DNA from: Polytrichum commune
Lineage: Eukaryota > Streptophyta > Polytrichopsida > Polytrichales > Polytrichaceae
NCBI GenBank assembly: GCA_950295325.1
Contig: OX485805.1
Location: 15,735,501-15,799,500 of the forward strand
Direction of reading: 5' to 3'
Length of the DNA: 64,000 nucleotides
Shown here one piece after another: positions 1 to 64,000 of this stretch. The position numbers and the translations under genes are program-made. Every line of letters starts with the position of its first letter. Position 1 is the stretch's first letter. The notes under the pieces are model-generated. The model did no database searches, was not told the DNA's origin, and saw nothing but the letters and a program-made list of their open reading frames with translations.

Positions 1-198
1 GATAACTCTATTGTTCTTGTGTGTTTCTTCAAAGAACATCTGGAAAGCACCAAACTGAAACGTGCTTCAATGTCTTGCAACAAGCTAACGGGGAAGCAAG
101 AAGAGGAATATCTGCAAACCTTCGGTGTAAACCCTATAACTACCCTAAGTTGGCACCCTAACCAACCAGAACGCACAATTTTACCTCGGAGGTGAACT
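1..198 (+). other. Open frame running in from the window edge, unrecognised
   Basis: Frame 1 is open from the first base to a TGA at 196-198, giving about 65 residues that include the segment EEYLQTFGVN. I do not recognise a family. It could be the end of an exon whose start lies outside the window, or a chance open frame in repeat DNA. The bases after it, to about 540, show no gene or repeat that I can support. Confidence 0.15.
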
Positions 199-544
199 TG
201 AAGACTGTGCGAATGGAATTGCGTCGTAAAGTGGATCCCGCGTCGTGCTTGGAACTGATCATGACTGTGAGCGATGAAGTGTAACCTTCAAAGCTGTGGT
301 GTTCAATTTTGATGAGTCCCTGAAACTGGGAAATCGCGCAATCAAGTTGTTCTTTTTTGCATCATGGAGGCATGGGCGAAGACTATTCCGTTGTATGATT
401 TGGAAATGAATGTCGAGAGTGACCGGTTGCTAAGCAATAATTAATTCTTGTGGACCACAACATACAATCTAACCCCCATAATACACCACTCGATTACATG
501 ATGCATTTCCCATCGACCAAGCTTTCTACTGTTAATTTACCCTC

Positions 545-2410
545 ATATTATGACTACAACGCTCATACTACGACATTTTTAGGCTTGATTTGTCATTTTA
601 TATAGACAAATCAAGGTAATTAATGCTTGCGGATGGTGGGACCCACAATAAATGTTATGTCTTGACACTATGTATTTGATGACTTCCAGAATGGGTTCAC
701 TTAAGTTGACTCAAGTTAATTGTTTTAAACCTTGGTTTCAAAACATACTTTGCAAGGGTTGGTGGAGGTTGAAGAGTTAAAGGGTTGTTGGATTTGCATA
801 TTAGAATTCTAAAGTTGTTGATATGTCTTCTTGATTCGAAATTTATCCTCACACGTGAATCTCACACCTCTTTAGATTGGAAATTTCAGTCCTCGCCGAC
901 TTATACTCCTAGGTTCGCCCATGCCACTCTTCTATTTCTTTGGCTACGGAGGTGACGGCAATCTTGAGTGGCAAATGCTTTTCATTTCAAGTATAGTTCA
1001 ACAATTTTGGTGTTGATGACCACGTTTGCACACAAAACAACTTGCACACAATTCGGTAAGCACTGACCTCCTCCACATTGGTAATGGCATGGAAAGATAT
1101 TACAATATGGGTGAGACTGGTTCATTTTATCATGCCCAACTAACAAGACACTAAACACAAGGAGATGTTCGTGGACGCAAAATTCAGAAGGACCATCTCA
1201 CTCTTGCACTTGTTGTAAAGAGAATAGGCACTGACAAGTTCAAAACTTGTGATGATTTACAAATCTCTATGCCCGAGATGCTTTGGAAGGTGGTTGCCAA
1301 ATGATTATGTGTGGTGGTTTGGCAAACCAAACGGTTGGGATGGCATCATGTATATTTGAGAATTGGACGATAAGCCTCAATGTACATTCCAAATCTCAAA
1401 AGCGAAAAGATACTTTTAATTATGGACAATTTTGCTACTCCTTCCCTTAAGCATGTTGGTAGGGCATCATTTGGTTTTTCAACCTTGCAATTGAGTAATA
1501 TTATTATGTTTTTCTTATCACCTTATGTTACAAGTATGATACAACCCGTGGATCAAGGAAAATTGCTTCATTCAAAGTTTAGTGTATGAAGAAGCTTTTT
1601 GATTGGGTTCTCTCTCAATGTCATTCTTCTACTACTCACCATGACTTGAGGAAAGTAGTGCCTAATGTAAGGCATGCTATTGTGTGGCACTCTCAAGGGT
1701 GGGCAGAGATGGAATCCCACAAATCATACGAAACAGTTGGAAGATGTCCAGAATTTTACATACAAATTGAATTTTGGAAGGTTAGAAATGCTTATTGAAG
1801 AATATATGCAATTGCCATGAGAGGAATTTGTTGATGCAGAGTATAACATGGTTGAGTTGGTGGATTTGATATGAGATACATAAATCCATTTGGGTTTAGA
1901 TTTGAATGAAGAGCCAGTGAAGGGGAATGATGTGGATGACCAACCAACACCAATAGTCAAGCTTCCTCAAGCTCGTGAGTATGCAATGGATACTCACAAG
2001 CGTTGAATGTTGCAATGGAGCATTCTTTGGAGTTTTCAGTTATAAATGTGATGAACATCTAATGTTTTATGAATAAATTGAACAAGATGTCAATTTCCAA
2101 CATCAACAAACATCATCAAAAGATAATAAATTCTTACCTTCATAGTGTGATATGGTGAAAACATCATCATGAAACTATTTATTTATTTTTAATTCCATAG
2201 TGTGTGACATTGTGAACATGTTTTTTGATAAAAAAAAAAACCTCTCATCCTTAATGTATCTTCATTGTGTATACAAAATGACATTTTAGATTGAAACAAG
2301 AGAAATTTTCTTGACAAAACCTCGATAACACGACATTTGAGGCCAAAATGTCATTATGCAGAATACGACAATCAGAATAATACTGATACTTTCTTGCGCA
2401 AAACGTGTCA
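545..2410 (+). mobile_element. Decayed pogo/Tigger-like DNA transposon, copy 1
   Basis: The ends are related inverted repeats. The left end (about 545-600) matches the reverse complement of the right end (about 2330-2405) around a shared core of the type tattat..gacatttt.ggc. Between them lies a broken DDE transposase (1180-1960). A second copy of the same element sits inverted at 7310-8790, and alignment by eye extends from the right end to about position 880 of this copy. The length, about 1.9 kb, suits a pogo-type element. Several stops and frameshifts make it non-functional. Confidence 0.7.
1180..1960 (+). pseudogene. DDE-superfamily transposase remnant (pogo/jerky type)
   Basis: Conceptual translation in shifting frames gives the DDE_1 core. 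First comes a segment ending in FGRWLPNDYVWW near 1280-1320. Then LLIMDNFATPSLKHV appears at 1410-1455, with the conserved Asp of the second DDE position. Finally LSPYVTSMIQPVDQG appears at 1515-1557, which corresponds to the family's usual LPPNxTSxxQPxDQG. A stop directly follows at 1587-1589 and the reading moves to another frame for the tail, which includes a pair of matching blocks shared with copy 2. The known role of the family is cut-and-paste transposition by a nuclear DDE endonuclease. Here the frame is interrupted repeatedly, so no active enzyme is expected. Confidence 0.72.
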
Positions 2411-2750
2411 TGCTAAAGGCGGAGAACAGTGCATAGAATGCCAACGTGCTTTTTAGAAATTCTCTCCAATTTTTTAAGCCCTGCATGCGTCACATGCACC
2501 TCAGCCGCAGACACCGCGAATCCATTCAATTGCCAAGGGAAGAGTGAATGTGATCACCCTCAAACGTCATCGAACGCTATGCTACGCATGTAGAAATCAT
2601 CCTATATATCACCGCCTTCGATCATAACCTTACTACTTAGTACTTACACTTTAATTGAGCAATGCCGTCGGAGCTTCAAGATTTGTTGTTACATCACGTA
2701 TACGTCACCTTTGGCAGGTGGAAGCTGGGGAGCTACACTCCCATGTACAA

Positions 2751-2902
2751 AATCGGTACACAGTTGACATGTATGCAATCGGTACACAGTTGACTTGATC
2801 GATGACAATAATCGCCCACTGCGGGCGGTAATTAAGTACTCCGAGGTCGGATATACTACGAGGATCAGGAAGTGCTCCGAGATCGCACATACTACGAGGA
2901 TC
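2751..2902 (+). promoter_or_regulatory. Two pairs of direct repeats upstream of the RWPxQGW gene
   Basis: The 18-mer AATCGGTACACAGTTGAC occurs perfectly at 2751-2768 and 2777-2794. A 32-bp segment with the shared cores CTCCGAG and CATACTACGAGGATC (ATACTACGAGGATC in the first copy) occurs at 2835-2866 and 2871-2902. Both pairs lie 320-470 bp upstream of a TATA box that serves the gene at 3530. Each 18-mer contains GTTGAC, the core of the plant W-box bound by WRKY factors (established knowledge). A role in regulation is inference. Confidence 0.4.
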
Positions 2903-3222
2903 GGTAAATCCGTAAGTTAATTGCATAGTCCTTCCGTCTCCCAGCTGGCACAACTTCTGATGTTCTTCTGTGTTTCATTGTCAGTGGACCTCGTCCTCGT
3001 GCTTTACCCTACCTCGACCTGTTCACCACCCTTCCAGTTTGCATGCATGCATCCTCCGGTGGTTACCGTGAGATTTTCTCATAAAATGAAATCCTGACAA
3101 GTCAACGAGCTCCTACACCAGGATTCCATGGAGCATGTGAGCGAAAGAGTAACTTAGTAATTCGCATGCCTGCAACACCGAAAGATCATCTACTCATGCG
3201 TGATTCATGCAGGGCGGCTACC

Positions 3223-3228
3223 TATAAA
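3223..3228 (+). promoter_or_regulatory. TATA box of the RWPxQGW gene
   Basis: TATAAA in the context CCTATAAAACAC lies about 300 bp before the ATG at 3530. It would place transcription start near 3255 and give a 5' leader of about 275 bases. No competing gene is near. No splice sites are needed between here and the start codon. Confidence 0.5.
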
Positions 3229-3529
3229 ACACACTTTCAGGGACGTTGAACATTGTATTCATCGGCTAATTCCTCATCTATCGATTGGAGCCGGCCACAA
3301 ATTTGCAGCTCTCAGTTACTAATCCATTTCTGGACTTCAGAACCTGTACTGCTCTGCACTCCTTATCAATATTCTTGAGCTCATGCACTCCATCACATAC
3401 TCCGAGATTGAGCTTTTAAAACTCTAATTTTTCTCTCCAACTTGCACTTCTAGCTCCAGCAATCAAACCTGAGAGAGGTACTGAATCTCTGCGGACTCAA
3501 GTTGAAGGTCAGGGAAGACAACTGTGACC

Positions 3530-3964
3530 ATGAAGATGTTTCAAATGAAGAAAGCTGCCCAAAAGGTTAAGGTTAGCCCCATGCCTGCTTCCGAGCTCTG
3601 CGAGGTGAGCACCGATAGCAGGAGCAATCTGAGCTGGCTCAGTCGATCTGCAACCAACTTCTTCAGTGTCGACCGTGCGAACAGGTGGCCAGTGCAAGGG
3701 TGGACGACTTCCAATGGTGGCGAGAGGATAAGCTCCAAGATGGTTAACGCGGAGGAGCTCAAGAAGAAGGCAGCCCAAGAGAATCAGCGAGTATTTTCTA
3801 TCAATAAAGCTTCATCAAGGTGGCCGCTACAAGGCTGGTCTACGGATGAAGATCAACCTCGAGTGATGATGAGCGTGAGTCAATTGAAGGATGAAGCTGC
3901 AGCAAGCGATTTGAGGTTTAACTCCAAGAGTACCCGAGCTCAAAGATGGCCGCAGGGTTGGTAG
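3530..3964 (+). CDS. Small basic protein with three RWPxQGW repeats, unrecognised family
   Basis: This is a single-exon gene of 144 residues. An in-frame TGA lies 27 bases upstream, and ACC precedes the first ATG, a good plant context; the stop is TAG at 3962-3964. Three similar blocks are visible. Each ends in the motif: RWPVQGW (52-58), RWPLQGW (97-103) and RWPQGW (139-144), the last lacking one residue and forming the exact C-terminus. Ahead of each motif is a polar stretch, clearest as NAEELKKKAAQ (about 73-83) and SVSQLKDEAAA (about 115-125). The N-terminus is Lys-rich, and I see no signal peptide or membrane segment. It has nothing to do with the RWP-RK transcription factor motif beyond the three letters. 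The repeated Trp-Gly motif suggests a short binding peptide or a structural repeat, but the function is unknown. A TATA box, paired promoter repeats and a stable frame argue for a real gene. Confidence 0.72.
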   Translation: MKMFQMKKAAQKVKVSPMPASELCEVSTDSRSNLSWLSRSATNFFSVDRANRWPVQGWTTSNGGERISSKMVNAEELKKKAAQENQRVFSINKASSRWPLQGWSTDEDQPRVMMSVSQLKDEAAASDLRFNSKSTRAQRWPQGW

Positions 3965-4074
3965 CTAGGCAGCCAGAGTATTGTTGCATGCCGTTGGAGT
4001 GAATCAGGTCATATATATGATGATTTCGAAGGTTATTTAGCTGTATATCATTAAAAAAGGAAATTAATTGTACA

Positions 4075-5320
4075 TTACTCAGCTTCAGTTCCTGAATGCA
4101 AACTCTTCCTGATTTTTGCAGTTGAAGTTGTATTGACAGACGGAATTTATAAAATTAGAGGTCCAGAAATGCATAGAGACGAGTAGATGTTACATTCTTT
4201 CGAAGTAATAAGCTTAAACGATTTTTTCATGAAGAGTCGGAAGATTAGTTTTGAGTAGGAATTGGCGAAGGGAACATATCAGACTTAGAAAATTGAGTGT
4301 GTTCACGACGAATATTTCTGATGACAAGCTTGACTTCGGAGGCCAGAAACATTTAGGCCTGCTCTATGTGTATATGACTTATGTATATACTGTATCTACT
4401 CAGATCATCACTAAAACACTAATGCATTGACGAGAACAGCTACTCCAGTTTGCTGGTTCAGTTGTATTGATAGACAATCTATAGGACAGCTCCGCATGAC
4501 ATTCAGACGTTATATTCACATTCTTTCGAAATAAGTAGTGAGTCTGTCGTCAAGAATCGGCAGATAGGTTTTGAGTAGGATACACATGGCAAAGGGAACA
4601 CATCGGAATCAAGATGAATGTAGAAAGCAACTTACGGATCAAAAGAAGTTGGACACAACCCAGCAGTTAGGGCTGCTCTATGTGTATATGATTGGTTGTA
4701 GTTTCTTTGAGGTAATCTACTGAGATAAGTAGTACCTACATTACCGAATTGACTCGGAGAACTACTTCAATTCTACTATTCGTGTTTGCACTCTTAGTTG
4801 GATTGACAGACAGAATTATCTATAGAACAGGTCCACATGACACCCAGACGTCTAGATGTCACATTCTTTCGGAGTAACAAGTGAGTCTATCGTCAAGAAT
4901 CGGCAGATAATTTTTGAGTAGGATATGGCAAAACCAACATTGCAAAGTTAGAATGAAAGTATTGCAGCAAGTTACTTTGGATCAAAAGATTCACATCCAA
5001 GCAATTAGTCATGCTCTATGTATATATATGATTTGTTGTTGTTTCTTTGAGGTTATCTACTAAGATCAATAGTAAAAACTGCTTCAATTCTAATATTCAT
5101 GTATGCAGAGTACACAGTTGTTATGGTATTAACAGACAGAATCTATCGAAGCGGTCCATTCTTTTGAAGTAGCCAAAAAGTCTTTATTCATGTATTCTGA
5201 TTGTATGTACTGGAGAAACTTTCGGATCAAAAGATTGACATCGCAACAATTAGGCCTGCTCTGTGTATAAAATAAATTTGTTTCACAATTTGGGGTTGCT
5301 TACTGATATCATCTTGAGCA
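4075..5320. repeat. Tandem array of about 330-bp units downstream of the RWPxQGW gene
   Basis: Four diverged units are anchored by a ttgtattgacagacagaa-type sequence at about 4128, 4462, 4797 and 5125, so the periods are about 334, 335 and 327 bp. Other anchors recur in each unit: cattctttcgaagtaa, ggatcaaaagatt, and gctctatgtgtatatgatt. Two of the units also share gtcaagaatcggcagat. The first unit begins about 110 bp after the stop codon, so the gene's 3' untranslated region may run into the array. No open frame persists across units. Confidence 0.75.
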
Positions 5321-7309
5321 ACGTCCCACCATCCCCCCTGTAAGCTGACTCGCCATCTATGAGTAGCTACTGCGGACCCGTTTCCAAACAACTTATTTCA
5401 AACGATTCATATGTTTTCAGAATTTGGTGCATCGATGCATGGTACGTGATTTTTTATGACCTTATCACTTGGACTCACTGATCGACTGAAAAATGAAGCC
5501 CTCGACATCTTGACATAAATGGTTGCATGAAGACTTTGACTGCTGCCAATCAAAACATGGAACGAATGGCATGTCTTCAAGTAAGGTGCAGGGTGAATGT
5601 TGTCCAGCATTGTAATTTTTCAACTTTCAACTTTCTGCATCAACCACCATTGTAATTCTGGCTTTGAGTTCACCTGGTACATGATGCAAGGCAAGTTAGC
5701 AAGGCAGTTCTGAATGGAAATTACCGTAGGGTGCATCTCGGTTGGGCTTTAGAATATCAATTACTCTTCAATCTTTGCCACATGGCAGTCTTATATGGCT
5801 GAGACCCACTTGAAACTCACATGGAAATTGTAATTTGGTATTAAAAGATGTACCAGGAAGCACCTTCCGGTATTCCAAATCCAGACTTACATAACCTCAA
5901 TCACAACCTACTCGATTCATTAGCACTCAACATGACTCAGTAAAGACAGACAATTCAAAGTAAGAAGTTAGCACCCCACGTAATCCCAATAGTGACGGAC
6001 ACTAAATACCATACATAGTGGATTGCCTCCCTCCCTTACTAAAATGATTTAGAAGGGAAAGAACGAAAAACTATGAAAACCACGGTTCCACATCACAACA
6101 GAAGTATTCCCTGGTCACCGACACAGCTCGAGTGCAAAATTGTGATTGTTATTTTCTTCACTTGTATTGACTGCCCCCATGTAAAAGAAACCCACCGCGC
6201 TCATTGGAGTTTGGGGTCCCCTAAGGGCGAGGTTCCATGTACCGCATCTGGTCCATTTTTTGAAAAATAAATGAGCGGGAGGGTGGGAAAAGGGTGGTGC
6301 CATGTGCCCATCCCCCCTCACCCAAGGACCGGTACCCCCCATGGATGGGTGTTCCGCATTGTACGTTGTGCAAGGACCGGTGCCAAAGGACGGGCGGTCT
6401 TAACGGTCAAGAGAAGGACATGTGCCGGTTAGAGAGCTCCGGTGACTGGATCAGCCGGTCACCTTGGGTGTTAAAGGCCACTTTGTTCTTCCAGTACTTT
6501 CTTTTGAAGGGTATTCCTAAGGCTCCTTGTTCTTGCATCACGCACTCTTTGTATACTCAAAGCCTAGTTGTGAGAAGAAATGAAAAGGAAAGAAGAGATA
6601 GTAAATGATTGTATGTTATATCATTAGAGTTCTCATCGTGAACTCATGGATACGTGTATCCAATGATGTTTTCAAGAATTTGGATCTTAATAACAAAAAT
6701 TGCATATATAAAATGCAATGTGATAATAAGTGTCGGGTTTAATAAATTATAAGAAAAAAATCAAAGACTACACAAATGTATCAAAAATCACTTATAAACA
6801 ACATACAATCACAATTTCAACTGAAAGTAAAATATATAAATATTTATGTATTTCCATAGATGATATCCGTATCACCTATGGACACCAAGGACACATAATT
6901 TGAAATTCATTCAATAAATGCACATAAATTCTTGTGCAAGTCAAATATCAAAAGTTAAATCACAATGACCTTCATAACGGTCACCTTCATAAAATGTGAC
7001 ATCTTATTATTCACCAAATTTGGTGAGAAAGTAGGAAATCAGAATGAACCGGCACCCCACATAGAAGAACCCCTCCATTAATTGGGTGACATCACTCATT
7101 TTTTAGATGATGTCACCCATTTCTCATCCACTTAAAAAATGAACCAGCACTAGCACATGGAACTTGGCCCTAAGTAATGTGGAAATAATTTAAGATATGG
7201 ACACCATACTTATAATTGACAACAGCTGCACACTTCTACTAAGAGCTCCAGGAGGACTATCTTCTATTGTCCCCCCCCCCCTTTAATATGACACATTTGG
7301 TTGCGCAAC
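5321..7309. other. Intergenic stretch without a supported gene
   Basis: Short open frames occur (for example at 6294-6608) but start at GTG or lack any recognisable motif. The part from 6200 to 6480 is richer in GC than its surroundings and repeats the word ggaccggt. An 11-base C run sits at 7271-7281, directly before the second pogo-like copy. Confidence 0.4.
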
Positions 7310-8790
7310 AAAGTGTTGTATTATCCAATTGTCACATTCTGCATAGTATGACATTCTAGCTTCAAATGTCGTACTTTTGACAATTTTCAAGAGAATGGTC
7401 ATTTCAATGTAAATTGTCATTTTGTATATACAATGAAGATACATAAGTATGAAATGAACATTTTAATAAAAGCAATATGCTCACAACATCACACAATATG
7501 GAGTTTAACATATATATAGTCTTATGATGTCTTCACTATATCATACACTACAAATTTATTGTCTTCTCATGATGGTTGTTGATGTTGGAAATTGACATCT
7601 TGCTCAATTTATCCAGAAAGGATTGCATGTTCATCACATCTACAACTGAAAACTCCAAAGGATATTTAGATTTGGTAGTAATTGGGCATAGTAATGGGCT
7701 TGAGGAAGCTTGACTATTGGTGTTGGTTGGTCATCCACATCATTCTTCTCCATTGGCTCTTCCCAAATTTAACCCCAAATGGATTTTTCTACCCCATGCC
7801 AAATCCACCAACTCGACCATGTTATACTCTACATCCACAATTTTCTCTCCTACTAGTTGCACATCTTCTTCGATAGGCATTTCTTCACTTTCAAGATTCA
7901 AAGAGGAAATGAGACTTGCCAATTCAGTTGTTGCTTCTTTCATTCTTGATTTCTCATGTGCATGACATATGGCAAAATCGACACTAGGCACTATATTTGT
8001 CAAGCCTGCCTTACATTAGGCACTATATTCATCAAGTCCCGGTGAGTAGAAGAATCAAAGTGAGAGTAGACCCATTCCAAAAGCTTCTTCTCAAACTAAA
8101 TTTTGAATGAAGCAATTATTCCCTTATCTAAGGGTTAAACCCACACTTGTAACATCATGTGATAAGAAAGCCATAGTAATATTGCTCAACTGCAAGGTTG
8201 AAGACCAAATGATTCGCACCTACCAACATGCTCAATGGAATAAGTAACATATTTGTCCATAATTAAAAGTACCTTTCACTTTCAAGATTTGAAATGTACA
8301 TTGAGGTTCATCATCTGATTCTCAAATATATCTCATGTCAACCATGCCATCCGGTCTTCAAACTACCACACATAATTTGTTGGCAACCACCTTCCAAAGC
8401 TTCTTGGGCAAAGAGATTTGAAAATAATCGCAGGGTTCAAATTCTCAATGTGTGTCATGTTTGCACCAGGACAAGAGTGAGTTGTCCTTCTGAATTTTGC
8501 GCCCATAAACTTTCCCTTGGACATGTGTCTTGTTTGGTTGGGACCGCTAAAATAAATCAATATCATCCATATTGTCAACATCTCTCGGTGCCATAACCAA
8601 TGTGGAGGGCGTTAGTGCCTACAAATTTGTGTGCAAGCTATTTTGTGTGGAGACATGGTCATCAACATTAAAATCCGAAATGAAAAGCATTCATCAGTGA
8701 AGAATTTACTCACCTACAGAATCAAGAGCTGAGATGACCCATCCAAATATTGAACAGTAGCATGGGCCCTAGGAGTATAAGTCGGCGAGG
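7310..8790 (-). mobile_element. Decayed pogo/Tigger-like transposon, copy 2, 5'-truncated
   Basis: The reverse complement aligns along its length with copy 1. It carries the same terminal segment (7320-7440), the same tail region (7740-8003, with the acidic block EEMPIEEDVQ and YNMVELVDL), the DDE core at 8180-8310, and the conserved FGRWLPTNYVW segment near 8370-8410. Similarity ends near 8790 without a second terminal inverted repeat, so the 5' end is lost. Frames are broken as in copy 1. The two copies face opposite ways and enclose the RWPxQGW gene and its 330-bp array. Confidence 0.68.
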
Positions 8791-8823
8791 ATTGAAATTT
8801 CCACAACTAACAAATACCTTCAG

Positions 8824-9144
8824 TCAAGTTAACCCTTTGATGAATTCACCGTGTACTCCCGATCCCAAGACAAATCCTAGCATGGGTGCCACCATAACTT
8901 CGTCTATTACATTATTGGCGTTAAGCTGTATTTGCCAACATGATCCCTTTGAGAACCTCCGAGTTGCAATAAATGAGATCTCAACACACGATAGGTGTGA
9001 AACCCAGCACGACAACACCAATGGGCGGGAATTTTCACTCCTGAAGGGAGAAAACAATACATTTTCACCGTGCTTTCGTTGAAAGCTCAGAAACAATCCA
9101 TGATGAATTTCCTTAAAGGAGAAAAATGAACTCGATCTCTGCAT
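8824..9144 (-). other. 106-codon open frame downstream of the GDPD gene, unrecognised
   Basis: It runs from an ATG at 9144 to a TGA at 8824 on the same strand as the GDPD gene and begins 176 bp beyond that gene's stop. It has no recognisable domain. It could be chance reading through the 3' untranslated region or a gene remnant. I do not call it a gene. Confidence 0.15.
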
Positions 9145-9319
9145 TGTGGAGACTGGAGTTCTTCAGTTGACCTCGTGTGTACCAGGTCATCCTGCCCTGA
9201 CTGAAAAGACCACTTCTTCTTCGAAGGATCTAAAATCTGGGAAGGAAGCCACCATAATAGAATCCCTTCTTGTTGGTGGTTCTCATAATGGTATACCCTA
9301 ACCTAATGTCACTCGATTC

Positions 9320-12300
9320 CTAATTCATTACACATAGTATGACAAATACAAGAACGATTGGGATGACAAGGGAGTTGACTGATGTCCTCGACGACGCACT
9401 CCTCGCACTCAGCGGACTAGGCGGTGGAGACGGTGACCCACCACCCGCCACACCCAGTGGGCTAGGTGAAGCTAGAGGAACAAGATAAGAAATCAAAGGC
9501 TCGTCGACCACCAAGGATGGGCTCGGCGCGATGCTGTCTGCCCCTTGGCCTATAGTGCTCAGTAGAGTGATGGCTCCGGGCGTTACAGGATAGATACCGT
9601 AATTCGGCATCCCAGTCGATATATCGATCACCTTGTTGCTGCCCAATGGTTGGTAGCAGTAATTATCTGTCAAACAGCATGCACACTAATTAGTCACCAA
9701 AAACAAATGTAAGGTAGGTGCCCTCACCTGTGTGGGTTCAGGAAACCCTGCTTCAGAAAACTAATATGAACATGCACATGAGATGGATGGGTTATTCTCC
9801 GACTAGCACGATTCTTCCACGATACAGAAATCCACATGATTAGTACAATCTCGGTGGTTAGCATATCCTCATCTAGGCCATACCTGCCTTCCTCATGTGA
9901 GCATCTTATTCGTTATCAAAGTGAAAATTCTCAAGCTCGTTAAATCATCATATAGGTTCCCCCAATTTTGTTGACTCTTGAGCCTGGAATGTCTATCATA
10001 TTGTGAGCACATGGTCCAATCCATTTTAAACATATGGTTCCTTTTTCGCACCAGTTCTTGGAGCCACACCTAAGCACATACCATTCAAATACAAGTGTCC
10101 GACTAACACAACTAACCGAATTAGGCACATCTGCCTCAATATCCTACGAGATGCACGCACACGCCTGGAAGAGTCCACCAAACACTTACTGTGAAGGAAG
10201 TTGTACAGTGTAGCTGGGAAGTCGGTGATGAAGCCGTCCACATTGTAATTCAATATGACCGAGTTGATTTGAAGGATAGGATCGCTCCTGTAATCGAATG
10301 CGTACGCGTTGAATTCATTGGACAAGAAGTAGTAGAACACTGTCATGTTCAGTGAGTGTGCCAGGCTGACCGTTGACGTCTTCTTGGTCAAGAAATATGT
10401 ATCGCCGAGGGGATCGACCAAGTGATGGTCGAGAGCTATGATGCTTGCATATTTTCTTATTTCCTGAAAGGCAATAGTTTTTGACATCATTATTCCTCAC
10501 TCCGCCTCAACAGATTTCAAATGTCAGAAACTTGTTCAGGAGGAGACAAAAAAATTGCACTCCAGATACACATGCATTGAAAAGTAGAAAGCATACCTGC
10601 AACACCGTCTGGTCAACAGAAATTGGATCCGCGTATTTCACATCATAGACCAGCTTGACCGCAGGAATTGCGCTAGACAAGGCAGACAACGCAGAACTAT
10701 CTTCGGAAGCCACCAAAATCTTGTCATCCGCATTTGTGAGATTTGCAGCCTTGAGAGATGTCACCACACCGTCCACAACATCTAAGCTGTGCTGGGTGCG
10801 CAAGTAGTAGGCATTCTGCAGGATAACAAAAAAAAAACTCGCAATAGATAAGGGCTCCATTCAAGCAGGTATTTATTACTGCTCTATGTGCTCTGTCAGT
10901 ACAGCACTTAATTGATTCTACCCACGAATGCCTACATTTCTCAGTGCGACACATCATGTTCTCATTGTTAAGCCAGACTATAAATCCTATGTGGCATCTT
11001 CAAAATCGATTATTTCACCACATGGGTGTCCAAAACTGACCTTAACGTACAATACAATACACACCCACAAACTATTGAAGTGAAAACTCCAAATGGATCA
11101 CCTGGATATTGATGTAAATACCAACGCCTGAGGTATTCTTTGCAAAAGCCAGAAACTCGTCCAAAGTCATAATTTTCTCCTTGTCGTTATTAGCAGGGTC
11201 CCTGGTATCATTGTAGGCTTTTTGCCAAGGACTATATATGGTAGCTGCGTAAAGAAACCAGAGCAAACCAGAGTAAACACACAAAAACCAGACAGACTTT
11301 ATTACATCATTCAACAAGAATTTTGCACAAGAATCTCTACGAGGAGGCAGAAACCACAGAAACTTGTGTTGCAACATCATCATCATCTTGGCAGAAACCG
11401 ATGGAACCATATTCTTGGGAAAATTTTGTCCATACCATTTAATGTGCTAATGTTCACCCACGACACATCGAATGTGAAAACCCCCGGTGCGGATTGCAAT
11501 TCGCTGTATGTCATGAGATAGGTTTGATACAGGACCTGGTTTGAAAAAACGTTTGTGGACTTCACCAAGTCCGGATCTTCCCTGCAGATAAGTACCCCAT
11601 CACTTGTTATTTGCACTGTGCAATCGATGTAGTCGGCACCTTCGTCCACTGCCGCAGTGTAAGCAGACAAAGTGCACCCTGGGAAGTCTCCACTTGCACC
11701 GTTGTGTGAAATGACGGTGGGTTGCACTTTCGCTGCGGAAGTTGCTGCTCACAAAACAACATATACAAGTATTAGCATATCAACCCAACATAAATATTTC
11801 AAGTATAACGACATTGAGACAGAAGCCAAGGATAATCAATATGGGTCCTTCTAAACATCTACTCTAAGCTGTTGCCGCACCGAGTATGGAATGTAGTGTA
11901 CTGAGAAACTACAGTTACCCCTTGTATCCTTCCGAGTATCACTCACACTATGTTTGTAGTTCATGTAACCGGATCTTCTAGTCCGGGCATGCAAGAACAT
12001 CTCAGACATGCACATGATAGTCAGCTTTCCTGCAGAGCACCATAGAGGGCTCTCCATTCAGAATCCCACTTGAATCCCATGCGGAAACTACGTTCCAGCA
12101 CTAGTGAAGGGGAATCACTACTAGGCCCCTCTACGATGCATGGGATCAAGCAGAGCAGAAAGAAGCATGGATACATGTGCAACACATGGGACCAACTTCA
12201 GGTGTCAGACTGGTGCAATTGATTTGTTACGTCATAAGAAATGGCATACCTGCGGTTCTAGGGGCGGCCAATTTATAACCATCCGGATAGCAATCTGCAC

Positions 12301-15300
12301 AGACGTCCAGAGGTTAGTGCTTCCTATTATGCCTGTATCATGCCAGAGAGAAGTTTGTACAGAAGATTGCACTGAGACTTTTATTTTTCAATCAGGAATG
12401 TGTCGAGGGAGACAGTCTTAATCTTACGTATGGCTTCCGCTGCAGTGGTTGGAAAGTCTGTAACAAACCCATCCACTGTGAAGTTGTCCCCCATGTATCC
12501 AAGATACTCTCGAACTGAGTCATAACTGTAATTATAACTCGACGGGTAGTTGTCATTGGCAAAACCGTAAACAAAGACAGTCAAATTTGCAGCGTGTGCA
12601 TCTTGAACCAAAGTTGTAGCTGGCCTCAAGTACTCTGTCGAATTGTCCACTGAATACACGAGTTCCTTAGGAACTAGAATACCGTGTGCAAAGGTTGCAA
12701 TATAAGTCAAGTTGCTCATAATATGTCCATAAGTCGCGTTGGTGCTCTCCTCCACCATATCCAAGTCCAAAACCTTGAAGATGAGTACTGTTTGGGTTTT
12801 GGCGGCAGTAGGTGCAAGAAGTCTCAAAATGTTCACTTCCGTAGCTGATAAGTAGTCGGGATAATACATCCTCAAGAAACTAGTCAGATAGTTTGACAAA
12901 CTATTTTTTGCAGGATGACTCTGGTAGAACGAAGGATACTGCACACCAATTAAAATCCGTTTAGTGGTCCCGTGGCATACATGAGGACGGCATAATACAT
13001 CTCATCCTAGGTTGACAGCGCAGTTCAACCCATTAATAGCCGAATGCATGGGTATTGATAATCAACATCAACAACGGTATCCAAGAACCTACCTGTCGGT
13101 ATCAAACTTGTAATACCACTCAAATATTCATATTTGGTGGGTATGTCAAGGTGGGAGGACCTTCGTATACCAGAGTCATTATTTGATACTACCGGGATTT
13201 TACATAAGTAGGAAGGTTCTGGCATAGTATATAGACCCAATGGTATCGAAAACACAGATACCCATGCCCTACTGGTATCCAAAAAAGATGATACCGGCCC
13301 AAGACTGGTTCAAGCCTGCCCACTAACTCGCATACAAACATCCATTACAAAATTAAGACAAACTCACAAGGCCCACAGCAGCTCATCTAGAGTACACTTT
13401 GTACAATCCTGAACACTTTATAAAGAAGTTCCACATAAAGATAGACAAGCGTGTACCTCAATGTTAAGCCAGAAATATAGCCCTCTCCCAGGTACAATTG
13501 GACTGATGACTGTCTCAGGCGATAATACGTAGTCCATTCCATCAAAATACGGTGAACGAGAATTCGTATGCTGGATTGCTGCATCCGCCAAAAAAATTCA
13601 ATTTACCTCACAGAATTAGACTACTAGCAATTTGCCCAAGAATTCAGTCAAAAAAACCAGCTGCTCTTCACCATCGCCATCCATGAAAAACTAAATAGCG
13701 TTCGTAATTGCGTTTGCTCGCACAAGGATACATCAACTACATATCACAAGCCCTATTTAGCATTGGACCGAGGGGTCTGTAATTCACACACATTAGCACT
13801 TTAAGATCGACACCAGTTGAGTTGCACACGAAAACACACCAGTGAGGTTTTGAAGTTGTTTCGATGTGTAATCGACTGAGAAGTAGCCGGTTAAAGTCTG
13901 TCCTTGGATCACATAAGTGCTCTGAACAGTCGTGTTTGTAAGAATGATAGTGATGTTTGTTGTCTCGCTTAAATTCCATCCTTGCCGACAGATTCCTTGG
14001 TTATCCTTGGTGAGTTGCAAATCACAGAGAAGTCCCAAAGGCAATGCAGTGCTGTTCACAGCGTCATTGTAGGAAGTGGATGTTTGGTCGGGGTATATGC
14101 CTGAAGAACCGCCGTTGGCAATAACTATAGGAGCAGTCTCTGCAAGCATCAAACCATAAATCGATCAAAAAGGTCAGAACCAAGTACCGGTACGTTGACG
14201 TCAACACAAAATGCTCAAATCTCAAAACACTGCCAAAACCCTTCCTCCAAAGAAGGAAAACTTTGCAGATAGAATCCAGTCGACATGGTCGGATCCGACC
14301 GTGAAACCTAGGCAGACTTCCCCATAACAGAGATAAAATTGAGAAGACTAGCCCCTGAACATAGATCGAGAGATGCGGAACTGTTTTAAAGAGGGATCCG
14401 GATAACAGAGCTAATTCAGGAAGCACTCGAGGAGACTGGTACCTGTAATCGACCAGATACAAACACAGATTTCCATGAAGAAATCGTTGACGAGGGATTG
14501 TAACAGACTGGCGCACCAAACTAGAAGTTGAGCTTCCCCCTAGGTAAAAATCTCTCCACGGCCTATTTTAAGTACAAAATCAGAGAAATGGCTCACACTA
14601 GACTACGATTGCCGGAACGGGTGCTCAAGTCACCATTGGCACATTGCGCAACCGAATTGACAAGAGATGAGCATCTCGTTCTCACCGAGACGCGGTGAAT
14701 GAGATTAAACCGCTCAGGGTAAGCCAGAATCCGAGTACAAACTCCCTCCGAAACCACTCCTGTCATCAGGCACACATTTCGAACTGATTCTATTCAAACA
14801 CGACCCGCCATACCTGACGGTGTGATGATACAGATCTATAGAAACTCCCTGCTGCATTCCTTACACGCGCATACAATGGTTTCATCACCTGCATTCAGAG
14901 GGCTAGAGACGGACAATGCCGTAGATCCACCAACGACCAATGCCCACAAATTTGCAACCGCATACTCGTGGAGTCTACAACAACCGCATGTGGTAGTCTC
15001 CTGATATCTCCTGATTCCAGAGCGAGCGAACGAGCCTCTTGAAGAGGCGCTACCTGTATTGCAGGCAACCATCGACACTGCAGACCCATTGTTGGTTTGA
15101 GGGCCTCCACAAGGCGCCAAGCTTCGATTTGTGTTGCGGACCATCTTGCTCAAACTTTCGAATGCCCGTCCGTCCAGGAGCAATCGATCGTGCGAAACTC
15201 AATGCCGCCTCGAATCCCCTCAAACGAAAACCCAGTAGAACCAGAAGTAGAAGAAAGAAAACTTTCACACCAAAAATGCCCATATTTCATCTCCAGACCG

Positions 15301-15638
15301 CTGACTTTCGAAATTTTTCAAAAATATCCATCCGGGAGCAATCGGTGCACACCCAATGCACAGAATCCCAACTCCGCAACCTACTAGAGCCACCGCAAGA
15401 CCCGGCATCCAAGTACCACACGACCGGAACCCCACCGAACACTTCACCCTCCCACCGCATTCATTTATTCATTCATTTCGGGCAAGCAAGGAAGGAAGAG
15501 AGAGGAGATAGAGGGATAGTACGCACTGTTGAGTGTCTGCCATCCGAGGGTGGAGTTGTAGGCCGAGCTCCCTCCAATGCACGCCAACACCAGTAGCACC
15601 AAGGCCAAGTGCGAGATCCTCATTGTTGGCAACCGCAT
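9320..15638 (-). CDS. SHV3-like GPI-anchored protein with two GDPD domains, ten exons
   Basis: The exons are 15638-15527, 14139-13840, 13578-13457, 12938-12428, 12294-12250, 11744-11436, 11244-11102, 10815-10597, 10463-10190 and 9666-9320. All use GT-AG and join in frame to 793 residues, close to the family size. A hydrophobic signal peptide covers residues 6-25. GDPD domain 1 starts near 39 with VIANGG (43-48) and ends with VTDFP. Domain 2 starts near 370 with SHNGASGD (376-383), continues with GADYIDCTVQ and ends with ITDFP. A Pro/Ser-rich linker precedes a 17-residue hydrophobic tail, which is a GPI-attachment signal. SHV3 proteins are known to sit on the plasma membrane and affect cell-wall cellulose and pectin in root hairs. 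Domain 1 lacks the catalytic His of true GDPDs, and in domain 2 the E-x-D pair reads D-x-T; both are normal for this family, whose enzyme activity is doubtful. A second in-frame ATG lies five codons in. Confidence 0.93.
9667..10189 (-). other. GDPD intron 9 carrying a dispersed repeat (family C)
   Basis: The intron is 523 bp. Positions 9950-10130 match four other places in the window: 21000-21190, 26120-26330, 53755-53935 (opposite strand) and 58610-58790. Shared words are cccccaatt, caaattttgaacacat, and a block of the type ccacacctaaccacataccactcaaa. I see no coding sequence and no clear terminal inverted repeat, so the element class is unknown. Confidence 0.6.
12939..13456 (-). other. GDPD intron 3
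   Basis: The intron is 518 bp with a GTAC donor and a TGTGCAG acceptor. It contains several ggtatcNNN..gtatc words around 13050-13290 that look like a degraded short repeat. No gene is seen. Confidence 0.6.
14140..15526 (-). other. GDPD intron 1, 1.39 kb
   Basis: The first intron is the largest of the gene. It begins GTGCGT after a phase-1 exon end and finishes TTGCAG. Open frames on both strands here (for example 15039-15596) overlap the intron and first exon and show no domain, so I read them as chance. A long first intron near the promoter often holds control elements in plants, but I see no specific site. Confidence 0.6.
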
Positions 15639-16260
15639 CTCCTCCGAAACTCTGAGGCCGCTTTGCCTCCTTCAGTGTGATGATGTGACGTTATGTTATG
15701 TTATGTTATGTTGAACCCTACAGCTGATGCAGTCAAAATGGGAGCTTAGCCCGCCCTCCTCCGACTTGCTCCGCCTTCATCCTCCACACTCCATAGCCTG
15801 TGCGAGAGGGAGGGAACGAGCGAGCGAGCGAGCAAAGGAGGTGAGAGACGCTCCGCTGTCTTCTCGTCGACTCTCTCTCCAGCCTACAGACTCTTCTCTT
15901 CCCAGGAGACGACGTTCCCACTCGAGTTCCCGTCTCCCCGTGCGAGTTCCCATGAGAGTTCCCGGGGCCTCGCCACGGACGCGGTGGGGATTTCCAAGCT
16001 CCTGGAGTCTTCCCGGTCCCACACGTCGCGGTCTCGAATCGCCAGATTCGCCACCCCGGCCCGGCCTTCCTTCGCTTCACCTTCCTAACTCGGCTCACTC
16101 CAGGCTCTCGCGCTTCACATCCCCAAACGTCCGTTTGGTTGCCGAATCCTGGCTGAGATGCTCAAGAGCCTCTTCATAGTCTTCCATCCTGGCTGAGATG
16201 CTCAAGAGCCTCTTCATAGTCTTCCATCCTGCCTGCTCTCTAGGCCCGGTGTGAAAAAGC
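15639..16260 (-). promoter_or_regulatory. GC-rich 5' region of the GDPD gene
   Basis: The DNA upstream of the start codon is clearly richer in G+C than the surrounding AT-rich DNA, from about 15730 to 16140. It holds a tandem gttat pentamer run at 15691-15713 and a gagc/gagg purine stretch at 15808-15845. The open frames here arise from this composition. It most likely holds the 5' leader and core promoter of the GDPD gene. A 40-bp tandem duplication follows at about 16148-16228. Confidence 0.45.
16148..16228. repeat. 40-bp perfect tandem duplication
   Basis: A 40-base unit starting cctggctgagatgctcaag occurs twice in a row without a mismatch. Identity this high beside diverged repeats points to a recent duplication, or to an assembly error. 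Confidence 0.85.
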
Positions 16261-16773
16261 TTTCACATTGTTTGGGGGGCTCACTAACCTCTTCTTATGT
16301 GTAGAGTTACTAGGATGGGTTTACATCAGGGTCCGGGTCCAAGAAACTTGGGATCGAACACAACACCCTGCTTGAATGGACCTTCTTTTCCAGACCCGCT
16401 CCACGTCCGGTTTCTCAAACAAGGAGCAATCCTTTCTTGAGTTACAGTCGAACGAGACTTGGCAGAAAAAGCAATGCCGCAAATCGGTAGTGTGTTTGGG
16501 GGAGGATTGGCAGTAAATGTCAGCATGGACTTGCTAGATGAAGCAAACATCTTATTGGGCGACGGGGCAGATGCATTTTGTGTCGGTCGTCTACCCTGGC
16601 AAGGGGTACATGTATGTGTCAAGAGTATGAATTTACGGCGATTAGAAGGCAGTAGTACCGAGGCGAGGTGCAGGTTGTGTCGTTGCATGCACAAGGTACA
16701 ACAATAATTATATTTGAGTTTGTGTCAGGCGCCATGATTGCGATTTTTCTTCTCTGATGCGGATGAGTACACC
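16261..16773. other. Intergenic stretch with unrecognised open frames
   Basis: Both strands are open for about 80-120 codons between 16326 and 16707. No domain is recognised in either reading. It could be a fragment of a captured gene; nothing beyond openness supports this. Confidence 0.2.
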
Positions 16774-16982
16774 GTTTATGGCATTCAGTGTCACTTACTA
16801 TTTGGAGTTACGCATTGCTATAACATTTTATCGTTACTGTAAATTTTCACCAAGCAAAGATGTTAATGTTATTTAGTGTCCAAACAAACAATTTGACCTT
16901 TGTTGGTAAAAAACGAGATCGATAGTAAAACGTTATAGCACAATATAACTCCAAATAGTAAATGACACTAAACACCACAAAC
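16774..16982. mobile_element. MITE with terminal inverted repeats of about 65 bp
   Basis: The left arm begins gtttatggcattcagtgtca and continues through tactatttggagtta. The right arm ends with tgacactaaacaccacaaac and carries taactccaaatagta. The arms pair over about 65 bp with few mismatches, leaving a core of about 80 bp. The same terminal word (tgacactaaataccataaac type) marks larger elements at 26806, 28116, 28127, 33470, 50594 and 51105, so they belong to one superfamily. No coding capacity is present. Confidence 0.8.
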
Positions 16983-18640
16983 AATGTAGTGTGTGGGTGG
17001 TGAATGTTGGTTGTGTGGCACTTGGGACGGTGAATAATAAGTAAAATGCAACGTCTTCACGGTTCTCAATACTTTATTTTTCTCTATGCGAAAGCAAATG
17101 TTTGTGAGACAATACTAACCCCAAGGACAAATTTTCATGTTCAAAATCGATTGCTCTGCAAATTTCGGTATGTTGGTAGTTTGTGACGCACCATCAAATC
17201 TCCAACTTGCAGTGAGGTCTTTGCACATATGGTGTGTTGCATTCTTGTGATGCAACTTCATCATGCATTTTCAATCTTCTCTTCATAAAGGTTGGAGGTA
17301 AATTAGGAGAATGAAAGAGATCAAGTGTCATTTGGTTTCCAGTGCTACCCGATTTGTTGCTCAAACTACGATTTCGTTTTTCTTGCAAGCCTCCTAGCAC
17401 GAGTGTGAGAAAACTAATTGGATGTAGACAACGCATTGAGAGGTTTGTTCAATCCATCACATGATATATATGAGGACGACCATATCCAAATCACAACGCA
17501 ACCTAAGCTTGAAAGGAACTTGGTGTTGAGGAGGTTCTCGATGCATCTTTAAGTTCTATTGGAGGGTTTCCAAGATCCACACACTTGTTGCATCGAAGTC
17601 ACACGTGGAAGAAGGCTAAAGAAAGTAGCTATACAATGCTCAACTGGGGATTGCTTGTGATCAATGTTGCAATATTGTGGTGAACGGAGAGGCATGGTTC
17701 CTTTTTGTGTTTTTAGCAAAGTGAGAACCAATCATGGTTATTTGAGGAGCTTTATGAGTTGTAAATTTATTTATTTTACAAATAACATATGTGTTTTGGT
17801 ATGTGTACGTTGATGTGTCCCTTTTGATGGTGTTTGGCCAAGGACAAGGATCACAAAATTACACTTGAGCCATGTGGCTGGATATTACTTCACTTTTGTC
17901 ACTTATGTCATGACATGGACCCTTGTATTTTATTTTTCCTTTAGCATGAGAGACACATACCAATGCTAATATTTATTTAAAAAAAGGTTTCAATAGGAAC
18001 CCAACAAACAAGATGTTTACGAGTTCTTAACATCTAATTAAATATGGCATTGAAATCGGTGTGACATGTTAATTTGAATCGTCTTTGTGACTTGTCACAT
18101 GGCATTCTCTCTAGTTTGTCACCCTAGTGGTCTTGTGATTGCAAGACAAAGTCTAGTGCGACCACACTATATCAAATAAACTTTAATGTACTTAGGAAAC
18201 GTGAAACATATAAAAAAAAGGTGCACCTTTGTGTACTATGTTTATCTCCATGACTTTGTAGTAAGTAGATAGAAGTTTGAGGTGTATCCACCGTCTTCGT
18301 CGGACATTTTAGGTCAAACCAATGCTTTTCGACCATGGAGGAGGAGCTATACTAAACAATCCTATTACTATGGGCCACAATGTGTTTTCTATAGCCCATG
18401 TTAAATCTCATAATCAACACTATGCGGGGTCACATTGTTTTCAACCCATGCTAAATTTCTAGCCAAAAAAAAAACATAACAAGGACCACAGTCATTGTTT
18501 TCCTACAAAAACCAATGTAATTGATTGTTTATGTGTGCTACTTATGTCATGTGACTAATATTTCATTTGTTGATTAGAAGTCTTCATGAAGAACTCAGGG
18601 GAAGACTTGGGGTCTCGGACCAACGTTATGTCCACCTTGA
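16983..18640. other. AT-rich intergenic DNA, no supported gene
   Basis: Frames at 17194-17436 and 17549-17731 (minus) have no recognisable motif. Sequence near 18650-18710 repeats cacactaat three times and resembles the ends of the small MITE at 53350. I see nothing else. Confidence 0.4.
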
Positions 18641-19087
18641 CTAGAAAATTAACATGACCCACACTAATTATTGCCACACTAATTTTCCACCCACACTAAT
18701 AGGACTATTTAGTGTACTTGCCCCTCTCAACCGACGCTCTCGGAAAGCTCGCGGTCATGCGGTTTGGGCCCTAAGTACAGTACATAGCGACATAATGGCA
18801 GCTGCAACAAAGGGCGGCAACTTCTTCAGCAATATTTAGCTATTGGAAATGGGTTAAGAAATGAACTGGGGAGTACGAAAGTCACACACTATGCACTGGT
18901 ACACATACTATATAATTACGGGGTGGACCTTAAGAGTGACTGTATCAATCCAGATTCTTGCAAGTGGCCAGCTACACTTATACAGTAGCTGTAATGTTGA
19001 AAATGAATATGTCAAAGACATCGTTATTCAAATACGTACACCGGCTTATGTAATTAACTTACTTACTTAGGGCCATGCATGCACTTC

Positions 19088-19960
19088 ACACACGAGCCAA
19101 CAGCTGTGTCCATGAAATTGCTAGAGCCCAAAAGAAGGTGTCCAAAGCCCATCCCAAGATACTTCCAAAATCATGTAGTGTGGTCACGGGTCCTCAAGTG
19201 TGGTGTGGTGTGGTGTGAAGTCATATGCGGCCGGTCCTCAACCAAATGCCAGTTCGATGAATTTCTATTCATGCGAGGTCCTTACACATGATAAAATATA
19301 GTAAACCAACGGTGGTGAGTTTTCGGAGTGCCGTGGTCTCCCGGTTTTGTGTCAAGCCTACCTCCGAGAAGTCGTTTCTAAAAACAATATAAGTGACCAT
19401 GAACCATGATCCATCCGATGTCATGTAGCTTAGGGATCAGTGTAGAGTTTACATCCATCTTGCATTCACTTATTCCACCGCTCCCTCAAGTGTAGCGTGA
19501 ATTGAACTTGCACCAGCTCTACCTTTTCCACCGATGAGAGTGCTTGAAGTGCCTTGGTCACGGGTCCCTCAGCCTTGTCGTGTGAAGTGGCCCTTAGGGC
19601 TACTTCCCACATAAGCCAAGAGCCGTGACCATGAAATTGTGAGAGCCCAAAAGAAAGTGTCCAAGGGCCGTCCCAAGACACCTCCAAACTCATTCCGTGT
19701 GGTGATGGACCCTCAAGTGTAGTGTGAAGCCATATGTGACCGGGCCCTCAACCAAATGCTATTTCGATGAGTTTCTATTCACGCGGGTCCTCACACATAA
19801 TAAATCAACGGTTGTGAGTGTGCGGAGTGCCATAATCTCCCAGTTTTGTGTGCGGCCTGCCTCCAAGAGATGGTGTTTGAAAATAGTCCAAGTAAGCATG
19901 AAACTTGATCCATTTGATGTCACATAGGAATCCAAGTAGACTTTACATGCACCTTGGCGC
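19088..19960. repeat. Two direct copies of a 350-bp repeat, 525 bp apart
   Basis: The block at 19088-19460 recurs at 19613-19950. Shared words include gagcccaaaagaa, gtgtccaa, ccctcaaccaaatgc, ttctattca and cggagtgcc. The second copy is entered by agtggcccttagggc (19589-19604), the terminal word of dispersed family B. A piece similar to the copies' ends also follows each (gagagtgcttgaag at about 19535 and 19974). No coding sequence is seen. Confidence 0.75.
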
Positions 19961-19999
19961 CGTTTTCCACCAATGAGAGTGCTTGAAGCATAAGTTAAT

Positions 20000-22650
20000 T
20001 GGTGATGGGCCCTCAGCGTGGTCGTGTGGAGTGGGCTCCATGTCTGACACTGGGATCGGCGGCCTGCAATGGCAGCACTCCATGTAACTTATTATTACCC
20101 TCCAGTGCTGTAGAAGTTGCTGTTTAACTTAGTTTATCTCATGGGAACCTTCTGGCCTCACTGGCGTAGCTTAAGTTAGTTGGATTATACTTTCCTTTTT
20201 AGCACTCAAAAGGAAGGGGCTGCCTCTCACCCAGCTCATGAACTGCATGCAATGATGGTGATACGGTTTATATGCGGGGCTGTTTACGCCATAGACCACA
20301 AAGTTGTCCCATGTCAGATGGCTTTTTCCCATGGTCACACTTTCATGGTTTAGGTCTGGGAAGAATGCACTTTTTTGAAAGTCTTTGGGTCCTTGGTTAG
20401 GTGTAAACCAAATGTGGGTTAAGAGGAGTGACCATGCACCTAAGAAGTGGATGTGTGTTTTTGTTTTTTAAATATATGTCTGAAAAGGGATTTTTGGGAT
20501 TTTTTTTCCATGTTTGATTTTCCTTCCCTTCTTTCCTCTTAACTATGGTATAGAAATATTAAAACGGCATTTCTCTACCATGGTCTCTTGATATTTGCAG
20601 CAAGAGAACCTCTTTTGACTTCACAAAACCGATTGGACCATGATAGTGGATATCTAGGAATGAGAATAGGCCTTCTGGGGGGGGGGGGGGGGGGACCTCG
20701 AGTTCCCTGGTTACTCTTACAAAATAAAATCTTGATGTAAACGGAAGTGACGGGACAAGTTCAACAACCAATCACATATTTATTTTAGAGGAGCAAGGGA
20801 TGACTTCGCAGTCCATGATGGAATCAACCCCTAATTTGTCCTTGCGACAAATGGCTCTATCAAGGTTGGTTTCTTCATGTTTGTTATAAATCACAACCCC
20901 GATTCACAAACTCTTCAATCACATAGAAATTGGGAGCATGCCCTAAATTCACATGACAAACTTTCCAAAGGTGATGGTCATGGAGCCATTATTTGATCAA
21001 ATTACCCCCCCCCCCCCCCCAATTTGTGTTGACTATAGAACCTAGATTGGTCAACAAAATTTGAATACGCAATTCAATTTGTTTTAAGTACATGTATTTT
21101 TGGTGTTTGCTCTTAAATCACACCTAACCATGCACCACGCACATACAAGTGCCCATCTAGAATAAGTAACCGAAGTGGGCCCACTCACCTTACTTTTCAA
21201 TAATTCAAGGAGGATTCCGGAAGCAATCCAAGTGCACGAGCATGTGTAGGACATTGTGGATGGACTTTAATTGCACTTAAAGACATGTCATTCTATAGCG
21301 GGGACTTCCAAATCCACATACACTTGTGACCGTTGCATGCGTATTGGACTTTGCTTTGTTTAGCTAGTAGTTATGAATTAAGATGATTGTCATTTCATGT
21401 TTCAAAATAGTAGTTGATAATTTGCAATAGTAAAAATAGTAGGTCAAAATGAAATTTCTCTTTCTATGGACTTGAACCTATATATAACAGTGTTGTAATA
21501 TATGTGGTTCTATTGTGGGCACTTTCAAATCCATGTGCATTTGTGGCTTTTGGATTAGAGTAGGAATTGTTTCATCATGTTAGCAACTGCAAATCATGGA
21601 TATTATCATTTGAAGTTTACTAATCGTAGTTGAAATGCAAAAATTATAGTAGGTCAAAGCGAGGATTATATTTCTCTTTGAACCTTCATTTCCTAGAGTG
21701 TATTATGTTTTCATTAGATCATCTAAACAATAATCTTTCTAGACCTCAATTTTTTTGCACCTAAAAAAAATTGTTGCTAGTGATTTAAAGATCGTATCAA
21801 ATTGACTTTGAATGATTAAAAATCAAGAAATTGTGATAAATACATGCAATCAAATTATAGTCAAAGCTTTCAAGACTTTGTTATGCACTTTGAGGTAAGT
21901 AAAAACGTCTAGAGAAAATTGAGAATTTTCAATCAAAATAAGTTGAACTTTCCATATATAGTAGTATATAAACAAAGGGAAAAGTTAATTCATTCTTGAC
22001 TTTAAGAACCTCTTGTGAACGACCATCTTTTCATATTGGAATGGGATCATTGCCATTGACAATAAATTTTCATTAGAAACACGATGATACATGTTGTAAC
22101 CTTCCTAGCACCTTCCTTTGGGATGAATTTGCCTTTAGGAGTCATTCATAACCCCATAAGTGGCCTCTCAAGAAGTTAAAGGTTAAGTGAACACATAGGC
22201 TTCATCCTAACTATTGAACCCAACATGGGTGTCTAAGACATGTTGAGCCCATAGTCCAATCTCATCGTAACATCATCATTTCGTGTTTGTCCATACATTA
22301 AAAGTCTTGCCATATATCACTTAAATAAAGGTGTTGGGTTGGTTAGTAAGAGTGACCACTTAAGGCACACACATCATGTAGGGTATGCAACTCTATTGTA
22401 CACTTCTAATTGCACAAACATTTTTTGAACTTGCAGCTTACATGGACTTAAAAACGTTTCATGTGGGTAAATGTTCATAACACTTACTGAGAGGGAGGGC
22501 CAACTAAAGGAGGGAGAGATTGAAAATAATGGTACTTATTATAAAACATGAAAATTTTAATTTTACATATAAATCAATCCCGAATTTATTTAGTGAACTT
22601 AAATATAGGATGAACCAACAACCAACCTACATGGGGCATGCTTTTTATTG
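20000..22650. other. Repeat-rich intergenic DNA with two long G/C runs
   Basis: An 18-base G run lies at 20677-20694 and a 16-base C run at 21005-21020. The second lies inside a copy of dispersed family C (21000-21190). The part from 22460 to 22660 resembles 36465-36680, sharing the words ttcataacacttact and gggcatg. No gene is supported. Confidence 0.5.
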
Positions 22651-23069
22651 CTACCCCTCGGTCAGTGTTAGGAAACCAAATCCCAGCTTGATGTACTAGA
22701 ATTCAACTTTCTCTAATTACCAAATTCATTTTCTTCAATGCACTTTTAAGTACGTGGGTCTGTAAGAATATCCGACACGAGTGTTATGGTGTTTTTGAGC
22801 GATCTTGAAACTTGAGATTCACAAGCTTTCTCAATAAGTTAACGTACCCATGGGTAGGTTGTCTACATACAAATGCAAGTAACTTACGAAGCAACAAGGC
22901 TACCGTAGCTTAGCATGCGGCTGGGGTGAAACCAACATGTACATTGGTTCCCTTGAGGCAAGGGTTTAGGCATCCAACAAGGAACTAGTGTATGGGTTGG
23001 TTCGCCCAAATCCTAGCATGCATGGTGCTTATAACACGAGAATTGACGGACATATCATTGGGTGGGTTA

Positions 23070-23205
23070 AGGGTTAGTTTCCATGTAGGTTGTTCGTCCA
23101 CCAGATTCTATTGGAAAATGTAGATTCCACAATTTATTGGATATGCGGAATCTACATTTCCACTAGAATCTGGTGGACGAACAACCTACATGGAAACTAA
23201 CCCTA
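23070..23205. repeat. Hairpin 1 of the tandem units
   Basis: The left arm runs from agggttagtttccatgtagg and the right arm ends cctacatggaaactaaccct. Pairing extends about 60 bp on each side around a short loop near 23137. The outer arm words are ggttgttcgtccacc and ggtggacgaacaacc, an exact complement pair. Confidence 0.85.
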
Positions 23206-23561
23206 AGCTAGCTACTTGTGCAACATCTCCATTCAGTAACTCCACTCTGAAAATACATGTACTATAATTTTCTTTGTTGACTGGAATCCAGCTTCCTCCA
23301 TTTACCTAGTTCATTTTCTTCATTGCACTTTGTAAGTTAGTACATGGGTCTGTAAGAATATCTGACACGAGTGTTCTGGTGTGTGTTTGAGTGATCTTGA
23401 AACTTGAGATTCATCACAAGCTTTCTCAGTAAGTTAACGTACCCATGGGTAGGTTGTCTACATACAAATGCAAGTAACTTGCGAAGCAGCCAGACTACCG
23501 TAGCATAACATGCACGGTGCTTACGACATGAAAAATCTTGGGCGTATCGTTGGGTGGGTTA

Positions 23562-23685
23562 AGGGTTAGTTTCCACGTAGGCCGCTCGCCCACCAGATTC
23601 TAGTGGAAATGTAGATTCCACCATGTAGATTCTACATTTCCACTAGAATCTGATGGGCGAGTGGCTTGCATGGAAACTAACCCTA
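23562..23685. repeat. Hairpin 2 of the tandem units
   Basis: The arms carry gattctagtggaaatgtaga and its complement around a very short loop, with outer arms gccgctcgcccacc and gatgggcgagtggc. The outer arms differ from hairpin 1 on both sides in a matching way. Confidence 0.85.
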
Positions 23686-24036
23686 AGTTAGCTACTTGTG
23701 CAACCTCTCCATTCAGTAACTCCACTCTGAAAATACATGTACTATAACTTGCTTATTTGACTGGAATTCAGCTTCCTCCACTTACCTGGTTCATCTTCTT
23801 CATTGCACTTTTAAGTACATGGGTCTGTAAGAATATCCAACACGAGTGCTCTGGTGTGTGTTTGAGTGATCTTGAAACTTGAGATTCACAGGCTTTCTCA
23901 GTAAGTTAACGTACCCATGGGTAGGTTGTCTACATACAAATGCAAGTGACTTGCGAAGCAGCCAGCAGACTACCGTATCATAGCATGCACGGTGCTTACA
24001 ACATGAAAAATCTTGGGCGTATCGTTGGGTGGATTA

Positions 24037-24161
24037 AGGGTTAGTTTCCACGTAGGCCGCTCGCCCACCAGATTCTAGTGGAAATGTAGATTCCACCATG
24101 TAGATTCTACATTTCCACTAGAATCTGGTGGGCGAGTGGCTTGCATGGAAACTAACCCTAA
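24037..24161. repeat. Hairpin 3 of the tandem units
   Basis: It is almost the same as hairpin 2, with ggtgggcgagtggc in the right arm, so pairing is better by one base. The loop is the few bases around ccaccatgtag at about 24096. Confidence 0.85.
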
Positions 24162-24451
24162 GTTAGCTACTTGTGCAACATCTCCATTCAGTAACTCCAC
24201 TCTGAAAATACATGTACTGTAACTTGCTTATTTGACTGGAATTCAGCTTCTTCCACTTACCTAGTTCATCTTCTTCATTGCACTTTTAAGTACATGGGTC
24301 TGTAAGAATATCCAACACGAGTGTTCTGGTGTGTTTTTGAGTGATCTTGAAACTTGAGATTCACAAGCTTTCTCAGTACGTTAACTTTCCCATGGGTAGG
24401 TTGTCTACATGGAAATGCAAGTAACTTGCGAAGCAGCAAGGCTCCTGTAGC

Positions 24452-24784
24452 TTAGCATGCATGGTGCTTGCTAACAACATGCGAAAAGACGGGCGTATTA
24501 TTGGGTGGGTTAATTAGATATTTGTGGAGCAGCTTTATACAGTAACTCAGCTCTCGAAATAACACTTTGGAGGTCCTTCTCCTCTGCCAGATGCTGCTAA
24601 TGAGGAGATTTTGTTGAGGGGTCAAGTTTGAAATCCTTGCCGAGGCGGCGAGGCTAATGTTGTTTGAGTCCAACAAATATTGTATCAATACCATGTATTC
24701 CGTTTTCATACCACTGAGGGCCACTTCACACCAGTGATCGGGGAGATTTTTGGGCATAATCGGTTGAGATCCTAGTGTTTGCAA
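24452..24784 (-). other. Open frame of about 110 codons between repeats, unrecognised
   Basis: The minus strand is open here, with candidate in-frame ATGs near 24757, 24696 and 24681. The segment LVANPPP-like repeats are absent and no domain is recognised. The frame crosses the family B terminal word near 24720, so at least its start is repeat-derived. The Ser/Leu/Arg-rich middle could be a captured gene fragment. Evidence is weak. Confidence 0.2.
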
Positions 24785-24956
24785 GTCCAACTGGTTACAT
24801 GTTCACAGCCTCCGGTTTTGCTTTATTAAATTGGGGAATATTCTATAAATTCCTCTAATTTGATCGGCAATTTTCCTGCAGTCTTGAACTTCAACCGGTT
24901 ATTTCTCAAACTCAACCGGTTCGCCTGTAACTAACCGTCAGTTCTCCCCGATCATA

Positions 24957-25270
24957 GCTTCACACACAAGATTGAAGGCCCGTGTCCATGGCATTCTAAA
25001 ATCCTTGTCGGTCGAAAAGGCTGAGACCGTCCAAGTTCACTTCACATTAGAAGGTGAAGGTATAAGGGTCCAAAGAAATTATCATGGATGAAAAGTCTAC
25101 ATGGATTCTTACATGGAAAATTATGGATAATGTGGCATGGTCTACTGGAATTTGCGTCATACCCACCTTCAAGAGGTAGGCCTAACGCAAATTGCAGTGG
25201 ACCATGCCAGAGTCAAGGGCCCTCACAATTACATGGTCACGGTCCTTGGTTTGTGTGTGAAATGTCCTTG
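24957..25270. repeat. Dispersed repeat family B, copy with hairpin
   Basis: It aligns with 33903-34165 over most of its length: aaggcccgtgtccatgg, gatgaaaagtctacatgga, tcacttcaca. A stem of about 20 bp occurs at 25147-25196 (tggaatttgcgtcatacc against ggcctaacgcaaattgca). Family B ends are marked by the word gggccacttcacac, also found in reverse as gtgtgaagtggccc. Confidence 0.65.
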
Positions 25271-25279
25271 ATGCGTTGC

Positions 25280-26430
25280 ATTCACCTCTATGCCGATCCA
25301 ACGTTTGGTTGGTTACTACCTTCCTTTTGGTAGGTGGGTGGCAAGCTAGGGATTTGTGGTGTCTTCGTAAACTCATTTATTAGCAGAGTGAAAACACATC
25401 GAACTATTTTATAGGATTAAAAATGTCACGAACCCCAAGCCCGAGAGGCAAAGGTAGGCCAATGGTGGGTTTGTAGATAATGCATGGCTTTGGTATGCCT
25501 AGTTTACATTTATTGAGGACAAGGAGCAATATTACCTTGTACACTTATTTTTAATTTAGTGGGATAAATTGTGCAACATTGACCATTGGATTGGACATAA
25601 CATTACTCAGCTAATGAGATGTGTTCACTTGCCTTGACTTGAGATTCAATCTGAAGCAGTGGGATACAAACATCCACATGCTTTATTCTCGAATCTACTA
25701 CGGGGGCCATGAACACAACTCATCAATTAAATAATGTTTTGAAACAAGTATTAATGTCTCATTTGGTTAGTGACTGCAAATCACAAAGTTTGTCATTTCA
25801 AGTTTGAGAATTGGACATAACAATATTTATCAAGGATAGACTGTTATGTGGGCCCGATACCCGGAGGGAACTATACAAGAACTAATGGAGGATTGATTGA
25901 GAATCCCAACATTTTTAGGTTGAATCTGAAAGCATGGAAGGGAAAGTTGTAGTAGAAATGGTTCGTTTTTGGTTGTTTACCAGGAGACTCAACTTAGATT
26001 TAAAAGTCAAAGCGATTCCTGGATCTGCGAATGTGATATAATCTTTTTGCAACAGTTTATGGATTTTTTTAATGATTTTCCATGTTGTTGATATGATTTT
26101 TCGAAATAAATGTGTCAGAGTCAAGAAAATGACCAAGTAGGTGCCTCCAATTATGTTGTTTATTGAGCCGATAATGGTTAACAAATTTTGAACACATGCT
26201 TTATTATCTTTTAAACACATGTTTTTTTTAGTGTTTGTTCTTAGATCCACACCTAACCACAAACTACTCAAATCTAGGTGTTCAATTAAGATAAAGTAAC
26301 CAAAATAGGCACGGTTACCCTCCCAATTGTAAAGCACGTCTGGAAGTGCAATTACAACCATAGCTTCAAGAAAGGCATGTGAACTTTCACTTTTATAAAG
26401 GCTTACATTTGGCACAATCAATAGAAAATT
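25280..26430. other. Intergenic DNA with a family C repeat copy
   Basis: Positions 26120-26330 match dispersed family C. The minus-strand frame 25915-26421 (168 codons) crosses that repeat and shows no domain, so I do not call a gene. Confidence 0.4.
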
Positions 26431-26805
26431 GATATCGTATTACCTCCTAACCTCCATAATGTCATCCTTTGTAATGTCACTCCCTCTCTTGCATCCCAAA
26501 ACCCTAGGAAGTGGATGTGCTCAATTTGAATCTCTCTCCTTGTTGTCACATTTCCCTCCCACATATCACGTGTTTTGACATTTAATAAATCCATCAAAGA
26601 ATTCAAACCACATGCTCGCACACATCACATTGTCATTTATTGCAGTTTTCACTTTGTGTTATTCCAAAATGTCACACGCTACAATAATTTTATATAATCA
26701 TGCATCCATGTTAACACTACATACCTCCTTAATATCATGTGCACTTTGGTTGTCACATGTGTGATATTAGAGTGTACTAAGGTTTAGTGGCTCGTCTATT
26801 ACACC

Positions 26806-28116
26806 GTTTATGGTGATGAGTGTCACGCATACTATTTGTGAAGGGCCCAAACTAGATGCCTAGATGTTTGGACTCAAAGTGTAGTGTATGCTTAAATTGC
26901 CAATCTGATACTATTTTTCAACATAAGTAATTTAAAGTGAAAAAATAAGTCACATTATGCCATTTAGTGTAGCATATTGGGACACTTGAGATGATAGTTT
27001 TGTATTTTAGTATCCAAGGGGAAGGCAATTATGAAGCATACTAATGGCAAGTGTCATGTGTTTACATTTTAGTATGCAAGAGGAAGATATTCTTCAACAC
27101 ACTACACAAAATGTGATATTTAGTGTTTGATTATATTTAGTGTTGTTACTACCCTACAATGCTCAACACTAATTTTTGATTCTTTGATTCTTTGATTCTT
27201 TGACAATTAGTGTTAGACATAAATGTGCTGCTACCTTCCTTACTGCCACCTCCCTTATTATATCCTTTTTTTTTTCATATCCTTACTAACACTAAATTGA
27301 AACACGTAACTTCCACATATTACCATAGTTGACATTTAGTGTTTGAGTTTACATTTAATGTTACTTACTTTCATGGGATTATTGATATTTAGTGTATGCG
27401 TTCATATTTAGTGTATCAAACGCTAAATATCATATTTTGTGTAGTGTCAAGTGTCATTTGTGTACACTTTAGTCAACTTGTAGACCATTATGTAACATAG
27501 GCATACACCTCATAGCATTATTAAACATACTCAAGCCAACATATTAGTCCACTTGAACATCAAGTGTCGTGAGGTGACATTAAATAAGGTAGAAAAAACC
27601 AAAAAACAACGAATGACAACTACTGGTGCACTAGACTAGGGGTACATTGATTCTTGTGTGGACCCAAAACGGCTAATTGTAATAGTGGTGGCCCGGAAAG
27701 GATGCAGTGATTGGCCAGATAGGTGTTGCTTCACACCACTTGTGATCACTTTTGGGTGCCATTGAGTTAAATGTTTTGTATGCATTCGTATTAGAATAAG
27801 ATATTTGATGCTCAAATTAAGGAGACTCTAGTATACAAATAGGGGGTTTGACTTCCTTGCCTCTTTGGGATAATGTAACTAATTGTTTACATGGAATAAA
27901 ATTACTAAACAACATGCATTCCTCATCATTTCCTCTACTCCATCTTTGAGAAAGATTGCACAAATTTCAAGCAATTCTTTATGGTTGAATCAACTCATTT
28001 TCATCATTCTCCGTATATCTACCGTAGTGAAGTTGTTGATCATTACTGTAACATGACATACGCCTCAAAATAGGGTAAATGACTCTCTTATGTATGGGAC
28101 ACTAAATACCATAAAC
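26806..28116. mobile_element. Non-autonomous element of family A, about 1.3 kb
   Basis: It begins gtttatggtgatgagtgtca and ends gacactaaataccataaac, an imperfect inverted pair. Internal words such as atgcctagatg, tcaacataagtaa, and cattagtatgc-type segments recur in the same order at 28127-29250 and, in reverse, at 50285-51105. A further segment at 26440-26790 matches parts of the copies at 29060-29245 and 33190-33330. There is a triple gattctttgattctttgatt at 27178. No transposase is present. Confidence 0.7.
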
Positions 28117-28126
28117 AATGTACATC

Positions 28127-29250
28127 GTTTATGGTATTTAGTGTCATGTACCCTATTTGTGAAAGGCCTAAAGTAGATGCCTAGAGGTCTCAAAGTGTCA
28201 CACCTGTTGATAGCCAACATGATTCCATTCATCAACATAAGTAACTTCTTTAAGTGAAAAATATCTACATTATGACATTTAGAGAAGCACATTGGGATAC
28301 TTTAGATTAAAATCTTCCATTCTAGTATGCAAGGGGAAGATATTTTTGAGCATACTACTATAGGTTGATAGCATGTTGGGCAAAACATTGCCCAATAATT
28401 AAATAATTGCAATAAAAAGGCTAAGGTAGTCCATAAAAATGTTTATAAAAAATTAGGAAAAATTGTATATACATATTTATTTATTTAGTTAGGCACATAA
28501 CATATACTACATACAAATCCATGTATTGTAACTTATTTTTCATTCGTTCGTGATGGCTAAGTACACAATGTTATCCTTGAGGGTTTAGGTTAAGCCATCT
28601 TAGTGTGATGATCATGGTTGTGAACAATGTGACCCCTCATGCTCTCAAGCTTTAACATTCTTGAATATGAGAGGTTCAATATTTAATGTGTGAATCCCAC
28701 AATGAATGCATGTGACAGGGTGTGTTGTCGATGCATGTGAGATGTTGACTTTGAATTGAATTGTTCTAGCACATCAAATTTACTAATATCTAAACATTTT
28801 GATGACTATTTTTCCTTTCATTAGAGCCATTTGACCCAATAATTTCCAAAAAAATTAGGCTTAATTTTTTTAAGAAACATTCCGCCCAACCTACTAGCAA
28901 GGTATGGTAATGGCAAGTGTCATGTGTTGTATTGTTTAGTATGCAAGAGGAAGATATCCTTGAGCATACTAATGGCAAGTGTCATTTGTTTGCGCTTTAG
29001 TCAACTTGTAGATCATTGTGTAACATAAGCATGCATCTCATAGCAATATTGAACATACACCCTAAACTCCGTAATATCAACCCTCGTGATGTCACTCTTT
29101 CTCTAATAATCCAAAACCCTAGAAAACGGATGTTCTCAGTTCAAATCTCACTTCTTATTGTCACATTTCTTTCCCTTATATCACATGTTTTTACATTAAT
29201 GCGAACCACCAAAGAAATAAGACCACACTCTCGCATTGTGCCATGTTTGC
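28127..29250. mobile_element. Non-autonomous element of family A, second copy, head to head
   Basis: It starts gtttatggtatttagtgtca ten bases after the end of the previous copy and repeats that copy's left part to about 28340. Family sequence resumes at 28890 and runs to about 29250 (ttagtcaacttgtag, ccaaaaccctag, aaccaccaaag). The middle (28350-28880) holds unrelated AT-rich DNA, possibly an insertion. Confidence 0.65.
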
Positions 29251-29418
29251 ACTTCTCAAACTGGATCAAGGTACGATGTCCTACGAACATACACTCTATT
29301 CACTCGGGCCCCCCAAAAAGGGTTGGAGTTCTTCTTCTTCTTCTTGGATCAAGGTCTTGCGGAAGGATGATGTGTCTCTTGTACTCCTCCCTCACCATGA
29401 ATATGCAGGTGATCTTTT

Positions 29419-29712
29419 CTACATTGTATGAAACTTTTCACAGTATTTCAAGAAACTGGACCAGAAACTTCGGTTCTCCTCTTGCACAATTTCAATTCGC
29501 GTCATCCACAAGATGAAGAGCTTCTCAATCTTGTCGTGGAGAAGTGGTAGGGGAGAAGCAAAATGAGAAAACCTTTGCTTGTATGACTCGGTAAGCACAG
29601 CGGCCTGGTTGGTCGCATCTTGTGGTTGAGAATATGCTTCAGCTAGCAACTGTTCCAACTTCATGCTCGACTGCCAAGCAGGCCACCTCCTGATGAAGAA
29701 TACCAAAGGATT
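29419..29712 (-). pseudogene. Possible DOG1-domain (TGA-factor-like) gene fragment
   Basis: After a good acceptor (ttttgcag, ending at 29713) the minus strand encodes about 97 residues. They start NPLVFFIRRWPAWQSSMKLEQLL and include YKQRFSHFASP and LHDKIEKLFILWM. The spacing of a W-rich start, a Gln/Leu helix, an S/A-rich SP turn and a LEKLFLWI-like segment resembles the DOG1 domain of plant TGA-type regulators. That is from memory of the family, not a search. Upstream, 29728-30107 shows two frames with low-complexity His, Asp, Gln and Ser-Thr runs that do not join cleanly. It may be a truncated gene, a pseudogene or chance. Confidence 0.3.
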
Positions 29713-30448
29713 CTGCAAAATTCTCTCTCAGAGCATTATGGGCACCGCCATAACATCAAAAGAGGTTGAGGTTGAGGTTGACGTTTCCTTTCCAGGTTCT
29801 TCTTGACCCCTAACATTCCGAAGAGAAGCATCATCAACATGGTTGGAGGAGACATAGACATCAACATGGACGACAACTCCGTTACCACCATCAATTAATC
29901 CTGCCGTCGTTCCCCTCACGCGCTCAACAACAATTGCGCCATCCTCTCTCTTCTTCTCCCACTCTTAGAAACATCACTAACATCCTCCTTCTCACTCTGA
30001 TAATGATGATGATGATCATCACCACTACCCCCCTGTTGTTGTTCTCCTTCGCCGACTGCAAAAACCTTCCTCCCAAACCACCTCCCACCTCCCTCATCAT
30101 CCCTCATCCCGGGAGCATATAAATTCCTTTTACCACTACTACTACTACTACAAAAAAATAAAATCCCCTATTTGCGGCACCAGAGAATCCTGCATGCAGC
30201 TCTCCGCTGCATCTGCTAATCTGAAATTGCTTAAAATTACTAACCCGTCCACAATACAGAAGCAGCAATTGTACTCTACACGGCGCAACTCGCCCCTCGG
30301 AAGACCCTGAAATCCTCGAAATCCTCGAAATCCTAAGCCCTGGGCGAGGGCGATGTGCACCCTGGATTGCGCATATTAAGGTGTCCATCAATTTTGTAGA
30401 AACTTTTCCATGGCAGTGTCTTGACACGAAAACAATTGTATCATCCAA

Positions 30449-30711
30449 TGTGTGGTACTCAATAAAGATGCTAATATATAAACACCTACTATTATCTACG
30501 TGTATCTATCCAACATGCACATTCCTTCTGTGGTAGCAGAATGATAATAGCAAACTATTGGAGAGGAGAAAATTTAATTACTTTACTTTTCCATTTGCCT
30601 GCAACTTTGGCTATATATCTTTATGTTCAGCAGTAAATGAATTACAGTCAGATTTACCTCCTCAATCTACTGGATATGTATCATCATAAATAGGGTATGT
30701 TTGATTCAACA
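30449..30711 (-). mobile_element. 3' LTR of the copia element
   Basis: On the minus strand it starts TGTTGAATC directly after the polypurine tract GCGGGAGGG (30712-30720), as expected. Its first 65 bp match the remnant of the 5' LTR at 33108-33172. The far end near 30449 (..ccacaca) is a guess based on a CA ending; the 5' LTR is too short to confirm it. Confidence 0.65.
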
Positions 30712-30799
30712 CCCTCCCGCAATCTTTATTTTTGATTTGTACTTGAATGCGAATCTGCTAATGATAGTGACAACGATTCGATGGGACTTGGGCGCCCTG

Positions 30800-32960
30800 T
30801 CGTTGAAAGACGTTGTCAATCATTTCATTCACCTTGACCTGATAAGATTATTTTCCCTCCCTCCTACGAGTCCTACCATTTCTTCATTCAGCTTTGTAGT
30901 TCCTTCTGCATATCTGAGGATCCTCTTGGTTGCGTCAAGATGAGGCTGTTGCGGAGCTGCCATGTACCTGCTAACGCAGCTGACGGCGTAGGTGATACAT
31001 GGGCATGTGTTCGTCAAGAAGATAAGACTCCCTGCTAAACTTTGATATAACTTAGTATCCACGTTGTCTGCTCCCATGTCTGTGCAGAGTCGAATGCCCT
31101 TTCCATAGGGTGGTGACAGCAGCATAATCCAACATATTGAACTTTTCTAGCAAGTTCTGAATGTAATTTCTTTGTACTAACAAGGAACCCTCAGCCATGT
31201 AGACAAATTTGATGCCTATATAGTAAGTAAGAAGGCCTCACTTTGACATTTCAAATTCCCATTCAAGTCTTTGTTCTAATTCAATCACTTTAGTTTCGTG
31301 ACTCTCAGTGATGAGCAAATCGTCGACATAGAGAACTATTAAGACACAGAGATCTCTTTCATAGAACATATAGAGATTTTAATCGCAATGACTCCTTTGG
31401 ATCCCCTGTTGTTTAAGAAAACTGTCAATTTTAAGGTACCGCGCTCTTGTTTAAGCCAAGTTTCTACCATTGGAAGAATATGGGTGCCTAAGACATTCAG
31501 GAATCTCCATAAAAACCTCATGTTCTAAATCCCATTCAGAAATGTTATTTTAATGTCCAAGTGTTTAATGATCCACATTCTTTTGTGGCAATAAAAATTA
31601 CTAATATGATTGTCACTGACTTGACAGTAGGTGCAACTGTCTCTTGGTAATCGACACCCTGCTCCTGCTCAAAACCTCTGGCTACTAACCTTGCTTTAAG
31701 TTTATCTACCTGACCATCAACTTTTAATATAACCTTGTAGACCCATTGGGATGTGATGGGTGTCTTACCAACTGGTAGTGGCACGATTACCCACGTCCAA
31801 TTTTTGGCGACTGCATCAGCCCATCCTTGTGTTGCGCTGCTTCTGTGTACTTGGTTGGCTTCCTGATGTCAGGAAAATGTAGTCTGGATGCCTAGCTGGG
31901 GGTCTGTGTATCTTAGGGAAGTTCATATACTACCATTTGATGTTGAAGCTTCTGCATCTTGGTTCAAGTTTTATGTGTCCATTCAATCAGATTGATTCGC
32001 GCTTCGTTGTTGCCGTTGAAAGAATCTGGTCTCCATGCGCGTCGTGACTGAGGCACTGTTTGATGAGGGTGTAAGCCTGGGTAAGTTGTCTGTCAATGCC
32101 GTGAAGTTCACAATACTTTAGATATTCAGATGAGTGATATTCTCCCCCTCTATCACTCCTCATCGATTGAATCTTCAGACCTGTCTGTGCCTCTACTAGA
32201 TTTTTAAACACTTTAAATTTCTCAAACGTTGCAGATTTATTTTTTAGAAAATATGTCCAGGTTTTTCGACTAAAATCATATGTAAACGTGACAAAGTATC
32301 TAGAGCTTGAGGGGGACTCACTTGGCATTGGTCTGCATAAATCCAAATGTATTAGCTGATTCGGTCTAGTGGCTCTAGTATGACTGAGTTAAAGAACTAC
32401 GCTCTTAGGTTGCTTCCCATTCATACAGTCGCTACAAACATGGTCCACTGGCTTATATCAGGAAGTCCTATGGCACTATGGTTTCGGGACATGTTATGAA
32501 GAGACCTATAGTTAACATGTCACAACCTTTGATACCAAACATCAAATTGAATATTAGAGGCAGCATCTATCATGCAGATGTGAGACTGTGCACTGTTAAA
32601 TTCTAATTTACAGAGGCCATTTGATGGATCTCTCTTGCCCTTTGCTAGCACGATGTCAGTATTCTTATCATTGACAATTCAACAGTCATTATAATCGAAT
32701 CTGACCAAACAATTTTTGTCTGTAATACTTCTTACTGGCAACAGATTCTTTGTGACTCCAGGGACATTAAGAACGTCGATGATGTGTTTTTATTTCTCCA
32801 TTTCAAGTGCGTGCTACATTTCCCTTTGCTTGAACTTGGTGCGATTGTCCCCTGACTGAGCGAACATTGGAAACTGGTCCAATAGTGCAAAGGTCTTGCA
32901 TAGAAGTCACGTCTCCAGTAACATGCTTCATTGCACCAGACTCAAATTACCAATTGGTAT
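30800..32960 (-). pseudogene. Copia polyprotein remnant (protease, integrase, RT, RNase H)
   Basis: The protease-like part near 32870-32950 reads ESGAMKHVTGDV, where the family normally has DSGA, so the catalytic Asp is Glu here. Integrase core at 31987-32346 includes FVTFTYDFSRKTWTYFLK and RSDRGGEYHSSEY. Reverse transcriptase at 31545-31784 includes ITSQWVYKV, KARLVARGFEQ and DYQETVAPT. The YVDD box is at about 31318-31332. The RNase H side (30829-31125) includes YQSLAGSLIFLTNT and AVSCVSRYMA. The parts lie in different frames with stops between them. Confidence 0.9.
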
Positions 32961-33189
32961 CCTTACAATGGCCGTCCATGGCTACCATAGCTGCCTCAAA
33001 TATTTCCGATGCCTTCCTTGGAGTGCTCATGTCTTCTCTCTGTCTCTTGCATAGTATTGACAAATGGCCTATTGTAGAATCTCGGAAATGACTTATACTC
33101 AGACTTACACCCAGATTTACCTACTCAATTTACCGGGAATGTATCACCATAAATAGGGTATGTTGATTCAACAATTTTCAACATTCCAA

Positions 33190-33492
33190 CATTCCACTGT
33201 TGCACATTGTGTTAATCCATAATGTCACATGCTACACTAATTCTCTTATATCATGCATCCATGCTAACACCATAAAACTTCATAATATCATGTGCACTTT
33301 GGTTGTCACAAGCGTGATATCCCGGAGTTCAGAGCATACTTATGCTAATATATTAGTAAGCGCACTTGAACACTAAATGTGTCATGACATGACACTAATA
33401 ATGAAGTTGTTAATCATCAGTGTAACCCAGCATATGCTTCAAAATAGGATAAGTGACACTATTACGCATTTGACACTAAATACCATACACAA
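33190..33492. repeat. Family A fragment
   Basis: It matches 26640-26790 (tgtgttaatccataatgtcaca, tcatgtgcactttggttgtca) and ends with the family terminus gacactaaataccatacac at 33470-33490. It lies just beyond the 5' end of the copia element. Confidence 0.6.
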
Positions 33493-33902
33493 GTGGAGTT
33501 CAAGCTCTATATATACACACACGTATTATTCAAAAAAGTTAAACTACTGGAATGTGGAGGCATCTTCCCCATGCATGATGTGCCAGAGATGCATTAAAGA
33601 AGGTGGCTAAAATATTGAAATTTATGATGAGACTCAATCTTGGAGTTCCATTGGAATCTGGCTGCATGTTCCATGGTTCTACAATATGTGGTTACTTTTA
33701 GCCAGGTTGGATTAAAACAAAACAAAATCTGACATGAAGGAAATTTCTTGGAAGAGAGGCCTAGGGATTCGAGGCTAAACTCATCCATTGTGAAGGTGAA
33801 AACACAGTGAATAATATGGTAAGATATAATGTCTATTTTTATATACATGACTCTGGAAATAGAGTACAAATGTCTTGTGCATTCTTGGTGTCTTGGTACT
33901 AA

Positions 33903-34165
33903 GGGCCACTTCACACACAAGGCTAAAGGCCCATGACCATGACAATGTACGAGCTCTCTCATTGATCGAAAAGGTGGAGACCGTCTAAGTTCACTTCACA
34001 CACGACAGTGAAGGCCTAAAGGCCCAAAGAAAAGTTCGTCGATGAAAAGTCTACATGGAGTCCTACATGGTAGGTTGTGGATAAGGGTGCATGGTATGCC
34101 GGAATTTGCGTCATGTCCACCTCCAAGAGGTGGGCTTGACACAAATTCCAGGAGACCATGACTTT
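33903..34165. repeat. Dispersed repeat family B, copy with a 23-bp hairpin
   Basis: It begins gggccacttcacacacaagg. Its end carries a hairpin at 34104-34153, with stem ggaatttgcgtcatgtccac against gtgggcttgacacaaattcc (20 of 23 positions pair) and loop caa. Aligns with 24957-25270. Confidence 0.7.
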
Positions 34166-34639
34166 AAAAAAATAAAAATAAAATCAACATGACGAATTTT
34201 AGGACAAATTGCAAGGCAAATTCCAAGATGGATTCCAGGACAGACAAACACCATCAAGTAATTCTCTTGAATTGATAAAAGTTTGAGACATATTATATTA
34301 AACCAAATCCTCCCCTCTTTTCCGCCAACAAAATATGCAATGGTACCTGTGAGGCCAAACCTCCCACCCTTATGCGTCCTAGTCCGGGTGAGGGCGTGGG
34401 GCTCACATTCATAATAATCCTAGGTTAATCTTTTCAACATCATTCATCCCCATTACATCACACATCCATTTGGTCACACCATTTATTCCATGTCATGCGT
34501 ACAAGCGTTGACAAACGCTCTTCTCCACGATTGTTCTCTTAACACACCCTATCCAAATTCCACACAAGCTCACCCCCAATTCCATGGGTAACTAATGATT
34601 TAACCATTCCATTATATTAAGCTTAGGTACTTAGCTTAG

Positions 34640-35450
34640 TTAAATCCGTCTCCTCCAACCTTAAGCTAGTTCGACTTGAACCCCAGCTTCCTCCGAAGCC
34701 TAGAGCTAGTTCCGCTTGGAACCGGCTTACTCCCGAAGCCCTGAGCTTCCTCAAAGTGAAATCAGCTTAGCCTCCGAACCTGGGCTTCCTCCGAAGTGAA
34801 ATTAGCTTAACCTCCGAGCCCGAGCTTTCTCGAAGTGGAATCAGCTTAGCCTCGAAGCCTGTGGCTCCCTCAAAGTGAAATCAGCTTAGCCTAGCTTGAA
34901 CCCTGCTACAACTAAATCCCAGCTCCTCCGAGTGAAATCAGCTTAACCTCCGAGGCCGAGCTTCCTCGAAGTGGAATCAGCTTAACTCCGAAGCCTGTGG
35001 CTTCCTCAAAGTGAAATCAGCTTAGCCTAGCTTAAACCCAACTCTACAAACTAAATCCCAACTGCTACAACTAAATCCCAGCTGCTACCAACTAAATCCC
35101 AGCTCCTCTGAAGTGAAATTAGCTTAACCTCCGAGCCCGAGCTTCCTCGAAGTGGAATCAGCTTAACTCCGAAGCCTATGGCTTCCTCAAAGTGAAATAA
35201 GCTTAGCCTAGCTTAAACCCAGCTCTACAAACTAAATCCTAGCCGCTACCAACTAAATCCCAGCTCCTCCGAAGTGAAATCAACTTAACCTCCGAGCCCG
35301 AGCTTCCTCAAAGTGGAATCAGCTTAACTCCGAAGCCTGTGGCTTCCTCAAAGTGAAATCAGCTTAGCCTAGCTTAAACCCAGCTCTACAAACTAAATCC
35401 CAACTCCTACTAAGTGAATCCCAGCTCCTCCGAGGTTGAGCCTCTTCCGC
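34640..35450. repeat. Satellite of about 40-bp monomers in larger units
   Basis: The basic monomer is of the form cctcNaagtgaaatcagctta followed by ncctccgaagcctgNgctt. At 34755-34870 monomers follow each other directly. From about 34820 a larger unit takes over: two monomers, then agcctagcttaaaccc, then one to three short actaaatcccagct segments. Repeats of the larger unit begin near 34824, 34960, 35141 and 35302, so its length varies from about 137 to 181 bp. No frame stays open. Confidence 0.85.
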
Positions 35451-35860
35451 TCAACAATCCAAGAGAGAGCCACACTCTACAACCCCCCCCCCCCCACACA
35501 CACACACAAAACCTCCCAAGAGAGCTTAACCCCTCAACCCTCTCCTACATAATAGGACCTTATCCTGTCCACTAAACCCTCACCCCCTAAACCAACACGA
35601 ACATGTCCTAAATCAAATGTTTAAACCCAAGGCCCTTCCCCTTGCCTCATCACACAACACTCATTTAACCAAAACAACTCCTAATGCCACTAAGCCTCTA
35701 ATTAACCACACTAAATAAACCTAAGGCCTAAAACATAACTCCACACCAAGCCTCACTCTTTTTAATACTTTTTGTTGTTTCCATAACGACGTCAATTGCA
35801 ACTTCAAGTAAGTTTTAAACATAAAACAAATATGAGCAACCATTTTGGGCTCATAGTACC
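35450..35860. other. C-rich flank of the satellite
   Basis: A 13-base C run at 35483-35495 is followed by an (AC)n run. The rest, to about 35860, is C- and A-rich on this strand with no frame or known repeat. Confidence 0.5.
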
Positions 35861-35861
35861 G

Positions 35862-36013
35862 CAACATGGTCCATTCTCACTTCACACTATGCTTGAGGGC
35901 CCGTATACATAAAACGGCTTTCCCAACACCCATGGTACGGCCTTTGGATGAGAGTCAAAGGTCCTCACCATTACAAGGTCACAACTCTTGGCTTATGTGT
36001 GAAGTGGCCCTAA
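35862..36013. repeat. Dispersed repeat family B, short complete-looking copy
   Basis: It ends gtgtgaagtggccctaa, the family terminus, and aligns in reverse with the two outer parts of 48204-49050. It carries atggtacggcctttggatga, which also occurs at 53629 and, in reverse, at 48957. This copy has no hAT insertion and so shows the pre-insertion state. Confidence 0.7.
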
Positions 36014-36193
36014 ACATGCTTGAGAGTAAACTACATAGGTTTTAGGCATATTCTGCGAAGAGTGAGAGACCCCTTATTAGTCTAGTGGCGTCCAATCTAG
36101 TACGGGATTTTTTTACTAGAGCCCCTTCATCCACAATGGATAAGTTTACATAGATGCCACGAATCCCAAGTGTGATAAGGGGGCCTTGTGTGG

Positions 36194-36431
36194 AGAGAGA
36201 GGGGATTATCGTATACAAGCGTACCCTTTCATCCATCCAACATAAAAACTTGACCCCTTGTAAGTTTGTTGCCAATTTATCTCATAGGACCTCATGTTAG
36301 AGTAATTCAAGGTTTTTTTAAATTGATTTTGATGTAAAATCAATCATAATGTAATCTCTAGGTTGCATACTTCTAAGAGATTTTATGTTGGATGAATGAG
36401 AGGCACGCTTGTATACGATAATTTCCTCTCT
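36194..36431. mobile_element. MITE of about 240 bp with 45-bp inverted ends, copy 1
   Basis: The left end reads gagagaggggattatcgtat then acaagcgt..catccaacataaaa. The right end is the complement: ttttatgttggatgaatgag, then cgcttgtatacgataatttc and ctctc. A second copy lies at 59310-59545. No coding sequence. Confidence 0.85.
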
Positions 36432-38690
36432 TCGCCTTGTGTTGAGTTAGACTCAATCTTGGGCGAAAGTTCATAACACTTACTAAGGGGGAGGTAAACT
36501 AGGGGAGGGGGAGGGTGAAGATGTTGATTACTATTGTGAAGTCCAACCATGTCTAGTTGAAGGCAACTTAATCCATGAATTTAAGGATTATAGTCACCTC
36601 AATTGAAATGAATCAATAGCTAAATAAAGGGCATGTTTGTTTGTTTTACCCCTTGGTATGTGCTATGAAACCTATCCCCTCATACTCGGAAATTGTCATT
36701 TCGTGGTGCTAACACAAGTAATTGAAACAATATCTTAAGAAATCAATGACAATTGACTCCAATAACATTTTGCATCATTACCCATCTATTGACTTTCTCT
36801 TTGTGGTTACCCTACCTTACACCTCTCAAATTTAATCCAATTTTCTTGAAAGTAAGAGTGTCTAAATTTTATGCCAAGAACTACATTAAGTTATTCTTCG
36901 AGTCCATATAAGAATGTGGCCTTGTTGAAGAAATCATGGTACTCATTAATGCATCATGGGGGTATTTATGTTGGTGGTGGCATTCCAAGATTGAGCCTTC
37001 CAACCTTGTAATGTGGGTCATGGAATAAAATGAGAATTCTCATGGTGTTATACCATGGAGATCCTCTTGCACCCATATTCAATGTTATATATGCGAGGGG
37101 GCTACACTAAATTTTGTATTTAGTGTCATATGGTATTTTATGTCACTATCGTTTATTTTCTAGTCACACTTGTTATGATTAAGTTTACTAATATTGTCAC
37201 CCTAACTTACTTGTAGTTCATCCAAATGTCAATTATTGAAGCAAAGTTTGGTATATTTTGCATCCTAACATTATCAATGAAATAATGTCACGGATGATTG
37301 ACATCTGGATGATATATCACTTAGTAAATTACAGTAATTGCAAGATTATAAATTTGTAATGTCCAACTTTTCTTAGAAGGAATGACAAATAATGTTAGGT
37401 TTACATTTAGTCTTGGTGACACTACACGGGCGGTTTACAATTAGTGTTGAGCAAGACAAACATAATTGGTGGCACTAAATACAATATTTAGTGTAGTATT
37501 CATCATTGACCTACATTAATTCGCTTGCAATCATTAATTGGCAACTATGTAGAGAGGGTCACACTTAGTGCTACATGACAAATGACAAAGAACACTTCAA
37601 TTAACATGAAAAACCGATTTGAATGCCACACGAAATCAAGTAATTATTGCAGTGTAGTTCCAACCCCCAAAATCTATACCCATCCCACATGAATCGCATC
37701 CTAGTAGCCATCAAAGCAGCGTAGGTTTGCTTAACATGTTGACATCAACACCAAAATACATGATCAACAACTCACACGTGGAGTTTCTGCACGGGAATGA
37801 AGAGGATCTCAGCCAATTTGTGATTGACACGTGGCAGAATTTGAGGGGAAAATAATTATTTTGGCTGGAATAGAGAGCCCCCTACAGTACACACACTACA
37901 TATTTGGTGTAAGTAAGTTAGAGTCAATTGACTCAAGCTCCCAATGCCTCGACTAATAAGACGGTCAAAGCAAAGTTCAAGTTACTTGGGTTTATTTTGA
38001 AATTTGAGTCATTCTATACATAACATTATTCATATCCATAACATCGTTCTATGGGACTAGCGGTATTCCATGAAATATTCTATACTCAAATTGGACATGG
38101 AGAATATTCCATGGAATATTGTCAATCCCACATGACATTGTTATGGATTTGAATAATGCTATGTAGAGGAAAATGCTTCTATAAAATACTTTGGGGAAGA
38201 TCAATGTCAATCGTCCTTATTCCAACGACACAAATCCATCTTTCATTGTCGTCATTATTAGTTTGAATTATGGGCATGCACTTCTTATTTGTCATCCCCA
38301 AACAAAGTCTCCATTTCATACAACATAAATTGAATAGATTTGCCTTGGACTTTCGTGAATTTAGGAATCAATGTAGTAAGATTTGTCACCAATATCATTG
38401 TAACAACACTTAACCATGTTCTCAAGTTATGTGGACCCAAATATAATTTGGGCATAGTTCTATGCACACTAGGAAATGAAAGAGAATTTCATGATTGAGT
38501 CGAATGTTGTCATGTACATTTACTTTAAAGATTATAGTCATGCTCCATAAACTCGCTTCAAATTCACATATGAGCTTGCATCCATGAACAAGGATCTCTC
38601 TCTCTCTTCGAGGGTGATCTACATAGGTAAGTTGGTGTGAACCTATGCCAATGAGGAGTTCATGAATGACTATATGTTAGCCATTACAAC
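36432..38690. other. AT-rich intergenic DNA, no supported gene
   Basis: Short tatttagtgtca-like words at 37110-37500 resemble family A ends, but no element boundary is clear. The minus frame 38285-38467 has no recognisable motif. Confidence 0.4.
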
Positions 38691-38696
38691 AAAATG

Positions 38697-39439
38697 TAAG
38701 GTAGAGGGTTCTTAAACCAACACTTTAAGCTATTGCACATATATATGGCTACATGGTTGATATAAAAAGTATGTATTAAAACGAGCCTTTGTTCTAAACA
38801 TAGCTATAAAGAAAGAACATATATATTTTAGCCTCAATTAGATATTTGATGAATATTCAAAGTCAAAACCACTAGCTTCCTTAAACCAATATATAGGCCC
38901 CGTGTGTGACGACCTTGGATATGATGAGGACCCCCACCTTCATTGCCTAGAACTAACACAACATAGTTGGGTACTATACCCAAGTTAGATCAAAGACCAA
39001 CTAATAACAATATGCAAAGCCACATGACCACCTTCATGATCCCACCTAGTTTACTTGTAGAACCATCACCTTGCATCTTGGGTATCAACCCCCTTTGTGT
39101 TTTGTGGGCCTACCTTTGTGACTTTGTGAATAGAATGGCTATAACCCCTCCCCCCCCCCCCTTGCAATGTATAGAATGGCTAGAATAGGCATTGACAAGC
39201 CACCCTGAACCTACCTTGAACCAACCCGAGATAGAGTGGAGCCCGTTACCTACCCTACATAGAGACAGTGGAGGTCGCTATGAGGTGGCGTCACTAATGG
39301 CACCTAAAAGCGTCACTCCATGGGCCCATACACTCCTACACCATGGGGAACGCTTCAAGGCAATAGAGTGTTGGTGATTGGGAGACATTTATAGGTGTTG
39401 GTTTTGGGTGGGGTGTTGGTTTTAGCACCCTCTACCTTA
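38697..39439. mobile_element. Non-autonomous DNA element, 743 bp, copy 1
   Basis: The ends are an inverted pair: taaggtagagggttcttaaa then ccaacac at the left, and gtgttggttttagcaccctc then tacctta at the right. An inverted second copy lies at 49414-50134 and aligns throughout, including the position of a 12-base C run (39150-39161). No transposase is present. Confidence 0.85.
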
Positions 39440-39848
39440 TGTACCAGCACCACTTACAAACACTTCGAGGACCATATTCAAAGTTGAGTGTGGCACCTTG
39501 AAGGGGTGAGAGAATAGGTGTATTTGGTAACCTCACAATGTCCAAATTAACATGAGGGGGTGTGTGCAGTAGGAATCCAAAACAAAATTTAAGGACGGGG
39601 TTGAATGATGTTAAGGTATGTGGGCCCAATGTGGCCAAATTTCTCAAAATATTGTTTATTAATCCAAATTGATTGTTTCTTTATTGATCAATTAATAATT
39701 GGATTCCAACAATCAAGTGGTACATGGAAAGGCTTGCAGTTAAGGATGGACACAAACAAAATATGTGTTCAAAAATAACTTTATTCTAGGTTCAATAATT
39801 AATATTATTGGGAAAACCTACAAGATCAGTTAAGGAGAAAGAAAACAG

Positions 39849-40675
39849 TCACTTTGACCTCTTACAACTTTTGCACCTCAACTTCAATGATTGAAACTTG
39901 AAATAACAAACTTCATGAATCCCAATTTCGTGCAAGATGAGATAATTCTTGATATGATGCAATGGCCAAAAATATTTGTGAAGTTTGAAATGTCCATAAC
40001 AACACACATACCTACCCCACATCACCGAGGCGATGTGAATGGGCCTTGTGTGGTCAAGGGCGTGGTGCATCTGGGTTGTCGATCCACCAAGGCTCATCCA
40101 AAGGCCTCGGTGGTCCCATGTGGCGTGGGGCAGGGTGGCTCTTGCCACCAATGCAAGGTGGGGCCGTGGGCGGACACTAACGCCTACTTTCTTAACTAGC
40201 AAGCTAAGTGAAGAGAGGAGGAGGTATGTTTGGTCGGAACTAGGGATGTATTTTGAAGTCGGGCTAGCTAGGGAGGCATTTGGGCTTGCTTATTACGCAG
40301 CTAGCTTTAGGTGCACCATGCCCACAACCACACAAGGCCCATTCACAACGCCTCAGTGACGCGGCACATCTACTATGTTCACGTATCTTCCTGGGGATAG
40401 GGGTGATGCGTATGTGTAAAGTAGTGTGATCCCTTGCTAGTGTAAGTTATGATTGAATGATCACTAGGACTGTTAGACCTATTTGACCATGTAAAAGAGG
40501 AAGAGAATCGAGTCACTTTGACCTCTTACAACTTCTGCATCTCATGTCCGATTCTTGAAACTTGAAATGACAAGTGGACGTGATTCGCAACTGCCAACAA
40601 GATTCGGCATTTCACAATCCGATTCAACGGCCAAAAATGCATGTGAAGGTAGAAGTGTGACCTATAATAGGGCAC
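39849..40675. repeat. Two direct 160-bp repeats, 664 bp apart
   Basis: The block gtcactttgacctcttacaa..ttgaaacttgaaat..ggccaaaaat at 39849-40010 recurs at 40513-40675. The DNA between is somewhat GC-rich and open on both strands without a known domain. The arrangement could be the ends of a small element, but I see no TG..CA borders. Confidence 0.55.
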
Positions 40676-41118
40676 ATATCTTGTACTATGTTCACGTGTT
40701 TCCAAGGGCGTGCAGGGCGATGCAGTGGATGTGTAAGAAAGCGTGGATCCCCTGGCAGTGTGCAGGTTATGATTGAAATTTGACAACCACTTGGAGTCTC
40801 AGACTGTTGGGCATTGCAGCAAACCGTCCTGACACCGTTTACACGCCCACAGTACTAATCTCACACACACATACACATATAACTTATTATATCATAGCTA
40901 CACTTAAGTTACTTTACTCATTGAGATGAGTGTGTAGGATGATGAGCCTCCTCTGATCCGTCAGCGCATTCAAGGCCGGGTGAGTCTTGTATTCTAGTTG
41001 TAGGGAACGACTGCGACTGACCTATAACGGCCACCCAGCATGCATGAGAGGAAGGAAACGAAATGAGCACCAAATCCACCGTTCCCCAGCTCCTTGTGTT
41101 TTGGGGGACGTTGAACCT

Positions 41119-41700
41119 CCCCTTACGAGCTTCTCGGGGGAGGTACATAAGTTATGGGCAGCCCTCAGAAGGACATCAAGAGTTTCAGGACCCGGCCGAA
41201 AACTTCTGCTCATCCTGTCCGACTTCGAAAAAATCATTGTTCTTGCATTTTTGAAGGCCACATTGAATGCACTTCACTTTCAAGGTCCAATCTATATATG
41301 TAAAGAAGCAATTGATTGGGATTTCATTCCGGAAGTGAAAGTGTCAATAAAGAATGGAATTAACTCACAAGTCACAAACATTACAAAATCCTCATTAGCA
41401 TTGATGTTATAGCTTTTGTGGCTTACCATTTGAAGGGGTCTTTGTCATTCTAAACTGAAACTTAAATTAGTGTGTTGATTTTAATATGTGTGTGTGTGTG
41501 TGTATTGGATTTTGGACCTTGAAGGTGAAGTGCACTCAATATGGGATTTATGAATAAGTGGCCTTAAAAAATGCAAGGGCAATGATTTTTTCGAAGTTGG
41601 GCGGGGCGAGCATAAGTTTTTGGTCGGGTCCAGAAAATCTCGATTTCTTTATGGGAGTTGTCCCTATATGTATCTACCTCCCCAAAAAAGCTCGTAGGGG
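41119..41700. mobile_element. Foldback element with arms of about 180 bp
   Basis: The left arm (41119-41292) and right arm (41506-41700) are diverged reverse complements. Matching words are aatgattttttcgaagt, ccgggtcc / gggtcc, acctcccc and ggaccttgaa. A loop of about 210 bp contains a (GT)n run near 41486-41503. The right arm ends in a 13-base G run (41697-41709). The arms' coding-like frames are shadows of the pairing. Confidence 0.75.
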
Positions 41701-41709
41701 GGGGGGGGG

Positions 41710-42290
41710 AGGTTTAGCATCCCCCCTCATGTTGGGCTCATGACCCTGATACCCCAGCCACACCGGCCGTCCCTAGGCCACCCAACCTATGATCCCGGCC
41801 AGGGAGGCAACGGGCTAGGCAAGCTCGGTGTGGCCCCGCACCAACGAGCCCTCCAACTGCAACCTAGATGGGGATGTGGTTGAGATTTAGGGTCCCTGCC
41901 TCACCAATAAAGTAAGTTGAGATGACAATACTTCCAAACTTATTCATAATTCATGCTAGTGTGGACATGTTGTGTTGAAGTCCAACTAGCCGGGGCATTT
42001 GCCCAACTTTGGCCGATTTTGCTAAACTCTAAACCCTAAACCAACTTTGCCCGCCGGGGGGGGGGGGGGGGGGGTTTATACCCGCCATGCATGTGTCTCC
42101 CCAAACATTATGGGTTTAAGGGCCACTTCCTATGTTGTCCTCCTTCTTGAGGGCTTCATTTGAGGCCCTCAAGAATGAGTACATGTCAAAACTTGAGAAA
42201 GAAAAAATATCACATATCAATTGACATGTTAGAAATTGAAATGACACATGCTTAGAAATTGGAAATTGAGGCAACATTTTAGAATAATCT
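41710..42290. other. Intergenic DNA with a 19-base G run
   Basis: The G run lies at 42056-42074, just after aaccctaaaccaac-type sequence. No gene is seen. The word gagggc..cctc around 42140-42170 forms a small palindrome. Confidence 0.4.
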
Positions 42291-42296
42291 TAGCCC

Positions 42297-42830
42297 TCAG
42301 CCCTCAGCCAATGCATTACTCCCCAAAAAATACAGCCAGAGTTTAGGGTTTAGGAGGTACGTTCTTTTCGGAAATTTTCGCTTCTTTGTTGGAGGTTCAT
42401 GTGAGGTTGGTAGCAATTGGGTGTTTGATTGCTCATGGAAGCCATCAAAGATGTTGCTACCACCACTTGAAGGCGCATCGACAGTGAATGGGGACCCACT
42501 GATGTCCAATGCATCAGCCTCAAATGGAGCAGGTACATGCAGTGGGGTGGGAGAAAAAATGATTGCAGACGCGGTTGAAGAGATTTGGACAACCTCTTGC
42601 ATTGCGGTAGTTGATAATTCTTCCCCAGGGGTGATCATCAACACCCTCTGCTTGAAGGAGGGATGTTTTCTAGAACTAGATGCAGATGCCATTGCCATGG
42701 TAGAGCAACTGCCACCTACACTCACTGCAACTGCCGGAGCAAGGGATGATGCCCCGGATGCAGGTGACATGGTGGAGGGATTAGCAGGTGTCGCCATGAG
42801 AAATGCCGGAGCAGGGGATCGCAGATCCAT
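42297..42830 (-). CDS. Unrecognised 177-codon open frame with a C-terminal basic cluster
   Basis: From the ATG at 42830 the minus strand is open to TGA at 42297. The protein is rich in Ser, Ala, Pro and Thr and has a basic cluster PPTKKRKFPKRT near its end, which looks like a nuclear localisation signal. I recognise no domain. The frame also extends upstream through a minisatellite as a Cys-rich reading, which I do not accept. It could be one exon of a transposon accessory protein together with the frame at 43810-44172, or a fortuitous frame. Confidence 0.3.
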   Translation of the reverse strand: MDLRSPAPAFLMATPANPSTMSPASGASSLAPAVAVSVGGSCSTMAMASASSSRKHPSFKQRVLMITPGEELSTTAMQEVVQISSTASAIIFSPTPLHVPAPFEADALDISGSPFTVDAPSSGGSNIFDGFHEQSNTQLLPTSHEPPTKKRKFPKRTYLLNPKLWLYFLGSNALAEG

Positions 42831-42930
42831 AGACGACCACACAAAATCAACTCCCAGGTAGCTAGGCGATATGGAGCGGCAAGGCGAACACCAGACAATC
42901 ACAAAAAACCAGATCGGGCAAAGGCGACGC

Positions 42931-43025
42931 CAATGCACACACAATGCACCAATGCATACACAATGCACACACAATGCACCAATGTACACACAATGCACAC
43001 ACAATGTACCAATGCACACACAACA
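42931..43025. repeat. Minisatellite of cacacaatgcaccaatg type
   Basis: The words cacacaatgcac and caatgcac alternate at least five times, with units of 12 and 19-20 bp that combine into a period of about 32-36 bp. It lies just upstream of the minus-strand frame above. Confidence 0.85.
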
Positions 43026-43809
43026 ATTGCACATACCACTTCGGAAAACAACAATGCACATAACTGTTGATTGTAGATTCCATAAATAAGATGTCACCAC
43101 TCCCAGCTCTGTAACGCCCACTCCCTATACCCACACCCATCATTATCCTCATTAGTGAATGTAGTGAGAATCGTGCACAAACCCTACCTGAAAATTGCCC
43201 AGACTTCAATGTGGCTCCAAGCCTCCAACTCTGACGGCCTCAACAGAACAACCATGCACAACATTGTCTATCAGATCTGGAGTCTAGACTCTAGAGAGAG
43301 TGAACAATGCACAAGTTCGCTGCAAATGGAACCATCGGATGAATCTGCCAGCCTGTGAAAGGGCTTCATCCATATGAACAGGTGGCCGCGAATGGCCAGG
43401 AGCGACGTGGAGAATCTGGCGACATAAGATGGCGGAGTGGAGGGATGGGCTACCAATGTGTAGGGTCGGCGAGGTGACCCAACAACGACGTGACGGAATG
43501 GGTGGGAGGTGGGGGCAGCATGGAGGAGCTTTACTACTTCTACTCATGGTAGATTTGGGCGATTTGGAGGCACCTAGATTTGATTATTCTAATAGGGAAT
43601 TTTGTGGCATCATTTAGGATATAGCATTAAATGCGAATAATCGCCCAAATAAAATTCGTTGGCCACAACATCTCCCCTTCAAGACCATGATTACTATAAC
43701 TAGCTATGTAGATGGCATCATCACATACACAAGACCTTGACCGATTCCAATGTAAAGAGTCAAAAGTGTTGACATTATCATGCTTCATGTACAGAATAAA
43801 ATTGAAGAG

Positions 43810-44172
43810 TCATTGTGCATGTGTTAGTTTTAATGGATGACCGAAAATAATGCAAGGGAGACCAATTGATCTAGAATTCTCGTTTATGATTGGTACAACT
43901 AAACAACACGATTCTTCAAACTCCACAAGCAAGAAACTAAGATTATGTTTGAATAATGGAGGGAGATATTGGGTGTTTCTTAACACGTCTCTTACACCGA
44001 CGTTTGGATTCACAAATTGAGTACTGCCCTCCTCCAATTTATTGGTATTGAACAAATCCCATGATGATGCCGTCGCAAACATCATCATGTAACACATAAC
44101 CAAAAGATAATCAAACTCTTCACTCAACTCATCATTGGTGTTGTACTCTTCATTTAAATTAGGTTGATCCAT
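43810..44172 (-). CDS. Unrecognised 120-codon open frame
   Basis: It starts at an ATG in the context GGCATGG (44172) and ends at a TGA at 43810. The first 30 residues are acidic (NEEYNTNDELSEEFDYLL), followed by CYMMMFATASSW. An acidic start followed by a Tyr/Met/Leu-rich helix is seen in some PIF/Harbinger transposases, but the catalytic part is not visible here, so that is only a guess. The 14-base G run at 44266-44279 lies just upstream. Confidence 0.3.
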   Translation of the reverse strand: MDQPNLNEEYNTNDELSEEFDYLLVMCYMMMFATASSWDLFNTNKLEEGSTQFVNPNVGVRDVLRNTQYLPPLFKHNLSFLLVEFEESCCLVVPIINENSRSIGLPCIIFGHPLKLTHAQ

Positions 44173-44279
44173 GCCTATATTAATGGATTAAACCAAGTCA
44201 ATCAACGTAATCAAGTCTAATCAAGTTAACCCTAAAACGCAATCAAGTCATCATCTTATCATCTCGGGGGGGGGGGGGG

Positions 44280-44999
44280 CAGTGTGTTAAAAAGTTAAGG
44301 ATATAGGTGCGAACAACCACTATTTTATAGGGGGGTATTAATTTCAATTCTCTTCTTTTTTTCACATGCTATCATTATGTAAATTTCTACTTTGGGTTAA
44401 TAAAAAATGGCTTGCATTACTTATAATTCCAAATTACCTATTATTCCATACCCTATAGTACTTTAAAGATGTCCAGTGCCATTTTTGATACCCTATATTA
44501 CTCTTAAGTCCATTTATAATTTTTTGCCCCCATGTTTTTAAAATACCCTATCATTTGTTTGCACGTATATTGCTACTCCAACCAATGACTACCCCGCCCC
44601 CAAGCTTATCATCCACATCAAGGCAACCCTAAACTACAACGCAAGCCATCACCCTAAACCATACCTCTTAAAATATGTCATTCTATTTTTAAATGCCATA
44701 TTTGCCATAAAAATATTAAAAAAATATCATAAATATTTTAAAAACATTTATAGCTCAGGTACAATTGCACAGTTTAAGTTTGGGGGTCAAGGGGAGCTTA
44801 AATAGAGGTAGAACCTCCTCCTCCTTCCAGTTTGTAAACCCTTGCATTGAGACAAGGTTTCAGGAGGCTAGGAATGCGAGCTCCCATTGAGGTCCAACCT
44901 CTCTCTGCCACACCACACTCCCAAAAAGTTCACCCTAGGTTAGAACTTCAACCTCATATTGTTTTTGTTCCAATTCATCCTCAACAAACATCGTGCATC
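44280..44999. other. AT-rich flank of the hAT element
   Basis: No gene is seen. Any terminal inverted repeat of the hAT transposon at 45000 should lie here, but I could not pick one out. Confidence 0.3.
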
Positions 45000-47091
45000 A
45001 TGAGTCGCCAGACCCCGTTTCAGACCAAGCACAAGCTAGAATATGGCCTGAAGATTGTCAAATGTTCACCATTACGCGTTGTCGAGACTGTGCAATGCCA
45101 ATTCTGTGTCCACAACGGCCGAAAGACCCGTGTTGGACCAGGAATCAAACGCAAATGTACCAATAACACGAAGATCTACGCATTACTGTTTCGACCATAG
45201 TAGTACCGTCAACACCTCACCTCCCAACACACCAACGATCAGGCCAACTACCAGCTCCTCGATCTTGAGTCGAAGAAGAAATACTTTGATGATAAGGAAG
45301 TCTTTGGGATTCATCAGTTTGTGGGCAACGCCAAGGACACCCTCAAATTCGTCATTCGTCAATCTAGTATTATCAACTCCCTCATCGGCGAGTTGTTCTT
45401 TAATCCAGAGCACGACGAGGATGATGACGATTCTACGCCGATCACCAAGACGAATACCATTAAATTGTTCAACATTCAAGAAGATGGGTCATATCTTGTC
45501 ACGATCAAGAACCCGCTTTGTTTATGGCTTGCTATTGACCATACCTCCCTTGGGCTCTCGATTCACCAAACCGCCACCGTCATCACCTAGCATTGAAATC
45601 GTTGCAAGAATCACAAACTTGCAAGCTTGAACAACCACATGGTAGGTCAGTTTGTCCACGTCCTCGTCATTGTCGCTCTTGAAATGATCGCCAACATGAT
45701 CACAGATCCGTCTGTGTGGGCATTTGCGTTGGTGGCGGATGCTTCAACTCATTTTGGGGTTCCGATGCTCGATTGTGTTTAAACGGGAATTTGATCAATC
45801 TTCATTTGGTTCTCGTTCCATTTTTTGAATGCCACATAGTTGTCAACTACGTCAAACTAATGTTGGCGATTCTTGATGCAATGTATTCATTGTGGTGTGA
45901 CAAACTCATTTCAATAAGCTCTGATGGAGAAAATATAATGACTACCAGTCAAACTGGAGATGTCGTCAAATTGCTTGAAGATCAGTGCACGAATCCCATT
46001 CTACGAATATGGTATGTTGCACATCAGTTAGACCTCGTTGTCAAGAAAACCACTCGATCTATTGACGATGGCGTTTTCTACAAAATTGGCCATTTTTTTT
46101 TCTATCCATCTGCGTGCGCAAGTGAACCTATTTACTGAATTGGGATCAAAATGCCCCAACGATACCACCCGATGGATCGCGTTCGGCGAAATGTTGCAAT
46201 GGAAATTGAAACACCGTCACTGTCTGCTTCAACATGTGCAAGATAAGCAACCTTTACAAGCTCCTTTGGGTGTGTGGTGGATTATTGTTGTAGCATTATC
46301 GCCTATCTTCGATTCCATAAGCACTACCGTGGCCACAATACAAGCGCGAAACTTGGTCATTCCGCAACAGCACCAGCCAATTTGATCTCTAGCCTCTGCA
46401 TCAATTTCGGTGTCCGCACAACGGCCGATAATTTGCTGGTTGGCGACAGTTGTGTCAACCGGCGATTGGTGGCTGGAGAAAATGTCAGTTGCCTTGCATA
46501 TCCAAGACCAGGGATCCTAGGCTTGCGATCTATTCAAAAGTTTTCTTGATGACGACAAGATTTGCATTGTGAAGGATATCGGAATTTTTGTCAAATGGAT
46601 CGTGTCTGATGGTTCGAAGGTGTAAGCTGAACGCGACCACAACAACGCCGCCAGGAACAATTGAGGCAGTGCCTGTCATGCTGGCCGAATTAGTAAAGAT
46701 GCGAACATGTGCTTTCATTAGCGATGTCCTTGATCCGTTCCGTCAACATTTGGAGAAGTTTTGGTCGGCTGAACAAATGAAGAAAACTGAGTGTGATCAT
46801 AAGGGTATGCTCTTCGCCTACGCCCGCAAACCCTCAATCAAGGAAATTTTGGATGCTCACCATCACAAAATGTTCTTCAATGACACGTGGGGCAGTGTCA
46901 AGACCCGCTTCCTCACCTTGTGCCAATTTTGTGGCGGATTGGCATTTGCGTTCCCCAACACTACGTCAGTTGAATCCGATTTCTCTGTGGTAAAGTGGGA
47001 GAAAGATACATATCGTACGGGCTCAACCAACCTACCCTTCGCAAGAGTAATGCATTCCAAGCAATTTGACGTTTTAAGCAACCTTTTCTAG
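45000..47091 (+). pseudogene. Decayed hAT-superfamily transposase
   Basis: One frame runs from ATG 45000 to 45590 and is broken only by two adjacent TAG codons at 45198-45203. Its early part has a CxxC pair (QCQFC) suited to a BED-type zinc finger, then the acidic block HDEDDDD. Later frames hold ISSDGENIMTTSQTGDVVKL and WYVAHQLDLVVKKT (45920-46060), the usual hAT core with its His-Gln-Leu-Asp-Leu segment, then TRWIAFGEML. The end has FCGGLAFAFPNTTSVESDFSV (46930-46990), a C-terminal dimerisation region, and stops at 47091. At least three frameshifts separate the parts. The family carries out cut-and-paste transposition with 8-bp target duplications. This copy cannot make an active enzyme. 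Confidence 0.85.
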
Positions 47092-48200
47092 TACTTTCAA
47101 TAGAGATGCCAGTTTCGCCATAATTGATTTACTCATGACATAGATAGCATTTGCCATAGTTTATGAGGTCCGCCTTAGTGTGAAGGGTCGAGAGGCCGAA
47201 CTCTTGGTTTCTTGCAATGTCATTGGTAGAAATCGACGGCCTCTTGACCTTCGGCCATAATGTGAAGCGCCCCTTATGATAAGCTCATAAAGGGGGTTTG
47301 GTCCCCAATACCTCCCCATACTTCTCGGTTAATTGTAATATTGTAAAAACTCTTCATGAAAAAACCTACAATTAACAAGGCATCCACTTTCATGATTTAT
47401 GCACATGCTCCCAATGAACTATGCTTTTGGTCCTTAGAATAAGGAGTGTGTTGAGGGCGAGCATTGACCGTGGCTACCAGGTGGACGATTTTGGACACAT
47501 TTAGGGGAATGGTTGGTGGTGGCTGGGGCAGCTGTCACATGTTGGACCACTTTGGAATAGGAAGGCAGGCTAGGCTAGGCTAGTGTTGCAACTTGGCTGG
47601 CCTTGCAGATCTAAGTTAAACTACTTTACTCCGCAAGTTTGGCTGCATGCATGCACTTCCTGGTGTTGGCACAACTTCCTGGTATGTATGTATGGTTGTA
47701 ATAAAAGTCGATTTCTTCGGCCTCCTGTATGTTGTGTTGGTGTTTGTTGGCTCTGTCTCTAGGACAGAGACTATGCATCAACTTCTTCGTTTCAAGAGCA
47801 AATTTCCTAACCACTTTGTGTTCACACTTGGACGTTACTTGTTCTTGTTATTTTTGGTCCACTGTATTTAATGTGGATGTTATCTATAGTTTATATATAA
47901 GTGCTCTCTAAAATGCATTGAAAGAAATCTAGTTAACTATAGTTATTTCGGCAGTTCTTGATTATTTATTTAAAAAAATTTGGGTTATAAATGAGTAGCT
48001 TCAATCCTTGACCCGTATTTGAGAAGAAGGTGCACAAAATCCAAGAAAGGTTTGGTATAGTGAATAGCCATGAATTGGCATGAGCAAAGTGGACAACTAC
48101 AATTGTAGTCTTTCATAATAAAGGACAGAGCCTCACGGTTCTACCGTTTTCTTGTTTTACCATGTTGTTCTTTTCATGTTTCTCTACTGACCTCTCCCCT
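47092..48200. other. Intergenic DNA, no supported gene
   Basis: Frames at 47647-47911 are short and hydrophobic with no motif. Family B-like words (agtgtgaag, gaagcgcccctta) occur at 47180-47275, so a degraded copy may lie here. Confidence 0.4.
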
Positions 48201-48203
48201 TAT

Positions 48204-49050
48204 TAGGGCCACTTCACACATGAGTCAAGAGCCATGACCAGTGGTGATTTTTCACAAGGTTCCTATCATGTCCAGGGACATGTTCATAAAAAAAAACATT
48301 TTCAGTGGACAGGTTCTTAGAAAATGAACCAGTTCTTGGACGTGTCAAATTCACTTTGGATGGGTTCTAAAAATAACATTTTTTTTGTTAATTTTTTCCA
48401 AAAAAAGTGGTACAAATATCAGTTACAGTATGTCATATATGACATGTGAATATAAGCATAATGTAATCAAACCACTAATACCCAATCAAAATATCAATCT
48501 TGAAGTACTTGATTCACTTGCATACATTAATTCATCAACCACAAAATTTAGAACGGGGTGGACTGGAAAGATGAGAATCGACAACAAAAGGCAGATAACT
48601 GACGAACATTGAAGGCATAAATTGTCAAGATCCTATTGTTTCCAAGTGCAACTAGTCACATGTCGACATCTTTCAGTTTTTTTGTTTGTTTTTTTTTCTA
48701 ATTTTTTATCATCATTGTAAGAGACTTATTTATACCTCTTGTGGGACGGGTATTTTCATTTTCAAACTGGTTTTGGGACGGGTTGTTTTTTCTTTAACCT
48801 TTCCATGGACGGGTGGTTTAGAAATTATGAGTTTTGGGATGGGTTGCAATTTTTTTTGCCTTTCAATTCAAGGTTTTTGGACGTGGACATGCAAAAACTT
48901 TGTGAAAAATCAGCCCTGGCCATGACCTTGTAATGGTGAGGACCCTTGACTCTCATCCAAAGGCCGTACCATGGGGGTTGGGAAAGTTGTTTTATGTAGT
49001 CACGGGCCCTTGAGCTTAGTGTGAAATAAGAATGGACCATGTTGCGGGAC
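48204..49050. repeat. Dispersed repeat family B, split by a hAT-type insertion
   Basis: The left part (48204-48238) begins agggccacttcacacatgag. The right part (48919-49050) continues with ccatgaccttgtaatggtga and finishes near tggaccatgttgcgggacc. Removing 48239-48926 restores a sequence that aligns in reverse with 35862-36013. Confidence 0.8.
48239..48918. mobile_element. Non-autonomous hAT element, 680 bp, with perfect 8-bp target duplication
   Basis: The left end is CAGTGGTGATTTTTCACAA and the right end, read in reverse, is CAGGGCTGATTTTTCACAA, so 17 of the first 19 bases agree. Both sides are flanked by GCCATGAC (48231-48238 and 48919-48926). Ends of the CAGNGG type and an 8-bp duplication are the marks of hAT elements. 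Inside, the word ggacgggt or close forms recur several times and T-runs are common; there is no transposase. The element could have been moved in trans by a hAT enzyme. Confidence 0.92.
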
Positions 49051-49413
49051 CATTGTGTATTTTGTTGGAGGAAAAGAGGGGAGGATTTGGTTTAATATAA
49101 TATGTCTCAAACTCTAATAATTTGAGAGAATTACTTGGTGGTGCTTATATGTCCTGGAATTTGTTATGGAATCTACCCTATAATTTGTCTTGAAATATGT
49201 CCCATTGGGAAAATATTTAAAAAATCATGGTCTCCCAGAATTTGTGTCAAGCCTGACGCAAACCTCCCCCCTTGGTCGGAAAAAAATAGTCTAACATGGA
49301 GCTCAGATATCCCTCAAACTTACAACTGAAGTGGCTCTCACTAGAAAACTAAGAATCATGTAACCCAACCCAACCCAACCCTCGCCCACTCCCATGATAT
49401 GAAACTCAACAAA

Positions 49414-50134
49414 TAAGGCATAAGGTGCTAAAACCAACACCTATAAACGCCTTCCAATTACCAACACTCTACTACTTTGAAGCTTTTCTCATAGTGTAGG
49501 AGTGTATGGCCCCACAAAGTGACGCTTTTAGGTGTCATTAGTGGCATCACCTCATAGCGACCTCCACTTCCTCCATGTAGGGTAGGTAACGGGCTGCATT
49601 CTATCTCGGGTTGATTCAAGATGGGTTTAGGGTGGTTTTGTCAATGCATGTTCTAGCCATTCTATACACGCAAGGGGGGGGGGGGGTATAGCCATTCTAC
49701 TCACAAAGTCACGGAGGTAGGCCCACAAAGCACAAAGGGGGTTGGTACCAGGATGCAAGGTGATGGTTTTGCAAGTGAACTAGGCGGGATCATGGAGGTG
49801 GCCATGTGGCTTTACACACCGTTACTGGTTGATCTTTTGATCTAGCCTGGGTCTAGTACCCAACTATGTTGTGTTGGTTCTAGACAATGAAGGTGGGGGT
49901 CCGCATCATATCCAAGGTCGTCATACATGGGGGCTTATATATTGGTTTAAGAAAGCTAGTGGTTTTGACTTTGAATATTTATCGAATATCTAATTAAGGC
50001 TAAAAACATTGTTTCATTCTTTATAGCTATGTTTAGAACAAAGGTTAATATGAATATAAATATTTTTAGATCAACCATGTAGCCATATGTATGTGCAATA
50101 GCTTAACGTGTTGGTTTGAGCACCCTCTACCTTA
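49414..50134. mobile_element. Non-autonomous DNA element, 721 bp, copy 2 (inverted)
   Basis: This is the reverse complement of 38697-39439 along its whole length. It ends in caccctctacctta. A 13-base G run at 49674-49686 sits at the same place as the C run of copy 1. Confidence 0.85.
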
Positions 50135-50284
50135 GGTGAACATGTGACAAATCAGATGCTCCCAGATTGTAACCTTCCTACAATGCAATGATGTGCCTTT
50201 ACCTTGTTGATGTTCACTGTCATTGCAGATCTAAATGCACTTTGCAACACTGGAGCCCGTTCAACTACTTCGATCTTTTTTATG

Positions 50285-51105
50285 TGGGAGCACAATGCAA
50301 GGGTGTGGGTTGCCTTCTTTGGTGGTTTGCATCAATGGAAAAAAAATCATGATATATAAGGGAGAGAAATGTGACAATAAGGAGTGAGATTTGAACTAAG
50401 AACATTCGTTCCAGGGTTTCGGAATATTAGAGAGTGAGTGACATTACGGGGGTTGACATTATAGAGTTTAGGGTGTACTATATTTCTAAAACCATTTTCC
50501 AATGTGGTGCTATGTGTCACCAATGCCAAAAACTTACAATGTCAAACTGTCTCTGATGCAATATTATAATAGAAGATAGAAGATTCAATGTACTTTGTGG
50601 TATTTAGTGTCATGTGCATATTAGTGTCACTTACCCTATTTTGAGGTGTGTGCTAGGTTACACTAATAACCAACAACCTCCCTATTAGTGTCACATCGTG
50701 ACACTTGGCATTCAAGTGTGCTTACTATTAATTTGGTATGTGTATGCTCAATAATGTTGTGAGGTGGTATGCCTATGTTACACAATGGTCTATAATTTGA
50801 CTAAAGTGTACACATTTGACACTTGGCATTAGTATGTTCAAGAATATCTTCCTCTTGCATACTAAAATGTAAACACATGCAACTTGTCATTAGTATGCTC
50901 AATAATATCTTCTTCTTGCATTCTAAAACACAAAACTATCATCTCAAGCATCGCAATGTGTTGTGCTAAATGTCATAATATAATTACATTTTCACTTTAA
51001 AAAAATTCTTATGTTGATGAATAATATCATATTGGCAATTAGCAAATGTGACACTTGAGGCCTCTAGGCATCTACTATAGTGCACATGACACTAAACACC
51101 ATAAA
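50285..51105. mobile_element. Family A element, inverted relative to the 26-29 kb copies
   Basis: Inverted ends are tttgtggtatttagtgtcat (50594) and atgacactaaacaccataaa (51105). The outer part, 50285-50590, matches 29060-29250 in reverse (ctttggtggtttgcatc, aaccctgg/ccaaaaccctag type). Three near-copies of a cattagtatgctcaa-aatatcttc segment lie at 50830-50925. No coding sequence. Confidence 0.75.
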
Positions 51106-51159
51106 ATTTGTAGCATAATCAACATGCTACCATGCAACATGCATATATAAACAAGGGTA

Positions 51160-51620
51160 TAATTTTATACATGAGGCAATTTGTATTTTTGAGAATTTTC
51201 TTTATTGAATTGGGAGATCATGACACTAATCTGAGAGTAATTATATGTGTGGATGAGCATTTGGATATTCCTAGGCTTGTGCAAATCTAGACCTAGAATT
51301 GGGCCAAGAACTAATAGTGTGTAGTGTAGTATGTTGTTGGAACAAATCCATTACTTCAAAAAGTCCCTCCAAAAAGGAGCCTTATGGAGGAATTACCTCT
51401 TGCATATGAGCATACTTCTTATTCATGTAGCGAATACAATAGAGTTAGTCATGGCGTAGTCTACTGGGACCAAATTTAACTAAAATGAAGTAAATTGGTG
51501 AAGGGGGGAACGTAAATTAGGCACTTCATTGTCAATTTCATTTTAGTTTATTTTATGAATAAGGCAATTTGTATTTTTGTGAATTTACTTTGTTGAATTT
51601 GGAGACCGTGACATTGGAAA
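51160..51620. repeat. Direct repeat pair of about 65 bp, 375 bp apart
   Basis: The segment gaggcaatttgtatttttga..gaattggga at 51171-51228 recurs at 51557-51608 with a few changes. It may mark the ends of a small element. The stretch between shows no gene. Confidence 0.45.
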
Positions 51621-51654
51621 ATCTCACAATCCTTCATTCATTTAAGTTATTGTG

Positions 51655-51862
51655 TAGAAGAACCCACATGAACAGGATGATAATGAAATAGCATTCAGAT
51701 GAGAACCCCATCATATATGTCTTTAAACTACACTTGAAGCTCCATGACCACACAAAATCCAATCTTAATTCTCCATGGTTACATCCTTTCGATGAGTTTC
51801 AAGGGCCTTAAAGAACTCATGGTAATGATGTTTGGCCATACTGTAAAGTGGCCTTGAGTGTC
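51655..51862. repeat. Family B-like copy, empty-site counterpart of 53265-53697
   Basis: It aligns with 53265-53697 (ggatgataatgaaatagcat, actacacttgaag, ccatgaccac) but lacks the 228-bp insertion found there. Confidence 0.7.
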
Positions 51863-52684
51863 AAATTATTACATTAGTTACACACGGTTGTCAAATGTTA
51901 TAATTCTAGTGATTATTCCATTTTGAAGAGTGCGATATATTCACTTACATTATTCAAGGTTTTTAACCAGCTAAATTTCTCTAACCTTCTCAGGAATAAT
52001 TCAATTCACTTCAAAGGACAGTGCAAAGTAGACACAAACATCAATCTTGATGGTAGCACCTTTCCTACAAACTAGACTAACCAATGCTTGTGACATTTTC
52101 ATAACATGACCAACAGAAGTACAAAGGAATCCGTTACATGACCTTCACCGAGGATTCTGCTTTTTAGTGGCATTTAGCTGAATTATTGAAAGCTCTAGAA
52201 ATCAGCTATAGACATCCATTGGCATAGCTGAATTTTCACAAGCAAAATGGAATGGACACGAATTCAGTAATACTAGACAGCTTGTGACTGTCCATGTTAC
52301 TTGTGAAAAGTGAAACTGACACGAATTTGAAGCAAGCTTGGACCCCCTCTCACAACTTAACTTAGCTCTCCTCCAGGCATAGAATTGATGTAATGAAACG
52401 TACTAACCATAGATATGCAATCACAATGCAACAAAGGGCTGGAATCTTATGCAGGTCTGGAGAGTGGAATAAACAAATTCAGCTTGGAACAAAATTTGGT
52501 TCTCTATTTGAGATCCTGATCAATACAGACCCCATGCACTCAACAATGAAAAAATACAAGGGACTATGAGCAGTTAAGAGAAGAGGTAATGTCAATACTC
52601 TGTTTGCTACAGCTGTTAACTGTGAAAGGAGGTTTCCTCTCTGATACCACACCAACATCACATCACATCATTAATGATACCATC
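51863..52684 (-). other. Downstream flank of the MPV17 gene
   Basis: This probably includes the 3' untranslated region of the MPV17-family gene on the minus strand. No further exon or clear repeat is visible. Confidence 0.4.
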
Positions 52685-55142
52685 TCAACCCGCAGCTCCC
52701 ACCAAGGATTTTGGTGTTGTCAATCGATGATTCCATTGAATCCCATCTGAATGTTTGATCCAAGATAGAAGTGCGCTGTCCAGAAAACAGAAGCAGTTGA
52801 CAAAGAGCAACTGGTGCCTAACAGGCACAAATCGGAAGTTTGCCATCTGCAATTTAAAAACCACGTCAACAAGCTGAAGTACAACTTGGGTGAAACTTTT
52901 CAGGGACTGAATCAACAATTTAGCTTGGGTAGAGTTTTTCAATACCTGACTCAGCTATTCATGAAGCTGATGTTAGACAACCTCAGGGGCACATTACATG
53001 AGGAGCTTGAGGTCCATGGCCAGTGAAATCTAGAATCTCTCATTGATGGGAACTGCTTAACCCACCCCTCTTCACTTTACACTAAAGCTTGAGGGCCTAA
53101 GGGATCACAGAAGTATGAATGGATGAAACCCTACATGGCATCCTATGTGGCATGATATGTTTTTTTGTGATCTATTAGACTTCCCGTCAAGCCTGCCTCA
53201 AAGAGGCGGGTCTAGCACAAAACCAAGAGACGTACCATGACATTTCAAAATCTCGCAACCTCTGATGTACTTAATATGTAAAAGGGCCTCATAAATAGGA
53301 TGATAATGAAATAGCATTCAATTGAGAGCCCGGTCTTTACACTACACTATTTTGTCTAATTAATGTGGGTGGGAAATTCGTGTGGGTTGGATTTGAGTGT
53401 GGCCCACATTAACTTTATAATACTTGCCTTGGTTAACATAATTCATTTTATAGTACTTGCCTTGCCTTGAATTTTCATCCAAATATGCAGACGAAAAAGC
53501 CCACACTAATTTTTTACATCGGAAATTACAGTGTGGGCAATTGGGGATTAGTGCGGCCCACGCTAATTAGACAAAACAATGTACACTTGAAGGCCCGTGA
53601 CCACGCAAAATCCAATTTTAATTTTCTATGGTACGGCCTTTGGACGAGGTGCAAGGGCCCTCAAAATTTCATGGTCATAGTGTAAAGTGGCCCTTAGATT
53701 GTAGCACAATCCAACTTAGCATTCTATATATGGTTGGAGTAACTACAACATGAAGGAGATGTGCCTAATTCAATGTATGATCTATATAAACCAATATTTG
53801 AGTGGTGTATAAGTGGGTGTGAATTCAAGAACAGACACCAAAAAGAGATGTGTTGAAAAGAGGTTGGACTACATGCTCAAAATTTGTATACCAGATTTTG
53901 TTAACATAATTGGAGGAACCATGTGATTATTTAATAACTCACAAAATCTTAACTCTGACAATGAATAATATCTTCATGCGAGCTCCAAAAATTGTGAGGA
54001 TAGTGGCTACATGCACAATTTGGATTTGCTAATCATCTTGCACTTATTGCGTATTTGATATCCGACGAGAAGTGGGTGCAGAGAAAGGTGTCCATTTAAG
54101 ACCTGCTTACATTACGCAATAAGCTAACCTTCAAAGTCAGGAGCTAATCATGCTGGATGAGAAATTGACAAATATTTGCAACTGCAAGCAGGAAAAGAGG
54201 AGAAAAGACTGACCTGTACACACATCCAGAAAAGAGCTTCTGCAAATAGTGTTGGTAAATAATCGCGATGGATGTCCTGTTTCACTTGGACAAAAGGCTT
54301 CCCTGCAGCCAAACCCATGTAGAGGAAGAACGCTAGCAAATGCAGCGGTCCAAATAGTATTGTGTCTGCTAACAGTTTCGTGCTCACAAACCGTGGTGAG
54401 TTTGCTTCATACTTCAACTTCTTTGTGCACAGGTACTCCAGAAATTGGTACCTGTCAACATTCAACAGGGATAAGGAAATGTTAATTATAGTGACGAAGA
54501 TGGTGACACTACCCACAAATTGGAACAGGAGACAGTTCATCGCCATTTACAGTGACTATTTCAAACATAGTGAAAAATATTGATCAAGTATAGAATTTAA
54601 GAGTAAAATTCACAATATGAGAAATTTGTCTTTGAGCTGAACTGATTCAAAGAGGACAGTTGTTCAAAGTGCACAAAGTGAGTACCAAATTCGTATCCTG
54701 GATTATCACATCAAACTTGTCATCCCAGCTTATTATGTCTAAAGAACAAAAACCAGGTCACTTCGCAAAAATATTGATCAAGTTTTGTGTCTTGAAGTAA
54801 AATTCATAATATGAGAATATTGTCTATGAGCTGAACATATTTAAAAGGACAGTTGTTCAAAGTGCAGCAGTAGGCATCAAATTTGCATCTTGGATTACCA
54901 TATCAACTTTTTCATACCGGCTTATTATGTTTAAGAAACACAAAACAGGGAAACTCAAGTCACTTTGCAACAATGGTGTCCTAAAAAGGCCATCTCTGAC
55001 CAGGCATCTGAATTCCCCTCCTCGGAAGATGTCTGTGACGGTTTCTATGCAGAAAATAAAAACCAGGTCGCTAATCAAATCCTGTCAGACTGTTGTCAGG
55101 GATCAAGTTTCCTTTACACACTTGTGATTATTTTCTTCCTGC

Positions 55143-55182
<40 letters not shown>

Positions 55183-56498
55183 GAGTGTGTTGAATGTTGA
55201 TGATCATATTTGAAGTGGACAGTGGATTGATGGAGCGTATGTATGTGTACCAATAGTGACCAGTGGGAGCAACAAAAGCTGCACCAAAGATCCCGGCCGT
55301 GACCACTCTTCTCCAATCAAACCTTGTTCCAGTAGTCACAATTGCATGCATTCCAAAGCTGCTGCTGTCACCTCCCTGCAAGAATGTACCAAAACAAAAA
55401 CCCTTCAGGTTGTCAGTATCTCATGAATTCAATTCAGGTAGGCTACTGGCTACTTTGAAATGTCTCTTTAAGGTCAATCATCCGAAGGACGTATTCTGCA
55501 AAAAGGCCTGGTACTATGAACTCAATATAAACTTGATAAGGCACAAGAGAGTCATCATTTAAGTCAAGGTAGGATTTCAAAACTCAATTCAGATGATCTC
55601 AAGGACAACATTAACACTTAATCCTACACAATCAGGAAAACAAGGATTTGATTGTCTCAAATGAGAACCAGCATGCTGCAAAGAATTTACAGGCATGGGT
55701 GCATATCAATTTTGAAGCTAAACCTTGCTCTTTCCATGTATATGGGACTCTAATTCAGTTTGAATAAAGTATTCCTCTCAAACTGTCAAAGTTGTTCATT
55801 AATAGCTACTGTGTGAATTAAAAGGATTGAATAACAATGTAAACCAAACCTCCGACATGAAATTTCACACCTATCGAGAGCCAATTGTAAGCTGTTCCGG
55901 ACTCTTTTAACATTGACCATCTCATGATTTATGGTTGCTTTCAACTGCTTGCAATGGTCTCTGAAAGGTGGTTGCAATAGTCCAAATTTAGGAATCACTG
56001 GCGACAAACCCTAATTTCTGTTTCGAGTTTACAGCGATGATTGTATCAGTGTCAGCGGAATTTCAAGCAATCATACTTAGGTTGGAATTCTAAGTACTGA
56101 AAACACTCCGGAGTATAGAAAGCATTTCTGACTCCGACTAACAAGCAACTGCGTCTGAGATTTGCTTCATCATGGACAGGATACTTACTAACCAATGCAC
56201 AATGTCTTCTCTGTTATTGCATGGATTAAATTAGTCAGAAGGAATGCAGAAGGCATTCGAAGCATGATACATCAGTGCACCATGGACAACAAGCAGAAGT
56301 TCACACCGTTTGTCTATAAGCACCGTGACTGCTTTTGCTTCCTCGAGGCTGGTTCCGAGAATCGTGAATAAGGATTTGTGCCATCATGTCACCTAAAGAC
56401 CACAGAACTCCTGATGTAACCATTTGAGTGCGCAAAGGTTGCTCTGTCAAGCTCTTTTGATACCAATCCCATGTACTCTTCAAACTAACAGATGTCAT
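52685..56498 (-). CDS. MPV17/PMP22-family membrane protein, four exons
   Basis: The exons are 56498-56307, 55375-55251, 54451-54214 and 52846-52685. All have GT-AG borders and join in frame to 238 residues, near the family size. The first ATG follows an in-frame TAG 30 bases upstream. Family features in order are: WDWYQKSL..P (10-21), VTSGVLWSLGDMMAQ (27-41), DWRRVVTAGIFGAAFVAP (84-101) with HYWYQFL (104-110), then ADTILFGPLHLLAFF in exon 3, and the signature NFRFVPVRHQLLFVN (188-202). The protein should be an integral membrane protein with about four helices, in the peroxisomal or mitochondrial inner membrane; which one cannot be told. Family members affect membrane permeability. A Ser-rich stretch (about 55-72) lies between helix 1 and the DWRR motif. 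The introns are long (931, 799 and 1367 bp) and hold repeats. Confidence 0.9.
52847..54213 (-). other. MPV17 intron 3, filled with transposable elements
   Basis: It holds a family B repeat (53060-53697), a nested small MITE (about 53350-53578) and a family C repeat (53755-53935, opposite strand). A hairpin resembling the family B stem lies at 53180-53225 (cgtcaagcctgcctc against gaggcgggtctagcac). Confidence 0.75.
53350..53578. mobile_element. Small MITE nested in a family B repeat
   Basis: Its ends are ttttgtctaattaatgtggg and cccacgctaattagacaaaa, an inverted pair with one mismatch. It is flanked by TACAC on both sides (before 53350 and at about 53582). The related copy at 51655-51862 lacks it and shows a single TACAC at that point. 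An internal 30-bp segment ending acttgccttg is duplicated. Confidence 0.8.
55148..55180. repeat. (GA)n microsatellite in MPV17 intron 2
   Basis: About 16 GA units. Read on the gene's strand it is a CT run downstream of the exon 2 donor. It creates a spurious Ser-Leu open frame. Confidence 0.95.
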
Positions 56499-56767
56499 GT
56501 CAAAATTATCCTTCTCCGGAACTCCCTAATCATTCAAAACCCTAACACCTGAGTTTCTTTCAATGCATGATACTAATCATAAATTACTTTGATCGATTCT
56601 TGAATGCCCTACGACATGGAACATTTAACCAATCTCTATTGCAAAAAATGTGCAAGGATGGGGTGCCCTTATTTTTCCACTTGTGCATTATGTTTTCAGA
56701 GTGATCGAACAGGTGTCATGAGAAACCTTTGAGTATACGGTAGGAATCAGAATTATCGTCAACACAT

Positions 56768-56793
56768 GCATCATCATCATCATCATCATCATC
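56768..56793. repeat. (CAT)n microsatellite upstream of the MPV17 gene
   Basis: Eight or nine CAT triplets lie about 270 bp upstream of the MPV17 start codon. Confidence 0.95.
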
Positions 56794-56859
56794 CTAATTC
56801 CCACTCTTATGCCTCCAGATGTCCTCAATACGTTTCGAGTCTCTTCGAACATGCTCACT

Positions 56860-57780
56860 CTAAAGTCTTCCTCCATTACTGCATGTGGTTCTTATGGCAT
56901 TGTTGTTGCAAATGGGACTTAGGAAAAACCCTAATTTGGCAACATTTCCTCTTCTTTCCCATCCTTCTGTCAAGACTGTTAGGAAAACAAACATTGGATC
57001 TCTCTGTTGACATCACCCTGCCATGTGACACCCCACAAGTCTTCCTCCGAATGATTGCATATTTTTCATAAGCCATTGTTGCAAATGGGAGTTAGAGAAA
57101 CCTTAATTTCTTACATATCCTCTTCGTCTCCATCCTTCTGTCAAAATAGAACATCCAATATCCTCTGAGGACAGCACCCTGCCATGTGACAAGATGCTTC
57201 ACTCTGGTTTCCTTCAACTCTGCCAATCCTCTGGAGATTAAATGAGTAATATCAACCTTTTTGTGAGCTTGATCACTTATATAACGAAGTTAACATTCTG
57301 TAAACCCTAAAACTCTTGCTCCGAACAAGTTCATATGTTCATATGCCATTGTTGCAGATGGCACTTGAAGAAGCCTTACTTTCTTACATTTCCTCTTCTT
57401 TTCCATCCTTCTGTCAAGACTGCTAAGATAACAAAAACTGGATCTCCCTGCCATGTGCTTCACTCTGTTTTTCTTCAACTTTGCGAGTCCTCCGGAGATC
57501 AAAATGAGTGATGTTGGCCTTTTCGCGAGATTCATTTCTTATACAATGAAGCCAACATTATACAAACCCTAAGACTCTTCCTCTGAATGTTTGCATTTAT
57601 ATCTTAAGCCATTGGTTCCAAATGTCGATCAAAGAAGCATTAATTCCATGCCTTTATTTCCTCTTCTTTGTGTCAATCCTTTGAAGTCAACCCTGATATC
57701 ACTCTGGCACATGAGTTGCATTCTGCTTTTCCTTCAATTCCTTATAAATTGCTGCTAGCTTGTGGCTGTGATTGTGTTCG
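56860..57780. repeat. Diverged tandem repeats of 175-275 bp upstream of the MPV17 gene
   Basis: The word gccattgttgcaaatggg or close forms occurs near 56898, 57073, 57347 and 57609. Each is followed by ccttaatttcttac or similar, then cctcttct..ccatccttctgtcaa and caccctgccatgtgac. Spacings are about 175, 274 and 262 bp. Basic frames on the minus strand (DRRMxKKRKC) are reading of this repeat, not genes. Confidence 0.75.
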
Positions 57781-59309
57781 GGCTCGCTTTCAACCCAAAC
57801 TACGATTTTGCTCGTTTACACACAACTATTCTTGTAGTTGAAGAGTGGATTAACCCTCAAATTGTCGTTTCTTCTATGTAGAGTGAAGACAAACACTTAT
57901 TTATGGGAAGTTTATCTAAGAGTGGTTGTCTCCTACAAATCCTCCCCCATGCTTTTGCCTTGAAGTTCTCTCTTGGGGTCACAGAGTAACTACAAAGAAC
58001 ATCATAGAATCACAGAAGGTAAAGTGCAAGCATCACAACTACACGGACTGATTATCCCAATTAGTGCATGCTACCATTCACAGGTACTCGGTGCAATAAC
58101 ATCTTACTCAAGAGTTCAATTTATACTAGCAAAAGTTCAAAAGGTTGTTTGGACATTATAGAACATAAATGACTTTGCTTGGTAAAATATTACATTCTCA
58201 TTACATAGTTATAGCATTGCGTAACTCCAAACATTAACATGCACTAATTGGGATAATTAGTGTACTCCCAACTAACTTTTTACATCTTAACTGTAGTTGG
58301 GCAAGTAATTAGAGTAGTTGTGATTATGGTTGTCACCAATATGTATCTTATCCCTCATTATCCCTCAAACTAAATCCAAAGAAAGTGAACTACACACACC
58401 AACCACCAAAACAATGGTTGTGTGTAAGGTGGATGCATGTTATTCATACACTTTTCTCTTTGCACCCGCTTCGTACAATATGAAACATGCAATTAGTGCA
58501 AGATGATTCACAAATCCAAATTGTGTGTGTAGCCATTTGTCTCATGATTTTTCAAAGCTTGTATGAATCTCTTATTCATTATTCTTGTGCTCTTTGAATG
58601 GTCATATAATCCCCCCCATAATTTTTTTATTTTAAATTAAAATTAAATTATCGAGCCAACAATGGTCAGCATATTTTGAGAATGTAGTCCAATCCTTTTT
58701 TAACATGTCCTTTTGGTCTCCATTCTTAGATCCACACTTGACCACATACCACTCAAAACTAGGTGTTTGATTAAGTGTAAAGTTTGATTAAGAGATCATG
58801 TCTATCTTAGACTCACCTTCAAGAGTTGTCACCTTGTCCAAAAAACTTGGAGATATGTCATCAACATTATTTGGTTGTCTCTCTCAAAGCTTTCTAACCA
58901 TGATCCTTGAAAAACTAGGTCCATCACAAAGTATTTACTTTTTGTCCAAATTAAATTTGCATATGCCAAATTTGTGTTCATGATGACCACAACGGATTTT
59001 ACATTGAAATTACTTTTCGCCACTCTAAATGTTGAACCAAACATCACTCTACAATATTGTTGGTGACAATTTGCAACATCCAACAATATAGTGGATGTCC
59101 GATTCAAGTCATAGTCCCCCCAATTGTTGTTTTTTTGGCAAGTGTGGCCTTTGAGTAAGGAATGTGAGCCTAGGAGGGACAATTTTCCTAATCAATTACT
59201 AATATATGACACTGTTAGGTTTGCATTCCAACATTGATAGACATCTTAAAAGTTTGACCACTTTATAATTGGTGTCCCTTTTGGTCTCACATAATGGAGA
59301 CAATGCACA
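57781..59309. other. Intergenic DNA with a family C copy
   Basis: Family C lies at 58610-58790. The word gcattgcgtaactccaaa at 58214 recalls the arm of the MITE at 16774. No gene is supported. Confidence 0.45.
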
Positions 59310-59545
59310 GAGAGAGGTAACTATCACAGACAAGCGTAAGTATCATCCATCCAACATAAAAACTTATCCCTATAGATTGGTGGTTGATTCATCTCTAATG
59401 ACTTGGACTAGCTTAATGCAAGGTTTTTAAAGCTAGTTCTGGACTCAACTTATCCAAGAATACTCAACATAGGGTTGCATATATTTTGAGAGCTTTCATG
59501 TTGGATGAATAAGAGGTCGCTCATATGCAATAATTCCCTCTCTCC
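59310..59545. mobile_element. MITE of about 240 bp, copy 2
   Basis: Inverted ends gagagaggtaactatcacag and the right end gcaataattccctctctcc match the copy at 36194-36431, including catccaacataaaaact and catgttggatgaat. Arms are more diverged than in copy 1. Confidence 0.75.
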
Positions 59546-61800
59546 AACAATATATGTGTAAATTCTCATGACATGCAACATAGTAAACAACAACAAACAC
59601 GTGTTTCCTATCATGAGAAACCAACACATATGAAGTTATTTGAGTTGCGGACCTAACCATTCCAAATCAATTTGTTAAATCCCATTAAATGTGAGCAAAA
59701 ACTTGATAGTCCTGCCTCTCCTATAGTAAGTTTTGTGGCATTCATGTAAACTTGTTCATTGGGAAGGTGAAAACAAACAATTAAGGTTATTTGTAAATTA
59801 TCATGTACATGAGCAAAGTGGGCTTTAAACCCATGAGTATGACTGTGAGTCATATTTCGGCATATGTGAGTCATCATGTGTCAAGTGCCCCATAAATATA
59901 CTTAAGAGCAAATGGGCGAAGTTACATTCTTGGCTAACTATGACTCTCGCCCTACCTAAATTTGCGCACATGCATGAGAATCACCCAATCTAAGATGCGA
60001 GGAATGGGCAGGGTACATGTAAACATTATGGTTGCTGAGCCTTACTAAGTAATTGAGTTACAGGCCATGCTATTAAAAATGTCGCCAATTGCTGGGTGAA
60101 GACCCCGTGGCCTTTCTCATCTAGTAGGGTAAATACATGGTATTGGGTCAAACCTAAGAGAAATAGTATCGTGTACCTCTTTATGAGGAGTGCCTGCAAC
60201 ATCATGGGCACAAGGGGGACCCCAGAGTGACACCCGGGACTTGTGGCGCCGTAGGTGAGAGGGCCCAAGTGATCCTAGTGTGGCTGAGGGCCCTGGGCGT
60301 TGAGAACACCTCCCACCTGCGGAAACGAAGAGTCACGAGGGTAATGCCATGAGCATTGGATAGCTTATGATGTCCGGATTCTAAAATGCTCAAGAATTCC
60401 CCAATCGGAGGTGTGAGCTAGGAGATATGGCAATTTGAGTGGGGTGTTGCCTAGGGACAGCGCCCAGCACTCCATGGGGCATTGTGGTGGGACAACAGTG
60501 ACATGAGAGTGGCATGCAAGATTGTCAGGGTTAGAACATCCATAACTCCCTCGGTACTTACTCGCATTAAGGCAAGTGACGAATCTATCGGCATCTACGC
60601 GAAGAGTAGATGTCGATGAACTGGTCGCTCAATAGAATCGGAGGTCAGACAACGAAGTTATGGAGGTTTGAAAATATTGGGGCACTCCAACCCCAACGAC
60701 TAAGGGAAATGTCTACCTAGCCCCAACTCTTAGGAGAGAGACAAAAGGTTACTGGATGGTGGGGTAGGGGCCTTGCCCAAAGTCTTGGAGGCTTATATGG
60801 GGAGGCGGCGTTGCCGACCGACCCCACCCGTTGCAAAACAACACAACCTCCACATGCGTTGACCCATGGGGGGCATAATAGCCAAGTATGCTTTGGGTTG
60901 TTGTAGTGTTGTTGCGGCAAGGTGATGATGAACTCAAGATTAGACTTCCATGAACGGAAGTCCGCACCTAACCATTGGCTACCTATTAAGGGAAGAGTCT
61001 TGAGTGCATATGTATGAGGGTTTGGTAACCAAGCCATGACCTTGGAAATCCAAGGTATGGGGAGCTAACCATACATGTATGTGGGATGTGCATGGTTAGC
61101 ACTCGTGACACCTGCTAGAGTTGAGAAACGGTGAAGATAAGTTAAGGGGAGCTAGCAAGGGTTGTGACAAATGCAACCCTTTGAATTGTGAATTTATTAT
61201 GTAATTTGAATTTTTATATTTTTATCCAATATGGTTCCAAAAGAGCATCAAAATCCCAAATGCATCAATTTTGGAGCTCGATTGAAATGAATCGACCCTT
61301 AACATACATGGGGTTTGTTTTTACCATACGCCATTCATTCCATGATGGATGAGTTCACATAGACCCTAACCAAGCCCGAACCACAAAAGTAATAGCCTCC
61401 CTACACCTGCTAGTGGTAAGTCCAGTCGGCAACTCCCACCAGCAGGGTTGAACTTTAAACTCACTTTACAACAATGGCAGCGACTGGGCACATCGGTCTT
61501 GCCACTCACTCGTTCACTGATGCACAAGGTAATTTTGCACTATCATATAATTTTGCTCAAGATGATTCCACACTACAAGATAATTTTGCGCAAGATAATT
61601 CACGACATTTTCACCTTCACAATGAGCGAGTTTACATAGAGGCCATGAATTCATATCCCTCTATAACTAGGTGTTTACGGATATTTTGTTGGCATGATCG
61701 GTTAAAATTCTATTCTTTCCAAGTCTGATTGGTTACATGTTGCGTGAACTTTCATTATTTTCTTTATTGATTTGAGGTATATTCTCTATATTCCTCCAGA
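59546..61800. other. Intergenic DNA, partly GC-rich, no supported gene
   Basis: The part from 60020 to 61100 is richer in G+C and open in several short frames on the minus strand, but none shows a domain. It may be an old retroelement. Words like cacaatggataagtttacat (here at 61345 and 61610 in changed form) also occur near 36135 and 63020, so a further dispersed repeat is present. Confidence 0.35.
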
Positions 61801-61829
61801 ACGCTTGATAAGTTTTGTGAGGTTTTGTT

Positions 61830-62190
61830 CAACCGGTTATTTTCTCAAACTCACCGGTTCATCTTTGTGATTTAAGGTACAAAATTATCCTGAAGTCTCG
61901 AACTTTAACTGGGTCATTTCTCAAACTCACCGGTTCATCTTTGCAACTTAAGGTACAAAATCATCCTGAAGTCTGGAACCTTAACTGGGTTATTTCTCAA
62001 ACTCACCAGTTCATCTTTTCAACTTAAAGTACAAAATTATCCTGAAGTCTCGAACTTCAACCGGGTGATTTCTCAAACTCACCGGTTCATCTTTGCAACT
62101 TAAGATACAAAATTATCTTGAAGTCTTGAACTTCAACCGGGTTATTTCTCAAGCTGAACAAGTTCATTTGTAACTAACCGCCGGTTCGTC
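61830..62190. repeat. Tandem array of 75-76-bp units
   Basis: The unit contains ttctcaaactcaccggttca, then tctttgcaacttaaggtac, aaaattatcctgaagtc and gaacttcaaccgg. Copies start near 61843, 61918, 61994, 62069 and 62145. A single, unexpanded version occurs at 24880-24930, in similar flanking sequence. Confidence 0.88.
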
Positions 62191-64000
62191 CCGGTTCTCC
62201 CCAGTTCCCGCCCACAATTACTAGCGGCAGTGAACAGAGTTCGCCCATTCAATGTTGCCCACCACCAATATGTGTGGGCGGCCTATAAGCTAATGCCACC
62301 TTCCCACTTGACTTTAGCTAAGCCTAAAAGTTAGTTCTAAAAACATGGCTTTCACACCATCAACACTATCTAGTTCCGAGCCTAGTTGGCAAATGATGTG
62401 GTATGGTTTAAAAGCGAAAGTCTTAAGCATCAAGCACCAACCCTCCCATGGGTACCTAAACACGAGGCAAAAAATGTGTCGCCTCCTGCCCTTGTGATTG
62501 GTTGGATTTAGTCTTGGCTATGAGGGCACGAGGAGCTTCATTAACAAAAACCGATGGTAAGATAAATGAGTAGTAAGGCAATTGGGGATGGGACAAAAAC
62601 TATCCAACATTCATTGCTTGGTAGAAAAACAACGAACATGTGTGAAAACTACCTAATTAAAACCTGCTTGAAAATTGGCGGAACAAGTTCTTGTAGTTGC
62701 ATTGGGAATATGGAATAGCTGGAAGCCTCCGCTATAACTGAGAGAGCTTTACCCAATTTTCAGGAAAGACTTTGGTTATTTGGTAAAGTTAGGTGGGAAG
62801 GGGCATAAGACTTTGTGCTGTCTAGTAAGCTTATCCTCATGGAAAGTGACAACACAATGAAGCTTTTTCAAAGTCCACACCAATATGTATATTTTACCAC
62901 AACTATGACTGATTCGACTTCATAAATGGCATCAGAGACTTCGAAAAGTGAAGTGGGGTCCAGTTAAAGTGGAATAACCTTCAAGCTATAGGAGGCTTGA
63001 TTTTAACTAGAGTTCCATTATCCACAATAGATAAGTTTACCTAGACGCCACGAACCCTAAGCCATAATACGAGGATTTGCACTTATGAGACTTGAATGAG
63101 ATACAGGATACACTGGCTGCATTTCTGCATGCTGTCATCCGTACCCAATTTTAATTTTAATTTTTCCTACCACAATTTTGGGTCAAGGTAAGCACTGTGT
63201 CATTGAAGATTCATGCTAGTGAAGTAAATATCAAATAAGCTAACGGCCAAACACAACTTGAAGGGATCTTTCGACATCACAGATGTGCATCTTCTACTAC
63301 ACTAGTGCTGGAGAGGAGCTTGCATGCAGCTCCAGCTTGCAGCTAAGTTTACTTCAATGGTTCGAGTAATTTATTTGGGGATTTGCATGCAGTGTGAGAG
63401 TCTATAACGTTCCTGCCTTCAATATCACTCACCTTTCGATATTAATATGTTGCTTTTTGAGTTTGGAGCGAAACTTTTGAGCGGACTTCCTGGTGCTGCC
63501 AAATGATACGTAATTTTCTTGCTTCCATGAAGCTTAAACTTTGGAGTTTCTAGAAGGTTCGCGAGGGATTGAACTATATCATTTTTGATAGATATCGGCC
63601 AAAAATCTCAACTTACCCTCACCCTCTTCAATGTTTGATAGTTTAGCTCCTTTATCTTGCTGATATCCAAACAATAACAGCCAAAGAAGCTTCACAGCAT
63701 ATTGTATTGCTTTAGACGAACTTGTCAGGGACTCACTTCGCAATGTGAGAACACTCCATATGATAGTTCTATAGAGCTCCTACCTTCAAAATGCTCCTTT
63801 CAGGGATAAATGGTGTTTTGAGGGCTGGTTCACATGGGGTCCCAAGTCCCAAGTCCCACTCATGTTAACAAGTCCCAATATGGAGGCAAAGTCCCAACTT
63901 TTGAGCCTCAAGAAACCTTTCAAATATGGTTAATTATCATTAAAGTCAAATCTTGATTACTTTATGTAAAAATATTCATGAGACTTGTGTTGAGAGTTGG
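62191..64000. other. Intergenic DNA at the window end
   Basis: No gene is supported. The word caagtccca occurs at least four times in 63840-63895. Near 63010-63060 there is one more copy of the dispersed word for ccacaatrgataagtttac. Confidence 0.4.

Follow-up and report, generated by a model that had tools for sequence, protein, structure and literature searches.

In Chlamydomonas, the Rubisco-binding motif is [D/N]W[R/K]xx[hydrophobic], and the RWP-RK transcription factors (NLP and RKD) carry the sequence RWPxRK within the RWP-RK domain. The linker EPYC1 is described as a disordered repeat protein whose contacts with Rubisco are weak and multivalent. The Chlamydomonas motif has, according to a review, not been found in algal lineages outside Volvocales (PMC10473226). 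For the diatom Rubisco linker PYCO1, the accessible part of the report describes a mostly disordered chain with a pI of 10.03 and a repeated KWSP motif, in which the tryptophan is needed for binding (PMC10288592).

The locus described here is an intact plus-strand frame of 144 codons in a stretch of 64,000 nucleotides (the window) in which the motif RWPxQGW is present three times. We read this frame, with about even confidence, as a nuclear gene for a small, basic, mostly disordered adaptor that would be multivalent by virtue of three tryptophan-based linear motifs. The encoded protein shares with the Rubisco linkers a basic chain in which several short tryptophan motifs are regularly spaced, and is likened to EPYC1 as a repeat protein with multiple putative contacts. 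Its similarity to PYCO1, judged from the accessible part of that report, extends to the short Trp/Pro motif in repeats and to the isoelectric point (RWPxQGW and pI 10.1 compared to KWSP and pI 10.03; PMC10288592). However, PYCO1, in the same description, consists of six repeats of about 80 residues each except for one half repeat, has the motif in the form KWSPR/Q and a predicted transit peptide, and belongs to a red-type plastid. The likeness is one of design only, with no sequence relation established. Neither KWSP nor [D/N]W[R/K]xx[hydrophobic] is present in any of the seven tryptophan contexts of the protein (SWLS, RWPV, GWTT, RWPL, GWST, RWPQ and the terminal GW), and membership in the Rubisco linkers is unlikely. 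With the RWP-RK factors, the protein has the letters RWP alone in common; membership in that family was rejected, there being no RK after RWP and no match to the RWP-RK domain.

Results

Coding frame and gene structure

The features of the locus are listed in Table 1. The start codon had been described, in a sequence-only reading of this DNA, as bounded by an upstream stop and preceded by a TATA box, and both elements were recovered, namely, the in-frame TGA at 3503 and TATAAAA at 3223–3229. In a narrow scan for splice patterns, positions 2423 to 4100 gave no donor and positions 3506 to 3530 no acceptor; inspection by eye, however, revealed a GTAAGT at 2912 and a TTCTAG at about 3453 that the scan had overlooked. 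An intron in the leader, about 540 bp long, may connect these two sites, in which case the putative TATA box would lie inside the intron, and an upstream coding exon of the frame may exist as well.

Table 1 Features of the RWPxQGW locus; positions are those of the window.
Feature	Position	Strand	Remarks
Decayed transposon, inverted copies	878-2422 and 7277-8803	+ and -	73.7% identical over ~1.55 kb
Five separate RY (CATGCA/TGCATG) sites	2482..3387		2482, 2493, 3040-3051, 3206, 3382
Putative TATA box, TATAAAA	3223..3229	+	~300 bp upstream of ATG; read from sequence
Short upstream ORF, 14 codons	3383..3427	+	in putative 5' leader
In-frame TGA upstream	3503..3505	+	bounds frame unless a splice acceptor lies between TGA and ATG
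Coding frame	3530..3964	+	144 aa + TAG stop; basic, hydrophilic, Ser/Ala/Lys/Arg/Gln-rich, 7 Trp
Motif 1, RWPVQGW	3683..3703	+	residues 52-58
Repeated block before and into motif 2	3740..3826	+	residues 71-99; helix drawn 74-90, very low confidence
Motif 2, RWPLQGW	3818..3838	+	residues 97-103
Matching block before and into motif 3	3866..3952	+	residues 113-141; helix drawn 116-125, very low confidence
Motif 3, RWPQGW	3944..3961	+	residues 139-144; exact C-terminus, one residue shorter

Repeats in the protein

The three motif copies noted in the sequence-only reading start at residues 52, 97 and 139; that reading had placed the last, shortened copy (RWPQGW, residues 139–144) correctly at the exact C-terminus; of the two spacings given there, 45 residues was reproduced, whereas the second, put at about 41, measures 42. 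The similar polar helices claimed ahead of motifs 2 and 3 hold up as a repeated block, given that residues 71–99 align without gaps with residues 113–141 (BLOSUM62 score 49), but as helices they are drawn only in a model with a mean pLDDT of 36.8. Units 2 and 3 repeat one another along most of their extent. Unit 1 exceeds them in length, and its pre-motif part is only loosely alignable. The best ungapped match of the protein to itself (score 58) was reached in none of the 1000 shuffles (shuffle maximum 56), and the words RWP and QGW are each found three times, with two or more such three-letter words appearing in 26 of 20,000 shuffles.

When all 62 stop-to-stop frames of at least 100 amino acids in the window were ranked by self-similarity (60 shuffles each), this frame was third (z-score 7.19). 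The frames ranked first, second and fourth all overlap the DNA minisatellite at 42931–43023, which comprises 3.1 copies of a 30-bp unit and is located inside a 274-codon minus-strand frame that shows the strongest self-similarity of the 62 and has no Pfam match. Self-similarity of the frames at 42.3–43.2 kb is accompanied by a DNA minisatellite, unlike that of the frame at 3530–3964. No convincing further repeat units were identified elsewhere in the window (next best E-value 2.7).

Third-position variation and selection

No DNA repeats were reported inside positions 3530–3964, either by Tandem Repeats Finder or by a repeat search with a minimum length of 25; the repeat is visible in the protein only, and an origin of the motif repeats from a DNA minisatellite was dropped for this reason. 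Among the 18 nucleotide columns of RWP and QGW (the variable residue was left out), 4 vary among the three copies, and all 4 are third codon positions (p = 0.0049, a value that rests on these four varying columns only and is biased towards selection because agreement in amino acids was the basis on which the motif was chosen). In the same six codons, units 2 and 3 differ by 3 synonymous and 0 nonsynonymous changes, and units 1 and 3 by 4 and 0, respectively. The restriction of motif variation to third positions points to old duplications held by selection on the peptide. In the spacers of units 2 and 3 (29 codons), 16, 12 and 18 differences were found at codon positions 1, 2 and 3, respectively (pS = 0.86, pN = 0.45), a weak selection signal.

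Protein properties

The protein has a pI of 10.1, a net charge of +9 and a GRAVY of −0.84, and includes seven tryptophans and one cysteine. By a crude measure, the highest Kyte-Doolittle mean over 15 residues (0.41), there is no hydrophobic leader or membrane segment. The AlphaFold2 model obtained from the single sequence is compatible with a disordered chain but too poor to show either disorder or the helices that it draws at residues 74–90 and 116–125; single-sequence models are often poor, so that low pLDDT is no proof of disorder.

Searches for relatives

Pfam yielded no family at E-values up to 10, for the whole protein as well as for the three repeat units, and this holds for the RWP-RK, Ago-hook and LEA/dehydrin families. 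In NCBIfam, a match to BhsA was rejected as chance (E = 0.042, 14.4 bits compared to a cut-off of 90). A phmmer search of the PDB with the whole protein found nothing at E-values up to 10, and the two matches of a profile of the repeat unit, a TK2203 protein (E = 0.64) and a glutathione S-transferase fusion (E = 1.1), were taken as chance; the fusion chain contains WPLQGW. Plasmids gave one record at an E-value of 7, and phages gave two records of a single phage, likewise at 7, none of them convincing. Exact short peptides of the protein, which would detect close relatives only, gave 52 pattern matches in contigs of prokaryote genomes and 9 in viral contigs, and a pattern from the block preceding the motif, not from RWPxQGW itself, gave 37 in viral contigs; none of these was confirmed. 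In open papers, RWPLQGW, RWPVQGW and RWPQGW were not found, unlike WPLQGW, nor were six other spellings of the motif, and the accessible text of the literature on tryptophan-repeat moss proteins, Rubisco linkers, AGO-binding GW motifs, ABI3/RY and LEA composition mentions no RWPxQGW family. The statement that no described family has this layout is accordingly borne out for Pfam and the PDB, with one NCBIfam match far below the cut-off.

Surroundings in the window

Judging from GC content (0.34–0.50 by 2-kb block) and gene content, the window looks like nuclear plant DNA. Pieces of genes for GDPD (glycerophosphodiester phosphodiesterase), Mpv17/PMP22, a retroelement integrase (rve) and a DDE_1 transposase are present; in a Pfam scan of 10 frames, 5 had a match and 5 did not. 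Rfam at gathering scores and ARAGORN with the bacterial code found nothing in the window. The two GDPD pieces (11386–12944, minus strand) belong, by eye, to a longer intron-bearing gene at approximately 9.3 to 14.2 kb. Starting 150 bp past the stop codon of the 144-codon frame, a tandem array of four degenerate units, each about 335 bp long (4115–5282), shows 68–80% identity over the aligned pieces; elsewhere, a 475-bp unit is present in three tandem copies with 90% matches (23014–24469), and frames at 45716–47091 (plus strand) resemble, by eye, remains of a hAT transposase, two of them having been scanned with no Pfam match.

Alternative readings

The protein could be a lineage-specific stress or desiccation protein in the manner of hydrophilins and LEA proteins, whose gene an ABI3-type B3 factor would switch on at RY elements and whose repeats would stabilise membranes or proteins in drying; we consider this unlikely. 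The resemblance includes a hydrophilic, small-residue-rich chain (Ser, Ala, Lys and Gln), repeated segments and RY-rich upstream DNA. In the 1107 bp upstream, 8 RY matches at 5 separate sites were counted compared to 0.91 expected, a number that was reached in none of 500 simulated sequences and in 4 of 1258 overlapping scanning windows, all 4 of which overlap this same stretch, the densest 1.1 kb of the window. For the Em genes of Physcomitrella, the available part of one report states that the RY motif takes part in PpABI3 regulation (PMC5601040), and the RY-dense DNA is a weak pointer to ABI3-type control here. However, four of the eight matches form one CATGCATGCATGC-type run, and RY is one of ten element types counted; the ABRE core is present twice (1.73 expected), and no full ABRE, DRE or heat-shock element was found upstream. 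The guess of a stress protein made from the sequence is weakly favoured by the RY elements but not by ABRE, DRE or heat-shock elements, which are not in excess. The composition also argues against a classical LEA protein: most hydrophilins, according to the accessible part of a survey, are devoid of Trp and Cys (PMC3691520), whereas this protein has seven and one, respectively, and matches no LEA family.

It is rather unlikely that the protein belongs to a family to which plant databases already give a name, but which is absent from Pfam, the PDB and the open text searched, in which case its function would be that of the family. The absence of a Pfam match and of the RWPxQGW spellings in open papers, where only WPLQGW was encountered, speaks against such a family. 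However, the negative results say little, as they come from Pfam, NCBIfam, the PDB and collections of plasmids, phages, prokaryote genomes and viral contigs, and not from plant sequence collections.

That the frame is not a gene, but an ORF in transposon-rich DNA that exists by chance or is decaying, appears quite improbable, even though several observations fit this possibility. A stop-free run of 152 codons or more arose in 24 of 200 sequences of 9 kb simulated at first order; thus, ORF length is no evidence for a gene. The frame is flanked, at about 1.1 and 3.3 kb, by inverted copies of a decayed transposon that we take, by eye, to be Tigger/pogo, the left copy retaining remains of a DDE_1 transposase (22.6 bits compared to a cut-off of 22). 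Capture of the gene in a single transposon with long terminal inverted repeats was considered and dropped: the arms align and the left one contains DDE_1 remains, but two copies in opposite orientation are the simpler explanation. GC content at codon positions 1, 2 and 3 of the frame is 0.47, 0.49 and 0.58, unlike that of the control gene pieces (two GDPD and one Mpv17), where the second position is lowest (0.35–0.42) and the third is at 0.47–0.53; the third base is G-rich in the frame, whereas the GDPD pieces prefer T and C. This difference is perhaps due to the unusual composition of the protein. Against a non-coding origin, the third-position GC exceeds the overall GC of both flanks (0.46 upstream, 0.39 downstream), and the three motif copies, not reported as DNA repeats, are preserved through synonymous changes. 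We regard the frame as a probable gene for which there is no Pfam family.

An Argonaute-binding GW protein, with the three GW dipeptides acting as an AGO hook, is a very improbable alternative. For a plant-virus P1 protein, the available part of the report describes AGO1 binding that needs three WG/GW motifs in a context rich in Ala, Ser, Glu, Asn and Asp (PMC2904775). In the protein analyzed here, two of the three GW precede polar stretches that contain Ser, Thr, Asn, Asp or Glu. However, the conserved core, RWPxQGW, is longer than GW, the third GW forms the last two residues of the chain with no context after it, and there is no match to the Ago-hook domain of Pfam.

Finally, a secreted precursor that would release multiple RWPxQGW peptides, a repeat-peptide role raised in the sequence-only reading, is scarcely credible despite the short, regularly spaced motif, there being no hydrophobic leader by simple hydropathy (highest mean 0.41) and no dibasic site adjoining any of the motifs.

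Discussion

The preservation of the motif through synonymous change, the drift of the polar spacers and the lack of a known domain are together what one would expect of a multivalent linear-motif protein. PYCO1, with a tryptophan motif required for binding, is a case in which such a design has been tested (PMC10288592). Of the roles proposed from the sequence, an array of short linear motifs fits best with a basic, hydrophilic chain that matches no folded domain, and retains the motif while its spacers drift. The adaptor that we propose would have arisen from a unit of about 35–45 residues, duplicated internally long ago and consisting of a short polar helix, a Ser/basic spacer and RWPxQGW. 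The three RWPxQGW sequences would then represent one and the same linear binding motif built around tryptophan, the spacers would serve as tethers between the copies, and the three copies would raise the affinity for an oligomeric or abundant partner, or cross-link it.

A more specific form of this proposal, by analogy with the algal Rubisco linkers, is that RWPxQGW is an undescribed tryptophan sticker of a disordered scaffold specific to a plant lineage, whose copies would cross-link an oligomeric partner, such as a condensate or an enzyme complex of the plastid or cytosol, in a design convergent with those linkers; we regard this extension as improbable.

If the protein is confined to a single species or has already been named, it would be an ordinary orphan or family member. 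If, however, relatives with a varying number of RWPxQGW copies exist, the motif would define a small plant family without a Pfam model, and RWPxQGW would be a compact, directly testable binding peptide.
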